Shown here piece by piece: positions 1 through 64,000 of a stretch of DNA of 64,000 bases. The stretch is from a bacterium (lineage in GTDB: Bacteria > Sumerlaeota > Sumerlaeia > SLMS01 > JAHLLQ01). The notes below the pieces were generated by a model. The model was given only the letters and a program-made list of their open reading frames with translations, did not search any database and was not told where the DNA came from. Location: contig JAHLLQ010000003.1 of the NCBI GenBank assembly GCA_020444065.1, forward strand, positions 692,979-756,978. The letters run 5' to 3'. Made by a program: the position numbers and the translations under genes. Positions within the stretch are counted from its first letter, which is position 1, and each line of letters opens with the position of its first letter.

Positions 1-1107
1 CTCGTCGAAGCGTCCTCCGTCGGCATCGTGATCCTGCGTGAGCGCATGCTCGACTTCGCCAACACGTACTTCCAGGAAATGCTCGAGTTGGCCGACACGC
101 CCATCAATTCGCTCGCGATCTTCGAACTGATTCCGAGCGAGTTCGAGCCCCAGTGGCGCCGCGCGATCGAAGCCTGCGAAGAGGGCCGCGAGCAACGCCT
201 CGAAGGCTGGATGCAGCGCAGTAACGGCAGCCGCATCTGGTGTGAGGTCATGATGACGATGATCGACTACGGCGGCGTGCGCGCCGTGCAGTTGCTTGTC
301 GACGACGTGACCGAAAAGCGCGCCGCCCAGACGCAGCGCCAGAACGACATGCGCGTGCGCTCCATCGGTACCCTGACTGCCGGCATCGGCCAGGACTTCC
401 AGTCCCTCTTCAGCGCCATCCTCGGCCACGTCGCGTTCCTCAAGATGCAGGGCTTCGGCGACGAGGCTTCCGAGCGAAGCATTCTCGCTGTGGAGGCTGC
501 CATCCTGCGCGCGATGGACTTCACGCGCCAGCTCATGAACTTCGCCGAAACATCCGAGAGCGGCATCCAGCCGACCGACATCAATACGCTGATCATTCAG
601 GCCTCGAAGTTGTTTGAAGGCATTCTGCCCGAACGTCCGCGCATGAAGTTCGACCTCGCGCCCAACCTGCCGAAGGTTCGCGGCAACGAAGAGCAACTCC
701 GCCAAGCGTTCCTCAACCTGCTGCTGGCCGTTTCCGAGCGCGCAGGCGAAGGCAATACCATCGTCGTGCAGTCCATCTCCGAATTGCTCGACGAAGAGCG
801 GGTGCGCGACAGCAGCGAACTCGAAGTCGGCCCCTACGTCACCGTGCTGGTCTCCGAGCGCCGTGGCGTGATCGACGCGCAGACCGCCGAGGCGCTGTTG
901 ACATCCTCCGGGACCAGCGTCGGCCGCGGTGCGCTCGGTATGAGCGTGCTGATGAGTACTGTACGCTCGCACCAGGGCTGTATCGAAGTCCGGCGCGGCG
1001 GCACCGCTACCTCCATCGCCCTCATGGTCCCCGTGGACTCCGGCGTCCCAACCACCCCCGGCGCCCGCCTGCTGAGCGGAACGCTCACGCCCATGCCGAT
1101 GGAGTGA
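1..1107 (+). CDS. PAS domain / histidine-kinase-like protein, 5' truncated by the window, degenerate catalytic boxes
   Basis: The reading frame is open from base 1 (LVEASSVGIVILRERML...), so the true start lies upstream. About 368 residues are visible. The first 100 fit a PAS fold that leads into a sensor-kinase core. Where hybrid kinases have a GIAHDFNN-type H-box, this protein has SIGTLTAGIGQDFQSL near residue 125, so Gln stands in place of the phosphoacceptor His. The N-box reads FLNLLLAVSERA without the usual Asn, and the DTG position of the G1 box reads VSERRG. The later SVGRGALGMSVLMSTV segment still matches the GTGLGLS region. The fold is therefore probably kept but phosphotransfer chemistry is probably lost. 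It may act as a ligand-sensing scaffold. The kinase ancestry is clear; inactivity is inferred. Confidence 0.75.
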   Translation, partial: LVEASSVGIVILRERMLDFANTYFQEMLELADTPINSLAIFELIPSEFEPQWRRAIEACEEGREQRLEGWMQRSNGSRIWCEVMMTMIDYGGVRAVQLLVDDVTEKRAAQTQRQNDMRVRSIGTLTAGIGQDFQSLFSAILGHVAFLKMQGFGDEASERSILAVEAAILRAMDFTRQLMNFAETSESGIQPTDINTLIIQASKLFEGILPERPRMKFDLAPNLPKVRGNEEQLRQAFLNLLLAVSERAGEGNTIVVQSISELLDEERVRDSSELEVGPYVTVLVSERRGVIDAQTAEALLTSSGTSVGRGALGMSVLMSTVRSHQGCIEVRRGGTATSIALMVPVDSGVPTTPGARLLSGTLTPMPME

Positions 1108-1112
1108 AGAGC

Positions 1113-1138
1113 AGTGGCGAGTGGCAAGTGACGAGTTG
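1113..1138 (+). repeat. GTGGCGAGT-type intergenic repeat block
   Basis: A short array built from AGTGGCGAGTGGCAAGTG and related units begins 5 nt after the preceding stop codon. The same unit recurs near 19.8, 20.3, 23.0 and 41.9 kb. It reads in the sense direction of the upstream gene. Confidence 0.75.
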
Positions 1139-1169
1139 ATTTCGCTCTTGTCGAGCAGGGCGTGAGACA

Positions 1170-1580
1170 ATGGACGGAGAACCTCAAAAAACAACCAAGC
1201 TATGGCCGTCAAACGTGGTCGGCGCACTCATCTTCATGGGCGGTGCAGCGGCAGCGTTGTTCTTGCCCATGATTGCGTTTCGGCTGATCTTCAAGTACAG
1301 TCTGGCGCCGGCCTACGAGGGAATCGGCGCCGAAATGCCGCTGATTACGGCCTTGGCCTATCTGTCGACTCGCGGGGCATTCGTGGAGCTCTCCCTGATT
1401 CTGTTCGTGATCTCGACTATCTGTTACGCGTTCGCGCGCTTCCCCTGGCAACGTAGGGTCCTTCGGTGGGGGTGGATCCTGCTCGACACGGTGTCGTTTG
1501 TCTTTCTGACGACAGGGATCGCGGGAGCGTACTTCGTACTTAATATCCTGCAAGAACGCCTCGCATCAGGCGGACCGTGA
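1170..1580 (+). CDS. Small polytopic membrane protein of unknown function
   Basis: 136 residues with a short cytosolic head (MDGEPQKTTKLWP) and about three to four hydrophobic segments: near residues 15-37, 52-68, 71-90 and 100-122. A basic loop (FPWQRRVLRWGW) before the last helix suggests a cytosolic turn. No family was recognised. The layout resembles the 142-residue membrane protein at 2406-2834: a hydrophilic head, similar spacing of helices and a basic loop before the final helix. The two may be distant paralogues, but this is an impression without an alignment. It is followed by a 28-bp repeat and other small accessory genes. Confidence 0.6.
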   Translation: MDGEPQKTTKLWPSNVVGALIFMGGAAAALFLPMIAFRLIFKYSLAPAYEGIGAEMPLITALAYLSTRGAFVELSLILFVISTICYAFARFPWQRRVLRWGWILLDTVSFVFLTTGIAGAYFVLNILQERLASGGP

Positions 1581-1637
1581 GACGGAGAGATGGAGGACCG
1601 CCCAACAAGGAGCGCGTTCGCTGAATCACCGGCACCA

Positions 1638-1665
1638 ATCTGTGTTCATCCCATCCATCTGTGGC
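1638..1665 (+). repeat. 28-bp dispersed repeat, copy 1
   Basis: The 28 bases here (beginning ATCTGTGTTCATCCC) are identical to 2306-2333. Both copies are followed within about 25 nt by a similar ATTC-C-CCTTGC stretch, and both lie upstream of a small gene. No protein frame explains the identity. Confidence 0.8.
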
Positions 1666-1743
1666 ACATTCGCGCATTCTCCTTGCTGTTTGCGTCGACA
1701 TCGCTCAATCCACGTCAACAACCCGCGGGATGGAGGCAAAGAG

Positions 1744-2277
1744 GTGACCGCTAGAATCGCTACACTCCTGATTCTCCTGAATCTCGGAATCCTTGCGTTT
1801 GCCGCGCGAGATTTCTCCTCGACGTCTGAAGACGAGGTCGTTGCCGAGCGCTGCTATGATCTCATCGGTCCGGACCGACAGAATTTTCTCGTTCTACGGC
1901 TGCCTCTCGATGGCAAACAGGAATTTCCCTATGCCTGCTGTTTTCAGGAAACTGGTCCCTACTACGTCATCGACGGAATCAGCGTGTGGCTCTCTCCTGA
2001 CTGTCAGCTTGCTCCCGAGCGGAAGAGCGAGATTCAGGCAGAACTGGGAGACTGGTTTGACGAGGAAGCATGGCCGATCATCGAGGGCGGTTTCAGCCCG
2101 TACGATCCGATGGACGACGCGGCCTGGCGGGCGGCTTGCAGCAAGACCTCAGAGACGCTTCTCATGCAGGACGTCAGCATCAACACCCTTCTGATGCTAA
2201 GCCTCTCCGAGCGCATCTGCTGCCCCGTCAGGGGTCTCTACGTCGATTATAGCTCTGGCACGTTCCAGTGGGAGTAG
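1744..2277 (+). CDS. Putative secreted or membrane-anchored protein, unknown function
   Basis: The GTG at 1744 is preferred because GGAGG lies about 7 nt upstream. A start at 1642 would run through the 28-bp repeat. The 177-residue product opens VTARIATLLILLNLGILAFAA, a signal peptide or N-terminal anchor, followed by an acidic soluble domain. That domain has six Cys residues (for example YACCF, SPDC, RICCP), suggesting disulfides after export. I recognise no family. Its base composition is less GC-rich than the enzyme genes around it, as for the neighbouring small genes, which fits an accessory region. Confidence 0.55.
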   Translation: MTARIATLLILLNLGILAFAARDFSSTSEDEVVAERCYDLIGPDRQNFLVLRLPLDGKQEFPYACCFQETGPYYVIDGISVWLSPDCQLAPERKSEIQAELGDWFDEEAWPIIEGGFSPYDPMDDAAWRAACSKTSETLLMQDVSINTLLMLSLSERICCPVRGLYVDYSSGTFQWE

Positions 2278-2305
2278 CGAGCTGACAAGACCCGGCTTGT
2301 CTCCC

Positions 2306-2333
2306 ATCTGTGTTCATCCCATCCATCTGTGGC
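2306..2333 (+). repeat. 28-bp dispersed repeat, copy 2
   Basis: Identical over 28 bases to 1638-1665. It sits between two small unknown genes, about 70 nt before the GGAGGG ribosome binding site of the next one. Confidence 0.8.
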
Positions 2334-2405
2334 TGAATTCCCCTTGCCGCCCGCTCTCCATGACTGTCGACTTGTGTAAATGCGAACCATTTGGAGGGAG
2401 AAGAC

Positions 2406-2834
2406 GTGACGACAAGCCCCCCAGGCTCGGCTCAAGAGGAGCTCTCCGGACCCACTCCGCCGTCGGTCGCATCGACCGTTGAGGCGCCGGGTATCGCCAT
2501 CTTCGGACTTCTAACCTTTGTCGGCATCTTCGGATTTCCTATACTGGGCCTGAAGGCCATTCCTCTCCTTCTGAATGCTTGGTCAGACTCATCCCGGAAT
2601 TGGCCAGGAATAGTGATGTTTGGAACAGGGGTTTGTCACTTCTACCAGCGCAACTTCTTCCTGCTCTTTCTTCCAATGCTGGCCATGTTCGTCGGCGCGA
2701 CGTTTGTCTATGCCACTTACAGGGACAAACGAATCCGCCGAATGGGAGCGGCCATCTGGTTCCTGCTACTCTACGGTTTTGGCCTCTTCTGGACGCTTTC
2801 TGCAATCATTCCCCTCCTGCTGATGAGTGGGTGA
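2406..2834 (+). CDS. Small polytopic membrane protein of unknown function
   Basis: The GTG start at 2406 has GGAGGG seven nt upstream. The in-frame TTG at 2391 overlaps that ribosome binding site and is unlikely. The 142-residue product has a Ser/Pro/Thr-rich head of about 25 residues, then hydrophobic segments near 28-52, 70-100 and 112-138. A basic loop (YRDKRIRRMG) precedes the last helix. No recognised family. It shares layout with the protein at 1170-1580. Confidence 0.6.
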   Translation: MTTSPPGSAQEELSGPTPPSVASTVEAPGIAIFGLLTFVGIFGFPILGLKAIPLLLNAWSDSSRNWPGIVMFGTGVCHFYQRNFFLLFLPMLAMFVGATFVYATYRDKRIRRMGAAIWFLLLYGFGLFWTLSAIIPLLLMSG

Positions 2835-3119
2835 GGCCCCCCTGCTGTCTGCCAATTCGCCCTGCTGCCAGGGCCATCTCTTGGCTAAATTCTATTGCGT
2901 AACCATTACAACTCGTGCCATACGCAATCCACCGAGTTGTGGAATTGATTGGGAATGAGGGGTTCAGGAGTCATCCCCCTGGCATGCGTCTTCGTCACGT
3001 CGATTATGCCTGTCGGTGGAGCATATCTTTGCACAATCGCTTCTCCATGAGCTTCCCGTGCCATTGGTTCGTCAATTCGAGTGTGGATCGATATTCCTAT
3101 CCATGGAGGGAGCATTCGC

Positions 3120-4151
3120 ATGTCAACAAAACACATCGTCCTGATACACGGAAGGTCGGTAAAGCCTCGACGGGAAGAGAAATGGAAGCTTGTTAAGGAA
3201 GCGTTGCTTGCAGGGCTCGAGCGCGTTGATCAAGCGGCGGCCGATGCTGTCCGCGAAGGGACCGTAAGGCTCTCTTTCGCATACTACGGAGACGTCAACA
3301 ACGACATTCTCATAGAAGCTGAGCAATCACGGAAATCCTGGTTCAGCAGCGGGAGCCTGAAGGATTGGATGGTTCCAGACCCTGACGGCACATACTATGT
3401 CCCAGCAAGAAACTATCGTGATGGAATGGATAGATTGCTGGGTCGCCCGACCGAGGAACACAAGGCGAAGGACTACGGAAGATTACTGGAGGAGTACAAA
3501 GACCTGGCTGGCGTGGACAACCTGGCAAGTATTCTGAGCCCGGCCTTGAATATATTTGGCCTCAGCGATCGAGTGCTGACCAGTCAATTGCCTGACATGG
3601 GTAGGTACATGTTGAGCAGAGTGATTGGCTCCAAGATCCGACAGAGGCTTCAAGGCCCGCTCCTCAAAGCCATGAATGATGGCGATGACATCGCCCTTGT
3701 TGCACACAGCATGGGGTGCATTGTCTCATATGACGTCTTGTGGAAATTCTCTCGCATGAGCGAGTACCAGAGATGCTGGGACAAGAGAATTTCCCTGTTC
3801 ATGACGCTGGGGAATCCCATGGGCGAACCCGCCATCAAGCGGGAGTTGTACGATGCCAACGAACCCGCAGATGGGAAGTACCCGCGGAATATCGACCACT
3901 GGCTGAACATCAGTGCCTATGATGATTTTGTGGCTCATGATGAAGACATTTCGGATGACTTCAAGGAGATGCGATCTTTGGGGCAGGGGATCCCACGAAC
4001 TCGACTCGAGAACCCCAAACGAATCTACACATTCTGGGCGGGGAATGAGCGCGGCAATCCGAACAAGATCTCAAGCAATCCACACAAATTCTATGGCTAC
4101 TTGAATCACCCCTATGTGGCAAAGCGCTTAGTGAAGTGGATTGAGCAGTAG
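3120..4151 (+). CDS. Alpha/beta-hydrolase-like serine hydrolase
   Basis: The ATG at 3120 follows a GGAGGGAG ribosome binding site; the in-frame ATG at 3081 has none. The 343-residue protein opens with [11 protein letters not shown], a beta strand plus oxyanion-hole HG motif. Near residue 200 it has [15 protein letters not shown], a nucleophile elbow of the A-H-S-M-G form used by lipases, thioesterases and PGAP1-like hydrolases. Acidic and His residues suited to the remaining triad follow ([11 protein letters not shown] and LNHPYV near the C-terminus). There is no signal peptide, so it is probably cytosolic. Substrate unknown. The gene is more AT-rich than its downstream neighbour and stands alone, which suggests an accessory gene. 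Confidence 0.7.
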
Positions 4152-4339
4152 ATCCCAATCTTGATTCCACCGGCAGGATGCTGCCACAATCCAGGCGGCA
4201 TCCTGCTCGGTCCATGACCTCCCAGACTCCCTTCCCCTCCGCGTCCCTTTTTGTCTTGTCCTGGGCCGCGCCATGGGGGCAGGCTCTCCCACCGTTTGGA
4301 AGCACCACCAAAATCTCCCTGACGCGGAAGGATCACGTT

Positions 4340-5383
4340 TTGAAGAAGGCTCTCGTTACTGGAATTACGGGCCAGGATGGCAGCTATCTGGCCGAACTGC
4401 TCCTCAGCAAAGGCTACGAAGTCTGGGGCATCGTGCGCCGCTGCAGCTCCTTCAATACGGAGCGCATCGATCACATTTACGCCGATCCTCATAAGAAGAA
4501 CGTGAACCTGCACCTGGTTTACGGCGACCTGACCGATTCGGCCCGGCTTCACGCCATCGTGGACCAGGTCCAGCCGGACGAGGTCTACAACCTGGGCGCT
4601 CAGTCCCACGTTCGCGTCAGCTTCGACGAGCCCGAGTACACCTGCGACACGGTCGCCATGGGCAGCCTTCGCCTGCTCGAAGCCGTCCGCCGCATCGTTC
4701 CGAAAGCGCGCTACTACCAGGCCTCCAGCAGCGAGATGTACGGCAAAGTCCACGAAGTCCCGCAGAGCGAGACGACCCCCTTCCATCCGCGCAGCCCGTA
4801 CGCCTGCGGCAAGGTCTTCGCCTTCTGGCAGACCGTGAACTACCGCGAGGCCTACGATATGTTTACCTGCAACGGCATCCTGTTCAACCACGAGTCCCCC
4901 CGCCGCGGCGAGACGTTCGTGACCCGCAAGATCACCCGTGCCGTCGGTCGCATCAAGACCGGCCAGCAGGAAGCCCTGTACTTGGGCAACATCGACGCGA
5001 AGCGCGACTGGGGATTCGCCGGCGACTACGTCGAGGCCATGTGGCTGATGCTCCAGCAGGATACGCCGGACGACTACGTCGTCGCGACCGGCGAGACGCA
5101 CACCGTGCGCGAGTTCCTCGAGATCGCCTTCGGGCACGTCGGGCTGGACTACAACGACTACGTGAAGATCGATCCGCGCTACTTCCGCCCGAGCGAGGTG
5201 GACATCCTGCTCGGCGACCCGGCCAAGGCCAAGAAGCAGATGGGCTGGGAACCGCGTGTCAGCTTCGAGGGCCTGGTCAAGATGATGATGGACACGGACC
5301 TGGCGCTGGCGAACTGGGAGAAGGATCACCTGAAGGACAAGCGCCCCACCGACGCGGGCGATTGGCTGAAAGCTCACTCCTGA
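4340..5383 (+). CDS. gmd: GDP-mannose 4,6-dehydratase
   Basis: Converts GDP-D-mannose to GDP-4-keto-6-deoxy-D-mannose, the precursor of GDP-fucose, rhamnose or perosamine for surface glycans. The TTG start at 4340 (LKKALVTG) has GGAAGGA about 7 nt upstream and gives 347 residues, the usual length. Extended-SDR hallmarks are present: the NADP-binding [11 protein letters not shown] at residues 7-17, SSSEMYGK, and catalytic SPYACGK (family norm SPYAVAK). The conserved [19 protein letters not shown] and [15 protein letters not shown] blocks are also there. No fucose synthase or other nucleotide-sugar gene is adjacent, so its final product cannot be read from context. Confidence 0.95.
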
Positions 5384-5410
5384 CTATCTTCTGATAAACC
5401 CATGTGTTGC

Positions 5411-5434
5411 AGCGGCCCCCATTGCGGGGCCGCT
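5411..5434 (+). terminator. Hairpin after gmd
   Basis: A 9-bp stem, AGCGGCCCC (5411-5419) with GGGGCCGCT (5426-5434), closes a six-base loop 28 nt after the gmd stop. It has no strong T-run. Confidence 0.6.
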
Positions 5435-5485
5435 CTTCACTTGTATGGCAATCGTTAACGCACGTCGATTTTATTTGCCGAACAG

Positions 5486-5514
5486 TTGACGATCTGTGTT
5501 AAGCGACGCATAGT
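5486..5514 (+). promoter_or_regulatory. Sigma-70-type promoter for the FG-GAP protein gene
   Basis: TTGACG (5486-5491) and CATAGT (5509-5514) are separated by 17 nt, matching the sigma-70 consensus at 5/6 and 4/6 positions. The start codon at 5591 is about 70 nt beyond the predicted transcription start. Confidence 0.5.
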
Positions 5515-5518
5515 GATT

Positions 5519-5532
5519 GTTGCCTAGGCAAC
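5519..5532. promoter_or_regulatory. Perfect 14-bp palindrome over the predicted transcription start
   Basis: GTTGCCTAGGCAAC is a perfect inverted repeat lying 5 nt after the -10 element. That is a typical position for a repressor operator. No regulator gene is adjacent. Confidence 0.45.
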
Positions 5533-5590
5533 ACCTTGATATTGGGTAGGGGTGCATCGCACTCCCGACTTTTGACCGGAGGGACATTGT

Positions 5591-7930
5591 ATGGACTCTT
5601 CTCTGTTTCGCATTTCACGTACGCTCGCCCTGGGGGTAGCGATCGGTGCATGCGCACCAGCTCTCGCCCAGGAATCACTTCCTCCCTTTCTTCCGTACGA
5701 AGATTTCATGGGGCCCACTTCCTACAAGACCGCCGATTTGGACGGCGACGGGGACATGGATCTCACCGACGGCGTCCATTGGTTCGAGAATCTCGGCAAG
5801 TCGCCCCCGTCATTCGCCCCGCACCTCGTGCATGGCATGTTGAGGTATCTTAACCATTGTACCCTTGTGGACTTCAATCGAGACGGCAGCGTGGACATCA
5901 TTGGGGACTCAGATCTTGGCCTGGTGTTGCTACTCAATGACGGAAGTTCGATTCTGCCGACCTTCGAAGCGCTCTTCCCCATTGTGAATTGGAACGCGTC
6001 ATGGACATATCCAGTTGATCTTGCCGTGGGAGATTTCGATGGCGACAATCGAAGTGACATCCTTTTTTCATCCGAGAAAGCCATCTATCTGGCACTGCAG
6101 CCAAAGCATCTGTACGAACCATGGGAAATCCGCAAGCTGCTTTCGTTCGAATCCATTACGCCTTACCGGTTGACCGTCGCCGACATGAACAATGACGGGC
6201 GAGATGATTTTGTCGCCTATGGATACTCATACGAGAACTCTCTGCCATTCAAGATCTACCTCAACCAGTTTGATGAAACGCCGCCCTTCGCAGAGGTTGA
6301 ACTGGGACAGGGCATTCCGCAGGAAATTCAGATCGTGGACCTGGATAAGAATGGCGATATGGATATCGTCGGCCTCGTGGGTCCTTCCTCTATACTCGCT
6401 TGGGAGCACCGTCAGGACGACCCGCTGGGGTTCAATGTTCACACTGTCAGCCCTGCCTTGCCCAGCGGCCGCGGGCTCAATGTCGCAGACTTCAATCAGG
6501 ACGGCGACTTGGACATCCTGGCAGGAACGAACGAGGGAAAGGTCGCATGGTATGAGCACAATGGGGATTTCGGGTTCACCGAGCGCTCCATCACGACGGC
6601 AGAGAAGCCTGTTATTGCCAATATGCTGGCAGCCATCGATCTGAATGTCGATGGGGCTCCAGATGTTCTTTTCACAACGAGTTCCTATGATGTTGCGTGG
6701 TACGAGAACGTCAACGGCCTCTACGCTGTCAGCGCATCGATCGTCGACGATAGTGGGGACGGAGTCCTGGAGCAGGCCGAATCCGGCGAGGTTCGAGTTC
6801 GCGTGAAGAACGGCAGCGGAGCCGATACGAGCGATTGTTCGGTTACGCTCGTCAGCAAGACAGCAGGTCTGACGTTCACACAGCCGATCCAGAATCTTGG
6901 CACACTCAACAGCGGCGAGACCGATGATCGTACGTTCGGTTTCACCCTGGATCCCACAATCGAATGCGGCGCTGAGATTCGGGCCACCGTGGTGCTCTCC
7001 TCTGAGCACGGCACGCGCTCCTTGCTCCTCAGTATGCCAGTGGGGGAGACGAGCGTCGCGCTGCTCGAACCACTCTCTTCGCCCGCGCTCGTAATTCCCG
7101 ACGCCGATCCGCTTGGCGTTTCCGACACGATCAATCTTGGTGCACCCGGCGGCACATTGCTGAACCTGGAAGTCGCCGTAGACATTACGCACACCTACCG
7201 CGGCGACCTTGTGGTTCGTCTTCGCAGTCCGCGAGGGATTGATACTGTGCTCTTCCGTGGCAGCGCCGAACGCAGTGCGAATCTGCAGCGCACGTTCTCC
7301 GTTCCCATTTTGGCGGGCGAACCCGCGGACGGTCCATACACGCTGTATGTTGCGGATCTCCTGACCGGCGATGTTGGAACACTGAACTCCTGGGGGCTCG
7401 CTGCGAATGTGGAGACCACGACTTGTTTGAGCGGAACGCCAGCGCCGACTCCCACTACCCCCAGCAACGATCCGGCGATCGTCCTGGCAAACCTGAATTC
7501 GACGCAGTGGCAGACGGGCTCCCTTTCGCTCTTTACGGCGCCTGACTTCTCCGAGTCTGCAGAAGGGCTTGGATTGAGCATCGCTTCGAATCCCGATGGG
7601 ACCTTCGGCGCGTGGTACACGCGCGAACCGCTCGATCCGCTTCCCGCAGGGCGCTACCTGATTCGTGCGCATATCGCGGAATCCGCTCACGTGGATAGCC
7701 GGCGCCACCCGGAAGTTCGCCTGCGCGTCTATCACGCGACGAACGAGCGCTCTGTGATGTCCGTCGCGCCTGAGATTGTCTCCGGCCAGGGTCTTTCGGA
7801 CGTTGTCGAAGTCATCTGGCAGAGCGATGGAATCTCGCAGTGGCGCGTCGCCCTCGACTTGCTGTCCTTCGCCAGCGATCTCGAAGGTGGCTTCACTGTC
7901 ACGAAGCTCGAAGCTGTACCACTGCCCTGA
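5591..7930 (+). CDS. Secreted FG-GAP/VCBS-repeat protein with proprotein-convertase P-domain
   Basis: 779 residues. The ATG follows GGAGG with good spacing and begins a signal peptide ending APALAQ. Residues about 35-385 carry seven calcium-binding FG-GAP/VCBS repeats (DLDGDGDMDL, DFNRDGSVDI, DFDGDNRSDI, DMNNDGRDDF, DLDKNGDMDI, DFNQDGDLDI, DLNVDGAPDV), a beta-propeller of integrin-alpha type. Next comes a beta-sandwich (about 395-490, VEDDSGDGVLE-like start). It is followed by a P-domain (about 500-610, with DITHTYRGDLVVRL and LYVADLLTGDVGTLNSW), normally found at the C-terminus of subtilisin-type proteases and other exported proteins. A short PTPTT linker leads to a final domain I do not recognise. 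No catalytic domain is visible; an adhesive or structural role is inferred. Confidence 0.85.
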   Translation: MDSSLFRISRTLALGVAIGACAPALAQESLPPFLPYEDFMGPTSYKTADLDGDGDMDLTDGVHWFENLGKSPPSFAPHLVHGMLRYLNHCTLVDFNRDGSVDIIGDSDLGLVLLLNDGSSILPTFEALFPIVNWNASWTYPVDLAVGDFDGDNRSDILFSSEKAIYLALQPKHLYEPWEIRKLLSFESITPYRLTVADMNNDGRDDFVAYGYSYENSLPFKIYLNQFDETPPFAEVELGQGIPQEIQIVDLDKNGDMDIVGLVGPSSILAWEHRQDDPLGFNVHTVSPALPSGRGLNVADFNQDGDLDILAGTNEGKVAWYEHNGDFGFTERSITTAEKPVIANMLAAIDLNVDGAPDVLFTTSSYDVAWYENVNGLYAVSASIVDDSGDGVLEQAESGEVRVRVKNGSGADTSDCSVTLVSKTAGLTFTQPIQNLGTLNSGETDDRTFGFTLDPTIECGAEIRATVVLSSEHGTRSLLLSMPVGETSVALLEPLSSPALVIPDADPLGVSDTINLGAPGGTLLNLEVAVDITHTYRGDLVVRLRSPRGIDTVLFRGSAERSANLQRTFSVPILAGEPADGPYTLYVADLLTGDVGTLNSWGLAANVETTTCLSGTPAPTPTTPSNDPAIVLANLNSTQWQTGSLSLFTAPDFSESAEGLGLSIASNPDGTFGAWYTREPLDPLPAGRYLIRAHIAESAHVDSRRHPEVRLRVYHATNERSVMSVAPEIVSGQGLSDVVEVIWQSDGISQWRVALDLLSFASDLEGGFTVTKLEAVPLP

Positions 7931-7950
7931 CAAAGAAGAAGTAAAACGCG

Positions 7951-7988
7951 AGCGGGGCTTACAGGTCCAAGAACCTGTAAGCCCCGCT
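7951..7988. terminator. Bidirectional terminator between convergent genes
   Basis: A 16-bp perfect stem, 7951-7966 with 7973-7988, and a six-base loop. Pyrimidine-rich CTTCTTC follows on the plus side and a CTTCTTTG stretch on the minus side. It serves the secreted protein on the left and dapD on the right. Confidence 0.85.
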
Positions 7989-8008
7989 CTTCTTCAACAA
8001 CAAGACGC

Positions 8009-9310
8009 TTATCGCAGCGTATCGTTCAGGGCCGTGCGCGCGTCCGTTTTCTCGTCGCGAATCTTCTTGATGATCAGCGCATACGTCTGGTGCGAGCCAT
8101 CGCGGCTGGGCAGAGCGCCGGGCACGACCACGGCGCGTTCGGGAATCTCGCCGAAGATTGTCTCGCCTGTCATCGCGTTGTAGATCTTTGTCGACTTGCC
8201 CATGTAGCATCCCATGGCCATCACGGCGCCTTCGCGAACGATGCAACCCTCGGCGACTTCGCTGCGCGCACCGATGAAGACGTTATCTTCGATAATCACA
8301 GGCGTGGCCTGCATCGGTTCCAACACGCCGCCGATCCCAACGCCGCCGCTGAGGTGACAGTTCTTGCCGATCTGCGCGCAGCTACCAACCGTCGACCATG
8401 TATCGACCATCGTGCCACTGTCGACGTAGGCGCCAATGTTGACGTAGCTCGGCATCAGGATCGCGCCCGGAGCGATATACGCGCCCTCGCGCACGGTTGC
8501 CGGCGGCACCACGCGGGCGCCTTTCGCGGCCCAATCGCCTTGCACATCGACCTTGTCGTAGAAATGCAGAGCGCCGGCTTCCATCGCACGCATCTCGGAC
8601 GTGCGGAAGTGCAACAGAATCGCCTTCTTGATCCACTCATTGGCTTTCCATGATCCGTCCGCCTGCTTTTCTGCCACTCGGATTTTGCCCGCAGACAATT
8701 GCTTCAACGTTTCACGCACTGCCTCGCGTGCTTCGCTCGAAACAGATTCTTTGTTCTCGAAGGCTTGTTCAATAACCTGCTGCATTCCAATATCTCCTGT
8801 TTGTGTTGTAAGCGGCTTGCTCAAGATCACGCTCTTGTAGTTCGTCGCTTCCCAATCGCAAGTGTCCACGATGCGAAAGCCGCGCCGCTCGTAGTAACGA
8901 ATCAGATGAGTCGCGCCTTCACTCGTATCGCAAGCAAGATGCCGGGCACCCAACTCGCGCGCTCGCGACTCCACGAAACCCAGGAGTTGCGAGCCAATCC
9001 CCGTGCCCTGCATGTCCGGAGCAACAGCAAACTGCTGAAACAACGCGACGTCCGAACGCCGATACCAATCGCACGGCTGGTTCTTCGGCGGATAACTGAG
9101 GAGCACTGTCCCAATCAAGCGATCATCATGGGTGGCAACGAAACACTTGCCCTTTGCGATTCGCTTGCGCGTGATATCCGGTCCTTGCCACGTGGCAACG
9201 TATCGAAATCCCATTTCCGCCAGCACGCGATACGCATCGTGCAAGAGGTTCGTCAGCTCATCGATGGAGTCTCGCTCGTCGAGCAATCGGACTTTGACTT
9301 CGGCGCTCAC
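8009..9310 (-). CDS. dapD: GNAT acetyltransferase fused in frame to tetrahydrodipicolinate N-succinyltransferase
   Basis: 433 residues. Residues 1-165 are a GNAT fold ([20 protein letters not shown] is the acetyl-CoA motif A; YYERRGF is a typical motif B). Residues 176-433 match DapD closely: [40 protein letters not shown]-type left-handed beta-helix, then [18 protein letters not shown]. DapD succinylates tetrahydrodipicolinate in lysine and meso-diaminopimelate synthesis. The GTG start overlaps the cobA-hemD stop (GTGA), indicating translational coupling. Met176 (8783-8785) has its own AGGAG nine nt upstream and matches the normal DapD N-terminus (MQQVIEQAF). A separate 258-residue DapD is therefore probably made as well. 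The GNAT substrate is unknown. Confidence 0.9.
8783..8798 (-). promoter_or_regulatory. Internal ribosome binding site and ATG for stand-alone DapD
   Basis: On the minus strand AGGAG (plus-strand 8794-8798) precedes an in-frame ATG (8783-8785) at good spacing inside the GNAT-DapD frame. It marks the expected DapD start, giving 258 residues from 8785 to 8009. Confidence 0.65.
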
Positions 9311-11178
9311 TTCAGGTTGATGCCGCGATAGCGAATCAGCTCACGCAAGAAATCGCCGACGTCCGGCTTGGGCGATTCGATGTCCACGCTCACACCGAAC
9401 TCCTTCAGTCGCGCTGTCAACTCCGGGCCGCGTGATGCCACGAGTACATTCTTGAGCAGCGCAGAGGCAATGTCGCGCCCCCATTCCTTCGCCACGGCTT
9501 CGATGGCCGATAGTGTGAAGAACATCACGACGTCGAGTTCGCGCGCCGTCAATGCCCGGCGCAAAGCCTCGATTCCTTCTTTGTCCGGGACGGAATGATA
9601 GAGCGGCAACTGTGTGACGCGCGCGCCGCGCCGTTCGAGCCCTTCACCAAGATCGCCGCGACCATGAGCGGACTCCGCAAGAATCACATGCACGTGCTCG
9701 AGGTTCTTTCCGAATGTTTCGCGAACGCCTTTCGGCGTGAATGGAACATGCACCTGTCGGCACTGGATTCCCATGTCATCAAGCACGTGCCATGTGCGTG
9801 CGCCCACGGCAAGAATCTGTGTGTGTGAACGCAAGACGCGAGCGTCGAGCTCCGCCCCGCGCAACGCATTGAAGAACGTACGCACACTGCTGGGACTCGC
9901 GAAGAGAATGTGCGTCGCCGTTCGGATGTCGTCCTGCAGCGCCTTCAACTCGGCGCTCAGGCCCTCCAGCGCTACGGGCTTCACAGCCGGGTGGAGCAAC
10001 ACCTGCGCTCCCGCTTCCTGCAGTTGTTCGCGCGCTTCCTTCGCGCGGTCCGGCGGACGCGTCACTGCCACGCGCCAACCGAAGAGAGGCTTCTCCTCGA
10101 AGAAATTCAGACGCGGCGCCAGGTTTACGACCTCGCCGATTACGAGGGTGGACGGTGTGCCGAGGCCGGCGCGGTCCACATCGTCCGGAAAATCCGCAAT
10201 CGTTGAAATCAATGTCCGCTGCCGATTCGTCGTGCCCCATTGCGTTAGCGAAACCGGCTGACTGGGTGGACGACCGCCTTCGATCAGACCATCGCGAATC
10301 GGCTCCAGCGATCCCATCGGCATCAGGATCACAATTGTATCCGCCGCGCGGCACACCGCCCGCCAATCCACATCTTCGAGCACATCGGAATCCGCATCGT
10401 GCGCCGACTCCAGCGCGGGTGTGTCAACATCCTTGAAATCGGGCGGAGGAAGTTCCTGCGTCGGATCATCTTTGTACTTCGCTCGCTCTGATCGTTGTGC
10501 CGGGTCCATCGACACGCGCTTCTCAACGTGCGGCGCCTCGGTGTCCGACGTCACCACGACGACTCCGCTGTGGTGATCGCTGCGGATGCGAATGCGCTCT
10601 TGTTTCTCGTGTGGGCCTTTTCGAACGACGACGCCGGTACTGGGTTTCTCTTCAGCATCCCCGTCCGTCGCGGGCTCTTCCTGTGGCGGAGGTTCTTCTT
10701 CGGTCTTCTTGGGAGGAACGAGCGTGGCGCTTGTGCGCAGCCGTCCGTGCAGAATGATGACGGAGCCGGCCAGCCCGCGCTGCAGCACCGGAATGCCGGA
10801 GTATCCCGGCACGGCGATCGCCGACGTAATGCCGGGGACCACTTCCACATCCAGGCCGGCCGCCTGGCAGATGAGCGCCTCTTCGCCGCCGCGTCCATAG
10901 ATGTATGGATCGCCGCCCTTCAGTCGAACGACGCGCTGGCCCGCTAGGCCGCGCTCGATCAGCATTCGGTTGATCTCGGTCTGCGGAATCGATTGCTGGC
11001 CGGGGCGCTTGCCGACGAACACGCGCTCGCAGTGCGTCGGTGCCAGCGACAGAATATCCGGATTCACCAACGCATCGTACAGCACCGCGTCGGCCGATTC
11101 GATCAGTTCCGCGCCGCGTCGCGTCAACAACCCCGGATCGCCTGGACCGGCGCCTACCAGATAGATTTTTCCCGCCAT
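9307..11178 (-). CDS. cobA-hemD: Uroporphyrinogen-III C-methyltransferase / uroporphyrinogen-III synthase fusion
   Basis: 623 residues. The N-terminal SAM-dependent methyltransferase has [12 protein letters not shown] (8-19) and [17 protein letters not shown] (84-100). It makes precorrin-2 from uroporphyrinogen III, feeding siroheme and cobalamin. The C-terminal part from about residue 361 ([33 protein letters not shown]-like segments) is HemD, which closes and flips hydroxymethylbilane. Such fusions are common. Unusually, about 120 highly charged Pro/Glu/Lys-rich residues (about 148-270) split the methyltransferase between HGRL and [16 protein letters not shown]. In ordinary CobA these segments are only a few residues apart. 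The stop overlaps the next gene's start by GTGA. Confidence 0.92.
10371..10737 (-). other. Charged low-complexity insert inside the CobA domain
   Basis: Codes for about residues 148-270 of the CobA-HemD protein: [13 protein letters not shown], an EKPSTG stretch, basic [13 protein letters not shown], then acidic [14 protein letters not shown]. Composition predicts disorder. The reading frame and the flanking conserved blocks are intact. Confidence 0.7.
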
Positions 11179-11318
11179 GCGTCACCATTCCCTTCATCCC
11201 GGCCATCCCAGGGGCCGGAAGAAGCATGAAGCCAGGTTTCGTGATTCGTCCCGAGCTTGGCGCCTGATGGGCGCCGTGGCAATGGGAACGTCCCGAAGTC
11301 GAGGCAAGGATCAAGCCG

Positions 11319-11350
11319 GAGGCCCCGGGAACATAAGCTCCCGGGGCCTC
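11319..11350 (-). terminator. Hairpin after recA
   Basis: A 12-bp stem GAGGCCCCGGGA (11319-11330) with TCCCGGGGCCTC (11339-11350) and an eight-base loop, 33 nt beyond the recA stop. It has no clear T-run. Confidence 0.65.
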
Positions 11351-11382
11351 TCAGTGCGTCATTCTCATTTGTGCGCGGGCGA

Positions 11383-12444
11383 TCACTTCGCGGCGTCGTC
11401 CGTCCCGCCTTCTTCCGCTTCCCCATCTCCCTCGTAGCCGCAAGCGACCTTGATCGCGCTCTCGATTTCGTCGCGCAGATCTTCGTTTTCCTTCAGGAAG
11501 GTCTTCGCATTCTCACGTCCCTGGCCAAGGCGTTCGCCCTTGTAGGAAATCCAAGCGCCGCTCTTCTCGACGATGTTCAGTTGAACGCCCAGATCGATCA
11601 GGTCGCCTTCGCGGCTGATGCCGTGGCCGAACATGATGTCGAACTCCGCGTCCTGGAACGGCGGAGCGCACTTGTTCTTCACTACACGGCCGCGCACGCG
11701 ATTGCCCACGTTGACGCCATTCTCTTTGATGGCGCCGATGCGGCGCACCTCGAGGCGAATCGACGAGTAGAACTTCAGCGCGCGGCCGCCCGGGGTTGTC
11801 TCCGGGTTGCCGAACATCACACCGATCTTCTCGCGGATCTGGTTGATGAAGATCGCCGCCGTTTTCGACTGGTTGATCGAGCTGGTCAGCTTGCGCAGCG
11901 CCTGACTCATCAGGCGCGCCTGCAGACCGACGTGCGAATCGCCGATCTCGCCTTCAAGTTCCGCCCGCGGCAGCAGCGCAGCCACCGAATCCAACACAAC
12001 CAGGTCCACCGCGTTGCTGCGAACCAGCGTCTCGACGATGTCCAGCGCCTGCTCGCCGTAATCGGGCTGACTGATCAGCAGCTCATCCAGATTCACACCC
12101 AGGGCCTTCGTGTACTTCGGGTCCATGGCGTGCTCGACGTCGATGAATGCCGCCACGCCGCCGGCCTTCTGAGCGCTCGCCACGGCATGCAGAGCGACAG
12201 TCGTCTTGCCGGAGCTTTCAGGGCCGTAAATCTCGATCACGCGGCCGCGCGGAAAGCCCCAGCAGCCCAGGGCACGGTCCAGCGAAATCGACCCCGTCGG
12301 GATCGCCGGCACGTCATCGCCTGCAATCCGCTCGCCGAAGCGACGGATGATGCCCTCGCCGTGATTCTTGCGCACCTGCGACAGCGCCATCTCCAGCGCC
12401 TTGTCCCGATTCTCACTCGTCTTGGGTGCGGATCTCTTCGCCAT
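11383..12444 (-). CDS. recA: Recombinase RecA
   Basis: 353 residues, the normal length. RecA forms ATP-dependent filaments on single-stranded DNA for homologous recombination and SOS induction. Walker A is GPESSGKTT (about residues 75-83). The [10 protein letters not shown] block, Walker [11 protein letters not shown], loop 2 region [17 protein letters not shown] and [18 protein letters not shown] are all present. The C-terminal tail is acidic ([12 protein letters not shown]), as in other RecA proteins. It is flanked by hairpins on both sides and appears monocistronic. I see no obvious LexA box upstream. Confidence 0.98.
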
Positions 12445-12480
12445 GACCCCGTTCCTTTTTGCAGTCGAATTGGAGTGGCC

Positions 12481-12526
12481 GCCTCAACGCGACCGTGCCC
12501 CCAGGAAACCGGGGGCACGGTGAGGC
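12481..12526 (-). terminator. Hairpin between the coiled-coil protein gene and recA
   Basis: An 11-bp inner stem, ACCGTGCCCCC (12492-12502) with GGGGGCACGGT (12511-12521). A further outer GCCTCA/TGAGGC pairing spans 12481-12526. It lies downstream of the gene ending at 12573 and ahead of recA. Confidence 0.7.
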
Positions 12527-12572
12527 GTCAATTCAAAACATACGAACAAAAAGCGAAAACGTCTTTGGCGAG

Positions 12573-13469
12573 CTATTCCTCGCCCTGCGGCTCGGCCTGT
12601 GGAGCTTCTGGACCGGATGGCGGGTCTGGTTGCGAGAAGCGATTCTGCCATCTCCTGTCGTCGGGCCAGTCTGTTGGCCATTGCGGGTCGGCTTCCTGGT
12701 TGAAGCCGAAGTAGTCTCCCTGCAAGCGGCTCAGCTCCCGCTGCAGATCCTCCAGTCGACCCCGCAGTGCGAACATTTCGCGTTGAATCCGCTCGATTTG
12801 GCGGTCCGTCCGTTCGCGGTTTGTATCCTTTTCCCAACGAGGCGGCCCCACCTCGGACAGGACCTCTGCCACGTCTTCAAAGGGTACCGGCTCGTCGCCG
12901 GAAAGGCGCACCATCAGTTCGCGCATCCGCTCGACGCCTTCACGGGCTGGGGCAAGTCGTTCGTCCGGCGCCGCATGTTTGTCCAACTCCGCCAGCCGAT
13001 CGGAGAGCTCACCTAAGCGCCTGGCGGCGTCGGGCGCGCGATCGCGCAGGCGATCGACGAATTCCTCCCGCTGCAGCTCGAGTAGCTCGGCCTGCAGTTC
13101 TGCGATGCGCTCCATCCGCGCCAAGCGGTGCGGGTCCGATTCTTCCGCCTCTTTGGCCTCGTTCAGTCTTTGAACGAGATCTTGATGTTCGTTCGCGAGG
13201 CGTTCCAGATCGTGGAAGTTACGTCGCATCTCGCGCCCGGCCTCAAACAGCGGGGCCAGTTCATCGATGCGCCCGCGCGCTGCCCTCGGCGGGCCGGGGG
13301 GCTTCTGTTCTGCCCGCGGGGCCTCTGCAGCGGGCTGCTCGCGGCGGTCGGGTCCCTGCCAGCGGCGGCCACCCTGCCAATCGCCGTCACCGCGCTGCGC
13401 ACCGGCCGGCACGGCGAGTACCATAGCGAACAACGCAACGGCGCAGGCCTTCCAGAATGTACGATCCAC
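12573..13469 (-). CDS. Secreted or periplasmic coiled-coil protein, unknown function
   Basis: 298 residues. A signal peptide (MDRTFWKACAVALFAMVLAVPAGAQ) is followed by a Gln/Arg/Pro-rich stretch to about residue 65. A long charged helical region then follows, with heptad-like patterns (about 66-180 and 205-250, for example RIAELQAELLELQREEF and RGRLEDLQRELSRLQ). A Pro/Trp-rich tail ends the protein. It probably forms an extended periplasmic coiled coil. It is last in a minus-strand run behind a polytopic membrane protein and two DUF4139 proteins, and probably shares their envelope role. No family assigned. Confidence 0.65.
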   Translation of the reverse strand: MDRTFWKACAVALFAMVLAVPAGAQRGDGDWQGGRRWQGPDRREQPAAEAPRAEQKPPGPPRAARGRIDELAPLFEAGREMRRNFHDLERLANEHQDLVQRLNEAKEAEESDPHRLARMERIAELQAELLELQREEFVDRLRDRAPDAARRLGELSDRLAELDKHAAPDERLAPAREGVERMRELMVRLSGDEPVPFEDVAEVLSEVGPPRWEKDTNRERTDRQIERIQREMFALRGRLEDLQRELSRLQGDYFGFNQEADPQWPTDWPDDRRWQNRFSQPDPPSGPEAPQAEPQGEE

Positions 13470-13526
13470 AGGTGTGCCCTCCGTGTATTACAGCCTTCGC
13501 AAGCTCTTGGGGCAAGACGCGCGCCA

Positions 13527-14687
13527 TCAGGGTCCGGGCGCCTTCTCCCGCCAGGCCCGAACTTGCCGCATCCCCAGCAGATACGCCGACATCCACAGGA
13601 CGATCAGCGCGACCGATTCGATGATCCACTGTGTCCCCAGTGCCATTGGATGTTCCGAGGGGATCTCGCGGAAGAAGTCCATGCCGATCAGTCCACCAAC
13701 GGCGCCCGCGATCAGAGCGGCTGCCCAGCGCTGCCGCAGCGGTAGCAGCGAGGCCAGCGCCGTCGCGCCCACCAGGGCGACCATCATCAGGCCCACCGGG
13801 ACCGCCGCGGAGAAATACGGCTCGTATCCTCCGCCGCCGGCAGCAACCAGGGCGCTCAGCATCCCCGCCCCGATCAGAAGCCCTGTGGCGCGCCGCTGCG
13901 GCCAAAGGTACGAAGTCGCGAAAGCCAGGAGCGCACAAATCGCTCCGAGGGCAATGCGAGCCACTTCGATGCGGACGATCTCGCTGACCCGTGGAGGGCG
14001 CGGCTGCGGTCCGGCGAAGTCCTGGAAGATCGGCTTCAGGATCATTACCAGCAATTGTCCCAGTCCCAGAAGCGCGATGACGCTGATGGCCAGGAAGCTG
14101 ATCATCCCGATCACGCCCAGCACTCCGTTGCTGAGTTGAGGAATCGGGCGCTCCTTGCCGACGCTTACCCAGATTCCCAGGGCGCAGAAGACTGTCGCGA
14201 CCAGCATCGCCGCCGGGCCGGAGGATCCAACCAACGAAAAGGCCAGTGCGGCTCCGAACAAGGAAGCGCCCCATTGCCGCTGGGGCTGTGCAAAGATTGA
14301 AGCCGCCACGCAGGACATCGCTGCAGAGGCACTGCCGATCATCAGGCCCCACAGCAACTGGGTCAGCCACTCAGGCCCGCCGATCGTTGGTGCAAAGGCA
14401 AGCGACCACCCGAATAACGCGACCGGCACCAGCACAACGTAGTGCAGATTGTAAGTATGGCGAATCAGCGCCAAGAGACGCGCATTGTATGCACCCAGGA
14501 CAACGCCCGCCGCACCGAACAGACAGGCGACAAACCAGCAGACGATTCCCAGGTCGATCTGGATGCGATTGCCGCTCAGCGCCATCCCCACAAGGCCTGC
14601 TAAAATACCGGCGACCGGCACCGCAATGAACGCGGGGCCGGCCGGCGGGGGAGTCTTCTTTGGGCTTTCGACTTTTTCTTCGGCCAT
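13527..14687 (-). CDS. Polytopic inner-membrane protein, unknown function
   Basis: 386 residues with a Lys/Pro-rich cytosolic head (MAEEKVESPKKTPPPAG) and about ten hydrophobic helices spread over the whole length. A break at the hydrophilic loop near residues 225-245 (QDFAGPQPRPPRVSEIVRIE) may separate two halves of the membrane domain. The C-terminus is short and basic. I recognise no transporter signature. The start lies 3 nt after the stop of the upstream DUF4139 gene, so the two are very probably co-translated. Confidence 0.65.
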   Translation of the reverse strand: MAEEKVESPKKTPPPAGPAFIAVPVAGILAGLVGMALSGNRIQIDLGIVCWFVACLFGAAGVVLGAYNARLLALIRHTYNLHYVVLVPVALFGWSLAFAPTIGGPEWLTQLLWGLMIGSASAAMSCVAASIFAQPQRQWGASLFGAALAFSLVGSSGPAAMLVATVFCALGIWVSVGKERPIPQLSNGVLGVIGMISFLAISVIALLGLGQLLVMILKPIFQDFAGPQPRPPRVSEIVRIEVARIALGAICALLAFATSYLWPQRRATGLLIGAGMLSALVAAGGGGYEPYFSAAVPVGLMMVALVGATALASLLPLRQRWAAALIAGAVGGLIGMDFFREIPSEHPMALGTQWIIESVALIVLWMSAYLLGMRQVRAWREKAPGP

Positions 14688-14690
14688 GGA

Positions 14691-15860
14691 TCAGGCGATC
14701 ACGTCGGGGACTTCGTACATGAAGTTGATCTCACGCACGGGCACTTCTTCACCAGAGTCCTCCGGGCGCGGCTCAAGCTCAATGGTGATTTCCAGTTCCG
14801 TCGCGCTCTTGCGTTCCACCGTCACGCCATCCTTGTCGATCTCGAGCAGAACGGCATCCTTCGGCAACGTCTCCACAACGCGGACCGTTGACGTCTTGTC
14901 CTTGAAGTTCTCGATCTCGTAGCGGACGTGTACCTTGCGATCGTACATCACGACGCGGTCGCTCGTGTTCTTGCGCTGGTTTTCGCGCTTGTCGCTCATG
15001 ATGCGACGCTTCAGCAGGATGTCCTTCACGGTGCCCAGTGTCAGCTTGGCATCTTCCTTCACGGGAGTTTCCGCCATGTAATCCTCACCCAGGAAGATTG
15101 TGCTGCCGGTGTTCTCTTCCCCGAAGATTCGGGCCTTGCCTTGCGTCAGCTTGAATTGCCCCAGGCCACCTTCCGCGGTGTTGTTGATCTCGTAGACCAT
15201 CGAGATGATCTCGCCATCTTCACCGCGCGAGGAGTACATATTTGGCCGGGTGATGTAGAGCTTGTTGACCGGCAGCGCTTTCTTCTTGAAGGAGAGGAAC
15301 TTGCGGGTTTCGTTTGCATCGACAGAGCGCGTCCAATCCTCGTTCGCATGCAGGCGAATTGCCGCGTCGTCCAGATCCTCGCCGCTGCCATTTGACATTT
15401 CGAAGTACTGGAGGAACAGTGCCTGGTCTTCCGCCTGGTTCACGGTCATTTCGTACGACGAGCTCTTTTCGATGCCGTACAGCAGGTAGGTGACGCGAAT
15501 GCGTTCCGTGCGGGCCTCCGGAGTGTACAGCAGCCACGTCAGCGCATCCTCGTTCGGCGGATAGCCGATGCTGATGATCTTCGTCGCATCATCGCCATCG
15601 CCAGGGTGTGTCAGCGGCGTCAGGTGAATCGATGACTTGTCGATGGAGACACCACTCCACGAAAAGTCGATCGTGTTGTTTCCCTTCTGGAGCGTCACTT
15701 CGCGCTCTTCAGTCAGAAGGCTGTAGTTCGGGTTCTGCAAATTCACAATCAGGTCGGCGCGTTCCGGCAACGTCACCAGTTTCGTCCGTGCATTCGAAAG
15801 CGACGGAATCGCAAACAGAGCCAGCGCCAACACCGTGAGTAACATGCGAGTCGATTTCAT
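14691..15860 (-). CDS. DUF4139-type exported protein (paralogue B)
   Basis: The start at 15860 has a perfect AAGGAGGT six nt upstream and begins a signal peptide (MKSTRMLLTVLALALFAIPSLSNA). The 389-residue product follows the DUF4139 plan. An N-terminal beta domain (KLVTLPERADLIVNLQNPNYSLLTEEREVTLQKG) is followed by a middle helical part and a C-terminal beta-rich half. That half has the ...VRYEIENFKDKTSTVRVVE... pattern typical of the family. It shares order and many motifs with the preceding gene (LVTLP, SIGYPPNEDALTW against DASYPPNAPNTIIW, EMSNGSGED against TISNNSGED). The family is envelope-associated with no fixed biochemical function. Confidence 0.75.
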   Translation of the reverse strand: MKSTRMLLTVLALALFAIPSLSNARTKLVTLPERADLIVNLQNPNYSLLTEEREVTLQKGNNTIDFSWSGVSIDKSSIHLTPLTHPGDGDDATKIISIGYPPNEDALTWLLYTPEARTERIRVTYLLYGIEKSSSYEMTVNQAEDQALFLQYFEMSNGSGEDLDDAAIRLHANEDWTRSVDANETRKFLSFKKKALPVNKLYITRPNMYSSRGEDGEIISMVYEINNTAEGGLGQFKLTQGKARIFGEENTGSTIFLGEDYMAETPVKEDAKLTLGTVKDILLKRRIMSDKRENQRKNTSDRVVMYDRKVHVRYEIENFKDKTSTVRVVETLPKDAVLLEIDKDGVTVERKSATELEITIELEPRPEDSGEEVPVREINFMYEVPDVIA

Positions 15861-15907
15861 TTCATAACCTCCTTGGTCGAGTCGGGAATCGGGTTGAGGG
15901 CGCGGCG

Positions 15908-17293
15908 TCAGTTGGAATTTACCAGACTGCCGGTGCGGGTTACGACGGTGATCGTGATGATGCGCTTGTCCTTCGGCGGCACCATCAAGTCCTTCCACTC
16001 CACCGTATTCTGATCGACCTTCTTGTATTCGTCACTCGCCTCGGTGATCGACCAATCGCCATTCATATAGCGGCGGATCTTGATCGGCACCTCGCGTGTC
16101 TTCGAGTTGCGGATTTCCAGTTCGATCTCCGATGTCTCTTCCCAACCGATGGGGTTTCCCCAACGATCGAAATCGAAGTTCCCGCGCTTGAAACTCATCT
16201 CGCGTTCCTCGTACAGGACCATGCCATCGTTGCCGAGGTTCAACTCGATGTCTTCGCCGATGGGAACGTACTTGTGCGAGTAGCTGGCTTCGAACCGCAG
16301 TCCCGACTGGCCGTCCTCGCTGTACACGTAGTACCTGCCGGCCGGCAGCGGGTCCTTGCCCAGCTCATGCTCTTCGTCATTCTTCAACTTGTAGAACTTC
16401 GTGACCTGGTTGCCGTACTTCGCCGGATCGTATTCGTAGCTTACATCGATCGGAACATCGAAGGCCGGCGGATCGGGCAACTGCTTCGACCAGCCCGTAT
16501 CGATCGATTCCGTTCCGGAAATCGCGTACAGATAATACTCGGAGACAGCGGCTTTCACGATTTCTTTGGCTTCTGCGATTTCATCCATCGCATAGGCCGC
16601 GCCCCCCAGGGCCATACTCTCCATCATCGGTTCCGGGGCACGCGCCTCACTCTTCATCATCCCGCGCGCTAGTCTTTGTCGCATCACGTTCGACTGATCC
16701 CTGCCGATCATCCCGCGACGTGCCAGTTCGGCGATCGCCTCGACAAGATTGACCTCGCCAACGACGAGTCGCGTCTCCGCGTTGACGAAGTCCTCGCCGC
16801 TGTTATTGGAAATCGTGAAGTACGGCTCCAGACGGATGTTCGTTTCATCCGCATTCGCAAAGGCCGAGTAGTCCGCCTCCCAGCTCAAGCCGGACGCGAA
16901 GTACGTGATCTCGACCTGCGCCGAGTCTTCTTCCTCCGCATCGATATTCCAGATGATCGTGTTCGGCGCATTCGGGGGATAACTGGCATCCAGCACCGTG
17001 AGATTGCCGTCGTTGTTCAGGATTTGAATCTGCAGCGACGTCGGATCGATCAGCGTGTTGGCCCAGGAAAACTGAATCTGGTTCTTGCCTTCGCTGAACG
17101 TCAGCGTGCGTGTTTCGCGCGCCAGCGTCAAATCCTCGCTCTTGTAGATCGTCAACTGCGTCTTGTCGCTTGATGGCAGCGTCACCAGATCGATCTTGGC
17201 TGTCGATGCGGCCGGCATCGCCAAGGCGCCGGCGACCAACAGTGCGCCAAGCATCTTGCCCGCCCAGCGTCGTGCTGCAAAGGTGCCTGTCAT
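15908..17293 (-). CDS. DUF4139-type exported protein (paralogue A)
   Basis: 461 residues. The start has AAGGAGGT upstream and a signal peptide ending PAASTAK. Family features: an N-terminal beta domain (RETRTLTFSEGKNQIQFSWANTLIDPTSLQI), then ITYFASGLSWEADYSAF, a low-complexity helical insert at about 190-255 (Met/Ala/Glu-rich), and the DUF4139 half with DPLPAGRYYVYSEDG. It ends with EIRNSKTREVPIKIRRYMNGDW and the TITVVTRTG strand. It is longer than paralogue B because of the insert. The pair probably arose by tandem duplication. The upstream gene is a TPR lipoprotein, consistent with a cell-envelope role. Confidence 0.78.
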   Translation of the reverse strand: MTGTFAARRWAGKMLGALLVAGALAMPAASTAKIDLVTLPSSDKTQLTIYKSEDLTLARETRTLTFSEGKNQIQFSWANTLIDPTSLQIQILNNDGNLTVLDASYPPNAPNTIIWNIDAEEEDSAQVEITYFASGLSWEADYSAFANADETNIRLEPYFTISNNSGEDFVNAETRLVVGEVNLVEAIAELARRGMIGRDQSNVMRQRLARGMMKSEARAPEPMMESMALGGAAYAMDEIAEAKEIVKAAVSEYYLYAISGTESIDTGWSKQLPDPPAFDVPIDVSYEYDPAKYGNQVTKFYKLKNDEEHELGKDPLPAGRYYVYSEDGQSGLRFEASYSHKYVPIGEDIELNLGNDGMVLYEEREMSFKRGNFDFDRWGNPIGWEETSEIELEIRNSKTREVPIKIRRYMNGDWSITEASDEYKKVDQNTVEWKDLMVPPKDKRIITITVVTRTGSLVNSN

Positions 17294-17397
17294 GATATGG
17301 GACCTCCTTCGAGAGGGTTGTGGTTTTCGGTATTCAGTTCGTATCGAACCGGCCGGCAGTTCCCCTCGCGAGTCCGTCCCTGCTTTTCGGTTCGGTC

Positions 17398-17958
17398 TTA
17401 CCGCGTCGGGCGAATCTGACGATAACGGATGATTGCTTGCTCAACCATCCGGCGCATTTCCGGATCCGTCGTATTGGAGTACTCATCGATCACGAGCTTG
17501 TAGTACTTCTGCGCATCGGACGCGCGATCCAACTCGTCCAGAGAAAATCCCATCCCGTACAGCGCGCTGATCCGCACTTGATCGTCGTTCGGAAATGCCT
17601 GAAGGACGTGCTCGAATTGCTTGGAGGCACTCTGGAAATCCTCGAGTTCCTCGTAGATGTTGCCGATCAGCAAAGAGGCCACCGGCGTGTAGGTCTCGTC
17701 CTGTGGAAATCGCTTCTCGACGGCACGGTAGGCTAGAATCGCCTTTTGCATTTCCAGCTTGCGCGTGTCTTCCTCGAAGATTCCCTGGGCGGTTCGCCTT
17801 TGCGTTTCTGCAACCTGGAACTGCTCGCGCGCCGTGTCGACTTCCGGCACCAGGTACACCGGCGCTTTCTCGCAGGAGGCTCCGATTCCTACCAACCCCA
17901 GCGCGACCACCAGCAACATGCGATGCACCAGGCTCTTTACTTGATCCAATCCACTCAT
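17398..17958 (-). CDS. TPR-containing lipoprotein, BamD/YfgM-like layout
   Basis: 186 residues. A signal peptide ends in a lipobox, GASC, with Cys29. The mature part has at least two TPR-like helical hairpins (AILAYRAVEKRFPQDETYTPVASLLIGNIYEELEDF-type and ASKQFEHVLQAFPNDDQVRISALYGMGFSLDEL). The start overlaps the ruvX stop (ATGA), so the two are coupled. A protein-scaffolding role at a membrane is inferred. The match to BamD is only in architecture, and the protein is shorter than typical BamD. Confidence 0.72.
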   Translation of the reverse strand: MSGLDQVKSLVHRMLLVVALGLVGIGASCEKAPVYLVPEVDTAREQFQVAETQRRTAQGIFEEDTRKLEMQKAILAYRAVEKRFPQDETYTPVASLLIGNIYEELEDFQSASKQFEHVLQAFPNDDQVRISALYGMGFSLDELDRASDAQKYYKLVIDEYSNTTDPEMRRMVEQAIIRYRQIRPTR

Positions 17959-18437
17959 CGTTCTTCGTCGTCCTTCGGGGGTTTCGACAACGGCCCGTTC
18001 GGCTTTGTTCCGTCGTCCGCGGAAAAATCCTTCCGCTCGCTTCGATGGTCCAAGAATTCCTGAAGAATGACCGCCGCCGCAACCGAATCAACGCGACCCG
18101 GCGCACGATCCGCCGGACCAAGGATTCGCTTGGCTTCCACCGAGGTGTAGCGCTCATCCCAATATTCGATGTGCAATTTCGGCAACCGTCGCGCCAGCGA
18201 GCGCCCAAACGCCCGCGTTCGCTGGGCCTGCTCGCCCTCCACGCCGCTCTCCAGCACCGGCAGGCCGATCAGCACGACCTCTGCGTCATAGCGCGTCACC
18301 AGTGCCTCGACGGCGTCCAGCGCCGCGCGCCGCCCCGGCGCGATGATCGCCGGCAATGTCGACGCGATCACCCACGACTCCGACACGGCCACACCGATTC
18401 GCTTTTCGCCCACGTCGAGGGCCAGGGCTGAGGGCAT
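17955..18437 (-). CDS. ruvX: Putative pre-16S rRNA nuclease / Holliday-junction resolvase-like protein
   Basis: 160 residues with the RNase-H-like YqgF core: ALDVGEKRIGVAVSES at the N-terminus, VVLIGLPVLESG, WDERYTSVEAKRIL and DSVAAAVILQEFLD. The three acidic catalytic positions of the family (Asp in LDVG, Glu/Asp in WDERYTS, Asp in VDSVAA) are present. The YqgF family processes the 16S rRNA 5' end. A polar 25-residue tail (RSERKDFSADDGTK...) extends beyond the usual end. It overlaps the lipoprotein gene by 4 nt. Confidence 0.9.
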   Translation of the reverse strand: MPSALALDVGEKRIGVAVSESWVIASTLPAIIAPGRRAALDAVEALVTRYDAEVVLIGLPVLESGVEGEQAQRTRAFGRSLARRLPKLHIEYWDERYTSVEAKRILGPADRAPGRVDSVAAAVILQEFLDHRSERKDFSADDGTKPNGPLSKPPKDDEER

Positions 18438-18477
18438 GAGGAAGCCTCGATGGCAGGATTTGGGAGAGAGCGGATTG

Positions 18478-19791
18478 CTATTCGGCCGGCAGTCGTTTCC
18501 ACAACTCCGGCACGGCCGCTTCCAGACGGCTGACAGCTTCCGCTTCGTTGGCCTTCACGATCTGGCGATCGCGCAGGATCCACTCGCCGGCGACCATCGT
18601 ATCCGTGACGTGCCGGCTCGCCAAGCTGAACAAGAAGTGCCCCGCCACCGAACCGAGTCCATCCACCATGGCCGGCGGGCGATCCAGAATCGCAAGGTCC
18701 GCCTGATAGCCTGTCTCCAGCCGACCGAGTTTCACGCCCAGCCGCTGGCCGGCCAACTCGGCGCCACGATACAGCATCGCCACCAGGTCGCCCCAGCCCA
18801 AACCGGTCTTGCCTTCGTTGGAGCGGAACGCCGCGACGCGGAACTCCTCCAGCATGTCGCTGCCGATGCCGTCCGTGCCGAGCACTGCGCATTCCGCCAT
18901 CAGCCCGACCGGGGCGTAGCCCACGGAGTTGTTCATGTTTGATCGCGTGTTATGTGCAAAGAAGCATCCCGCCTGCTTCACGCGCTTGATGTCCGAGTTG
19001 CTCAGGTGCGTGCAGTGGCCGAAGAGGTTGCCCTTCGAGAGGATGCCGGACGAGTCGAGCCGCGCCATCAGCGAGGCGCCGAACTGCTCGCGACAAATCG
19101 CATCGTCGCACGGATCTTCCGCCACGTGAATGTGTACCGGCACACCCATGCGCTCGGCCAGCTTCTGGCATCCCTCCAGACCTTCGTCGTCGATCGTGAA
19201 AGCCGCGTGGGCGCCCACCATGCCGGCGAAGAACGGTCCGGTGTTTGCCGAGAGGAAGCGCTCGTTTTCCGCGAGTCCCGCATCCTGTTCGGCCTTGCCG
19301 CCATTGCGGCCGGTGACTTCGTAGCACAACACCGCGCGTTGTCCGACGGCCGCGATGCCGTCCCTCAGTGCATCGAGCGAACCAGCGATGTAACCTGGGC
19401 TGGCGTGGTGATCGATCATCGTCGTCACGCCGCATCGAGCGGCCTCCAGCGCACCCGCCAAGCCGCTCAATTCGACTGTTTCCTTGTCCAACGCACGATC
19501 CAGCCGCCACCAGATGAGCTCGAGGATTTCATGGAAATCCTTTGGCGCCCGCGGCGGGGGAGGCATCGTACACGCCAGCGCGGAATACAAGTGATGATGC
19601 CCAACCACCAGGCCGGGAATCACCAACTTGCCATCGAGATCGATCACCGTCTCGCCACCCTCGGCATCGATCCGGGGAGCGACACGAACAATCCCATTCC
19701 CTTCAACAACAAGATCGGCTCGTTCAATCTTGTCGCGTTGCGGATGCAGCAGGTATCCGTTTTGGAGAAGGAGTTTCGTCGACATATTCAC
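18478..19791 (-). CDS. ssnA: SsnA-type amidohydrolase/aminohydrolase
   Basis: 437 residues. Amidohydrolase-superfamily metal ligands are visible: GHHHLYSA after the first strand, HIHVAEDP, GHCTHLS, and the Asp in LGTDGIGSDM. The NTRSNMNNSVGYAP segment is characteristic of SsnA. SsnA acts with YgfK in a conserved gene set implicated in anaerobic purine breakdown; its substrate there is a purine-derived or ring-opened intermediate. Here ygfK and a 92-residue gene lie upstream on the same strand, separated from ssnA by an S23-type gene and repeat arrays. That supports the assignment and suggests an interrupted operon. Confidence 0.87.
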   Translation of the reverse strand: MNMSTKLLLQNGYLLHPQRDKIERADLVVEGNGIVRVAPRIDAEGGETVIDLDGKLVIPGLVVGHHHLYSALACTMPPPPRAPKDFHEILELIWWRLDRALDKETVELSGLAGALEAARCGVTTMIDHHASPGYIAGSLDALRDGIAAVGQRAVLCYEVTGRNGGKAEQDAGLAENERFLSANTGPFFAGMVGAHAAFTIDDEGLEGCQKLAERMGVPVHIHVAEDPCDDAICREQFGASLMARLDSSGILSKGNLFGHCTHLSNSDIKRVKQAGCFFAHNTRSNMNNSVGYAPVGLMAECAVLGTDGIGSDMLEEFRVAAFRSNEGKTGLGWGDLVAMLYRGAELAGQRLGVKLGRLETGYQADLAILDRPPAMVDGLGSVAGHFLFSLASRHVTDTMVAGEWILRDRQIVKANEAEAVSRLEAAVPELWKRLPAE

Positions 19792-19806
19792 CTCTTCGTT
19801 GAGAGG

Positions 19807-19839
19807 AGTGGCGAGTGGCGAGTGACGAGTGGCGAGTTG
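19807..19839 (+). repeat. GTGGCGAGT repeat array, left flank of the S23-type gene
   Basis: About 33 bases of near-tandem GAGTGGCGAGT and GAGTGACGAGT units. On the plus strand this block is the inverse of the one at 20271-20330, so the pair brackets the four-helix-bundle gene. Confidence 0.8.
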
Positions 19840-19877
19840 TCTTTAGATGAACACGCCGATCGACATCGTCCAACGCG

Positions 19878-20237
19878 CTACTCCGGGAGCTTACTGACTA
19901 GGCTGTTCAGCATTCTGTTGATTTCTTCCTGCAGTCCGAGGATCGGCTGCAACTCGTCTTCGCCCACATAGCCCAAGTGCATTCCGATCAGTAATTGTGT
20001 TTCCACTTCTGCCAAGGAGCCCCTCGCGATCGAAAGGAACTGTCGGAATTCCCTGGTCGACTTCCGCGCCTGCCCCTCGGCAATATTCGATGGAATCGAG
20101 ACCGCCGCCCGTCGAACTTGACTCGTCAGACCATACACTTCCTCGCGCGGGAACTGCTTCGTGATGCGATAGACCTGAAGCGACAACTGCATCGACTTCT
20201 GCCAGACAATCAGATCCTTATAGCAAGTAACCACCAT
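19878..20237 (-). CDS. Four-helix-bundle protein, S23/23S-rRNA-intervening-sequence family
   Basis: 119 residues from ATG 20237, or 124 from ATG 20252. The family pattern is clear: CYKDLIVWQKSMQLSLQVYR, FPREEVYGLTSQVRRAAVSIP, SNIAEGQARKSTREF, FLSIARGSLAEVETQLLIG and INRMLNSLVSKL. Members form pentameric four-helix bundles. Some are encoded in 23S rRNA intervening sequences and one relative (Avd) is the accessory protein of diversity-generating retroelements; most are orphans of unknown role. Here it sits inside a probable ygfK-ssnA operon and is bracketed by inverted repeat arrays, suggesting insertion as part of a small element. No reverse transcriptase is nearby. Confidence 0.88.
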   Translation of the reverse strand: MVVTCYKDLIVWQKSMQLSLQVYRITKQFPREEVYGLTSQVRRAAVSIPSNIAEGQARKSTREFRQFLSIARGSLAEVETQLLIGMHLGYVGEDELQPILGLQEEINRMLNSLVSKLPE

Positions 20238-20270
20238 ATTCCCCCAAGTCATTGGTCATTGTTCGCGTTT

Positions 20271-20330
20271 ACTCGCCACTAATTACTCGCCACTCGCCAC
20301 TTGCTTGTCCCCACTCGCCACTATCCACTA
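20271..20330 (-). repeat. GTGGCGAGT repeat array, right flank of the S23-type gene
   Basis: Plus-strand units ACTCGCCACT, ACTCGCCACTCGCCACTTG and CCCACTCGCCACTATCCAC, the inverse of the left block. The array runs into the stop codon (20321-20323) of the 92-residue gene. Confidence 0.8.
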
Positions 20331-20599
20331 TCCCTCTCCTCCCGCACTGCACACACGCCCTCGCGCGTTACGGCGACGTGCGCGGCGACAAGTCCCGCCA
20401 GCAGCCCGTCTTCATACGCGAACGCCGGGTTTGTGGAGATCGCGGGGAAGCTGTGCGGGTCCATGACGTCATCTTCCGTCATGCGCGGATCGATGCGGCG
20501 GGCGACCTTGAGGGTCTTCGTCCGCTGCTGCTCGACCATCTGCTGCAGGAAGATATCCAGGTGACGGACGAAGTCCTCCAACAATTTTGGTTCGGTCAT
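20321..20599 (-). CDS. 92-residue protein of unknown function between ygfK and ssnA
   Basis: The ATG at 20599 has GGGAG about 7 nt upstream and lies 25 nt after the ygfK stop, so it is likely co-transcribed. The product (MTEPKLLEDFVRHLDIFLQQ...) is mainly helical in its first 50 residues. There follows a conserved-looking middle (DPRMTEDDVMDPHSFPAI) and a small-residue helix (YEDGLLAGLVAAHVAV). There is no signal peptide. Its last codons and stop overlap the repeat array at 20271-20330, so the natural C-terminus may have been altered by the repeat. Function unknown; by position it may belong to the YgfK/SsnA pathway. Confidence 0.6.
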   Translation of the reverse strand: MTEPKLLEDFVRHLDIFLQQMVEQQRTKTLKVARRIDPRMTEDDVMDPHSFPAISTNPAFAYEDGLLAGLVAAHVAVTREGVCAVREERDSG

Positions 20600-20624
20600 C
20601 GCGTGCTCCCAGGGGGTTCGTTGT

Positions 20625-22817
20625 TTAGCGCGTCGCCATTGCCTGGATCGAGTTCGGTTCTTTGCTATCCAGTACACCCTGCGTGACGGTGCGGATGATG
20701 TGGTACACTTCCGTGTTCACGGAATGCGCTTCGGTCAGAACCTTCGCCAGGAACGTTTCGGTCACCTGGTGCGTCTTTGTGTCGAACTCCGCAATCAGGA
20801 ACTCATCCCTCAACGTCGCGCGATTCTGTTTCCGGTACCAATCCATCTCGTATTCCTGGCCGTTGATGCGGGCGAACACGTGGACCTTGTTGCCGGCCTC
20901 GAGCTCGATCGCAAATCCGTCGTCGCTTGCTTCCAGCCAACCGACGCGGTCGCCGAAGAACCGCGGCTTCTTCATGAACGGGCCGCCGTGCTCGGGGCAA
21001 TACGTCATGCAGTTGCTGCACTCGTTGCACCAATCGGCGTAATTCGCCAACTGGTGGTCCTTGCCAACCTCGAACTCACCGGCCTTATCGCCCACCTTGA
21101 AGCCATCGTGAGGCGTCCACAAGATTTCCTGCGTCACGACTTTCTCCGGCTTCACTTCATACGCGAACATGGCGTCGTTCGGACAGACGGGAATGCACTT
21201 GTCGCAGTTAATGCAGTCGAACAACTCGAGGTTCGACTTGATTTTCTTGGGCTCTCGACGATTGCGATCGTAGCTGTAGCGATCGTCTTCCGTCACAGTC
21301 TTTTCGTAAGCATCCCAGTTCACCGCCATTGCCTGGCGAGTCACGCGGTCGAGGATCGCACGCGCGGCTGCCTCGTTGGCTTTCGGATCGCCCGTGGCCA
21401 GCGCCTCGTACGCATCCTTTGCCGGTGCGGCGGGGCACATGCGCTCGGCCTTGCCGGGCACTTCGACGCTGTCCGCTTTGTGCAGGAAATTCCGCGCGGC
21501 ATCTTGCGACATCTCGACGCCTGCCGCGGCGAACTCCTTCACCAGAAGTTCCTCCGCGTTTCCTGCAGAGGCACGGACGAATTGCGGCAAAGTCTTCGCA
21601 CCGACCGATTCCATCTCTTTCTTCAGTTCCGTCAGGTACGGCGACAAGCGCCCGTAGCCACCGGGCTTCAGCAGATCCGTGCATGTCGTGATCGGCGAGC
21701 ACCCAACCTTCGCCATTTCCGCAACGTTTTCCTTCGTCACGCCGGCGCTGAAGGACAACGGCTCCATCCAGTTCGTCGCCCTCCGCCAACGCGCCGCCAG
21801 CACCGACGAGATCACGTGCAGAGGCGCACCCGACAGATACATGACTTTTTCGGACGCGGGCAGCACGCCTTCTTTGTTCAGTGTTTCCAACGTGTTCGTG
21901 AACTTCGCCCCAACGCTCAGGCCGCGCTTGCGAGCGACTTTCTCCAGCCGCTGCATCATCTCCACCGATTCGTCGAACGTCATGCCGACTTCGTACGCGT
22001 GCGGATTCGTCTCCAGGTGCTTGTAGCCCAGCTTCTTCTGCAGGAGACCGTTCACGTCTTCTTTGCCGAGCATCGTAGGATTCATCTTCACGATCGTGTT
22101 GATGTCCATTTCCTCGAGCAGGAAGAGCGCAATCTTCTCGATCTCATCCTTCGGGCATCCGTGGAACGTCGACAGCGTCAACGTGTCGGACAGTTTCGGC
22201 TGCGGGCGGTGCTTCCTAAAATGTGAAAACTCGGCGGGCAACTCATCGTCGAGCTGATCGAAGACCTTCGACGCATCCTTCATCGTCTTCAGGAAGTGCA
22301 TCACGCGCTTCGACTGAATGCCCTTCAGATCGTAACCGACGGACATGTCCCAAACGATCGTATCCTGGCTTGCCGGCACCGGGCTCTTGCAGCCCAGCAG
22401 ATTCTCGCCGCGGATGATGCTGACCAGGTACGCCGCGACGCAGTACTCGTAGATCGATTCCTCGATGCGCAGCTCCTGGCTCCATTCCACATTGAAGCCG
22501 ATGTTGCGCACATCGATGCACGGCCGCGGAATTTCCAGCCGATCCATGATCTGAATCGTCTTCAGCTCGAAGAAACGGGCACCGGCCACATAGGCCAGCA
22601 CGATGTTCTGCGCCAACTGCGTGTGCGGTCCGGCGGCCGGACCTACCGGCGTGCCGGTCGGCTTGCCATGCATCGCCGCGCGAAAGTCCACGCCCGCGTC
22701 GCGCTCGGGCTTGTACCACACCCGCTCCGGCATGTCGTAGCACCGCTTGTGCTGAAGCATCTCCGGCACCATGCGCCGAAGCTGGGCCGCGAAAGGAATC
22801 GATCGAAGGTCACGCAT
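20625..22817 (-). CDS. ygfK: YgfK-like Fe-S oxidoreductase with dihydroorotate-dehydrogenase-like barrel
   Basis: 730 residues. The N-terminus follows E. coli YgfK closely in memory (TPVGPAAGPHTQLAQNIVLAYVAGARFFELKTIQ-type block), part of a flavin-binding TIM-barrel module of about 480 residues. A ferredoxin-like region follows near 555-640 with two cysteine clusters, CINCDKCIPVCP and CNECSNCMTYCP, fitting two [4Fe-4S] centres. YgfK of E. coli is about 1030 residues because a GltD-like FAD/NADPH domain lies between these parts. Here no GxGxxG nucleotide-binding motif is seen, so that domain appears to be absent. Electrons must then come from another partner. A role in purine catabolism is inferred from the family and from ssnA downstream. 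Confidence 0.85.
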   Translation of the reverse strand: MRDLRSIPFAAQLRRMVPEMLQHKRCYDMPERVWYKPERDAGVDFRAAMHGKPTGTPVGPAAGPHTQLAQNIVLAYVAGARFFELKTIQIMDRLEIPRPCIDVRNIGFNVEWSQELRIEESIYEYCVAAYLVSIIRGENLLGCKSPVPASQDTIVWDMSVGYDLKGIQSKRVMHFLKTMKDASKVFDQLDDELPAEFSHFRKHRPQPKLSDTLTLSTFHGCPKDEIEKIALFLLEEMDINTIVKMNPTMLGKEDVNGLLQKKLGYKHLETNPHAYEVGMTFDESVEMMQRLEKVARKRGLSVGAKFTNTLETLNKEGVLPASEKVMYLSGAPLHVISSVLAARWRRATNWMEPLSFSAGVTKENVAEMAKVGCSPITTCTDLLKPGGYGRLSPYLTELKKEMESVGAKTLPQFVRASAGNAEELLVKEFAAAGVEMSQDAARNFLHKADSVEVPGKAERMCPAAPAKDAYEALATGDPKANEAAARAILDRVTRQAMAVNWDAYEKTVTEDDRYSYDRNRREPKKIKSNLELFDCINCDKCIPVCPNDAMFAYEVKPEKVVTQEILWTPHDGFKVGDKAGEFEVGKDHQLANYADWCNECSNCMTYCPEHGGPFMKKPRFFGDRVGWLEASDDGFAIELEAGNKVHVFARINGQEYEMDWYRKQNRATLRDEFLIAEFDTKTHQVTETFLAKVLTEAHSVNTEVYHIIRTVTQGVLDSKEPNSIQAMATR

Positions 22818-22969
22818 TTCTCAAGTCGCTCCTGCAGGTTGTTATCCATCCTCAAACCTTCAAACCTGCCCCAACCCCACCGAATGGCTCAAGTGATTTC
22901 GCTCCATCCGATACAGACGGTTGTCTTATGATCGATAGAATAAATGCGCCAGACGACCGGCCAGATCCT

Positions 22970-23000
22970 ACTCGTCACTCGCCACTAACCACTCGCCACT
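22970..23000 (-). repeat. GTGGCGAGT-type repeat block downstream of the APC-UspA gene
   Basis: ACTCGTCACTCGCCACTAACC and ACTCGCCACT units. The block begins 3 nt beyond the TAG stop at 23004-23006 and is in the sense orientation of that gene. Confidence 0.75.
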
Positions 23001-23003
23001 CTT

Positions 23004-25211
23004 CTACTCACCCATAACCCGGCCGAACAACGCCTTCACCGGGTGGTAATACTTCACCAGGATGACAGGCTTTTCGGAGCGCCTTGCAATCGTCTCCGGG
23101 ATGCTCCCGAAGAGGATCTGCGGGTAGATGCTGCGGCCGGCGGCGCCGATCACGATCGCGTCGTATTCCTCCGCAGCCTCGACGATCGCGTCCTCGACCG
23201 CCTTATTACGGAGAATCGTCTTTCCAACGTCCACGGGTTCGCCGGCCTTCAGCCGATCCACGGCATCTTCCAGGCGCTCTTCAATCTCCGGCTTCTGCTC
23301 TTCGCGCTCGGGATTCAGAACGCTGCAGACGGTCAGCGAACCCTCGTTGTAGCGCGCCACAGACGCGGCGTACTGTTCGGCGTGGCGGGCATGCTCGCCG
23401 CCGGCCGTCGGCAGCAACAAGCGACGCAGTGGCCCATCGCCGACAAGCTTCACCAGCATGATGTCGCGCTTCGCGTGGTTCACAACGTCGTCCACGATTT
23501 CGCCAAGGATTCGCTCCGTGGTTGTCGAGAACCCCTTCCAGCCGAGGATGATCAAATCGCAATCGCGCTCGCGGGCGGCCTCCAGAATCGCACGCGCCGC
23601 GTGGCTGCCCACGCTGACCAGCGACGTGACCGGCACACCGTGCTTTTTCGCGCAGGAGTGCGCCTGCTCCAGAATCTGGCGTTCCTTTTCGACGAACTCA
23701 TCCTCGTCCATGCGCGGAGCCTGCTCCGGCACGAGCGCCACACGAAGCGTCACGATCTCGCCTTCGCGTTCCTTCGCAATGGCGGCGGCCAGGTCGACCA
23801 GCGGCTCCACGTTTTGCGGATTCGCCAGCGGCACCAGCACCCGGAAGCGGCTGTTTCCCGTCGCGTAGCGTCCCATCGCGACGCGCGATGGCTCGCCCGG
23901 GATGCTCGCCTCCTCTGTCTGCCGACCCTTCCAGACCAGGAATCCAAGCAGGCCCAGCAGCACGCAACTGAGCGCCAGCAACACCGGCCCGACCTGCGTG
24001 ATGATCTGAGAGATCAGATACAGATTCGCCACAATTCCCAGCGCCGGCAGCAACGGAACCAGCGGCACGCGGAACGGGCGTTTCAGATCCGGGAACTTAC
24101 GCCGATGCAGGATCAGCGCGCCGTTCACCATGATCAATGCCAGCAGCAAAACGATGTTGGCGAAGTACGAAAGGTCCTCCAAATGGAGGCTGAGCTTGAA
24201 CAGCAGGATCGTTCCACCGACGAACAACAGCGCGATGATCGGCGTACGTGTCCGTGGGTTGATCGTTCCCATTTCCTCCGGCAAGTGCCGTAGATGGCTC
24301 ATCGACAGCACCACGCGCGAGCCCGCCATGATCGACGCGTTCGCCGCTGAGATCATCGAGAACAACGCACCGCCGACGATGACCAGGCCGCCGACTCCGC
24401 CGAGGAATTTCTTCGCCGCGGTTCCCATCGCGGCTTCGGTATACTCGTTCAGATTCGCCGCAAGCATCACCAGTACCACCAGCGTGTACAGCACCGTCAC
24501 GATGCCCATTGCGATGAAGATTGCGCGCGGAATCGTCTTCACCGGGTTGCGCACTTCGCCAGCCGTTGCCGCGATGGCGGAGAAGCCAAAGAACGTAATG
24601 AACACCATCGCCGCCGTGCCGCCGATCTTCAGGAAGTCCGTGCTGAAGCGATCGATAAAGATCTGGGGATCCACGTGTCTGATGCCGCCCGCGATGAACC
24701 AGATCAGCAGCAACACCTTGCCGCCCGTGACGATGATCTGGAACTGGCCGCTTTCCTTTGTTCCCTTGATGTTCAGTAAGGTCAGCGCAATCAACGCGAC
24801 CACGCCCGATAAGCCCTCGTAGGGAGTCTTTAGAATGAACTCGTAGAAGTAACTGGAGAGACTCGAAAGGTAGAAGGCACACGACGCCGTGTAGCCCAGG
24901 AACAACGTCCAGCCGACCAGGTAGGCCGTCGGCGGCGAGAACGTCTTGCGCGCGTACAGATAGCCTTCGCCGGATTCGGGGTAGATGCTGACGAACTCGC
25001 AGTACGTCAGCGCCGTGAACAGCGCCACGATCGCGGCGAGCAGGAATGCCACGATCGCCGCCGAGCCCACATTTCGGATCGCCAGGCCGGACAACGTGAA
25101 GATGCCCGCCGCGATCATCGTTCCCACACCGATTGCCAGCGCAGACGTCAGGCCCAGATCGCGGGCCAGCTCCGCTTGAATCGGAATCTTGCCATTCTTT
25201 TTATCCGGCAT
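23004..25211 (-). CDS. APC-superfamily amino acid permease fused to two universal-stress-protein domains
   Basis: 735 residues. Residues about 15-440 are a 12-helix APC transporter with the family start TSALAIGVGTMIAAGIFTLSG and FFGFSAIAATAGEVRNP. They are followed by tandem UspA domains (about 460-595 and 600-730). The second UspA keeps the ATP-binding pattern G-2x-G-9x-G-S (IGAAGRSIYPQILFGSI). The first has Glu at the last position (GWKGFSTTTERILGE) and may not bind nucleotide. Permeases with C-terminal Usp domains are known, and the Usp part is thought to couple transport to energy or stress state. Substrate unknown, probably an amino acid. Confidence 0.88.
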   Translation of the reverse strand: MPDKKNGKIPIQAELARDLGLTSALAIGVGTMIAAGIFTLSGLAIRNVGSAAIVAFLLAAIVALFTALTYCEFVSIYPESGEGYLYARKTFSPPTAYLVGWTLFLGYTASCAFYLSSLSSYFYEFILKTPYEGLSGVVALIALTLLNIKGTKESGQFQIIVTGGKVLLLIWFIAGGIRHVDPQIFIDRFSTDFLKIGGTAAMVFITFFGFSAIAATAGEVRNPVKTIPRAIFIAMGIVTVLYTLVVLVMLAANLNEYTEAAMGTAAKKFLGGVGGLVIVGGALFSMISAANASIMAGSRVVLSMSHLRHLPEEMGTINPRTRTPIIALLFVGGTILLFKLSLHLEDLSYFANIVLLLALIMVNGALILHRRKFPDLKRPFRVPLVPLLPALGIVANLYLISQIITQVGPVLLALSCVLLGLLGFLVWKGRQTEEASIPGEPSRVAMGRYATGNSRFRVLVPLANPQNVEPLVDLAAAIAKEREGEIVTLRVALVPEQAPRMDEDEFVEKERQILEQAHSCAKKHGVPVTSLVSVGSHAARAILEAARERDCDLIILGWKGFSTTTERILGEIVDDVVNHAKRDIMLVKLVGDGPLRRLLLPTAGGEHARHAEQYAASVARYNEGSLTVCSVLNPEREEQKPEIEERLEDAVDRLKAGEPVDVGKTILRNKAVEDAIVEAAEEYDAIVIGAAGRSIYPQILFGSIPETIARRSEKPVILVKYYHPVKALFGRVMGE

Positions 25212-25332
25212 TACTCGGTCTCCCTTCCCACAAGAAGACGGGGCAGATTGTTGTGCTCAAGCGAAATTCCCTCGCAAGCCGCTTCCCCAGAGGCCTTGCG
25301 CTCGTCCGCGCCTTCCCCACACCATTCGACCC

Positions 25333-26997
25333 ATGACGAATCGAGCCGCCACAGCTCTCTTTATTCTCTGGGTCGCCGCGCTGGCGCTGATCCTGGCGCC
25401 GTTGGCCCTCGGGTTGGGCGGCAGCACCCAGATCGAAGGCCCGGGCCTCGACGGCGGCCGGATCCTCGAGCTCGCCGGCAACAGCATCCTCATGAGCCTC
25501 GGCGCCGTTGCGCTGGCACTCGTTCTCGCCGTGCCGATCGGCCTGACCACGGCGCGGCTGATGCCGCCGAAGCGCGCCCTGCTGCTCCTTACCTTTGCCA
25601 TGGCGCCGCTATTCATTCCTCCGCCCGTGGTCGCGATCGCCTGCGCACGGCTGTTCGGCCCGGCGGGGCTGCTGACAGACCTGATCACCGGCGGCCAGCC
25701 CTCCTTTGCGGTCTCGGCCCGAGCGCCCGCGGGCGCGCCGAAAGTCCCCGGCGCTCCCATCTACTCCATCCCGGGTGGCTCCTTCTCGCTGGCAATCGCC
25801 CTCTTTCCGCTGGCGGTCCTAGCGATCCACGCCGCGCTGCGCCGCGCAAACCCCGAAGCCGAGTCCGCTGCGCTCCTTGAAGCCCGACCCGGCCGCGTTC
25901 TGCGCGCCGTGACGCTTCCCCTGGCCGCTGGAGGAATCGCCGCGGGCGCCAGCCTCGTCTTTCTGTTCGCGATCACCGAATTCGGCGTGCCGGAAACCCT
26001 CCGCAGCCTCCCCGTACTCGTCTCCGAGATCTACGTGCAGTTCGGCGTCTACTACGACACGCGATCTGCGCTGATGGCGGCGCTGACCATCGTTGGGCTG
26101 GGCGCCGGCGGGTTTGCGCTCGCCGCCGTGATTCTTCGCGCGACGGGTCTCGGAGATATCGATCATGGCGACTCCAGCAATGCCGACGCGACCCGACTGC
26201 CCGGATTGCTGAGCCTGAAGGCCGCCGGCTGGGTGCTGGGCATCGTGCCGGCCGTTGGGATCGTTGCCGTGCTGATCGCCACCGCCACCGGGCCGCAGGG
26301 CCACCTCGCCGTCTGGCGCGACACCCTCAAGACCGCGCACGAGGAACTCCTTTTCACCCTCGGCCTCGGGGTCGGAATGGCCATCCTGACCGCCGCCGTT
26401 GGAGCCGTGCTCGGCGCCGCCCTCTGGACGCGCCGCCGTCCGATAGGATGGCGACTGCTGGTCGCCGCGCCGCTGATCATGCCCGGACCGGTTCTCGGCA
26501 TCGGAGCCAGCATCTTGCTGCATCGCCCGCCGGGTTCGCTGCCGCTGCGGCTGGACGACGCACTGGCATCGCTCGCCGGAACGCTCGTGCCCCTGATGGC
26601 CATTTGGGTGCTGCGCTACGCGCCGGTTGTCGCGCTGATTGTCGAAGGCCTCCTGCGATCCATGCCGGCCGCCTGGACCGAACAGACCCGCCTGGACGGC
26701 GCGAGCTTCTTCGAATGGTGGGGGAGCGTTGCGTGGCCCGTTTGCTGGCCCGGAGTGATTGGTGGGATGCTCGCCGCACTCGCCCTCAGCCTCGGCGAAG
26801 TCGGCGCCGCCGTGCTCTTGCTCCCGCCCGGCCCGACGACTCTCGGCGTACGGCTGGCGACGCTGATGCACTACGCCCCCACCGGCCAGGTCAGCGCCCT
26901 CAGCGTCATGACCCTCCTCCCAGGCCTGCTGGCCTACGCGGGGGCCGTGGGAATTGTGGTGGCGGCAAAGGGCAAGCAGGCTGATAAGGTCCATTGA
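25333..26997 (+). CDS. Iron(III)-type ABC transporter permease with two permease domains
   Basis: 554 residues from ATG 25333, chosen because it places a cytosolic MTNRAA head directly before the first helix. There are about twelve membrane segments in two repeats. Each has an EAA loop: ESAALLEARPGRVLRAVTLPLAAGGI near residue 185 and EQTRLDGASFFEWWGSVAWPVCWPGVI near 455. This fused layout is that of FbpB/SfuB and ThiP permeases. No binding protein or ATPase gene is adjacent, so its partners must be encoded elsewhere. Substrate by family is ferric iron, thiamine or a similar solute; the sequence cannot decide. The gene is divergent from the APC-UspA gene. Confidence 0.82.
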   Translation: MTNRAATALFILWVAALALILAPLALGLGGSTQIEGPGLDGGRILELAGNSILMSLGAVALALVLAVPIGLTTARLMPPKRALLLLTFAMAPLFIPPPVVAIACARLFGPAGLLTDLITGGQPSFAVSARAPAGAPKVPGAPIYSIPGGSFSLAIALFPLAVLAIHAALRRANPEAESAALLEARPGRVLRAVTLPLAAGGIAAGASLVFLFAITEFGVPETLRSLPVLVSEIYVQFGVYYDTRSALMAALTIVGLGAGGFALAAVILRATGLGDIDHGDSSNADATRLPGLLSLKAAGWVLGIVPAVGIVAVLIATATGPQGHLAVWRDTLKTAHEELLFTLGLGVGMAILTAAVGAVLGAALWTRRRPIGWRLLVAAPLIMPGPVLGIGASILLHRPPGSLPLRLDDALASLAGTLVPLMAIWVLRYAPVVALIVEGLLRSMPAAWTEQTRLDGASFFEWWGSVAWPVCWPGVIGGMLAALALSLGEVGAAVLLLPPGPTTLGVRLATLMHYAPTGQVSALSVMTLLPGLLAYAGAVGIVVAAKGKQADKVH

Positions 26998-27007
26998 TGT
27001 CCGGCGC

Positions 27008-27805
27008 ATGCCGACGCGCGGATTGTATATAGAAGGGGATGGAATGTTCCTGCTTGGCGTTAGAGAACCGATTGGTTCGGACTACATCACCGGCAACCTG
27101 AGACCAGAGTTGGACGGCGAGCGGCCCATTCGGGCTGACTTCAACCGATATACGCTGATGCACTGGGATTCTAGACCGAGGGAGGAGCATTGGTCCCCTC
27201 GACTTGATCCGGACACGCCGGAAGTGAGGGAAGAAATCGAGAGCATCCTCGAGTGTGCATTCGATACAGGTTGGCAGAGTCGAACATCGTGGATCACGGC
27301 AGTATCCAAACCTTTTGAATATCCTGCCAGCTTTCGTCTCCTTCATCGGAAACTCGAGAAGTCAAGTCACGGCGCCTGGATCTACCATAAAGGAGATGCC
27401 GTATTCATCCGGACATGTTTTGAAGACAGTTCTCGGAAGACCTTCTTTCCCCCAGGCGCGCATCACATGATGATCGTATCCAAGGACACAACATGGGAGC
27501 CGCTGCCGTCCGACGCATTACCTGCTCTCAGGGAGTTGGCCTTACATGGTCGCCTTTTCATGGGTTATACAGAATCGGAGAGTCTCCTGAATCAGTACGA
27601 GGCACTCCTCATTTCTGAATTGGGTCATCTTGGTGGGTTCATTCTCCATATTGCCTCGAAGCGGAATCTCGCATCCCACCTGATAAAACACCCTGCGATC
27701 AATGGACGTGTCTGGCAGGATGAGGATGCAGAATCCCTGTGGAGTCTCTACCCATCAGGGGGACCGCCTCCTGAACCCCCCAACGCTTCAGGGCACATTC
27801 TCTGA
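27008..27805 (+). CDS. Protein of unknown function
   Basis: 265 residues from ATG 27008. An alternative ATG at 27044 has AGAAGGGG five nt upstream and may be the true start. Soluble, mixed alpha/beta composition with no signal peptide. Recognisable features are limited: a Trp/His-rich first half (LMHWDSRPREEHWSPRLDP) and a Gly/Leu helix (ELGHLGGFILHIASKRN). It starts about 10 nt after the permease stop but has a clearly lower GC content than the permease, so a shared function is doubtful. The next gene overlaps or follows within 65 nt in another frame. Confidence 0.5.
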   Translation: MPTRGLYIEGDGMFLLGVREPIGSDYITGNLRPELDGERPIRADFNRYTLMHWDSRPREEHWSPRLDPDTPEVREEIESILECAFDTGWQSRTSWITAVSKPFEYPASFRLLHRKLEKSSHGAWIYHKGDAVFIRTCFEDSSRKTFFPPGAHHMMIVSKDTTWEPLPSDALPALRELALHGRLFMGYTESESLLNQYEALLISELGHLGGFILHIASKRNLASHLIKHPAINGRVWQDEDAESLWSLYPSGGPPPEPPNASGHIL

Positions 27806-27869
27806 AGAAACCTCTTCGGTTTTCCCGGCAGGGCGTTCGCCATGCGAACTTGGAATTCAAGATGCATCA

Positions 27870-28211
27870 GTGGAGTTGAATCAACTCGATCTCGCACGCC
27901 ATCAGATGGATTTGACTTGGATGAACATCCGGAAGATCCGTCACGAGAATGGAAGATTTTCCGCCAGCCTCGTTGAGATGAGTTTCGTCTCTCATCGGCG
28001 GATATACAATGACCGCATTCAATATGGAGCGGCATCCGCGATTCACTATAAAGCCAATGACATCGGAACATCCTTCACGCTGATCCTGGCGCTCGACTCC
28101 TTTGGCGAATTCGCGACACTGACCGAATCCAAACATTCGCCCAGTTGGTACAAAGAAGAGAATCTGAGGATCGATCCGTCTCCACGCGAGAGTGGTCCCA
28201 TTGCCAATTGA
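27870..28211 (+). CDS. Possible small protein of unknown function, start uncertain
   Basis: An open frame runs from 27702 to 28211. Its first third overlaps the upstream gene, so I place the start at GTG 27870 (about 113 residues); ATG 27906 is another option. The translated sequence looks protein-like, with alternating strands (RRIYNDRIQYGAASAIHYKANDI and SFTLILALDSFGEFATL). There is no good ribosome binding site. It could be a real small gene, or the frameshifted tail of the preceding gene. Confidence 0.35.
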   Translation: MELNQLDLARHQMDLTWMNIRKIRHENGRFSASLVEMSFVSHRRIYNDRIQYGAASAIHYKANDIGTSFTLILALDSFGEFATLTESKHSPSWYKEENLRIDPSPRESGPIAN

Positions 28212-28455
28212 TGAAGAGACTTGCGCGGGGAGGAATTTCAAAAAGACGACCACCCTCCAGAGATATATTCGGATTCAGTCAGAAGAATTCGGTTGGCTCC
28301 CATTCACCAGTTCGGATGCAATTGCAGTATTCCACATGGACGTGCGAGAGCGAAGACGCAATCGCCTTAGGTGCAGATATTGGAATCTGTGTGGCCACGA
28401 GACGCGTGCGCCCAAACTCCAGGAGTCCATTTCGCTTCGGAGGAGGAATCGAAGT

Positions 28456-28926
28456 ATGCTGAATGATCCTTTCACGGCTTTGCGTGACCTTGGGAAGAAT
28501 TCTGAGAAGCAAGACAGTGAGGATGAGCCGCTCTCGCCGGCGGCAAGCCTGGCGCAAATCGATGCCCGACTGACCTCTGATTCAAGTGACAGCGTTGCCC
28601 CGACTCCGAAGGAGCCGACAAAATACATTCCCCCTCGACGTCTCACCGACGACTTCCCGGTTTTTGGTGAGTTTGTTTACTTCTTCGGGGGGCTCGCGAT
28701 CGCGTCTTTGCCGATACTCGCGTTCGCGTTCCTAATGACTTGGGCGGATGATCACCTGTCGGGCAGGTGGATGGGCATACTAGCCTTCATCGGCGCGCCG
28801 ATCGCTCTCGTCTTGGCTGGACTCGGAGCGCCCGCGATCGCGGAGACGAAGTCGATGGGTATGACAATCGGATGGCTGCTTGGTGCGGCGGTCGCACTCT
28901 GCGCGCTTTTCTTCATCTTCCCTTAG
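28456..28926 (+). CDS. Small membrane protein of unknown function
   Basis: 156 residues. ATG 28456 has GGAGGAGG about 9 nt upstream, whereas the longer in-frame start at 28192 has none. The first 65 residues are polar and acidic (NSEKQDSEDEPLSP), with a Pro-rich PTPKEPTKYIPPRR segment. They are followed by three hydrophobic helices (about 73-97, 103-125 and 132-154). A cytosolic N-terminus with a three-helix membrane anchor is inferred. No family recognised. The 244 bases before it (28212-28455) hold no gene I can support. Confidence 0.6.
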   Translation: MLNDPFTALRDLGKNSEKQDSEDEPLSPAASLAQIDARLTSDSSDSVAPTPKEPTKYIPPRRLTDDFPVFGEFVYFFGGLAIASLPILAFAFLMTWADDHLSGRWMGILAFIGAPIALVLAGLGAPAIAETKSMGMTIGWLLGAAVALCALFFIFP

Positions 28927-28979
28927 TCGTTGTCCACGGTCCACCCCTGCGGGCGCATCGACCTCGGGCTATCCCCCCC

Positions 28980-30821
28980 TCACATCGGCGACGCGTAGGT
29001 GTGCAGGCCGCCGGCGAACCAGGGGATGTAGCTGACGCCGATCCAGGTCACCAGCACCATCAGGAAGCCCGCAAGGCAGGCCAGTGCCGAGATGCGGCCT
29101 TTCCAGCCCATCACCATGCGCGTGTGCAGGTAGATCGTATAGACAATCCACGTAATCAGCGCCCACGTTTCCTTCGGATCCCAGCCCCAGTAGCGCCCCC
29201 AGGCGGTGTCTGCCCAGACGGCGCCGAGCATGATCCCGATCGTCAGGATCGGCCACGCGATCTGCACCAGGCGATAGGCCAACTCCTCCATTTGCTCCAG
29301 CGGCATCAGCGCCTTGCCGCCCAGCAGCGCGTCGCGACCGATCAGGGACTTGATCATGTACCCGCCCGCGAAGATCGCAGCCACGGCGAACGCGCCGTAG
29401 CTGATCAACATCATCGTGACGTGGATGTTCAGCCAGTAGCTCTTCAGCACGGCCCGCAACGGGTGCAGGCGCGTTTCGTGGAGCGGCATCAGGCTGACGC
29501 CCAGGAGCGCCACCAGCCCGACGATCGCCGCGGCGAGCCCGAAGGCACCCTTACGTTTCCACAGCTCGAAGCCCGTTCCGAGCACGAGGGCCGCCCACGC
29601 CGTAAACGTAATCGATTCGTACATGTTCGAGACCGGCATGTGCCCGGTCAGGACGAGGCGGATGGCCTCCGCGCCGGTGTGGACAAGCAGGCCCGCCACG
29701 AGAACGCTCGTCCCGGCGATGCGCCACCCGGGCTTGCGGAAGAAGACGAACAACCCGAACAGCGCCGCCGCCAGGAAGTAGACATACGCCGCCAGCTTGA
29801 ACGGATTCAGGCGAATATAGAGGTTCGTCAGTGCGCGGTGCGTCTGGTCCGGGTAACTGCGGAGGCGCTCGGCTACCGAGGCGAACTCGTCGACCGCCGA
29901 GGCCAGGTGATCGCCCGCGCCGGCGTCAAACGCCGCGGTCAGCGCCGAATCGAACTGCCGTCCGGCGGGCAGAATCTTCGCCGCGGTGCCGAACGCCGTC
30001 GATTGCACCCGCGACTGCCGGTTCGTCGGCGCCACCCACTCGCCGGTGGGGCTGTCTGGATCGGGGACGAGCAGAAACTTCTCGTGCAGCGACAAGGCAT
30101 CGGACGTCCGCGTGAACAGCCGTGTCCCGGCCTCCAGAAACGCCTTCTCCTGCTTGGTTTGTTTGGTCAGCTCGCGACGGCGCTCATGGGCTTCTGCGAG
30201 GGCATCTTCATTCGCCAACAGGCGCTGGACTTCTTTCAAATCGACCTGCGGCCCGGCCAGGCTCTCGGCCAACCCGGGGCGGTCGCTGCCAAGCTGTTGG
30301 ACTTGCTCCACAACGTTGAGCGTCTTGACCAGTTTCGCCAGCTCATCCTTGCGCGATTGGGCCTCCTGAAGCTCTTTCGTCAGGTCCTGGTTCTTGTCGT
30401 TCTCAATGATCTGGCGCGGGCTCACCCACTTGCCTTCGAGTCCCATGATCTCGGCGATCCGCGGGTGCTCGATCGGCAGGAACCGCGCTTCGAACCAACG
30501 GTGGGGCTCGTACATCATCGACAGCACAGTGAAGATCGGATCCTGGCCATGGATCGCCCGGCGGCCTGTCAACTCGTGCACCTGGATTTGTGCCCAGGAG
30601 GCCATCGTCTCGTTCCAGCCCTGGTGCCGAACGGCGAGCCGGCCGACGCCGGAATCCAGCAGAACCTGCTGGAACTCCGCATCGTGCGGGATCGTCGACA
30701 GACGGCTGGAGTCGTCCGAACTCAGGAAACCGACGGTTTCCGCTCGTGCGCTGCCGAGCATCAGAAGACTCAGCAAAAGAAAGGCTGTAAGACTGAAATT
30801 TCGAATGTTACGCTGCTTCAT
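28980..30821 (-). CDS. ccsA: Cytochrome c biogenesis protein CcsA/ResC with periplasmic N-terminal domain
   Basis: 613 residues from ATG 30821, 14 nt after the resB stop; the first residues form a signal-like helix (LTAFLLLSLLMLGSARA). Residues about 30-330 are soluble, partly coiled coil. They contain the HGQDPIFTVLSMMYEPHRWFEARFLPI and GKWVSPRQI segments seen in CcsA proteins of several phyla. From about 335 on there are eight or more membrane helices with the haem-handling WWD motif (WGRYWGWDPKETWALITW) and conserved His residues (HMPVSNMYES, NIHVTMM). With ResB it forms the system II haem-delivery and ligation complex for periplasmic c-type cytochromes. Confidence 0.93.
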   Translation of the reverse strand: MKQRNIRNFSLTAFLLLSLLMLGSARAETVGFLSSDDSSRLSTIPHDAEFQQVLLDSGVGRLAVRHQGWNETMASWAQIQVHELTGRRAIHGQDPIFTVLSMMYEPHRWFEARFLPIEHPRIAEIMGLEGKWVSPRQIIENDKNQDLTKELQEAQSRKDELAKLVKTLNVVEQVQQLGSDRPGLAESLAGPQVDLKEVQRLLANEDALAEAHERRRELTKQTKQEKAFLEAGTRLFTRTSDALSLHEKFLLVPDPDSPTGEWVAPTNRQSRVQSTAFGTAAKILPAGRQFDSALTAAFDAGAGDHLASAVDEFASVAERLRSYPDQTHRALTNLYIRLNPFKLAAYVYFLAAALFGLFVFFRKPGWRIAGTSVLVAGLLVHTGAEAIRLVLTGHMPVSNMYESITFTAWAALVLGTGFELWKRKGAFGLAAAIVGLVALLGVSLMPLHETRLHPLRAVLKSYWLNIHVTMMLISYGAFAVAAIFAGGYMIKSLIGRDALLGGKALMPLEQMEELAYRLVQIAWPILTIGIMLGAVWADTAWGRYWGWDPKETWALITWIVYTIYLHTRMVMGWKGRISALACLAGFLMVLVTWIGVSYIPWFAGGLHTYASPM

Positions 30822-30834
30822 ATCCAATCCGGGA

Positions 30835-32682
30835 TTACGATTCTGCGGCCAGTGAAGTCCGCGCTCCGGCCTTTGGAGCATCTTGCGTACCGGCGCCTTG
30901 CAACTCATCCACCAGCGCCTCGAGCTCCTTCGGATCCGGCGCCGTGCCGAACCTTGGAACCAGCGCGAGGTGCAGTCTCTCCTCTTCCTCATCCCACAGC
31001 CCGTAAAACGCCCGATAGCGACCCGTGAAGGTGATCACCGCGCCCAGGGCAATGAGCAGTACGCCCGCCACGTTGTACGGAACCGTCGGTTCGTCCACGA
31101 CGGAAAGAATCGTCATGTAGCGCATTGATCGGCCGATCGGATAGATGGCGAATTCGGCTCCGTCGGGCGGCAGATTCTCTGCTCCTGGGGCGGCCGCAAG
31201 CGTGATTGGCTGGCTTTCGGCGCCAAGCCTGACGACTTGTCGCGAAATCTCCTCATCGGTGTTCGGATCGATCGCTCGAATGACCATCCGGAACAGCGCC
31301 GGATCCGTCCAATCGATGCTTTCCGTGTCTCGCGCCACCTGCAGATCGTCCAGTTCCAATCGTAGCCGATCGTCCACGGCCGGCATCATTGGGGCCAGCG
31401 ACGGATCCAGGAACAGCCACGTCTCGCCCTGCGGCATTCCATCCCGCAGCAACACCACGTGGACGGCCGGGTAGTTCGGATCGTTGGAAGCATTGTACGG
31501 CTCCAGCCCGCCGTCCTCGCCCGTTTTGCGAACGCGGAAGTCGGGGTAGATCTCCGTCGCCTTGAAAGAGAATTCGGTCTCTCCCGCCGGCGCCAGCAAC
31601 TGGCCCGTGGCGATTGGCTCCGACGGCGACTCCGCCGAGTACATCCGCCAATCGTTCCCGGGTTGTTCGCCGTCAATCTCGAGGAAGAGAGACTCGTTGC
31701 CGACCTGCACGCGGGTTTGGGGGCTGGCGTCCGTCACGGCGATGCGTTCGCCTGTCTGTGCGTCGCGCACGTCGAAGTCCACACGGTACGTCTGAATCGG
31801 CGGCAGCGGCTGGTAGCCCGCCTGGTGGAATTGCAGACTGCCGATCGTGTGGCTGTGATTCATGTCCAACTTCGCCACGCGCACGTCGCCGGTCTGCAGG
31901 TCGCGGACCTTGATCAACGAAGAGAAATACGCCGGGGCATTCGAGTTCGCATGCTTGATCTCGTCGAAATCCAAGACTGTGACTTCGAACGGAATCCTCA
32001 GCGATTGCACATTCGAGCCGCCGACCGCCTGGTCGCGATACTTCGGGACGAGAATCTCGTTTGTCGTTTCGCCCTCGGCCGCGATGAAGCGCCCTTCGCT
32101 CAGAATCATTCCATTGCGATCCAGCAGAATCCGCATTAAGCCCGTCAGCAGGATCATGACGATTCCTGCATGAACGATTGTCGGGCCGATTCGGGCGCGG
32201 AGTCCCCGGTGGGCAAAGAAGCGATTCCCGTCGCGATGGGCGCGCGTGAACCGCTGCCGGAGCACCTTCTCGACGCGATCCGGTCCACCCTTTACGGCGA
32301 CTGTCGCGCGGCCCTCGCCAAGGCGGAAGTAATCCCGCGAGCTGCGGAACTCCCGCTTCCCCCAGATGCCGAAGCTCATCTTCGTGACGTGCCACGTCGA
32401 GATGATGAACTGGACAAAGAAGACAGCCATCAGCGCAAAGAACCAGCCCGCGTTGAACACGCGCTCCTTCGCGAGCGGAATCGCGTTATCGCCGAGCACG
32501 CTGTTAGCCGCGTAGAAGACTGTTCCGTAGACACAGGCCAAGGCGATCAGGCCCAGCAACAGGAGGCCCATCTTCAATGATTTGAAGAATCTCCAGGCGC
32601 GGATGCCCAGGCTGGCGCGTCGGCGCGGAGCGGCCGAATCCGCCGGATTCGTGCTCGCTTGTGGTTCCAACGGTTGACTCAC
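30835..32682 (-). CDS. resB: Cytochrome c biogenesis protein ResB/Ccs1
   Basis: 615 residues. The N-terminal cytosolic stretch leads into SLKMGLLLLGLIALACVYGTVFYAAN, then helices near 80-100 and 170-190. A large periplasmic domain of about 350 residues follows, and the last helix VAGVLLIALGAVITFTGRYRAFYG lies near 550. The ResB signatures NHSHTIGSLQFHQAGYQP and HAGIVMILLTGL, with His residues proposed to bind haem, are present. It is the partner of CcsA directly downstream. A C-terminal cytosolic tail of about 60 residues is acidic. Confidence 0.92.
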   Translation of the reverse strand: MSQPLEPQASTNPADSAAPRRRASLGIRAWRFFKSLKMGLLLLGLIALACVYGTVFYAANSVLGDNAIPLAKERVFNAGWFFALMAVFFVQFIISTWHVTKMSFGIWGKREFRSSRDYFRLGEGRATVAVKGGPDRVEKVLRQRFTRAHRDGNRFFAHRGLRARIGPTIVHAGIVMILLTGLMRILLDRNGMILSEGRFIAAEGETTNEILVPKYRDQAVGGSNVQSLRIPFEVTVLDFDEIKHANSNAPAYFSSLIKVRDLQTGDVRVAKLDMNHSHTIGSLQFHQAGYQPLPPIQTYRVDFDVRDAQTGERIAVTDASPQTRVQVGNESLFLEIDGEQPGNDWRMYSAESPSEPIATGQLLAPAGETEFSFKATEIYPDFRVRKTGEDGGLEPYNASNDPNYPAVHVVLLRDGMPQGETWLFLDPSLAPMMPAVDDRLRLELDDLQVARDTESIDWTDPALFRMVIRAIDPNTDEEISRQVVRLGAESQPITLAAAPGAENLPPDGAEFAIYPIGRSMRYMTILSVVDEPTVPYNVAGVLLIALGAVITFTGRYRAFYGLWDEEEERLHLALVPRFGTAPDPKELEALVDELQGAGTQDAPKAGARTSLAAES

Positions 32683-32769
32683 GAATTCGCCTTGGTGGCG
32701 TGCCCTCTGGGCCGCCGAAAAGAATGCGACCGCTCATTATGCCAAAGCCGTGCCGGTGCCCAAAGAAAA

Positions 32770-32790
32770 GGGGCCCCGATCGGGGGCCCC
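32770..32790 (-). terminator. Intrinsic terminator of the first nuclease gene
   Basis: GGGGCCCC (32770-32777) pairs with GGGGCCCC (32783-32790). On the minus strand CTTTTCTTTG follows, a good U-rich tail. Confidence 0.85.
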
Positions 32791-32813
32791 AGGTCGTTCG
32801 GTTGTGGGTTTGA

Positions 32814-35800
32814 TTAGTAGCTGTCGCAGGTCTCGACGTTCGCGCCGGAATCGTAAGTGTATCCGCTCGCGCTCACGTCATCGACACAAACGGTGAAGGA
32901 AACCGGGTCCTTGCCGAACTTCGAGCTGACGATTGCCGCCAAGCCGGATCCATCCGTCGTCCCGGACACTGTTTCGGAGATGCCTCCAGCGAACGTCACT
33001 GTCACGAGGGCTCCGGAGATCGGATTGTCGCTGGCGTCGACCACGATCACGTCAACCGCGCCCAATGTCTTGCCGCGCGGATCAGGGGTTGTGCTCGGGA
33101 CCATGCTCAGCACATGCAGCGCTTCAGCCGCCGGCGTTGGAGACGGGGTGGGGCTCGGAGTGGGCGAATCGGTGGGCGTCGGCGAATCCGTCGGAGTTGC
33201 GCTCGGAGTCGGAGACGGGGTCGGGCTATCTGTCGGTGTTGGTGTCGGCGTCGGATCGCCGCCACCGCCGTTCACGCTCAGCACGTACATGTGATCGACT
33301 GAGATCGAGTCCAGCGAGTTATTGCCGGAGGACTGATCGGTGTCGACCACGCGAATGTACAGCGTGCCGCTGACATCTTCGCCGAAGGCGTAGGACTGAT
33401 ACTGACCATCATCGCTCGTTTTCGTCACCGTCAGCATCGAGGTGAAGCTGCTGCCGTCGGTCGAGTAGCTGAACGCGAAGTCATCGCCCTCGCTGTTGGC
33501 GCTGTGGAAGGCGCTGACGTAGAAGACGTAGCTGGCGCCGCTCACAACGTTCATGGTCCAGGTGTGATCCAGATAGCTGTGGCGGCTGGAGGGCTTACCG
33601 CCGCTCTCGACTTCCGCCAGTGTTTCGTAGGCCACATCCTGCGCTGCTGTGTCGGCATAGGAGCCGGTCACGATGCTGCCGGCCGCCGTGGCCTCGCTGA
33701 TTGCCACATTCTCCGTGTCCCCGGCCGGGGTGGGAGAGGGCGACGGCGAGGGGCTGGCGCTCGGTGTCGGTGTTGGCGTGGCGCTAGGCGTCGGCGAGGG
33801 AGTCGGGCTCGGAGTAGCCGTTCCGAACGTCTGGCTCGTGTTCGGCTGGCCTTCCGTGCCGGCCAGCGGGCTCTGCCACGTGAACTCGTCGTAGCTTGTG
33901 CCCGTGCCGCCCAACTGCAACGTATCGCCGACCGTGGACGTCGTGGGTTCTTCAACGCCGATGTCGACCGAGGCCATTCCACTGGCCGGGCCATCGGTCG
34001 CACTGAACGAGCCTTCGTAGCTCAGGAACTGGATGACCGTGCTGCTTGCATCGACCAGTGCCATACCGTCGGGCGAGCCGTTCTGCAGGCCCGCGAAGTC
34101 GAACCACAGCGTGCCGTAGCCGCTCTGCTGATCCGGAATCGTCCCGGACAGGCTGACCGAATCAAACACGCCGCCATCGGCGCCATTATAGCCGTACAAG
34201 GTCCAGCCACTCAGATTGGTTCCTGCGACGCCGGCAACTTCGATGCCTTCGCCGGTATCGATGCTGTCGTTGTCGTAGTGGAACTCATTGATCCAGGCCG
34301 TTCCACCCGCGACCGGGGTCGGGGAGGGCGACGGGCTGGGGCTGGCCGTCGGAGACGGGCTCGGCGACGGAGAGGGACTCGGGCTCGGGGAAGGTGATGG
34401 GCTTGGGCTCGGGGAAGGCGTCGGGCTGGGTGTCGGCGACGGAGACGGGCTCGGCGTCGCAGCGCCCTCGAACGTCTGGTTCGTGTTCGGCTGGCCTTCC
34501 GTGCCATCCAGCGAGTTCTGCCAGGTGAAGTCGGCGTAGGTGCTGCCCGTACCGCCAAGCTGCAGCGTGTAACCGACAGTGGCCGTTGTGGCTTCCTGGA
34601 CACCGACGTCGTCGGAGGTCATGCCGTTCGCCGGGCCGTCCGTCGCGGTGATCTGGCCTTCGTAGCTCAGGAACTGCACCACGCTGCCGGTGTCGTCGAC
34701 CAGCGCCATGCCGTCCGGCGAGCCGTTCTGCAGGCCGGCGAAGGCGAACCAGATCGTGCCGAAGCCGTTCTCCTGGTCCGCGATCGTGCCGGACAGAGAG
34801 ACGGAATCGTAAACCGCGCCGCCGTTGCCGTTGTAACCGTACAGCGTCCAGCCACTCAGATTGGTTCCAGCCGGACCGGCGACTTCGATACCTTCGCCGG
34901 TGTCGGTGCTGTCGTTATCATAGTGGAATTCGTTGATCCATGCCACGCCGCCGGGACTCGAAGTCGGGGTCGGGGTCGGCGTTGCCGTCGGATCGCCAGG
35001 CGTCGGGCTCGGGGTCGGAGTCGCGGAGCAATCGCCGCCCCAAATCACGCAGACGTATTCGGGGTGATCGACAAACGGGTTACGATTCCCCTGGTACGTG
35101 TAGACGATGTGGTTCTGGCGCTGCTCGTTGATATCGACCGGGTCCGCGGCGCTCCATTCCAGCAGCGTCGTCAGGCGGCCCATGTAGGCCGGCGACGAAT
35201 CGCTGACCTGGATGAGGTTCATGTTATCGGTCAGGATTAGATCCGGCTCGCTCTTGCCGGTCGGCGTGTGGGTTCCGCCTTCGTAGCGGACATCCATATA
35301 GAAGAGACCGCGTGCGACATCGCCTTTGCGGAAACCCCATGTTTCCCAGCGATCGCCGCCAACCCAGTTCGAGTTCCCTGGATAGACGCCGCTGCCGCCG
35401 CCCACGCCGTTCGTCAGAAGCGTCGGCTTCTCGGTGCCGGTTGGGACGTAATCGTAGGGGCTATTGTTGCGGGACGAGTTGTATCCCCAGTCGCATGCCC
35501 TCAGGTGATGGCAGTCGGTGTAGGGGATGGTGCTCTCGGAAGAAAAGCCGAAGGACTTCGGCCACGTGTGCTCACGGTTAAACCCGGTCGATTCATGATC
35601 CAGCTTATCGATCGAACGGTTCTGATAAATGTCGATCACATTGCTGCTATTATTCGGATCCTCATCCGCCGACTCAATAATGTCCCACGTATCGGTGGCG
35701 GTGGAGGTGTACGGATACCAAGTGTGATCTTTGATGATTTCGTGGAGAGAACTGCGGAGGGTGTTGGCATTCGATGTGTCGGCCGTATCATAATATCCGG

Positions 35801-35918
35801 CCGGTGGGCTGTACTGGGCGAACGAGATACCGGCGATTGCCAGGACGGAGGCTGTAGCCAGTAGTCTGCCCTTTGACTGATACAACTGCCTTTGCAGAGT
35901 GATTGGTGCGAATCTCAT
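32814..35918 (-). CDS. Secreted endonuclease I family protein with two lamin-tail domains
   Basis: 1034 residues from ATG 35918, chosen for GAGGAG six nt upstream. A signal peptide precedes [10 protein letters not shown]. Residues about 30-295 are an endonuclease I domain with [11 protein letters not shown] (catalytic His region) and [19 protein letters not shown] Thr/Pro linker leads to a lamin-tail-like domain ([20 protein letters not shown], about 325-485). A long Ser/Pro/Thr linker and a second copy (about 545-700) follow. The protein ends with a beta-sandwich (about 740-890), another linker and a Big_1-like Ig domain ([18 protein letters not shown]). The family degrades extracellular DNA or RNA non-specifically. 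It has a close paralogue upstream. Confidence 0.9.
34316..34460 (-). repeat. Degenerate tandem repeat coding for the Ser/Pro/Thr linker
   Basis: GC-rich hexamer-like units (GGGCTCGG, GGCGACGG) encode the alternating S-P-S-P-T-P linker between the two lamin-tail domains. It is coding low complexity and likely to vary in length. Confidence 0.7.
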
Positions 35919-36019
35919 CTGGGGCTCCTCAACCAACGGGGGGTTATGGATTAAGTGGCGTCCTAAAACTTAATCCAGGTTGGCGTTCCTGTAAGACATA
36001 CCCCCCCTGCGTAAAGCAA
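35919..36019 (-). promoter_or_regulatory. Promoter and structured leader of nuclease gene 1
   Basis: Minus strand, in order: TTGCTT (36014-36019), 18 nt, CTTACA (35990-35995), 11 nt, CTGGATTAAGT (35968-35978). Then comes ACTTAATCC (35948-35956), which pairs with GGATTAAGT as a 9-bp hairpin. CCCCCC (35938-35943) and GAGGAG (35925-35930) follow before ATG 35918. The same order and spacing precede the paralogue at 38734. Confidence 0.65.
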
Positions 36020-36130
36020 CCTTTTTTTGTTCGCGAAGGTCTAAAACGGCTTTTTTACATTAATGACCCTAAAAATGTGTTTTTTTTGCCCTCTGATCGA
36101 CGCTGTGTATTTCGAGATGCGCATAAAGAA

Positions 36131-36151
36131 GGGGCCCCGCGAAGGGGCCCC
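36131..36151 (-). terminator. Intrinsic terminator of the second nuclease gene
   Basis: GGGGCCCC (36131-36138) pairs with GGGGCCCC (36144-36151), followed on the minus strand by CTTCTTT. It is the same design as the terminator at 32770-32790. Confidence 0.82.
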
Positions 36152-36175
36152 AGGAACGTCAGGTTTTGGGTTTGG

Positions 36176-38734
36176 TTAGTAGCTGTCGCAGCTTTCGACA
36201 TTGGCGCCGGAGTCGTACGTGTAGCCAGTGGCGCTCACGTCATCGACGCAGGCCGTGAAGGAGTTCAGGCGTCGGGACCGATCGTTCGTAATCAACGTCA
36301 CCCAGCCAGATCCGTCGGTTGAGCCAGCGAGCGTTTCATTGACGTCGCCGGAGAAGGTTACCGTCACGACCGCTCCCGAGACGGGGCTTCCTGATGCATC
36401 GACAATCAGGATATCTGCCCTGCCACCATCCCAGCGGCGATTCAACTGCTCGACGCTCGGAATAATGCTGTCCACATGGGCGGCTCCCGCGGCGGGAGTC
36501 GGCGAAGGACTTGGGGACGGAGTCGGAGAAGGCGTCGGCGAGGGCGTCGCTGTCGGAGTCGCCGTCGGGGTTGGCGTGGCACTGCCGAAGAATTGGTTCG
36601 TGTTCGGAAGGCCTTCGGTGCCGGCCATCGAGTTCTGCCACGCGAAGTCCGCGTACGCAGTACCGGTTCCGCCGAGCTGCAGCGTATCGCCCACCGTTGA
36701 GGTGGATGCTTCGCTGACGCCAACATCGGTCGAGCTCATGCCGTTGGCCGGGCCATCGGTCGCTGTGAAGCTGCCCTCGTAGCTGAGGAACTGGACGACG
36801 CTGCCGGAGCCGTCCACCAATGCCATGCCGTCCGGGGAACCATTCTGGAGACCCGCGAAATCGAACCACAGCGTGCCGTAACCGGCCTGCTGATCGGGAA
36901 TCGAGCCAGTCAGGTTCACTGTGCCGAACGAGGTTCCGCCGTTCCCGTTGTAGCCGACAAGCGACCAGCCGGAAAGGTCCGTGCCGGCGACACCGGCGAC
37001 TTCGATGCCTTCGCCCGTGTCGGTGCTGTCGTTATCATAGTGGAACTCGTTGATCCAGGCGCTGCCACCGGCCGCCGGAGTGGGGGAGGGCGACGGGCTT
37101 GGACTGGGACTCGGGCTCGGCGAGGGAGTAGGACTCGGCGAAGGCGAGGGGCTCGGGCTTGGAGACGGCGTGGGACTCGGCGAAGGTGACGGACTTGGGC
37201 TCGGCGAGGGAGTCGGAGAAGGCGTCGGGCTCGGAGTCGGGCTGGCCGTCGGAGACGGCGTCGCGCCACCGCTGAATGTCTGGTTCACATTCGGCTGGCC
37301 TTCCGTCCCGGCCTGCGAGTTCTCCCACACGAAGTCCGCGTAGCTACTGCCGGTGCCGCCGAGCTGCAGCGTGTCGCCGACCGTAGCCGTGGAGGATTCG
37401 CTGACACCAACATCGTCAGAGGTCATGCCTCCGGCGGGGCCATCGGCTGCTGTGATCTGGCCTTCGTAGCTCAGGAACTGGACGACGGATCCGGTGTCGT
37501 CGACAAGTGCGATGCCGTCCGGCGAGCCGTTCTGAAGACCGGTGAAGGCAAACCACGCGGTTCCGAAGCCACCCTGCTGATCGGCCAGAATGCCAGAGAG
37601 GCTGACCGAATTATAGACGGTGCCGCCGTTGCCATTGTAGCCGTACAGGGTCCAGCCGCTCAGGTCGGTACCGGCCGAGCCGGCGACCTCGATGCCTTCG
37701 CCGGTATCGCTGCTGTTGTTGTCGTAGTGGAATTCATTAATCCACGCAACGCCACCGGGGCTCGAAGTCGGCGTCGGGGTCGGAGTCGCCGTCGGGCCGC
37801 CAGGCGTCGGGCTTGGCGTCGGGGTCGGAGTCGGATTGCCGGAGCAGCCGCCATTCCAGACGATGCAAACGTATTCCGGGTGATCCACGAACGGGTTACG
37901 ATTGCCCTGGAAATTGTAAACGATGTCGTTGCGGCGCTGTTCCATGAGATCGACCGGATCGCTTGCGCTCCAGTCGAGCAGCGACGACAGGCGGCCCATG
38001 TACGCGGGCGATGCGTCGCTGACTTGAATCAAAGACATATTGTCGGTCAGGATCAGATCGGGTTCAGACTTCCCGGACGGCGCGTGAGTTCCCCCCTCGT
38101 AGCGGACGTCCAGATAGAAGAGACTGCGGGCCACGTCGCCCTTACGGTAATTCCACGTTTCCCAATTTGTTCCGTCGTTCCAGTTCGAGTTGCCGGGATA
38201 CGTGCCGCTGCCGCCGCCGACACCATTGGTCAGCACGGTCGGCTTCTCCGATCCGCCCGGGGCGAAATCGTAAGGGTTATTGCTTCGCGAGGAGTTGTAT
38301 CCCCAGTCGCAAGCGCGCAGGTGATGGCAGTCCGTGTAAGGCACGTTGCTGCTGACAGAAAAGCCATAGGACTTCGGCCAACTGTGCTCGCGATTGAATC
38401 CGCTCGAAGTATGATCCGTCTTCGAGATCGAGCGATTCATGTAGAGGTCGATCACGTTGCCGCTGTTATTCGGATCCTCATCGGCCGACTCGATGATGTC
38501 CCACGTGTCGGTCGCGGATGATGTGTACGGATACCAAGTGTGATCTTTGATGATGTTGTGGAGAGAGTTTCGCAGCGCCGTGGCGCTGGAGGTATCTGCC
38601 GTGTCGTAATAACCGGCCGGGGGACCGTACTGTGCGAACGAAACGCCCGCGAGAACGACGCATGCCGTTGTCGCCAGAACGCGCTTCCTTGCACGATTCG
38701 CCTGCTTCCGGGTCTTCAAAATGCCAAACTGCAT
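36176..38734 (-). CDS. Secreted endonuclease I family protein with two lamin-tail domains (paralogue)
   Basis: 852 residues; GAGGAG lies 5 nt before ATG 38734. A signal peptide ends VLAGVSFAQ. The endonuclease I domain (about 35-295) has [13 protein letters not shown] and [19 protein letters not shown], nearly identical to its neighbour. Two lamin-tail-like domains follow (about 328-485 and 560-715), separated by a Ser/Pro/Thr linker of about 65 residues. A last Ig-like domain ([22 protein letters not shown]) ends in the same [11 protein letters not shown]-type tail as the neighbour. It lacks the extra beta-sandwich of the first protein. Tandem duplication followed by domain gain or loss is inferred. 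Confidence 0.9.
37078..37263 (-). repeat. Degenerate tandem repeat coding for the Ser/Pro/Thr linker
   Basis: Repeated GGCGAAGGCGAGGGGCTCGG-like units encode the S-P-S-P-T-P linker of the second nuclease. The frame is maintained. Confidence 0.7.
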
Positions 38735-38836
38735 TGTTGCTCCTCACTCTGGGGGGAATGCGGATCAAGAAACGGAGTGCGAACACTTAATCCAGGATAA
38801 CGTAGGTTTAAGTGTGCTGGCTTCTCTTGAGTGCAA
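38735..38836 (-). promoter_or_regulatory. Promoter and structured leader of nuclease gene 2
   Basis: Minus strand: TTGCAC (38831-38836), 18 nt, CTTAAA (38807-38812), 11 nt, CTGGATTAAGT (38785-38795). Then CTTGATCC (38762-38769) can pair with GGATTAAG through one G-U pair. CCCCCC (38751-38756) and GAGGAG (38740-38745) follow. Spacing is identical to gene 1 for the first three elements. The loop sequences differ. Confidence 0.65.
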
Positions 38837-38969
38837 GGACTTTTTATGAACAAATGCAGATATTGTAATATTTACACGATATTCTAACGATTGGAGAGGT
38901 CCAATTTCGTGGCTTTTTCTGCGAAGGGGTGTTGATCAGGCAATTCGGAGAGGACTTGCACGAAAGTCA

Positions 38970-39530
38970 TTAGCTTCCAAATCGCATCAATCGATCACGA
39001 TGGAGGTCTGCGAGGAGTTCGTTGTGCAGTTCGCACATCCGATGAGAGGGCCTGCGTTTGCGGCGATATTGATGAACGAAGTGATGCCCGAGCTCGTGGC
39101 AGAAGATCACATCGAAGAACCAGATTCCGAGATCGCGCTCATTGCGCCAGCGGATTTCTATCCCATCTAACATCTCTGAAACCTGTGCTCCCCAATTCCT
39201 CATCCCATCGCACCAGTTCTCGTTGAGCGATTCCCATGTCCACACCCGCGGCAGCGAATAACACACAATGCGTCGCTCGTTCTCCCAATACTGCGCGAAC
39301 GGTTCCCCGACAGAGTTGCTTCGCGGAAGAAACTCGATCTCGCGCAAGCCGAACAGATAGTGCGGCGGAATTGAGCGAAGCAGCTTTCGGAACAGCCCCT
39401 TCGACACCGCATCGACATCGCCGGGATAGGGCTTTCGAAAAACGACGCGCGGCCCGGGTCGATGCCCGCGCCGCGCCTGGCGTTTTCGTGCGATGATTTG
39501 TTCCGGATCCGTGTGCCGGCTTCGAGACAT
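38970..39530 (-). CDS. Small HExxH metalloprotease-like protein
   Basis: 186 residues, starting 6 nt after the lon stop with GAGG upstream, so probably co-transcribed with lon. The C-terminal half has FFDVIFCHELGHHFVHQYRRK: an HELGH zinc motif followed about 25 residues later by HNELLADLHRDRL, where the Glu or Asp could be the third ligand. The N-terminus is basic (KRQARRGHRPGPR). There is no signal peptide. This minimal zincin layout occurs in several peptidase families; I cannot assign one. A peptidase role beside the Lon protease is plausible but inferred. Confidence 0.65.
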   Translation of the reverse strand: MSRSRHTDPEQIIARKRQARRGHRPGPRVVFRKPYPGDVDAVSKGLFRKLLRSIPPHYLFGLREIEFLPRSNSVGEPFAQYWENERRIVCYSLPRVWTWESLNENWCDGMRNWGAQVSEMLDGIEIRWRNERDLGIWFFDVIFCHELGHHFVHQYRRKRRPSHRMCELHNELLADLHRDRLMRFGS

Positions 39531-39536
39531 GCTGCC

Positions 39537-41918
39537 TCAGTTCCCCAACTGCGCGTGTGTCCGGCGACCCTTCACCTGTTTCTTCGCAACGCGTCGGGGA
39601 CGCACCAGTGCGAGATCCAAGACTTCATCGAGGCTCTCGACCGGAATGAACGTGAGCTGATTGCGCACCTCCTCCGCGATCTCCTCGATGTCGTCCAGGT
39701 TATCGCGCGGGATGATGATCGTGCGAATGCGATGGCGATGCGCGGCCAGCGCTTTCTCTTTCAGTCCGCCGATCTTCAACACGCGACCGCGCAATGTCAT
39801 CTCGCCGGTCATTGCGATGTCCTGGCGAACCGGGAACCGTGCGACTGCCGATGTCAAGCTGAGCGCGATCGTGATGCCCGCGCTGGGGCCGTCCTTCGGT
39901 ATCGCGCCTTCCGGAACGTGAATGTGAATATCGACACCGGCGTAGAAGTCGGGATCGATTTCCAATTCCACGGCGCGCGAACGAATATACGACAGCGCCG
40001 TCTTCGCCGATTCCTGCATGACTTCGCCGAGCATGCCGGTCAGTGTCAGGTTGCCTTTGCCCTTCATGATCGTGGTCTCGACCTGCAGCATTTCGCCGCC
40101 GGCGTTCGTCCACGCCAGGCCGTTTGCGATCCCGATGTCCGGCTTACGCTCCAGTTGCGTGTCGTGGAAGTTCACTGGGCCGAGGTACTCGCGCAACTTC
40201 TCCTTGGTGAGCGTGCCGGTCTTCTTCCGCGGATGCTCGATTACGTCCGTGGCGACCTTGCGACAGAGCGTCGCGATCGTGCGTTCCAGATTACGAACGC
40301 CTGCTTCGCGCGTGTAGCCCGTGATCAAGTGCGTCAGTGTTCCCTTCGACATGCGGAACTGCGCCGCCTTCAGGCCGTGCTCGCTGCGTTGCCGCGGGAT
40401 CAGGTGGCGATTGGCAATGTGGCGCTTCTCATCCTCTGTGTAACCTGGCAGGCGAATGGTCTCCATGCGATCGAGCAGCGGATGCGGAATACCTTCCATC
40501 GAATTCGCCGTCGTCAGGAACATCACCTGCGACAAGTCGAAGTCCACTTCGAGGTAATGATCGTTGAACTCACAATTCTGTTCCGGGTCCAAAACCTCCA
40601 GCATCGCCGACGCCGGATCGCCGCGGAAGTCGCTCGACATTTTGTCGATTTCATCCAGCAGGAAAACTGGATTCACAGTGCCGGCGCGCTTCATGGACTG
40701 AATGATCTTGCCCGGGAGGGCTCCAACGTAAGTGCGGCGATGACCGCGCACTTCCGCCTCGTCGCGCACGCCGCCGAGTGAGATCCGAACGAACTCGCGA
40801 TCCATACAGCGCGCGATTGACTTGCCCAGCGACGTCTTGCCCACGCCCGGAGGACCGACAAAGCAAAGGATCGGACCACGCATCTTCCCGACCAGTTTTG
40901 CGACGGCCAGGTACTCGATGATGCGTTCCTTCACCTTCACGAGCCCATAGTGGTCTTCATCCAGAATCGCGCGGGCGCGTTCGAGATCGATCTTGTCCTC
41001 TGTGGCGTTGTTCCAGGGGACCTCCGTCAGCCACTCGATGTACGTGCGGGTAATGGCGGCCTCGGGAGACATCGGCGCCATGCGTGCCAGACGCCCCAAC
41101 TCCTTCTCCGCTTTCTCGCGGGCATCGGCGCTCATGCCGCTCATCTCGATCGCCATCGCCAACTCGTTCAGTTCCGGGTCTTCTTCGCCGGAAATGCCGA
41201 GTTCGCGTTCGATCGCCTTCAATTGCTCATTCAGATAGAACTCGCGTTGGCTACGGCTGATCTGCGTCTTCACCTGGCCTTGGATCTTCGTTTCCAACTC
41301 CAGAATCTGGTTTTCCGCCTCCAGCGCCTTGTTCAGCAGAAGGAACTTCTCTTCGAGCGAATTGCTCTCGAGGATTTCCTGCTTATCTTCAATCTTAAGG
41401 GTCGCGTAGTTCGAGACGGCGTACAAGTACGCCAGCGGTTCCTTCAGGTTACGGATGCTGTTGAACAGATCCACAGGCACCTTGCCGGAAAGCTCTGCGA
41501 AGGCCTCGAAGAGCTTGGACGTCGCGCGCATCAGTGCGTTGACCGGCTGCGCGTCGTACACGTTCACCTGGTTGTGAACGATCAGCGCCTGCAGGTGATT
41601 GCCCACATCGGAGAGTTCAATAATCCGTCCAGCATACCCGCCTTCAACCAGCACCTTCGCCGTGCCGTCCGGCACGCGCAGCACCTGGAGCACCTCGCCA
41701 ACCGTGCCCACATCGTAGAGGTCTTCTCGTTTCGGGTCCTCGACATCCGGGCTCTTCTGGCAAACGAGGAAGATGCGCTTGTCGCGCGCCAAGGCATCCT
41801 CGAGCGCCTCGTGCGACTTGGTTCGCATCACGAACAACGGCGTGATGGATCCGGGGAAAACAACCAACTCCCGGACGGTCATAACCGGCAAAAAATCCGA
41901 CTCGAATTTCTCGGGCAT
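39537..41918 (-). CDS. lon: ATP-dependent protease Lon
   Basis: 793 residues, full length. The N-terminal substrate-binding domain ([21 protein letters not shown], about 10-200) is followed by a long helical hairpin. The AAA+ module has Walker [10 protein letters not shown] near 355 and Walker [11 protein letters not shown]. The Lon protease domain has the catalytic Ser in KDGPSAGIT and the Lys in [12 protein letters not shown]. Lon degrades misfolded and regulatory proteins in the cytosol. AGGGAG precedes the ATG. A GTGGCGAGT-type repeat block lies 26 nt upstream, in the promoter region. Confidence 0.98.
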
Positions 41919-41943
41919 GCGAGAACTCCCTGAAAAAAGACAT

Positions 41944-41965
41944 GTGGCGAGTGACAGGTGACGAG
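41944..41965 (+). repeat. GTGGCGAGT-type repeat block between lon and the sugar permease gene
   Basis: GTGGCGAGTGACAGGTGACG and degenerate continuation. It is a more diverged copy of the repeat seen at 1.1, 19.8, 20.3 and 23.0 kb. Confidence 0.6.
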
Positions 41966-42096
41966 GAGCGGGTGACCGATTGCCAGCGGTTCGTGGGGAA
42001 CGGGGACGCCGTCACGCTGCCGTCCAGGCGAGCACCGCACGGGCACACTGTCCAGCAAAAGATGAGACATTCAGAAGGAAAAACGGGAGCGGGAGT

Positions 42097-42951
42097 TCAG
42101 CCCTTCACGGCCCCCGCGGTCATGCCGGCGATGATCTTGCGCTGGAAGATCAAAACCAGTACCACCAGTGGCAGTGTGACCACGACCGAGGCCGCCATGA
42201 TCTGGCCCCAGGGCGTCTCGTGGAGGCCCTCGCCGCTGAAATTCGCGATCACGACCGGGACGGTCCGGGCGTTGTCCGTGATCGTCAGGGCCAGCGCGAA
42301 GAGGTACTCGTTCCAGGCGGCGATGAAGGCCAGAATGCCCGTCGTCGCGAGGCCGGGGATCGAGAGAGGGAGCAGGATTCGGAAGAACGTCTGCACGGGG
42401 GTGGCGCCATCCACATAGGCGGACTCCTCCAGTTCGCGTGGGAGCGACTTGAAGAAATTCGTCAGCACCCACACCGTGAACGGCAGCACGAACAGCATGT
42501 ACGAGAGCACAAGTCCACCCAGCGAGTTGTACAGGCCCAGCTTGCTGATGATCGTGTGCACGGCGCCGAGGACGCTGATTTGCGGGAACATCGTCATCGC
42601 CAGAATCACCATCAGGACCACCGTGCGCCCCCGCATCTTGTAGCGCCCGAGCGCGCACGCCGCCAGCGATCCAAACATCAGCGCGATCAGCGTTGTTGCG
42701 CCCGCCACGATGGCCGAGTTGCGCAATGCCAGCAGGAACGCATCGTTCTGCATGACCTTCTGGTAAGACCCACCATTGACTGGCATCGGGGCGTACTTCA
42801 GTGGAGTCGTGAAGACGTCTTTCTCAGGCAGCAGCGACGCGTTCAGCGTCCAGTAAAACGGGAACACCGTGTAGACGATGATCACGAATACGACGAGAAG
42901 GAAGCCCATCTTGCCCAGGAACCGCACTGCGGGATGTTGGCCGCTGACCAT
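42097..42951 (-). CDS. Carbohydrate ABC transporter permease, MalG type
   Basis: 284 residues and six membrane helices. The EAA loop ELEESAYVDGATPVQTFFRILLPLSIPGL (about 190-218) contacts the transport ATPase. The N-terminal helix is followed by FPFYWTLNASLLPEKDVFTTP, typical of the CUT1 sugar-importer family. The start overlaps the MalF-type stop (TAATG), so the two are translationally coupled. The substrate is a sugar or glycerol derivative by family. Confidence 0.9.
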   Translation of the reverse strand: MVSGQHPAVRFLGKMGFLLVVFVIIVYTVFPFYWTLNASLLPEKDVFTTPLKYAPMPVNGGSYQKVMQNDAFLLALRNSAIVAGATTLIALMFGSLAACALGRYKMRGRTVVLMVILAMTMFPQISVLGAVHTIISKLGLYNSLGGLVLSYMLFVLPFTVWVLTNFFKSLPRELEESAYVDGATPVQTFFRILLPLSIPGLATTGILAFIAAWNEYLFALALTITDNARTVPVVIANFSGEGLHETPWGQIMAASVVVTLPLVVLVLIFQRKIIAGMTAGAVKG

Positions 42952-43865
42952 TATTGGTGTTCCTCCACGCGCAGTGTCAGGACGTACGCCGCGACGAAGA
43001 TCGCAATCAGCACAAAGATCATCACGCTGACGGCCGAACCATAGCCGAGCTTCGTGAACGCGATCAGTTGGCGGTAGTTATACGTGGCCATCGACTCCGT
43101 CCCCGTATTGCCACCGGTCATGACCCAGATCGCATCGAACACGCGCAGGGCATCGAGTGTGCGGAAAATCAACGTCACCAGAATTGCGGGCTTCAAGAGT
43201 GGCACGGTGATGCGAAGTAGTTGCTGGAAGCGCGACGCGCCATCCACCGAAGCGGCTTCGTAAACATCCTTGGGTATCAGTTGCAGGCCGGCGAGAAGAA
43301 GAAGCGCGACGAACGGCGTCGTCTTCCACACGTCGACGGCGATCACGGCGGCGAGCGCCAAACCAGGTTCTGCGAGGAACGCGATCTTCTGATCGATCAG
43401 GTGCAGCCGCGTCAGCATGTCGTTGATCACGCCATACGTATCGACCAGCATGAAGTTCCAGATCTTTGCCGACACAACCGTCGGAATCGCCCAGGGAATC
43501 AACATCGCCGCACGCATGGCGCCGCGACCTTTGAAGCTGCTGTTCACGACCAGTGCGATGATCAGCCCGAAGGCAAACTCCAGCGTCACGCTGGCGACCG
43601 TGAAGATCACCGTGTGAATCACCGATGCCCAGAAGGCCTTCTCCTGCACCAGGTTCACGTAGTTCTTGAACCAGACGAAATCGACTTCGCGAGAACTGCC
43701 CAGCCGTGCATCGGTCAGGCTGACGATGAACGTCTGGATCAGCGGATACAAACCGACAATCAGCAACACGATGAGCGTTGGCGCCAGGAACGTGTAGGCC
43801 AACCTCTCCTGGCGCTTCGCCAGTTCCAGCGTCTTCTTTGGGCGCTTCATTGCTGCTTCTGTCAA
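42951..43865 (-). CDS. Carbohydrate ABC transporter permease, MalF/UgpA type
   Basis: 304 residues and six helices, with the first at about 28-48 (YTFLAPTLIVLLIVGLYPLIQTFIVSL). The EAA loop is DVYEAASVDGASRFQQLLRITVPLLKP near 215. It pairs with the downstream MalG-type permease and the upstream binding protein to form a CUT1 importer. It lies 43 nt after the binding-protein stop. No ATP-binding subunit gene is in the cluster. Confidence 0.9.
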   Translation of the reverse strand: MTEAAMKRPKKTLELAKRQERLAYTFLAPTLIVLLIVGLYPLIQTFIVSLTDARLGSSREVDFVWFKNYVNLVQEKAFWASVIHTVIFTVASVTLEFAFGLIIALVVNSSFKGRGAMRAAMLIPWAIPTVVSAKIWNFMLVDTYGVINDMLTRLHLIDQKIAFLAEPGLALAAVIAVDVWKTTPFVALLLLAGLQLIPKDVYEAASVDGASRFQQLLRITVPLLKPAILVTLIFRTLDALRVFDAIWVMTGGNTGTESMATYNYRQLIAFTKLGYGSAVSVMIFVLIAIFVAAYVLTLRVEEHQ

Positions 43866-43908
43866 AGGGGCGTCCCTTCTCTCGTCACCAGTCGTCGGGG
43901 CATGGGTC

Positions 43909-45216
43909 CTAGTTCAGCAGATCTTCCAGTTCCTCTTGGATTTCCTGCACACCTTCTTCGGGGGTCACCTGGCCGGAGAGAATACGGCTCACGTTCTGGA
44001 AGTAAATCGTCGAAACTTCGTTGTAATCAGGGCCCGTCACGGTGGAGGGACGCGGCGTCGCGTTCTGGAAGACGCTCTTCATGTCCTTGAAGTACGGAAT
44101 CTCCGCCTGGATTTCCGGATCGTCATACAAGGCTACTCGCGTCGCCAGCATGCCGGCTTCCATCGCGCGGCGCTTCTGCGCTTCCGGCCCGGTCATCCAG
44201 CGCACAAACTTGATCGCTTCGTCCTGATGCTTGGAGTACTTCGATACGGCCAACTGCCAGCCGCCGAGAGCCGCGGCATGCTTCGCACCGCCGCTCGGCA
44301 ACACCGTGATCTCGAACTTGCCCTTGATCTCCGAATCGTCCCCATTGCCGAGGGCATAAGCATACGGCCAGTTGCGCATAAACATCGCATTGCCGGTCTG
44401 GAACAGTTGGCGGGATTCCTCTTCGCGGTACGTCATGACGCCCGGAGGAGAGATCGTCCCAACCCAACCTTTCGCGCGAGTGAACGCCTCGATTGCCTTT
44501 GGGTTGTTGATGGTCACGTTGCCGTCGGAATCGACAATGCGGCCACCGCCGAAGCTGTCCTGCCATTCGATCGCGTCGCACGTCAGGCACTCGTAGGCCT
44601 GGCCTTGCCAGACGAAGCCCCAGAAGTTCTTGTTCCCCTTTGCGTGTTCGACCTCCATGGCACTCTTGCTCATCTCTTCGAGCTCATCCCATGTCTCCGG
44701 CGGTCCATCGTAGCCGTAAGCCGATAGCAGGTCCGTGCGGTAGTACAGAACCCCCGCATCGGCAAACCAGGGCAGCGCCACGAGCTTGCCGTCCACGGTG
44801 TTGTTCTCAATGATGGCCTGGAAGAAGTCGTCCGTATCGTCCACGTGGGGCTTTAGATCGATCAAATGCTCGGCCAGAATACCCGGCCAGATCACGTCGA
44901 CCTGGTACACGTCGATATCGTCCGAACGCGCGCTGAAGAACTGGAGGTACTGCGAGAGTCGCTCCGTCGCATCCGTCGGGCCCTTGATGAGCTCGATCTT
45001 CACACCGGTCTGTTCCTCGTATTCTTTCACCATATCCTCGGTCAGGACCAGGGCCTTGCCGATCGGATCGATATTGAAGCGTAGGACCACCTGATCTTCC
45101 GACGCGGAGGCGGCTTCGCCCTCGGCGGCAGAACTCTCCTCGCCGCTCCCACAGGCAGTCAGAAAGATACCCGCCAGCATTAGTGCAGTCAGGAAGCAAC
45201 TCACGCGTCGAAACAT
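43909..45216 (-). CDS. Sugar ABC transporter substrate-binding lipoprotein
   Basis: 435 residues. The signal peptide ends in a lipobox, LTAC, with Cys22, and a Ser/Glu-rich tether follows (GSGEESSAAEGEAASASEDQ). The rest is a family-1 extracellular solute-binding protein: VLRFNIDPIGKA, VYQVDVIWPGILAEHLIDL, GKLVALPWFADAGVLYYRTDLL and AALGGWQLAVSKYSKHQDEAIKFV. It delivers the sugar to the two permeases downstream. It is divergent from the AsmA-like gene. Confidence 0.92.
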   Translation of the reverse strand: MFRRVSCFLTALMLAGIFLTACGSGEESSAAEGEAASASEDQVVLRFNIDPIGKALVLTEDMVKEYEEQTGVKIELIKGPTDATERLSQYLQFFSARSDDIDVYQVDVIWPGILAEHLIDLKPHVDDTDDFFQAIIENNTVDGKLVALPWFADAGVLYYRTDLLSAYGYDGPPETWDELEEMSKSAMEVEHAKGNKNFWGFVWQGQAYECLTCDAIEWQDSFGGGRIVDSDGNVTINNPKAIEAFTRAKGWVGTISPPGVMTYREEESRQLFQTGNAMFMRNWPYAYALGNGDDSEIKGKFEITVLPSGGAKHAAALGGWQLAVSKYSKHQDEAIKFVRWMTGPEAQKRRAMEAGMLATRVALYDDPEIQAEIPYFKDMKSVFQNATPRPSTVTGPDYNEVSTIYFQNVSRILSGQVTPEEGVQEIQEELEDLLN

Positions 45217-45443
45217 GATTGGACCTCGCGAAGAAAAGGAAATGTCTTGTCAATCACAGAGGAAAGACACCGGGCCCTGGGAGGGTCAAGGTCGATGTCC
45301 CGGACGTTATGTCATGCGGGGTGGACCGATCCGATTTCCCCTGTGCCAGAGAGCAATGGCGTCAATAAAACCCTTTGTCGACCGCCTTGGCCCGCTGCTA
45401 GCAAGGGGACTGTGAGATCTCCGCAAAGGAACCGAAAGGCCCA

Positions 45444-48400
45444 ATGGCCCGAAAGCCGCGAAAATCCGATCCGACGCGCCGCCGCTGGCGCCGCCTGTAC
45501 CATCGGTCGCGCATCTACCTTCCGGTCCTGGTGCTGCTGTTTCTGGCGATGCTGCTGTACCTGCCATTGTCGCCCGGATGGCTGAACGGAATCGTGGAGT
45601 CCAAACTCCGCGAGGCCACCGGTCTGGACGTCACGATCGAGACGACGCGGGTCCGCCTGATCACTGCCGAAGTCCGCCTGATCGGGCTGGAGATCGGCGG
45701 CGACCCCGGGAAGCCCTCCTTCAAGATCGGCGATATTTTCCTGGATGGAGACTTCGGGGAGCTGCTTGCCGGCGGAGAAAACTGGCCGGCCCAAGTCGTC
45801 GTCACCAATCCTTCCGAGATTCGCCTCATCCGGACTGACGATGGGATCGCGATTCGCGGCGATCTGGCGACGCTCATTGAGGAGATCGAGGGCAAGGCAG
45901 ACGGCCCCAAAAAGTCCGGCCGCCGCACGCCGTCGCTGGATCCGCTCGCGCCCCTTCGGCGCCCAACGCCTTCCATTCAGATCCGCAACGCGATCGCCGT
46001 CCTGGACAGCCAGCTTGGCGACCTGCCGCCGCTGAAGCTGGCGATCAACCGCATCTCCGTGCCGAGGCGCGTTGGGAGTTCCGAGGGCTACAATGTCGAA
46101 GTCCGCGGCCTCGCCGTTGCCAACAGCGCAGAGCCATTCCGCGGCAACCTCTCGCTGCTGCCTGTCGAGGAGCAGGGGTCGCTGAAGCTGCAGCTCGACG
46201 GGATCGAAGTTCCGTTCAACGCGCCGGGATTCGGCCGGCTGCGAGCCCGGGCCCGCGACATCGTCGTCATTGTGCAAACCGTGCGTTCCGATCCGTTCAA
46301 GTTCGCCGTCTCGACTGAAGTGGATGCGGGCAGATTCGAGCTGGGCGAAGATCGTCCGCCGGGCGCTCCGTTTGCGGGTACAGAGAGCTGGATTGAGAAG
46401 AACATCAAGCTGACGGCGCGCGGCGCCTACGACTTGCACCAGGAGCGCATCGAGGCGTCTGAGATTCGTCTGGCGGCCGAGGGTGTCGATGTCCGCGCCT
46501 CCGGGATCGTGAAGCCTGAGCCACCGTTCAAAGGCAAAGCTCGCGTAAACGTGCGGCGATTGCCCGCCCCGGCCATTCGTCTCGCCCAGGTCAAGGCCCG
46601 TGAAGCGGGCTTCGAGTTCGACCGTCAGACAAGCGCGACACTGAACGTCGAACTGGCCGCGGAAGGCGAGTTCGCAAAGACCTCCGAACTCGACTTGTCC
46701 GGTTCGGTTCGTCTCTCCGGTTGGGTCGTCTCGCAACCGACCTGGCCGCATCCGATGATTATTCACCAAGCCAATGGCACTGTCGATCGCAGCCAACTGA
46801 ACCTTCCTACGATCGTTGTCTCGATGGGCGATCTGACCGCTCAGGCGAGCGCCCACCTGCCGATTCTTCCGAGCGAGAACAACCACGAAGGGCACATCGA
46901 ATTCCAGGTTCGCGGCGAGCCCGAGCAGGCACTCGCCACGGCGAAACGTTTCGGCATCCTGCCGCGCGAGATCAATTCGCTGACGATGCCGCTGACATTG
47001 GAGGTTGCCGCGGGACTGCGCGTCGACGATCCGCTCTGGACGTGGGATCCGAAGCAGGTGACCAACTCGCTGACCGATCTCGACGGTTCATTGACATGGG
47101 GACGCGGCGCACTCTCCCTTCGCGATCTTCCCGATCAGATTCAAGTCGATTCCGGAGCGATCCGGTTTGGCAAGACGCGCGCGAACCTTTCGCATCTCAA
47201 TGCCTCGTACGGGTCGATCGCCGCCAATGTCGACGTGACGATGGAAGGCGACGAGCCGCTGTGGATGGGGACGCCGCGCTATCAGGTCGCCATGCAGACA
47301 CAGGGACCGATCCCGGAGATCCTGGCGCTGATTCGCCGGCAGGTGGCTCTCCCCCCGGCCGTTCAGGACATCTCGGGCGGAGTTCGAGCGCGCATCGACG
47401 CATCCGGCACCACCGCCGAGCTGACTCGCGTGGACTACCGCGCGGTCATCGATCTGGAGGAGGTCTCCGGCAACATTCAATTCCCGCTCGATCTCGTTCC
47501 GGTCACTAATCTGCAGGCGCACATCGAGGCGACACCCGATTCGGTGATCATTCCGACCTTCTCCGCGCGGGTCGATGGCGATGCCACCGTCGAAGGCAAC
47601 GCCGAGGCGACGACGCGTGCGCTGATTCTGCGGGCACAGGCGGAAGCACCCATTGCCGTCGCGGCGAAGGTGACGCCAAAGGACTTCCGCGATCTCTACG
47701 TCGATGGTCGCGCGTCGGCGACTGCGACCGTGACGTTGTCGGCGCGCGATCCGTTACCGGAGGCGCCTGATCTTACGCGCCAGTGGATCGCAGCCCTCGT
47801 CGGCCCTGAGCCACGCCCCGTCAACATCCTTCCTGATTCTCCCCTGAGGTTACAGATCGACGGTCGCATTCGCCCCGGCGAGAATGCGACGTTCTTCTAT
47901 CGCGACTTCCCGCATGCGGTGACGAACATCCGCGGCGACGTCACGGCCGACGAGACCGGATTCTACCTGCGAAACGTCTTGTCGAAATGGGGCGAGGCGG
48001 AAGACGTGCGCGCCAGCGGCTACGTGAAACTGCCGCACCACAGTCCGCTCACAATCGTCGCCGATGTTTCTGCGCCCGACGTGGACATCAACGATTGGCT
48101 CGAAGGCTGGGGCGATCAGCCCTGGGCCGAGCGCCCGTTCATTCGTCCTCCGCGCGCGCACTCCGGAAATTCCGAGCCCGAACTGGAAGTATTGATCGAG
48201 TGCGCAATCCAATTAGGCCGCACGCAGTTTCTGACTGTTCCTGCCCAGGACGCATCCGCAAACATGCGCTACGAAGCCTGGGACGGGAAGGAGAACCTTC
48301 TCGCTCTCAGTCGCGTTCAGGGAATCATCTACGGCGGCCGCATCACCGGCGATGCAACGCTGAGTTTTCCGTTCGGCGGTCGCCTGCCGATCATGGAGGC

Positions 48401-49103
48401 AACCACCGAGGTGGCCGGCGCGGAGGTGCGCGGATTCCTCGAGGACATCACTGGGGAGTCCGAACGCTTTCACGGAAAGTTTACCGGCGGCGGCAACGTT
48501 CGTGGGGAAATCGGCGACTATGCGACATGGAAGGGCGATGGGACCTTCCGCGTCACCGAGAGCAGCTTCATCGGCGGCCAGGTCTTCACGCGCCTTTCCC
48601 GCTCATTGAAACTCGGGCGCGAAGACATCGCGCAGGATACCAGCTTCTCCGGCTCCGTGATCATCTCAGATTTGCAGGCGCGTTTCCCGGATCTGCGAAT
48701 CGAGAGCGATGCCATTCGCATGATCGCGGACGGTATGGTGGACTTCAGCGGCAACCTCGATTTCCTGATCACGGTGGATGTAATCTCGAACCGGCTGCAG
48801 GATACCCCGATCCTGGGTTCTCTGAGCAATTTCCTCAGTAAGATCACCGATTTCCTGATCAGCTTGCGACTCCAGGGAACCGTCCAGGATCCCGTCGTCA
48901 CGACGGCGCCGCTTCAACTCGACCGCGCGGGCTTCTTCCAGGAAGAAGGCAGCAAGGCCGTGCGGTCCGCGCGAGAAGCGATGGAGGCTGGCGAGGGCGT
49001 GCTCGGACGCGGATTGCGGTTCGCCACGAAGCCGTCGACGGCTCCGGCACCGACGCCGACACCGGCGCCTGACTCATCCAATTCCAGCGGTGGTTCTCGA
49101 TAA
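45444..49103 (+). CDS. AsmA-like / YhdP-type envelope protein
   Basis: 1219 residues. A basic N-terminus and one membrane anchor (about 25-45, LPVLVLLFLAMLLYLPLSPGWL) are followed by LNGIVESKLREATGLDVTIETTRVRLITAEVRLIGLEIGG, the usual AsmA entry. A very long beta-rich periplasmic region follows. The C-terminal 250 residues carry an AsmA-C-like segment (GGGNVRGEIGDYATWKGDGTFRVTESSFIGGQVF and LRIESDAIRMIADGMVDFSGNLDFLITVDVI). The end is an Ala/Pro/Thr tail. AsmA/TamB-clan proteins form hydrophobic bridges that help move phospholipids to the outer membrane. This supports a two-membrane envelope. Confidence 0.82.
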   Translation: MARKPRKSDPTRRRWRRLYHRSRIYLPVLVLLFLAMLLYLPLSPGWLNGIVESKLREATGLDVTIETTRVRLITAEVRLIGLEIGGDPGKPSFKIGDIFLDGDFGELLAGGENWPAQVVVTNPSEIRLIRTDDGIAIRGDLATLIEEIEGKADGPKKSGRRTPSLDPLAPLRRPTPSIQIRNAIAVLDSQLGDLPPLKLAINRISVPRRVGSSEGYNVEVRGLAVANSAEPFRGNLSLLPVEEQGSLKLQLDGIEVPFNAPGFGRLRARARDIVVIVQTVRSDPFKFAVSTEVDAGRFELGEDRPPGAPFAGTESWIEKNIKLTARGAYDLHQERIEASEIRLAAEGVDVRASGIVKPEPPFKGKARVNVRRLPAPAIRLAQVKAREAGFEFDRQTSATLNVELAAEGEFAKTSELDLSGSVRLSGWVVSQPTWPHPMIIHQANGTVDRSQLNLPTIVVSMGDLTAQASAHLPILPSENNHEGHIEFQVRGEPEQALATAKRFGILPREINSLTMPLTLEVAAGLRVDDPLWTWDPKQVTNSLTDLDGSLTWGRGALSLRDLPDQIQVDSGAIRFGKTRANLSHLNASYGSIAANVDVTMEGDEPLWMGTPRYQVAMQTQGPIPEILALIRRQVALPPAVQDISGGVRARIDASGTTAELTRVDYRAVIDLEEVSGNIQFPLDLVPVTNLQAHIEATPDSVIIPTFSARVDGDATVEGNAEATTRALILRAQAEAPIAVAAKVTPKDFRDLYVDGRASATATVTLSARDPLPEAPDLTRQWIAALVGPEPRPVNILPDSPLRLQIDGRIRPGENATFFYRDFPHAVTNIRGDVTADETGFYLRNVLSKWGEAEDVRASGYVKLPHHSPLTIVADVSAPDVDINDWLEGWGDQPWAERPFIRPPRAHSGNSEPELEVLIECAIQLGRTQFLTVPAQDASANMRYEAWDGKENLLALSRVQGIIYGGRITGDATLSFPFGGRLPIMEATTEVAGAEVRGFLEDITGESERFHGKFTGGGNVRGEIGDYATWKGDGTFRVTESSFIGGQVFTRLSRSLKLGREDIAQDTSFSGSVIISDLQARFPDLRIESDAIRMIADGMVDFSGNLDFLITVDVISNRLQDTPILGSLSNFLSKITDFLISLRLQGTVQDPVVTTAPLQLDRAGFFQEEGSKAVRSAREAMEAGEGVLGRGLRFATKPSTAPAPTPTPAPDSSNSSGGSR

Positions 49104-49121
49104 GGCATGAGGGGGAGAGCA

Positions 49122-50591
49122 GTGAATTCGCGCACCGCAATCGTGCGAGCCGTTTCCGCATTGGCAATCGCCGCTGCGCTCCTCATTGCCTGCGCGGAGC
49201 GCCCCCCGGAGAAACCGGCCGCTCCGACGTTTGCCGGCGCGACGGTTGAGGAATGGCGGGATCGTCTCTCCGGGCCGGACGCGGCAGTGGCCGCCGAGAA
49301 ACTTCGAACGCCGGATGCCGTTCCGGTTCTTGTTGCCGCGGGATTGAGAGCCGATCCAGAGGTCGCCATGGAGACCGAGCGCATTATTCTCGCACTCGGC
49401 GAGCCCGCGGCGCAGCCTCTTGCAAAGGAAGCGGCTTCCACCGATCACAATCGATCGGCCCGTGCCATCTATCTTCTCAGTCGAATGGGAGACTCGGCAT
49501 GTGGGGCTGTTCCGCAACTTGTTGAGTTGATTCGCCGCGGACATCAACAGAGCAAGAAGCCTATCGCCGTCAACCCAGAGCCCGCCTTGACCGACATCGG
49601 CCCGTGCGCTGCGCCGGATCTGGTCCCATTGCTCGCTGATGAGGAACTTCGCGAATCGGCCATCGACGTGCTCGAGCATTACGGCGTTCAGGCCGTTCCC
49701 GCGCTTCTCGCGATCGGGGAATTCGCCGACGAGGAACATCGCGATGTTGTTCGTGGCCTCGAATCGTCTCTCAGGATGGAGTTGCGACTGCCCGATCTTC
49801 GGACAGCCGCTGCGATCCGTGTTGAGGGCATCGATCCGGAGCACGATGTTCTTCGAGGGATCGTGGAGGATGAGGACGACCTGGAGTTGTTGGGGATTGA
49901 GGACATGCCGGCAACATCGGCTGTCACGCGATTGCGGAATCACCTGGCCTCCAGCGATCCGGTTCGGCGACGCCTCGCGGCCCGCACGCTTGCGAAGTTC
50001 GGTCCCCTTGCCCAGCCGGCGCTTCCAGAACTGGAATCCTTGTTGGATACCGACGATATGCACCTGCGGTGGGCTGTCATCTCTGCACTGGGAGAGATCG
50101 GCGAGCCGGCGGCGGACACCGCTCCACGCCTCGCCGAGCTTTACGATCAATCGACCAACATCGAAAGCCGACGCCGCACGGCATGGGCGCTGGGGCGGAT
50201 CGGTTGGGCATCCCGCGATGCAGTGGGGGATCTGGGCGAAACCGCATTGGACACCAGTGCCAGTACACCGCTCCGCATTGACACAATCTTCGCCCTCGCA
50301 CGCATCGATCCCGGCGGACAGCAGGATCTCCTGGCCAGCCTGCTTTCAGATACGCGCTGGCCCATCCGCCGAACCGCCGCGGAGGCGCTCGTTATCACCG
50401 GTCCCATCGCGATCGGCACATTGCAGCATTCCCTCGAGTCGGACGACCCACGGACTCGCCGGATGGCGGCCATTGGGCTGCTGAAGCTCGGAACGAAATA
50501 CCCGTTTGCGCAGGACGTGCTCGCTCAGTCGGCGCCGGACGACGATGAGTTCGTCGCCTGGGCGCAGAGCATCGCTCTTCAGACAGACTGA
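49122..50591 (+). CDS. HEAT-repeat lipoprotein
   Basis: 489 residues from GTG 49122, preceded by GGGGGAG; an ATG at 49107 overlaps that site. The signal peptide ends LLIAC with Cys24 as the lipid site. The mature protein is built of HEAT/PBS-type helical repeats (ARTLAKFGPLAQPALPELESLL, RWAVISALGEIGEPAADTAPRLAELY, RRTAWALGRIGWASRDAVGDLG, RRTAAEALVITGPIAIGTLQHSL). These give a protein-interaction solenoid at a membrane. It lies 18 nt after the AsmA-like gene and is probably co-transcribed, so an envelope scaffolding role is inferred. Confidence 0.82.
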   Translation: MNSRTAIVRAVSALAIAAALLIACAERPPEKPAAPTFAGATVEEWRDRLSGPDAAVAAEKLRTPDAVPVLVAAGLRADPEVAMETERIILALGEPAAQPLAKEAASTDHNRSARAIYLLSRMGDSACGAVPQLVELIRRGHQQSKKPIAVNPEPALTDIGPCAAPDLVPLLADEELRESAIDVLEHYGVQAVPALLAIGEFADEEHRDVVRGLESSLRMELRLPDLRTAAAIRVEGIDPEHDVLRGIVEDEDDLELLGIEDMPATSAVTRLRNHLASSDPVRRRLAARTLAKFGPLAQPALPELESLLDTDDMHLRWAVISALGEIGEPAADTAPRLAELYDQSTNIESRRRTAWALGRIGWASRDAVGDLGETALDTSASTPLRIDTIFALARIDPGGQQDLLASLLSDTRWPIRRTAAEALVITGPIAIGTLQHSLESDDPRTRRMAAIGLLKLGTKYPFAQDVLAQSAPDDDEFVAWAQSIALQTD

Positions 50592-50630
50592 GCAGTCAGG
50601 TTGATTGGAAACTGATTCGCGGGACGGCTC

Positions 50631-51032
50631 TCAGGCTCCGTCGCCTTGCGAAGCCGGTGCCGGCTGTCCCGTGGCGCGCTCGACCACGCTCAGCAGGTCG
50701 GGGATCTTAAACGGTTTGGTCAAATACTCGAAGGCGCCTTCCCGCATGACCTCCAGGTACTGATCCAACTCGCCGAAGGCGGTGATCATGACCACCTGCA
50801 GACTCGGGCGCAGAGTTCGCACTTCCTTCAGGACTTGAATGCCGTCCTTCTCGGGCATGCGAATATCGGAAAGCAGGAGATCGAAGTCGGCGGCCTCGCG
50901 CAGGATGTCCACGGCTTCCTGGCCATGCGCGGCGGTCGTCACATCGTACCCCTCGCGCGTCAGAACCTTGCGGAGGAGCGAGCGCATCTCCCGATCATCT
51001 TCAGCGATCAGCAGTTTGACGTTCCCAGACAT
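50631..51032 (-). CDS. Stand-alone receiver-domain response regulator
   Basis: 133 residues, a single CheY-like receiver. The acidic pocket is in LLIAEDDREM, the phosphoacceptor Asp in LLSDIRMPEKDG, the switch Thr in VVMITAFGE and the conserved Lys in YLTKPFK. No output domain follows, only a short PAPASQGDGA tail. It acts by protein contact, or passes phosphate in a relay. No kinase gene is adjacent. Confidence 0.9.
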   Translation of the reverse strand: MSGNVKLLIAEDDREMRSLLRKVLTREGYDVTTAAHGQEAVDILREAADFDLLLSDIRMPEKDGIQVLKEVRTLRPSLQVVMITAFGELDQYLEVMREGAFEYLTKPFKIPDLLSVVERATGQPAPASQGDGA

Positions 51033-51151
51033 TGTACCGACTCCCTGGCCGAAGCCTCTCCCGCCGCCTCCGGTCCGGACGCGTGCGGGGTTGAGAAGAG
51101 TTCCCGGCGGAACGGCCTTCGAGGGATGTCCTCGGGGCCGCCACTCTCAAA

Positions 51152-51343
51152 CTACAGCGTCTCTTCGACAACCTTTTCGAAGTGCGGCATCAACTTGGCC
51201 GCTTCCTCTTCCGTACAGCGATACTTCTCGCCGTCCTGGAAGTGAATCGTCGTGTGGCTGCCGATGTCTCCTTCATACACCTCGATGCGGGTCACCGCGT
51301 TGAGGTTGATAATCTGCGATGAAGAGATTCGAACGAAATTCAT
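51152..51343 (-). CDS. 63-residue protein of unknown function
   Basis: MNFVRISSSQIINLNAVTRI and TTIHFQDGEKYRCTEEEAAKLM suggest a small beta-rich domain with a final helix. The opening strand pattern recalls short proteins found beside regulators and, more weakly, LytTR DNA-binding domains. The length excludes a full LytTR domain. It lies between a receiver protein and an Rrf2 regulator on the same strand. Regularity of the sequence supports a real gene. Confidence 0.55.
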   Translation of the reverse strand: MNFVRISSSQIINLNAVTRIEVYEGDIGSHTTIHFQDGEKYRCTEEEAAKLMPHFEKVVEETL

Positions 51344-51522
51344 CAGTGCTCATCCCTCTTGGCGCGTCGCGCCGGTCAGACTCATTCCGATCTGAACCTA
51401 GCGCATAAGCTGTCCAGTGTCTACGGGTTTCGGCCTCTATTAGCACCCAGGAAAAGCGCCCCGTCGCAACGGATGCAACGAAATTCGGGGACGCTGATTC
51501 TGGAGCGCTTCAATTCTTGGAA

Positions 51523-51993
51523 TCAGGGCTGGGGAGCTTCTTCCGCCAGGAAGACCATACGGCAGTCTTCATTCCCGGCCAGCGCCCCCGTGGGAAGCGG
51601 GCACTCCGAAAGGTGCTTCAGCGTCCAGCGCCTCAGGGCCTCGACCGTCGCCTGGCGGACATCCCACATCGCCCGGTGGTAGGCGCACACGGGGCCGGCC
51701 AGTTCATCCCCGATCGACTTGCAGTACGCGCCGATCAACAATCCCTGACAGGCCTCCACAACCATCAGCAGGTTGATCTTCTCCGGCGGCACCGCCAGCG
51801 TCATCCCGCCCTGCGGGCCACGCTGCGAGGTCAGGATGCCGGCCTTGACAAGCTGCCCCATCGTCTTTCCCAGGTACGATGGCGAACAGCCCATCTTCTC
51901 CGCGATCTCGTGGGGCGTGATCGGCCCCTGTTGGCCGTGCAAGGCCAGGAACACCAGCGCCTTGATGGCGATTTCGGATGTCCGAGTGATCAT
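51523..51993 (-). CDS. Rrf2-family transcriptional regulator
   Basis: 156 residues. The N-terminal winged helix has the family pattern TSEIAIKALVFLALHG, HEIAEKMGCSPSYLGKTMGQLVKAGILTSQRGPQGGMTLA. The dimer helix follows. IscR-type members bind a cluster with three spaced Cys. Here Cys91 and Cys103 are in place but the middle Cys is absent (CKSIGDELAGPVC), and other Cys lie at 82, 131 and 144. Cluster binding is therefore possible but not standard. It may sense redox, nitric oxide or iron. GAGAGGGAG lies upstream of the ATG. Confidence 0.9.
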   Translation of the reverse strand: MITRTSEIAIKALVFLALHGQQGPITPHEIAEKMGCSPSYLGKTMGQLVKAGILTSQRGPQGGMTLAVPPEKINLLMVVEACQGLLIGAYCKSIGDELAGPVCAYHRAMWDVRQATVEALRRWTLKHLSECPLPTGALAGNEDCRMVFLAEEAPQP

Positions 51994-52035
51994 CTCTTAA
52001 GAACTCCCTCTCCATTGTAATCCGCAATTTGAGAT

Positions 52036-52064
52036 ATTGGATATCCTGTTTTGCCGTTTGTCAA
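52036..52064 (-). promoter_or_regulatory. Promoter of the Rrf2 gene with an 8-bp palindrome
   Basis: Minus strand TTGACA (52059-52064), 17 nt, TCCAAT (52036-52041). The palindrome GGATATCC (52039-52046) overlaps the -10 element and spacer, a possible autoregulatory operator. The leader to the start codon is about 40 nt. Confidence 0.45.
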
Positions 52065-52127
52065 GAGCCACTATATGCCATTTGCGGAAAGTCGTTTGTA
52101 CTTCGGAATCCCTTCGACCAAAGAAGA

Positions 52128-52151
52128 AGCCCCGGGATCGCTCCCGGGGCT
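52128..52151 (-). terminator. Intrinsic terminator after the SDR gene
   Basis: A 10-bp stem AGCCCCGGGA (52128-52137) with TCCCGGGGCT (52142-52151) and a four-base loop. TCTTCTTTGG follows on the minus strand. Confidence 0.85.
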
Positions 52152-52180
52152 CTGCAGATGAATGGTTCTTGTGGTTAGAC

Positions 52181-52966
52181 TTAGAAGTCTTCCCGGTCCA
52201 TCCAGTCCTTGGACTGGGCATCGAACTTCTCGCCCGTCACGCCGCGGCTGGCGTCGCTTGCCAAATACACGAAGACGTTCGTGATATCCGCCGGAGCAGG
52301 CAACGTGTTCGGGTCCTCACCCGGCTTGGCCGCGGCACGCATCTGCGTCCGGGTCGCTCCGGGATTCACGCTGTTCACGCGAATGCGATGGGGCTTCATT
52401 TCATCGGCCAGAACCTCGGTCAGGCCCTCGACGGCGAACTTGGAGACGGCATACGCACCCCAGTTCGCCCGTCCTTTGCGCCCGACGCCGGAGGATAGGT
52501 TGATGATCGAGCCGGATTCCTGCGGCACCATCTTGCCCAGGGTCTGCTTTGTCACCCAGAACGTGCCGTTCAGATTGATGTCGATAACCTCGGCCCAATC
52601 GGCATCCGGGTATTCCATGATCGTTTCGCGAGGGCCCAGCACGCCGGCGTTGTTGATCAGCACATCGATCTTGCCGTAGGTGCGGTGGACGGAATCGACG
52701 AGCTTGGTCGCCGCATCCTGGTCCGCCAAGTCGACTTTCACGGCTAGGCAATGCGCGCCCAGGGATTCGACCTCGGCAGCCACGGCCTTCAGGTCGGTCT
52801 TGTTGCGGGCGCAGATCGCCAGGCGGGCGCCTTCCGCGGCACAGGCGTGAGCCAGCGCGCGACCGATGCCTCGACTGGCGCCCGTAATCAGGACCACCTT
52901 GCCGTCCAGCCGGTTCTTCGGCTCCGCCGCCCGGCTCTTGCTCTCTCCCGTCGTTTCGTTGCTCAT
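52181..52966 (-). CDS. Short-chain dehydrogenase/reductase
   Basis: 261 residues, classical SDR. After a polar 20-residue head come the cofactor motif TGASRGIG (28-35), the structural motif NNAGVLG, the active-site Ser in INLSSGVG and AYAVSK. VNSVNPGATRT follows the catalytic site. Arg and Lys after the first glycines suggest NADP preference. Substrate unknown. The thiol peroxidase gene lies 33 nt upstream on the same strand, and the terminator at 52128-52151 closes the unit. Confidence 0.9.
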   Translation of the reverse strand: MSNETTGESKSRAAEPKNRLDGKVVLITGASRGIGRALAHACAAEGARLAICARNKTDLKAVAAEVESLGAHCLAVKVDLADQDAATKLVDSVHRTYGKIDVLINNAGVLGPRETIMEYPDADWAEVIDINLNGTFWVTKQTLGKMVPQESGSIINLSSGVGRKGRANWGAYAVSKFAVEGLTEVLADEMKPHRIRVNSVNPGATRTQMRAAAKPGEDPNTLPAPADITNVFVYLASDASRGVTGEKFDAQSKDWMDREDF

Positions 52967-52999
52967 GCTCTCATAACTCCTTGGGATTCAGGCTCTTAT

Positions 53000-53503
53000 T
53001 CAGCCCTTCGCGGCGGCCAAGGCGGCCTCGTAGTTCGGATGTTCGGTCACTTCGCCAACGTATTCCACGTGCTTCAAGGTGCCATCGGCGGCAACCACAA
53101 AGACCGCGCGCGAGTTCACGCCCAGTTCCTTGATCTTCAGGCCGTAGCGCGCACCAAAGTCGTGGTGCATGTAGTCGGACAGCATGACGAGATTCTCGAC
53201 GCCAGCGGCGCCGCACCAGCGCGCCTGGGCGGGCGGCAGGTCACAGGAGACCGTGATAATCACCACGTCGTCGCCCAGCTTCGAGGCTTCGTCGTTGAAA
53301 CGGCGCGTCTGCATGTCGCAAACGCCGGTGTCGATCGATGGAATGGACGAAATAATGGCAGTCTTGCCGGCAGCCAGAGCGCTCAGGCTGACGTCCTCCG
53401 CCAGGCTCTTGCGTGCGGTGAAATCCGGTGCTTTCTCGCCCAACTTCACCTCTGTGCCCTCGAGGTGCAGCGGATTTCCTTTGAAATTGACAGTATCAGG
53501 CAT
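53000..53503 (-). CDS. tpx: Thiol peroxidase
   Basis: 167 residues, the normal Tpx length. The catalytic signature SIPSIDTGVCDMQTRRFN places the peroxidatic Cys at 62, and ARWCGAAG gives the resolving Cys at 97. An atypical two-Cys peroxiredoxin reducing hydrogen and alkyl peroxides with thioredoxin. It is upstream of the SDR gene in the same direction, suggesting an oxidative-stress unit. A 7-bp dyad lies in the divergent promoter region. Confidence 0.96.
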   Translation of the reverse strand: MPDTVNFKGNPLHLEGTEVKLGEKAPDFTARKSLAEDVSLSALAAGKTAIISSIPSIDTGVCDMQTRRFNDEASKLGDDVVIITVSCDLPPAQARWCGAAGVENLVMLSDYMHHDFGARYGLKIKELGVNSRAVFVVAADGTLKHVEYVGEVTEHPNYEAALAAAKG

Positions 53504-53607
53504 GTTTCAAACTCCAGGAGTAGAAGATTCCTCCCCGGCGGTGAGCGAAGAAAACCGCCCCGGCCAGGTTTCAGTCAGTCCGTGCTTGGAACATGCCAAA
53601 CTAAAGG

Positions 53608-53634
53608 CGTGCCAATTTCGTCTTAAATGGCACG
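53608..53634. promoter_or_regulatory. CGTGCCA-N13-TGGCACG dyad in the tpx divergent region
   Basis: Perfect 7-bp inverted arms at 53608-53614 and 53628-53634, with centres about two helical turns apart. They lie about 105 nt upstream of tpx and 130 nt upstream of the divergent gene. A regulator site is inferred. Confidence 0.35.
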
Positions 53635-53763
53635 ATAACGTCAAGTCGATCAAGCTGCACGAGCCTCGAATAACCAAAGATCGAGCGTACCTCAATTCAC
53701 GAAGCAGTTTCCGATTGCCCCGAGAGATGAACCGGTGAAAAACCGACCAGTGAGGAGACTGCT

Positions 53764-54735
53764 ATGAGGAAGAGCGCACTTCATGTTGCCCGGTGCCTGT
53801 CTGCCGCGATCCTGGCTGTCTGCACATTGGCCTCCGTATCTTCATCTCAGGATCCCCCGCAGGCAGCTCGATCTCCACTGATGGCCAGAATCCAAGCCCA
53901 GATTGACGAGCTTGATGGCGAATCGACACAGGAGAGCCTCGAAAATCTCTCCGATGTGAACATGTTCTTCTGGCCGGGAGCCGGTGTGGACATGGGGGGC
54001 ATTTCACCTACCCAGTACATTCCAGTTCCCTCCGACGAAAACGATTGGACCTTAGCGACCATCTACAGCAACCGACGGTTCTGCAAGCTCCTCCATGAAA
54101 TGGCGGAACTGCCCAAATCCGAGGCGGCCGCCGCGATCAACGCCGAATTGGAGACCGCGCTCCAGTCATACCGCGAACTGGAGCGGCGGGAGATAGAAGG
54201 CATTCAGCGCTCTTATGTGGAGAATCCGGATCGTGAGCCACTGCCGATCGGCTTTGTGATCGAGCAGCACGAGGGCGAAGATCCACCCATCCTCGGGTAT
54301 CGATACAAGATTCTATCGTTGGTTCTCTTGGCGGGAAGTCTGGAACTGGACGAATGCCTGCCATCAATCGAAGTGATCGTCCAAGAGGCGAAACGGCAGC
54401 GGGACGGACTCTACGAGTCCTCTTTACCGCCGATTGTCCGATACCAGTTTCTGAAAGCGGGAAGTCTCTACAGCCGGGAGATTCTGGCGACGGGCGTCTT
54501 GCGCTCGACTTGCAGTTCCGCCGAATTCGGGAAGCTGCTCGAGGCATCCGGACTTGCATTATGCGCCACGGAATTGCCGCCCTACAATGCGGCGCTCACC
54601 CGTTTCGATCTGCCAGTAAGATCGGGACCTTTGTCTGCCGACTTCACCGGAGGCAGCAAAGGAATCGCCTGCGCGTCGGCCATGGATGATGATCAGTTTG
54701 AGGCGTTGTTGAAGTTTGGAATGACATCGCCCTGA
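53764..54735 (+). CDS. Secreted protein of unknown function
   Basis: 323 residues; GAGGAG precedes the ATG. A signal peptide (MRKSALHVARCLSAAILAVCTLASVSSSQ) is followed by a soluble, mainly helical protein. It has an acidic stretch (AQIDELDGESTQESLENLSD) and helices such as EAAAAINAELETALQSYRELERREIEGIQRSY. There are five Cys residues in the mature part. No known domain recognised. It is convergent with the Dus gene, 10 nt away. Confidence 0.6.
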   Translation: MRKSALHVARCLSAAILAVCTLASVSSSQDPPQAARSPLMARIQAQIDELDGESTQESLENLSDVNMFFWPGAGVDMGGISPTQYIPVPSDENDWTLATIYSNRRFCKLLHEMAELPKSEAAAAINAELETALQSYRELERREIEGIQRSYVENPDREPLPIGFVIEQHEGEDPPILGYRYKILSLVLLAGSLELDECLPSIEVIVQEAKRQRDGLYESSLPPIVRYQFLKAGSLYSREILATGVLRSTCSSAEFGKLLEASGLALCATELPPYNAALTRFDLPVRSGPLSADFTGGSKGIACASAMDDDQFEALLKFGMTSP

Positions 54736-54745
54736 GAAGCAGACA

Positions 54746-55765
54746 CTACTCGGGCGCCGTCGCGTCCCATTCGGCCAGAAGCGCCTTGTGATCCTCGATC
54801 GCGGCCAGAAACTCGTCGAGATCGTGCAGTTGAACGAGGCGATTCTTCAGCGCCTTGGCCTCGTGGAAGCCGCGCAGGTACTGCACGGCGTGCTTGCGGA
54901 ACTCGACCAGGCCATGGAGACCTTTGCGCTCAACCATGATCGTAGCGTGGCGGGCGACGATGTCGAGGCGCTCGTAAGCCGTTGGAGGTGGAGGAGCGGG
55001 CTTGCCGGAGAGCCGCGCGCAGACCTGGCCGAAGAGCCATGGATTGCCCATTCCGCCTCGGCCGATCATCACGCCATCCACGCCGGTTTCGCGGATCATC
55101 CGCTCCGCATCGTCGGCCGTCTTGACGTCGCCGTTGCCGATTACTGGCAGTGAAACGCGCCTCTTTAGTTCGCTCAGGATTGACCAATCGGCCTTGCCCT
55201 TGAACATCTGCGTGCGGGTCCGGGCATGGACGCAGATTGCATCCAGACCTTCTTCCTCCGCCATGTGCGCGACTGCGAAGGCCTCCTCGCCGTACTTGTC
55301 GAACCCGGCCCGGAACTTGACTGTGAACGGCACCGTCAGCGCCGCCCGCATGGCGCGGAAGATCTCCCGCACGAGCTCAGGCTGGCGCATCAAGGCAGAC
55401 CCTCCGTTGCTGCTGACCACCTTCTTGGCCGGGCAGCCCATGTTCAGGTCCACGATCGTGGCGCCGCGCTCCTGCACCAGGCGAGCCGTCTCGGCCAGGT
55501 TCTCCGGGTCCGAGCCGAAGATCTGCACGCAGATCGGCGCCTCGGCCGGTTCGAAATCGAGCAGCTTCCAGCACTTCCAATCCCCGCCGCGGGTCATCGC
55601 CTCGCTGCTGATCATCTGCGTGAAGACCAGAGGGCAACCCTGCTCGCGGCTCAGTTGGCGCCAGGCGTGATCGCTGATCCCGCACATCGGCGCGGGCAGT
55701 ACCGGCGGGTGGAATTCCAGATCGCGGATGCGAAGTGGCGGAACCAGAAGGTCGTTCGTCGTCAT
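54746..55765 (-). CDS. dus: tRNA-dihydrouridine synthase
   Basis: 339 residues from ATG 55765, the first Met before the conserved core; an in-frame ATG at 55840 would add 25 atypical residues. FMN-dependent reduction of uridine in the D-loop of tRNA. Signatures: VLPAPMCGISDHAWRQL, DLNMGCPAKKVVSSNGGSALM (with catalytic Cys), VKFRAGF, DAICVHARTRTQMFKGKADWS, VIGNGDVKTADDAERM and GVMIGRGGMGNPWLF. The exact Dus subtype (DusB-like) cannot be fixed. Confidence 0.93.
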   Translation of the reverse strand: MTTNDLLVPPLRIRDLEFHPPVLPAPMCGISDHAWRQLSREQGCPLVFTQMISSEAMTRGGDWKCWKLLDFEPAEAPICVQIFGSDPENLAETARLVQERGATIVDLNMGCPAKKVVSSNGGSALMRQPELVREIFRAMRAALTVPFTVKFRAGFDKYGEEAFAVAHMAEEEGLDAICVHARTRTQMFKGKADWSILSELKRRVSLPVIGNGDVKTADDAERMIRETGVDGVMIGRGGMGNPWLFGQVCARLSGKPAPPPPTAYERLDIVARHATIMVERKGLHGLVEFRKHAVQYLRGFHEAKALKNRLVQLHDLDEFLAAIEDHKALLAEWDATAPE

Positions 55766-55868
55766 GCGGGCCCTGCTTTCCAGTCTTTCGGACAGAGCGC
55801 GTCCGATTTGCGCGGCAGTCTCCATACCGCCCCCCGCCAATGCAAGCGCAAGCGGCGAGACAAAAGAG

Positions 55869-55896
55869 CGGCGGGGAGCCCATTGGCCCCCCGCCG
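55869..55896 (-). terminator. Hairpin between dus and the transcarbamylase gene
   Basis: CGGCGGGG (55869-55876) pairs with CCCCGCCG (55889-55896) around a 12-base loop. It is the second of two hairpins downstream of the transcarbamylase gene. Confidence 0.45.
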
Positions 55897-55928
55897 AGTT
55901 TGATTGCCGTCATGGATCGCCTGGGAGC

Positions 55929-55946
55929 GCCGGCCTCCTGGCCGGC
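55929..55946 (-). terminator. Hairpin 19 nt beyond the transcarbamylase stop
   Basis: GCCGGCC (55929-55935), loop TCCT, GGCCGGC (55940-55946). It lacks a U-tail. Confidence 0.5.
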
Positions 55947-55964
55947 AAGCCCCGTCGGCAATGA

Positions 55965-56954
55965 TCAGGGCCGGCCACCCATGGTCAGGGCCATGATGGC
56001 CTTCTGGACGTGCAGGCGGTTTTCGGCCTCGTCGTAGACGACCGAGCGCGGGCCATCGATGACCTCGTCGGTCACTTCGCGGCCGCGGTCAGCGGGAAGC
56101 GGGTGCATGTAGACGCCGTCCTTGTCACACAGGTCCATGTGCTTCTTCTCGCAGCGCCAGCTCGGGTACTTCTCGATCAGCTTCAGGCCTTCGGCCTTGT
56201 CGGTCGTGGTCAGCAGCGGGCCCCAGCTCTTCGGGATGACGACGTGGGCATCCTGGAAGGCGGCGTCGAAATCGTCGGTGACTTCGAACTTGGCGCCGGA
56301 CACCTTCGCGTTTTCCTCGGCCTGCTTCATGACTTCCGGCATCAGCTTGAACTCGGGCGGAATCGCCAGGGTCACGTCCATGCCGAAGCGCGGCATCATC
56401 AGGATCAACGACTGCGGGACGCTGATGGGGCGCACGTAGTTGGGGGCGCTGGTCCAGGCGACGCCGATCTTCAGGCCCTTCGTGTTGCGGCCGAACTTCT
56501 CGCGGATCGTCATGTAGTCCGCCATGATCTGGCAGGGGTGGTACTGGTCGCACTGCATGTTGATGACCGGCACCGTGGAGTACTTGGCCATATCATTGAC
56601 GTACTGGTTGCCTTCCATCCAGTCGCACTGGCGGATCGCGATACCGTCACCATAGCGGCTCAGGATTGTGCCCGTGTCCTTGGCGTTTTCGCCGTGGCTG
56701 ATCTGGGTCTTGCTGGGATCCAGGAAAATGCCGTGGCCGCCGAGCTGCGTAATGCCCGTCTCAAAGGAGTTACGGGTGCGCGTCGAGGCGAAGAAGAAAA
56801 GCATGTAGAGCGTCTTGTACGACAGGTACGGGGTGGGCTCGCCGAGGGCGAATTTGCGCTTCAGGTCCACTGCCACGTCGAGAGCCGTGTTCAGTTCGTC
56901 GACCGTCCAGTCCTGCGTGCAAATGAAGTCTTTTCCGCGAAGTTGTGTCTGCAT
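55965..56954 (-). CDS. ygeW: YgeW-like knotted transcarbamylase
   Basis: 329 residues from ATG 56954 (MQTQLRGKDFICTQDWTVDELN); ATG 56987 is an alternative but lacks a ribosome binding site. The carbamoyl-phosphate loop STRTRNSFE, the DQYHPCQIMADYMTIREKF block and HPLPADRG identify an aspartate/ornithine carbamoyltransferase family member. The stretch SVPQSLILMMPRFGMDVTLAIPPEFKLMPEV and the following AEENAKVSGAKFEVTDDFDAAFQDA match YgeW as I recall it. YgeW-type enzymes belong to the same purine-degradation gene set as YgfK and SsnA. It stands alone here, 33 kb from ygfK, so an ordinary ornithine-type role is not excluded. Confidence 0.82.
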   Translation of the reverse strand: MQTQLRGKDFICTQDWTVDELNTALDVAVDLKRKFALGEPTPYLSYKTLYMLFFFASTRTRNSFETGITQLGGHGIFLDPSKTQISHGENAKDTGTILSRYGDGIAIRQCDWMEGNQYVNDMAKYSTVPVINMQCDQYHPCQIMADYMTIREKFGRNTKGLKIGVAWTSAPNYVRPISVPQSLILMMPRFGMDVTLAIPPEFKLMPEVMKQAEENAKVSGAKFEVTDDFDAAFQDAHVVIPKSWGPLLTTTDKAEGLKLIEKYPSWRCEKKHMDLCDKDGVYMHPLPADRGREVTDEVIDGPRSVVYDEAENRLHVQKAIMALTMGGRP

Positions 56955-57081
56955 CGTGTACCATCTGTCCTTGCTGGAGTATGCCATGCCCGGCGGTGAG
57001 GAGCCGCGATTGGGGCAAAACCGGCTATGATGCGGAATCCCGGCGTCGGTTCAAGCCCTTTTTGTTCCGGGGTCCAAAGCA

Positions 57082-57124
57082 GCGACGCGGCGGAGGCTCC
57101 GATTGGAGCACTTCACCGCGTCGC
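57082..57124 (-). terminator. Nested hairpin downstream of the propeller protein gene
   Basis: Outer stem GCGACGCGG (57082-57090) with CCGCGTCGC (57116-57124). Inner stem GCTCC (57096-57100) with GGAGC (57105-57109). It lies 28 nt beyond the stop. Confidence 0.5.
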
Positions 57125-57151
57125 GTGCGTTGTTCTTCTTGCCGGAGAAGA

Positions 57152-58972
57152 TCAGTGAATCGTCAGCAGCAGGTCTGTATCCGAAACAGCACGGCCGACC
57201 GTCGCTCCATTATCTGCAGCGGTCAGGCCGCCGTTTCCGCCTCCGTAGTAGGTGGAGAAAACGCTGAGGCCGGAATGGTGGTCGGAGACGCCCTGAAGAA
57301 TCACCGGGACCGTTTCGTCGGACCCGGCGCTGGCATCGGCAATGCCCAGCATCTCATCCGCCGACTCGCCGCCGGGGATGAAGAGCCTCAAGAACCCGTG
57401 GTTTCCGGATGCAACATCCCGATAGGTCAGTAGCAACCATCCATCCATAACCATCGGAAGAGCGGTTATGTGGTAAAGGTCGCCGGAGTTGAAGTCCTGG
57501 TTCGAATCCCACGTGATGGTGGTTCCACTCACTGTGCCAGCGATGCAACTTCCCGCCGTGCCTTCGAAACGATACGCGGCGGCGATTTGAGTTGGGGACC
57601 AACTGGCGAGGGATATCTGGGATGATGTCGTCAGATTGAAGTACGACTTCGCACCCCAGGAAATCGTTGTCCCGGAAACCGTTCCCACTTTTGAAGCTCC
57701 GTAGGAGGATGCCGTCGTATCTCTGTAGGCGGCTACGACCTTGTCCGTATCGATGAACACCAGGGCCGTATCGTTAATCGTACTGCTCTCGAGAGTCGAT
57801 TCGGTTCCCCATGAAATTGATCCCCCCGATACAGTACCGATTCGACCGTGCCCTTGTCCAGTCGTTGTGGAGAAGTAGATTGTCATGAACCGCGACGTAT
57901 CCAACGGCACAGCCTTGATGTCATCGGTTCGATCGCCTCGAATCGCGTATTCGGCTCCCCAGGAGACCGACGTCCCAGATACCGAGCCGACGCACGCGCG
58001 CCCAACTGTCGAGGGATTGAGCTCTCGGTACGCCAAAACGATGGTCGAACTCGTCAGAACGGCAACGTTGTTGGTATCTTCCATCGTCGCATTGAATGTA
58101 TCTTCCGAACCCCAACTGAACGTTGTCCCACTGATCGTGCCGACGATGAAGTTGCCAATTCCACCGGCGCTTCCATCCTGATAGGCGATAACGATCTTGT
58201 CTTCTGCCAGCACGCCGATCGAATTGTATCCGGTAGTCCCGGCATTGAAGACGTTCGGGGTTCCCCAGGAAATCTCGGTCCCTGAAATCTCTCCAATGAA
58301 TGCTGTCCCATAGCTCGAATTGGAATTGTCCGTGTACGCGACAACGAACCTTGAATCCGTCAATTTCGCAGCGGTTACGTAAGTGGTCGCCCCAGCATTG
58401 AACTCGTAGACGGGACTTGGTTCTACGGCATTGAACGGTTTGACTTTTTCATTTATCATGGCCACGACATCACCCGCCGTGACTGATTCGCCCGTCGCGA
58501 CCACGAAGTCGCGAATGATTTTTGTGACGCTGCCCGCTTCGGTCGAGTAGTCCGCTGTGGCGGCTGTATCGGCCGATGCGGCCTGAACGGCAAACCCCAC
58601 GGAGGTGATGCGCTTGCGCGGCACCAGGTCCTCGCCGCCGACGTTGACGTTCAACCACACACTGTCGTTCTCGAAAATCGATGCCGGAACGAGGTTTGCC
58701 GGATCGTCGCCAATCAGCGTTGCATAAATGCCGTCCGAATCCGGCGTCACGGCATCCGTATCGCTGAACGAGCTTCCGAGCTGGTTGCCGTCAACGTCAG
58801 CATCCCAGAATGTGAAGGTCACATTCACCGTCGAAGTAATCGGATCGCCTGTCGTGGCGTCTGCAAGACGGCCCTGGTAGTTCAAGAGGCCGGGCGCCGC
58901 GAAGGCAATCTGAGCGCCGAGCAGGAGGACAACAAGTGCTCCACTCAGCGACTTTGAAAGATTCCATTTCAT
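57152..58972 (-). CDS. Secreted beta-propeller-like repeat protein
   Basis: 606 residues from ATG 58972 (GGGAG upstream). The signal peptide ends IAFAAPG. Residues about 20-150 form a beta domain beginning LLNYQGRLADATTGDPI, common at the N-terminus of exported proteins in uncultured phyla. Then an Ala/Thr-rich helix (QAASADTAATADYSTEAGSV) and a GESVTAGDVVAMINEK loop follow. Residues about 200-520 hold six repeats of about 50 residues with the motif [IV]SG-x-x-[IF]-[ST]-W-[GD] (ISGTEISWG, ISGTTFSWG, VSGTSVSWG, VSGGSISWG, VSGTTISWG, VSGTTITWD), likely propeller blades. Function unknown; no catalytic motif seen. Confidence 0.78.
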   Translation of the reverse strand: MKWNLSKSLSGALVVLLLGAQIAFAAPGLLNYQGRLADATTGDPITSTVNVTFTFWDADVDGNQLGSSFSDTDAVTPDSDGIYATLIGDDPANLVPASIFENDSVWLNVNVGGEDLVPRKRITSVGFAVQAASADTAATADYSTEAGSVTKIIRDFVVATGESVTAGDVVAMINEKVKPFNAVEPSPVYEFNAGATTYVTAAKLTDSRFVVAYTDNSNSSYGTAFIGEISGTEISWGTPNVFNAGTTGYNSIGVLAEDKIVIAYQDGSAGGIGNFIVGTISGTTFSWGSEDTFNATMEDTNNVAVLTSSTIVLAYRELNPSTVGRACVGSVSGTSVSWGAEYAIRGDRTDDIKAVPLDTSRFMTIYFSTTTGQGHGRIGTVSGGSISWGTESTLESSTINDTALVFIDTDKVVAAYRDTTASSYGASKVGTVSGTTISWGAKSYFNLTTSSQISLASWSPTQIAAAYRFEGTAGSCIAGTVSGTTITWDSNQDFNSGDLYHITALPMVMDGWLLLTYRDVASGNHGFLRLFIPGGESADEMLGIADASAGSDETVPVILQGVSDHHSGLSVFSTYYGGGNGGLTAADNGATVGRAVSDTDLLLTIH

Positions 58973-59030
58973 GTTCAAATCTCCCGCTCCATAGCTGGAA
59001 GTCAGAGGGTTCAGGGTGTCCGCCCGCAAA

Positions 59031-59363
59031 TTACTCCTGATCCAGGATTCTCCAATCGTTTACGGCGGATGGCCCCGCCGCCGCAGTTGGCTGGACGACG
59101 CCCGAATGATCCACGAAGTTCGCACTCGCGGACGTTCCCATCACGCAGGATTGTCCAACGGCCGAATCTGCCTCTTCGTAGTTCAATGAGAGTGCGGCTC
59201 CTCCTCCCGTCGTGACATCATCGACTGCGACAGAGTAGTTGGAACTGGCTCGCATTGCCGCCAGGACCGCGCTGGCCAGCAGCAAGGCAGCAAAGACAGC
59301 AATCAGCCGGGTTCTTCGGCCACTCGTAGGTACAGAAAAACCCATCCCCTTTGCAGAGAACAT
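59031..59363 (-). CDS. Small secreted protein of unknown function
   Basis: 110 residues with AAGGAGGT eight nt before the ATG. A long signal sequence (TRLIAVFAALLLASAVLAAM) is followed by NYSVAVDDVTTGGGAALSLN and SADSAVGQ-like, SASANFVDHSGVVQP strands. These resemble a short exported domain seen in proteins of uncultured bacteria that ends in an outer beta strand. It lies 58 nt upstream of the propeller protein gene and is probably co-transcribed, perhaps as a surface partner. Confidence 0.6.
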   Translation of the reverse strand: MFSAKGMGFSVPTSGRRTRLIAVFAALLLASAVLAAMRASSNYSVAVDDVTTGGGAALSLNYEEADSAVGQSCVMGTSASANFVDHSGVVQPTAAAGPSAVNDWRILDQE

Positions 59364-59628
59364 AAGACCTCACCTCCTTGCCCAGCATGCATTTATGCTT
59401 ATACTGGGAAGATGTTTGGCGCGATTAGTTCTATGGCGCCACTTTTCTCAGGGATCACCGAGGATGTCAATCGAAGGCGTTCAGTATAACGAACAGGGCA
59501 TAAGGCGATTCTGGAATGTCTGCCCAATGACGAAAACCTTGCCCTCCATGGTTCGGATGCTCAAGATGCCATCAAAACATACAGCACACATCGGCCGGTT
59601 GGGGAAGCCGCCGAGAGGAGGATGGATG

Positions 59629-61182
59629 ATGGGTTCGACTCGTAGAGGATTCCTGTTTGGGGCTGCGTTGATCCTAGCACTGGCGGCGGTCATGCCGGCA
59701 TCGGCGCAGTACGCGACGCTGGTTCGCCAACAGTCGCTGGATTCCGAAAACGGCACCACGATGCCGATCAACGATTCCTGGTGGGGGCAACACCATCACG
59801 GCAAAATGAGCTACGCGCCGAATGGCACCGTCGGCATCGTGCAGAAGAACGTCTGGACCGGCACCAAGGTCGAGGTCCTGATGCACGAGATTGACGTTTG
59901 GGGCAATTGGGTGATGACCCCCGTGAAGCAGTTCAGCACGTCCTCGGTCGACTACCCAATGCTGGCCTACGATAACGCGAATTACCCGCACGTTTTCGTG
60001 GAGCAGGGGAGTACCTGGTACCAGATGTGGCGAATCAACGGGGTTTGGTCGGAGCAGGAACTGGATTTCGACCTGACGCCGATCTATGGAGGCCCGCCCG
60101 ATCGGTTCGGCAGTCTCATGGCAGCCATCCATGGGCTCGACGGCAAGGTCCACGTCTTCTTCACGGCACGCCAGACGAGCAGTTCGCCGTACGAACTGTT
60201 CCAGGCGAGCGCATGGGACTCTTACTCCTGGGAGATTCGGAACTTGGGAGATTACCGCTCGGCGCTGACCAATGGCGAGTTCACGCTCGATACGGTTTTC
60301 ACGATTATCGTGAATCACAACGGCGAACCGGTGCTTGCGTTTTCGAGCAGCGAACCTTGGGGCGATCCGAATAACCTCCCCAGGGAGCGTTTGAACTGGG
60401 CTGTCTTCAACGGGTCCTCCTGGTACTCCGAAGTCGTCGAGCAAGGCCCGAACGTCGACAACAAGCCGGCGTGGGATGGCTGCATCGCCGTCGACAGCAA
60501 TAACACGCCACACGTCCTCGGAACTTACACCACGCATGCAACGACAGGCTCGATGCAATCGATGCGGCTCGTCTACTATCGCCGAACGGGAACGAACTCG
60601 TGGGCGAAGGAGACCATCGTCACGCACTCCGACAACTATAATGGCGGCGACGGAACGGACTACTCCGGGATGTACCCCGATATCTGGATCGACGGCACCA
60701 ATCGCCCGCACGTCGTCTTTGCGGACCTCAGCTCGTGGCACTGGCACTGCATCGAGGACATGCCGGAGATCAATTGCAACGATACCGAGCCGGGCCAGTT
60801 GCGCTATGCCTATCGGGACGATGGCGGAACGTGGCGGATCACGAAGCTCTTCAGCCAGGACGGCCAGTCCGTCAGCTCTAATCCCCTGAACATGTTCAAG
60901 GGACACACTGTTGCCGTCTCTCCAAGCGGAAAAACCGTTCACGCCTTCGGAATGGAGCACATCCATCACAGCAACACATACCCTTACGATCAGGACGCCC
61001 CGCGGGATTTCCAACTGATTTACTTCCAGGCGGAAACGGCGCTCGGATCGGATGAGTTCAAGCCTCAAAAGGCAGAGTCGATTCGCGATGCGATCCTTGG
61101 CATCATTCCTTGCACAACGACTTACGATCTGAACAGCGACAGCGCCGTGGACACCGGCGACATGACTAATGTGTTGATGTGA
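59629..61182 (+). CDS. Secreted protein with C-terminal EF-hand/dockerin-like motif
   Basis: 517 residues from ATG 59629, placed by AGGAGG seven nt upstream (ATG 59626 is nearly equivalent). The Tat-like head MGSTRRGFLFGAALILALAA has a twin Arg, so Tat export is possible. The body is a sialidase-like or propeller-like beta protein with repeated Asp/Trp patterns (VFVEQGSTWYQMWRINGVWSEQE, AVDSNNTPHVLGTYTTH, IWIDGTNRPHVVFADLSSWHWHC). The end, TYDLNSDSAVDTGDMTNVLM, holds one dockerin-like calcium loop. No catalytic residues assigned. It is convergent with an APC permease. Confidence 0.72.
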   Translation: MGSTRRGFLFGAALILALAAVMPASAQYATLVRQQSLDSENGTTMPINDSWWGQHHHGKMSYAPNGTVGIVQKNVWTGTKVEVLMHEIDVWGNWVMTPVKQFSTSSVDYPMLAYDNANYPHVFVEQGSTWYQMWRINGVWSEQELDFDLTPIYGGPPDRFGSLMAAIHGLDGKVHVFFTARQTSSSPYELFQASAWDSYSWEIRNLGDYRSALTNGEFTLDTVFTIIVNHNGEPVLAFSSSEPWGDPNNLPRERLNWAVFNGSSWYSEVVEQGPNVDNKPAWDGCIAVDSNNTPHVLGTYTTHATTGSMQSMRLVYYRRTGTNSWAKETIVTHSDNYNGGDGTDYSGMYPDIWIDGTNRPHVVFADLSSWHWHCIEDMPEINCNDTEPGQLRYAYRDDGGTWRITKLFSQDGQSVSSNPLNMFKGHTVAVSPSGKTVHAFGMEHIHHSNTYPYDQDAPRDFQLIYFQAETALGSDEFKPQKAESIRDAILGIIPCTTTYDLNSDSAVDTGDMTNVLM

Positions 61183-61192
61183 CCAGAGGTGC

Positions 61193-62458
61193 CTAGTCTG
61201 TTTGAACGTGGCGCAGCAGGAGCTTCCGTCCGAACACGGCGACCACAACAAGTACGACAAGGAAGGCGAGCGCCAGAAGGTCCGTTCGGGCGAGTCGATA
61301 GATTAATGCCAGGGCTGCAGCCGTGCCGGCGATCGCACCAAAGCCCGTGAAGACACGCCGGCCGGCGCGCTCGTGAAACGCGAGACCGCAAACGACCGCG
61401 AATGTGAACAGGAACGCCAGACTGGCGGCTTCCACCAACGTGGTCAGTGATCCGAGGGCTGCCAGTACGGCCGCAAGAATGCCGAGACTGAGAACGGCGC
61501 GATCCGGAATCCCGTTGCTGTTGCGGTGTTCAAAGATCGCGGGTAACTCGCCATCCTCGGCGACCTTGTGGGTCAACCTCGCCGTCGCAAACAATGTCGA
61601 GTTGATCGCCGACCCCGTGGAGAACGCGGCTCCAATTGTGACAAGGATCAAGCCCGCCGTACCGAATGCCGCCTTGCCTGCGATTGAAAGCGCAACCTCT
61701 TCGTGTTCCACCACCTGATCGGCACCGATCAGCATCGTGACGCCGAGGGCGACTAATACGTAGACCGCAATGACGACGATGATCCCAGACAAAACCGCCC
61801 GCGGCAGCGTCTTCTTTGGCGAATCGATATCCTCGTAGTCGTAGGTCAGAAGTTGGAAGCCCTCGTATGCCATGAAGACGGACGCTGCGCCGAAGAGCGC
61901 GCTTCCCAATCCTGAATCCGGCACACCGCGCGATAACATCGGCGGATCCCACTGGGCGATTCCCCATCCGGCGAGTCCGACCAGTACTGCGAGTTTGAAC
62001 CAGACAAGGAAGACTTCCACGCCGCCCGCTTCGCCAACGCCGCGCAGATTCAAACCGATGAAGACCGCCATGATTCCCACGGCCGCAGCGCGTGCGAACC
62101 ATTGTTCCAGACCAAACACGTGTCCGAGATATTGTCCGAACGTGAAGGCATAAACGGCGTTGGTGAGAACGTAACCAATGATCAACACCCACGACAGGCT
62201 GCCGGCAAAGCCCTTGGCGTTGATCTCTCGCAGGAACGTGAACGCACCGCCGCCCTCGCCGTACTTGGCGGCCAGTCGTTCGTAGCTGTATCCGGCTACC
62301 AACGCGACGAGGCCCGCCGCGATGAAGCTCAACCAAGTCCACGAACCGGCAATTGCAATGACAACGCCCAGCGTAGAGAATATCCCGCCTCCGACCATGC
62401 CACCAACGGCCATGGACCATGTCTGGTTGAATGTCAGCTTGGCCTTCGAATGAGGCAT
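61193..62458 (-). CDS. APC-superfamily amino acid permease
   Basis: 421 residues from ATG 62458 (AGAGGG upstream). There are twelve predicted helices, the first with AVGGMVGGGIFSTLGVVIAIAG, the conserved substrate-backbone binding loop of APC carriers. Helix 3 has AGYSYERLAAKYGEGGGAF. FGAASVFMAYEGFQLLTYDYEDIDSPKKTLP is the helix 6 signature. It lacks the Usp domains of the transporter at 23004-25211. Probable amino acid or polyamine uptake. Confidence 0.9.
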   Translation of the reverse strand: MPHSKAKLTFNQTWSMAVGGMVGGGIFSTLGVVIAIAGSWTWLSFIAAGLVALVAGYSYERLAAKYGEGGGAFTFLREINAKGFAGSLSWVLIIGYVLTNAVYAFTFGQYLGHVFGLEQWFARAAAVGIMAVFIGLNLRGVGEAGGVEVFLVWFKLAVLVGLAGWGIAQWDPPMLSRGVPDSGLGSALFGAASVFMAYEGFQLLTYDYEDIDSPKKTLPRAVLSGIIVVIAVYVLVALGVTMLIGADQVVEHEEVALSIAGKAAFGTAGLILVTIGAAFSTGSAINSTLFATARLTHKVAEDGELPAIFEHRNSNGIPDRAVLSLGILAAVLAALGSLTTLVEAASLAFLFTFAVVCGLAFHERAGRRVFTGFGAIAGTAAALALIYRLARTDLLALAFLVVLVVVAVFGRKLLLRHVQTD

Positions 62459-62537
62459 AATGGGTCCCTCTGGTTGTCTCACGAAGGGAGCATGCAAGCA
62501 TCGTGCGAAGTCGGAATGCCACTCTCTCCAAAGGAAA

Positions 62538-62568
62538 ACCCGGGAAGGAGAGAGTCTCCTTCCCGGGT
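62538..62568 (-). terminator. Strong intrinsic terminator of the last gene
   Basis: A 14-bp perfect stem (62538-62551 with 62555-62568) and a three-base loop. On the minus strand the stem runs into TTTTCCTTTGG. Confidence 0.9.
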
Positions 62569-62597
62569 CGGTGTGACAGATTGTCGGTTCGCTGCGA

Positions 62598-64000
62598 TTA
62601 CGGCGCCATGTCGCCGGCGTCGATCACTGTGTCGTCGTTCATGTCGTAGATTGTCAGATCGTCGATGATCTGCGTCAGGCCAACAATCACCGAAATGACG
62701 TTTGCCTTTGCAGTCGCGGCGTCACCGAGCGTGTGGAACACCTCGTTTGTCTCGATAGTCTTCTCCGTATCGAAGACGATCTTAGCAACGTTCGTGATGC
62801 GCACGGACAAGTCGTCGGCCAGGCCGGACTTCGGAGAGATGCGGAACGTGATGTGACCTTCGCCGCGACCCGTCTCGTCGTTCGGAGGCAGGAAGCCCGC
62901 CAGAACATCCATCGGCAGTTCACCCGTCTCGGGGTCCAGCGTATGGAATGCGAACGACGCACGACCCGTCGCCGGATCGACGCTGCCTTCGATGTCCACC
63001 CACCACATTGTGGAGTCGTCCGCGCGGTAATCGGTGATGATTGCGCGTTCGTTCATCGAATGCCCATCGCCCGAGGGTGCAACAGTCTGATCGCCCCAGG
63101 CGACTTCGCTGATCTGGAACGTCGACCAGTCGAGATTCGGATCCAGATCGTCCGTGACGAACACTTCCTGCGCCGGCGCCGTGGCATCGCTGACGTTTTC
63201 GAAGTAAATCGTGTACGTCAACTCCTGGTCCGGCGAGACGATATTGTGTCCGCCCCAACCATCGGTACCAACCTTCTCGTTCGGATCGCGCGGACGGAAG
63301 ATCCCGATGAAGGCGCCATTGTACGGCGTCGGCGTCGGCACCGGAGTCGGGCGCGGGGTCGGCGGGCACTTGGGCGGACACTTCGGTCCGCAACACCCAT
63401 CTGGAACGGCCGGGATCGAGCGCTGGCCCTTCTTCAGGAAGGACAGAAGATCCTTCTCGGTACGTTTCGCCGATGTCGTTTCCTCGACGGGGACAAGCGG
63501 AACTGCGACCGGCGCATACCAGGACACGGCGTCGCCGCTGCGAGCGCAGTAGAGAAGCTGATCGCCTTCGGTCTGCGGATCGTCATCTCCATCCTGAGCC
63601 CAGACAACCTCATAGCCGTAGTAAATGCGCGCGATCGTGGGTGGCTCGCAATGATGGGCGTAGCTGATTCGCGACATCGATTGCCATGTCGAACCGCTCC
63701 ACCCCATCGCATAGACGTGGGATTCATCGTTCTCCTGATTCAGGAAGACAAGTTCGATCCATGAGCTGCCCCAGGAGCAAAGCGAAGGCGCTGTATGAAC
63801 TCCGGAAGGCGCGGGCGAGATGAGCGCGGGCGTTTCCCAGGTTCCGCTGACACGGCGCACATAGGTCAGCTTTGTCTGCTCTGTCGCATTGAGAACATCC
63901 AGGATTGGCGAGTTCTCATCCAGCCCGGCAGAGGAGGCCTCAGGCCAGACGACGAGCAGGTTGTTGCCGTTGTCGCTGGCAACGACCGGATCGCCAACGA
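62598..64000 (-). CDS. Secreted repeat protein with conserved beta domain and C-terminal EF-hand-like motif, 5' end beyond the window
   Basis: The frame is open through base 64000 (VGDPVVASDNGNNLLVVWPEASSAG...), so the gene continues upstream; about 466 residues are visible. The first 190 look like a beta-propeller (LLVVWPE, LISPAPSGVHTAPSL, YYGYEVVWAQDGDDD). A Cys/Pro-rich PTPRPTPVPTPTP linker follows. Then comes a domain (NIVSPDQELTYTIYFENVSDATAPAQEVFVTDDLDPNLDW) of the DUF11/Cna-like type used in surface proteins, with a SPKSGLADDLSVRITNVAKIVFD strand set. The end, TIYDMNDDTVIDAGDMAP, repeats the motif of the protein at 59629-61182. Confidence 0.82.
   Translation of the reverse strand, partial: VGDPVVASDNGNNLLVVWPEASSAGLDENSPILDVLNATEQTKLTYVRRVSGTWETPALISPAPSGVHTAPSLCSWGSSWIELVFLNQENDESHVYAMGWSGSTWQSMSRISYAHHCEPPTIARIYYGYEVVWAQDGDDDPQTEGDQLLYCARSGDAVSWYAPVAVPLVPVEETTSAKRTEKDLLSFLKKGQRSIPAVPDGCCGPKCPPKCPPTPRPTPVPTPTPYNGAFIGIFRPRDPNEKVGTDGWGGHNIVSPDQELTYTIYFENVSDATAPAQEVFVTDDLDPNLDWSTFQISEVAWGDQTVAPSGDGHSMNERAIITDYRADDSTMWWVDIEGSVDPATGRASFAFHTLDPETGELPMDVLAGFLPPNDETGRGEGHITFRISPKSGLADDLSVRITNVAKIVFDTEKTIETNEVFHTLGDAATAKANVISVIVGLTQIIDDLTIYDMNDDTVIDAGDMAP

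Follow-up and report, generated by a model that had tools for sequence, protein, structure and literature searches.

The locus described here raises the question whether the leader shared by two neighboring nuclease genes is a regulatory element kept by selection, and whether such an element would act in RNA or in DNA. The initial annotation of this DNA left the choice between an RNA regulator and a common operator open, and the data lean to a sequence-specific element. Both genes are on the minus strand of the 64,000-nucleotide stretch of Sumerlaeota DNA that was analyzed (the window). Gene 1 (36176..38734) was identified from the open reading frame list as coding for an 852-aa Endonuclease_1 (EndA/NucM-type) protein (PF04231, E=2.1e-34), while the list and protein comparison defined gene 2 (32814..35918) as its tandem paralogue. 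The PF04231 domain is N-terminal in both proteins, with scores of 119.7 bits for gene 1 and 110.4 bits for gene 2 (cut-off 25), and the N-terminal 301 aa of gene 1 are 74% identical to gene 2. Both proteins also contain LTD-like domains, of which the match in gene 1 was sub-threshold in the profile search, and linkers rich in Ser/Pro/Thr. The start of gene 2 was re-assigned to the ATG at 35918, which has GAGGAG ahead of it, in place of the TTG at 35936 given by the mechanical open reading frame list. In both translations a basic N-terminus is followed by a hydrophobic stretch up to an AGVSFAQ/AGISFAQ-like site, and a crude export-signal rule accepted gene 1 and not gene 2. Judging from their translations, the two genes are predicted to encode secreted Endonuclease_1 nucleases.

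The comparison of the two coding regions suggests that they are old duplicates. The identity at fourfold-degenerate sites varies between 0.39 and 0.55 along the genes and is ~50% overall, and the protein identity in the signal-peptide region is 39%. Between the paralogues (32814-38734) the identity is 88% in the area of the first LTD-like domain, 79% in the nuclease part and 61% at the C-terminus. Since fourfold sites are ~50% identical throughout, the high identity of the LTD part suggests strong constraint on this domain, and not recent conversion. Downstream of gene 1 there is an intrinsic-terminator-like hairpin (36131..36151, minus strand) with eight pairs, all of them G-C, and a T-rich tail; hence, the two genes are probably separate transcription units, and a promoter of its own is very probable for gene 2. 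A 186-aa open reading frame between lon and gene 1 (38970-39530, minus strand) contains a HELGHH metalloprotease-like motif and has no Pfam match.

Direct reading showed that the leaders of both genes have the same order of elements on the minus strand, which is TTGC-N20-CTTA-N13-CTGGATTAAGT, loop, second arm, CCCCCC, GAGGAG and ATG. The TTGC (38833..38836 in gene 1 and 36016..36019 in gene 2) is located 20 nt ahead of CTTA (38809..38812 and 35992..35995, respectively), which in turn is 13 nt ahead of CTGGATTAAGT. The initial annotation was right that these three elements are equally spaced in both genes, while its distances of 18 and 11 nt were miscounted. As it had also described, the 8-nt arm GGATTAAG can pair perfectly with CTTAATCC in gene 2, or with one G-U within the 8 bp with CTTGATCC in gene 1. 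The complete hairpin or inverted repeat, called P1 here, has nine pairs in both genes: in gene 1 (38761..38794) it consists of TGGATTAAG and CTTGATCCG separated by 16 nt, with two G-U pairs, and in gene 2 (35947..35977) of TGGATTAAG and CTTAATCCA separated by 13 nt. T19 is paired with A in gene 2 and with G in gene 1, and the gene 2 stem reaches 10 Watson-Crick pairs with an inner T-A. The loops between the 8-bp arms, earlier put at about 11 and 15 nt, measure 13 nt in gene 2, or 11 nt when its 10-bp stem is counted, and 16 nt in gene 1. The reported CCCCCC (38751..38756 in gene 1 and 35938..35943 in gene 2), followed by the Shine-Dalgarno sequence GAGGAG (38740..38745 and 35925..35930), was found in both leaders, with 15 and 16 nt between P1 and the Shine-Dalgarno sequence in the two genes. 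The C-tract can sit in the loop of a small second hairpin, which has five pairs in gene 1 (CAUUC/GAGUG) and four in gene 2 (UAAC/GUUG). The leader region of gene 2 also contains a G7 tract (36001-36007), which is not present in gene 1.

The conservation of this leader exceeds that of the fourfold sites, which supports the earlier proposal that it was selectively kept. The alignment of gene 1 and gene 2 that starts at CTTA and ends with the stem has 49 ungapped columns, of which 35 are identical, including an invariant run of 12 nt, CCTGGATTAAGT, which reaches past the stem on both sides. In simulations the joint probability of 35/49 and the 12-nt run was 3e-4 at a neutral identity of 0.50 and 2e-3 at 0.55, and these values are optimistic, because the segment was picked after being seen. 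As fourfold sites are ~50% and the signal-peptide region 39% identical, neither recent conversion nor the youth of the duplication accounts for the block. Upstream of CTTA the in-register identity is 20-40%, with 20% in the 20 nt that separate it from TTGC, which leaves TTGC without independent support. The proposed shared promoter was not borne out as a sigma-70 promoter: a scan for sigma-70 -35/-10 hexamers at 16-18 nt, which does not cover other sigma factors, gave no sites in 35800-39000, and the TTGC match alone was not significant. Within P1, seven of nine pairs are unchanged between the genes and two differ as A/G opposite U (U-A versus U-G), while no pair is altered on both sides, as far as two sequences can tell. 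A stem as good as that of gene 1 was found in 26 of 331 leaders of the genome (~8%), and one as good as that of gene 2 in eight (2.4%), and many of the other leaders with high-scoring stems resemble coding sequence or terminators that belong to upstream genes. Hence, a hairpin like this is unusual in the genome without being exceptional, and what stands out is that it was conserved between the two genes.

The block is restricted to this gene pair in all the collections that were searched. In the 5.2-Mb genome the stem was not found outside the two leaders, a 28-mer pattern with 21 specified positions and up to three mismatches matched only these leaders, and other matches to CTTAATCCNG were mostly within coding sequence. 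A covariance model of the leader returned only its two inputs from the own genome, one chance-level match (E=4.6) from 39 other genomes of the phylum, and no match from 75 related loci; the initial annotation had counted a lack of further examples, along with uncompensated stem-breaking divergence in orthologues, against its proposal, and on the first of these points the outcome goes against it. The leaders of three further Endonuclease_1 paralogues of the genome do not contain the block. Outside the genome, even the closest homologues do not exceed roughly 60% identity over the main match, their leaders do not align, and no nuclease leader examined in the phylum has the block. There were no matches to Rfam 15 at the gathering threshold in the entire window, and a search of the literature on nuclease leader RNAs and on regulatory RNA of Sumerlaeota found nothing relevant. 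Two apparent further copies were rejected. The exact stem TGGATTAAG/CTTAATCCA occurs in one genome (G028; L156, ~1501-1534) among 40 of the phylum, which is about the number expected by our estimate and probably due to chance; it is intergenic, upstream of a dihydrolipoamide-dehydrogenase-like gene, and no C-tract or ribosome site adjoins it. The sequence CTTA-N13-CTGGATTAAGT was also present in 79 viral contigs, roughly the chance number estimated for 15 fixed bases, and none of them had the second arm.

These data are best explained by a cis-regulatory site specific to the pair, an operator or promoter element kept after the tandem duplication, to which we give close to, but short of, an even chance. 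According to this explanation the duplication would have produced both nuclease genes, now separate transcription units, and each copy would have retained the ancestral block CTTA-N13-CTGGATTAAGT-N-CTTRATCC. The block would then most likely be a sequence-specific binding site that contains repeats of a CTTAATCC-like half-site and allows one regulator to control both genes, and the inverted repeat may additionally form a hairpin in the mRNA, at its 5′ end or close to it. The block itself, its fixed spacing, its above-neutral conservation and its restriction to the pair are observed directly, while protein binding, action at the DNA level and co-regulation of the two genes are what we infer from them. 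A sequence-specific element is favored by the fact that the arms are kept as sequence, with seven of nine pairs invariant and no compensatory change, and that the invariant block outgrows the stem; as about half of the neutral sites have changed, selection on structure alone should have let pairs switch. The CTTA at a fixed 13 nt in both genes also counts for a DNA site, and in gene 1 a further inverted copy, ACACTTAAACC facing GGATTAAGTGT, fits repeated half-sites. On the other hand, the arm-to-arm distance differs by 3 nt, which is awkward for a dimer site in DNA and tolerable for an RNA loop. The 28-mer pattern search revealed no other site in the genome and hence no visible regulon, and no regulator gene was recognized among the checked flanking genes, which are those of cytochrome c biogenesis, Lon and a sugar ABC transporter. 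The entire argument is based on two sequences. The motif itself is real, its function probable, and its role local and of an ordinary kind.

An alternative, which we consider rather doubtful, is that P1, together with the C-tract, gives the mRNA a structured 5′ UTR directly ahead of the ribosome site. Such a leader would control translation or protect the mRNA 5′ end, and its C-tract, shown in the small second loop, could base-pair with a partner RNA rich in G. It is consistent with this view that both arm differences (A/G opposite U) preserve pairing, that sliding the arms by 1-3 nt lowers the pairing from 100% to 25-53%, that the indel sits in the loop, and that the spacing of P1 and the Shine-Dalgarno sequence is kept. 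The possibility of a second hairpin around the C-tract in both genes, formed by different pairs (five and four, with chance levels of ~1.5% and ~4%), also fits an RNA. However, P1 shows no compensatory change, the folding energies are weak in comparison to shuffled sequences (z from -0.4 to -2.1), gene 1 in the longer transcripts tested favors another pairing, CUUAAACC with GGAUUAAG, and neither the covariance model nor Rfam gave another member. The preferred fold varies with the transcription start, and the folding energies do not decide between DNA and RNA. If transcribed, the G7 tract of gene 2 would sequester the C-tract, and this pairing was rejected as a common feature of the leaders because it is specific to gene 2; a CsrA/RsmA site with GGA motifs was rejected as well, since ACAGGA is present in gene 2 only. 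A dedicated RNA regulator is thus possible but unsupported beyond the two sequences.

It is improbable, in our estimate, that the block is only what remains of the similarity between duplicated promoter regions, in which the hairpin would have no present function, the pairing and the C-tract would be coincidental, and only the ribosome site would be selected. The presence of the block in the two tandem copies only, its lack in the other three paralogues and in the examined nuclease leaders of relatives, and the comparable stems in ~8% (gene 1) and 2.4% (gene 2) of the leaders of the genome are all as expected from such drift. However, at ~50% fourfold identity, drift is unlikely to have left 12 nt invariant and preserved both arms (P from 3e-4 to 2e-3), a figure that is weakened by the choice of the segment after it had been seen.

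The occurrence of C-tracts was also compared across the genome. The sequence CCCCCC is located within 45 nt of the start codon in five of 235 leaders, two of which are those of gene 1 and gene 2. Among the five Endonuclease_1 paralogues, four carry C6 close to the start, including L013 and L015, where it is just before or near the ATG, and C5-C6 is present near the start of six of the seven fully checked Endonuclease_1 and EEP nuclease genes, against a baseline of 12/331 (3.6%). A genome-wide search for C5-AGGA-ATG gave ~20 open frames, some of which are probably not genes, and which include, in addition to gene 1 and gene 2, two paralogous secreted EEP nucleases, L150/L182 (G000:C3:499098, minus strand) and L176/L193 (G000:C3:453708, minus strand). 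These two are 78% identical, and their leaders carry AGCCCCCATT(T)C..AAGGAG ahead of the start codon. Both members of this EEP family in the genome have C5. No tract is present in at least two further EEP-domain genes, L197 and L203, whose products look secreted. As a general feature of genes of secreted proteins the C-tract was rejected, because the difference (4/75 versus 8/256) was not significant. The set of nuclease C-tracts was found post hoc and serves as a lead only. It is very improbable that P1 and a C-tract displayed in a loop beside the ribosome site constitute a Sumerlaeota-specific RNA leader of extracellular nuclease genes, with a C-tract common to more secreted nucleases of the genome and read by a common trans-acting factor.

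Hence, the leader shared by gene 1 and gene 2 probably does not represent a new class of RNA regulator, but a local switch of an ordinary kind that was passed on when the genes were duplicated. It provides a concrete, testable candidate for the control of DNA-degrading enzymes in a group that is uncultivated and believed to use extracellular polymers for growth; beyond that, it is the normal case of duplicated genes retaining a control region. Both genes match strongly the Endonuclease I/EndA-NucM family (PF04231), homologues of which are widespread in several phyla, and differ from these relatives in their long Ser/Pro/Thr-rich linkers, their LTD-like domains and their leader, which is not common to the family. 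The Rfam families of cis-regulatory leaders are likewise located upstream of the ribosome site, while the leader studied here has two copies and no Rfam match. The 5′-UTR stem-loops of the ompA type stabilize mRNA, and they are likewise hairpins that precede the ribosome site and follow the promoter region in genes whose products are exported; unlike them, the leader of gene 1 and gene 2 is conserved as sequence and without compensatory evidence. A further comparison is to operators or promoters shared by tandem duplicates, such as the inverted-repeat operators of the TetR/MarR/GntR type. While these systems differ from the pair described here, for which neither a regulator nor a regulon nor a promoter consensus could be identified, the leaders of gene 1 and gene 2 resemble them in having short inverted repeats at fixed spacing before paralogous genes.
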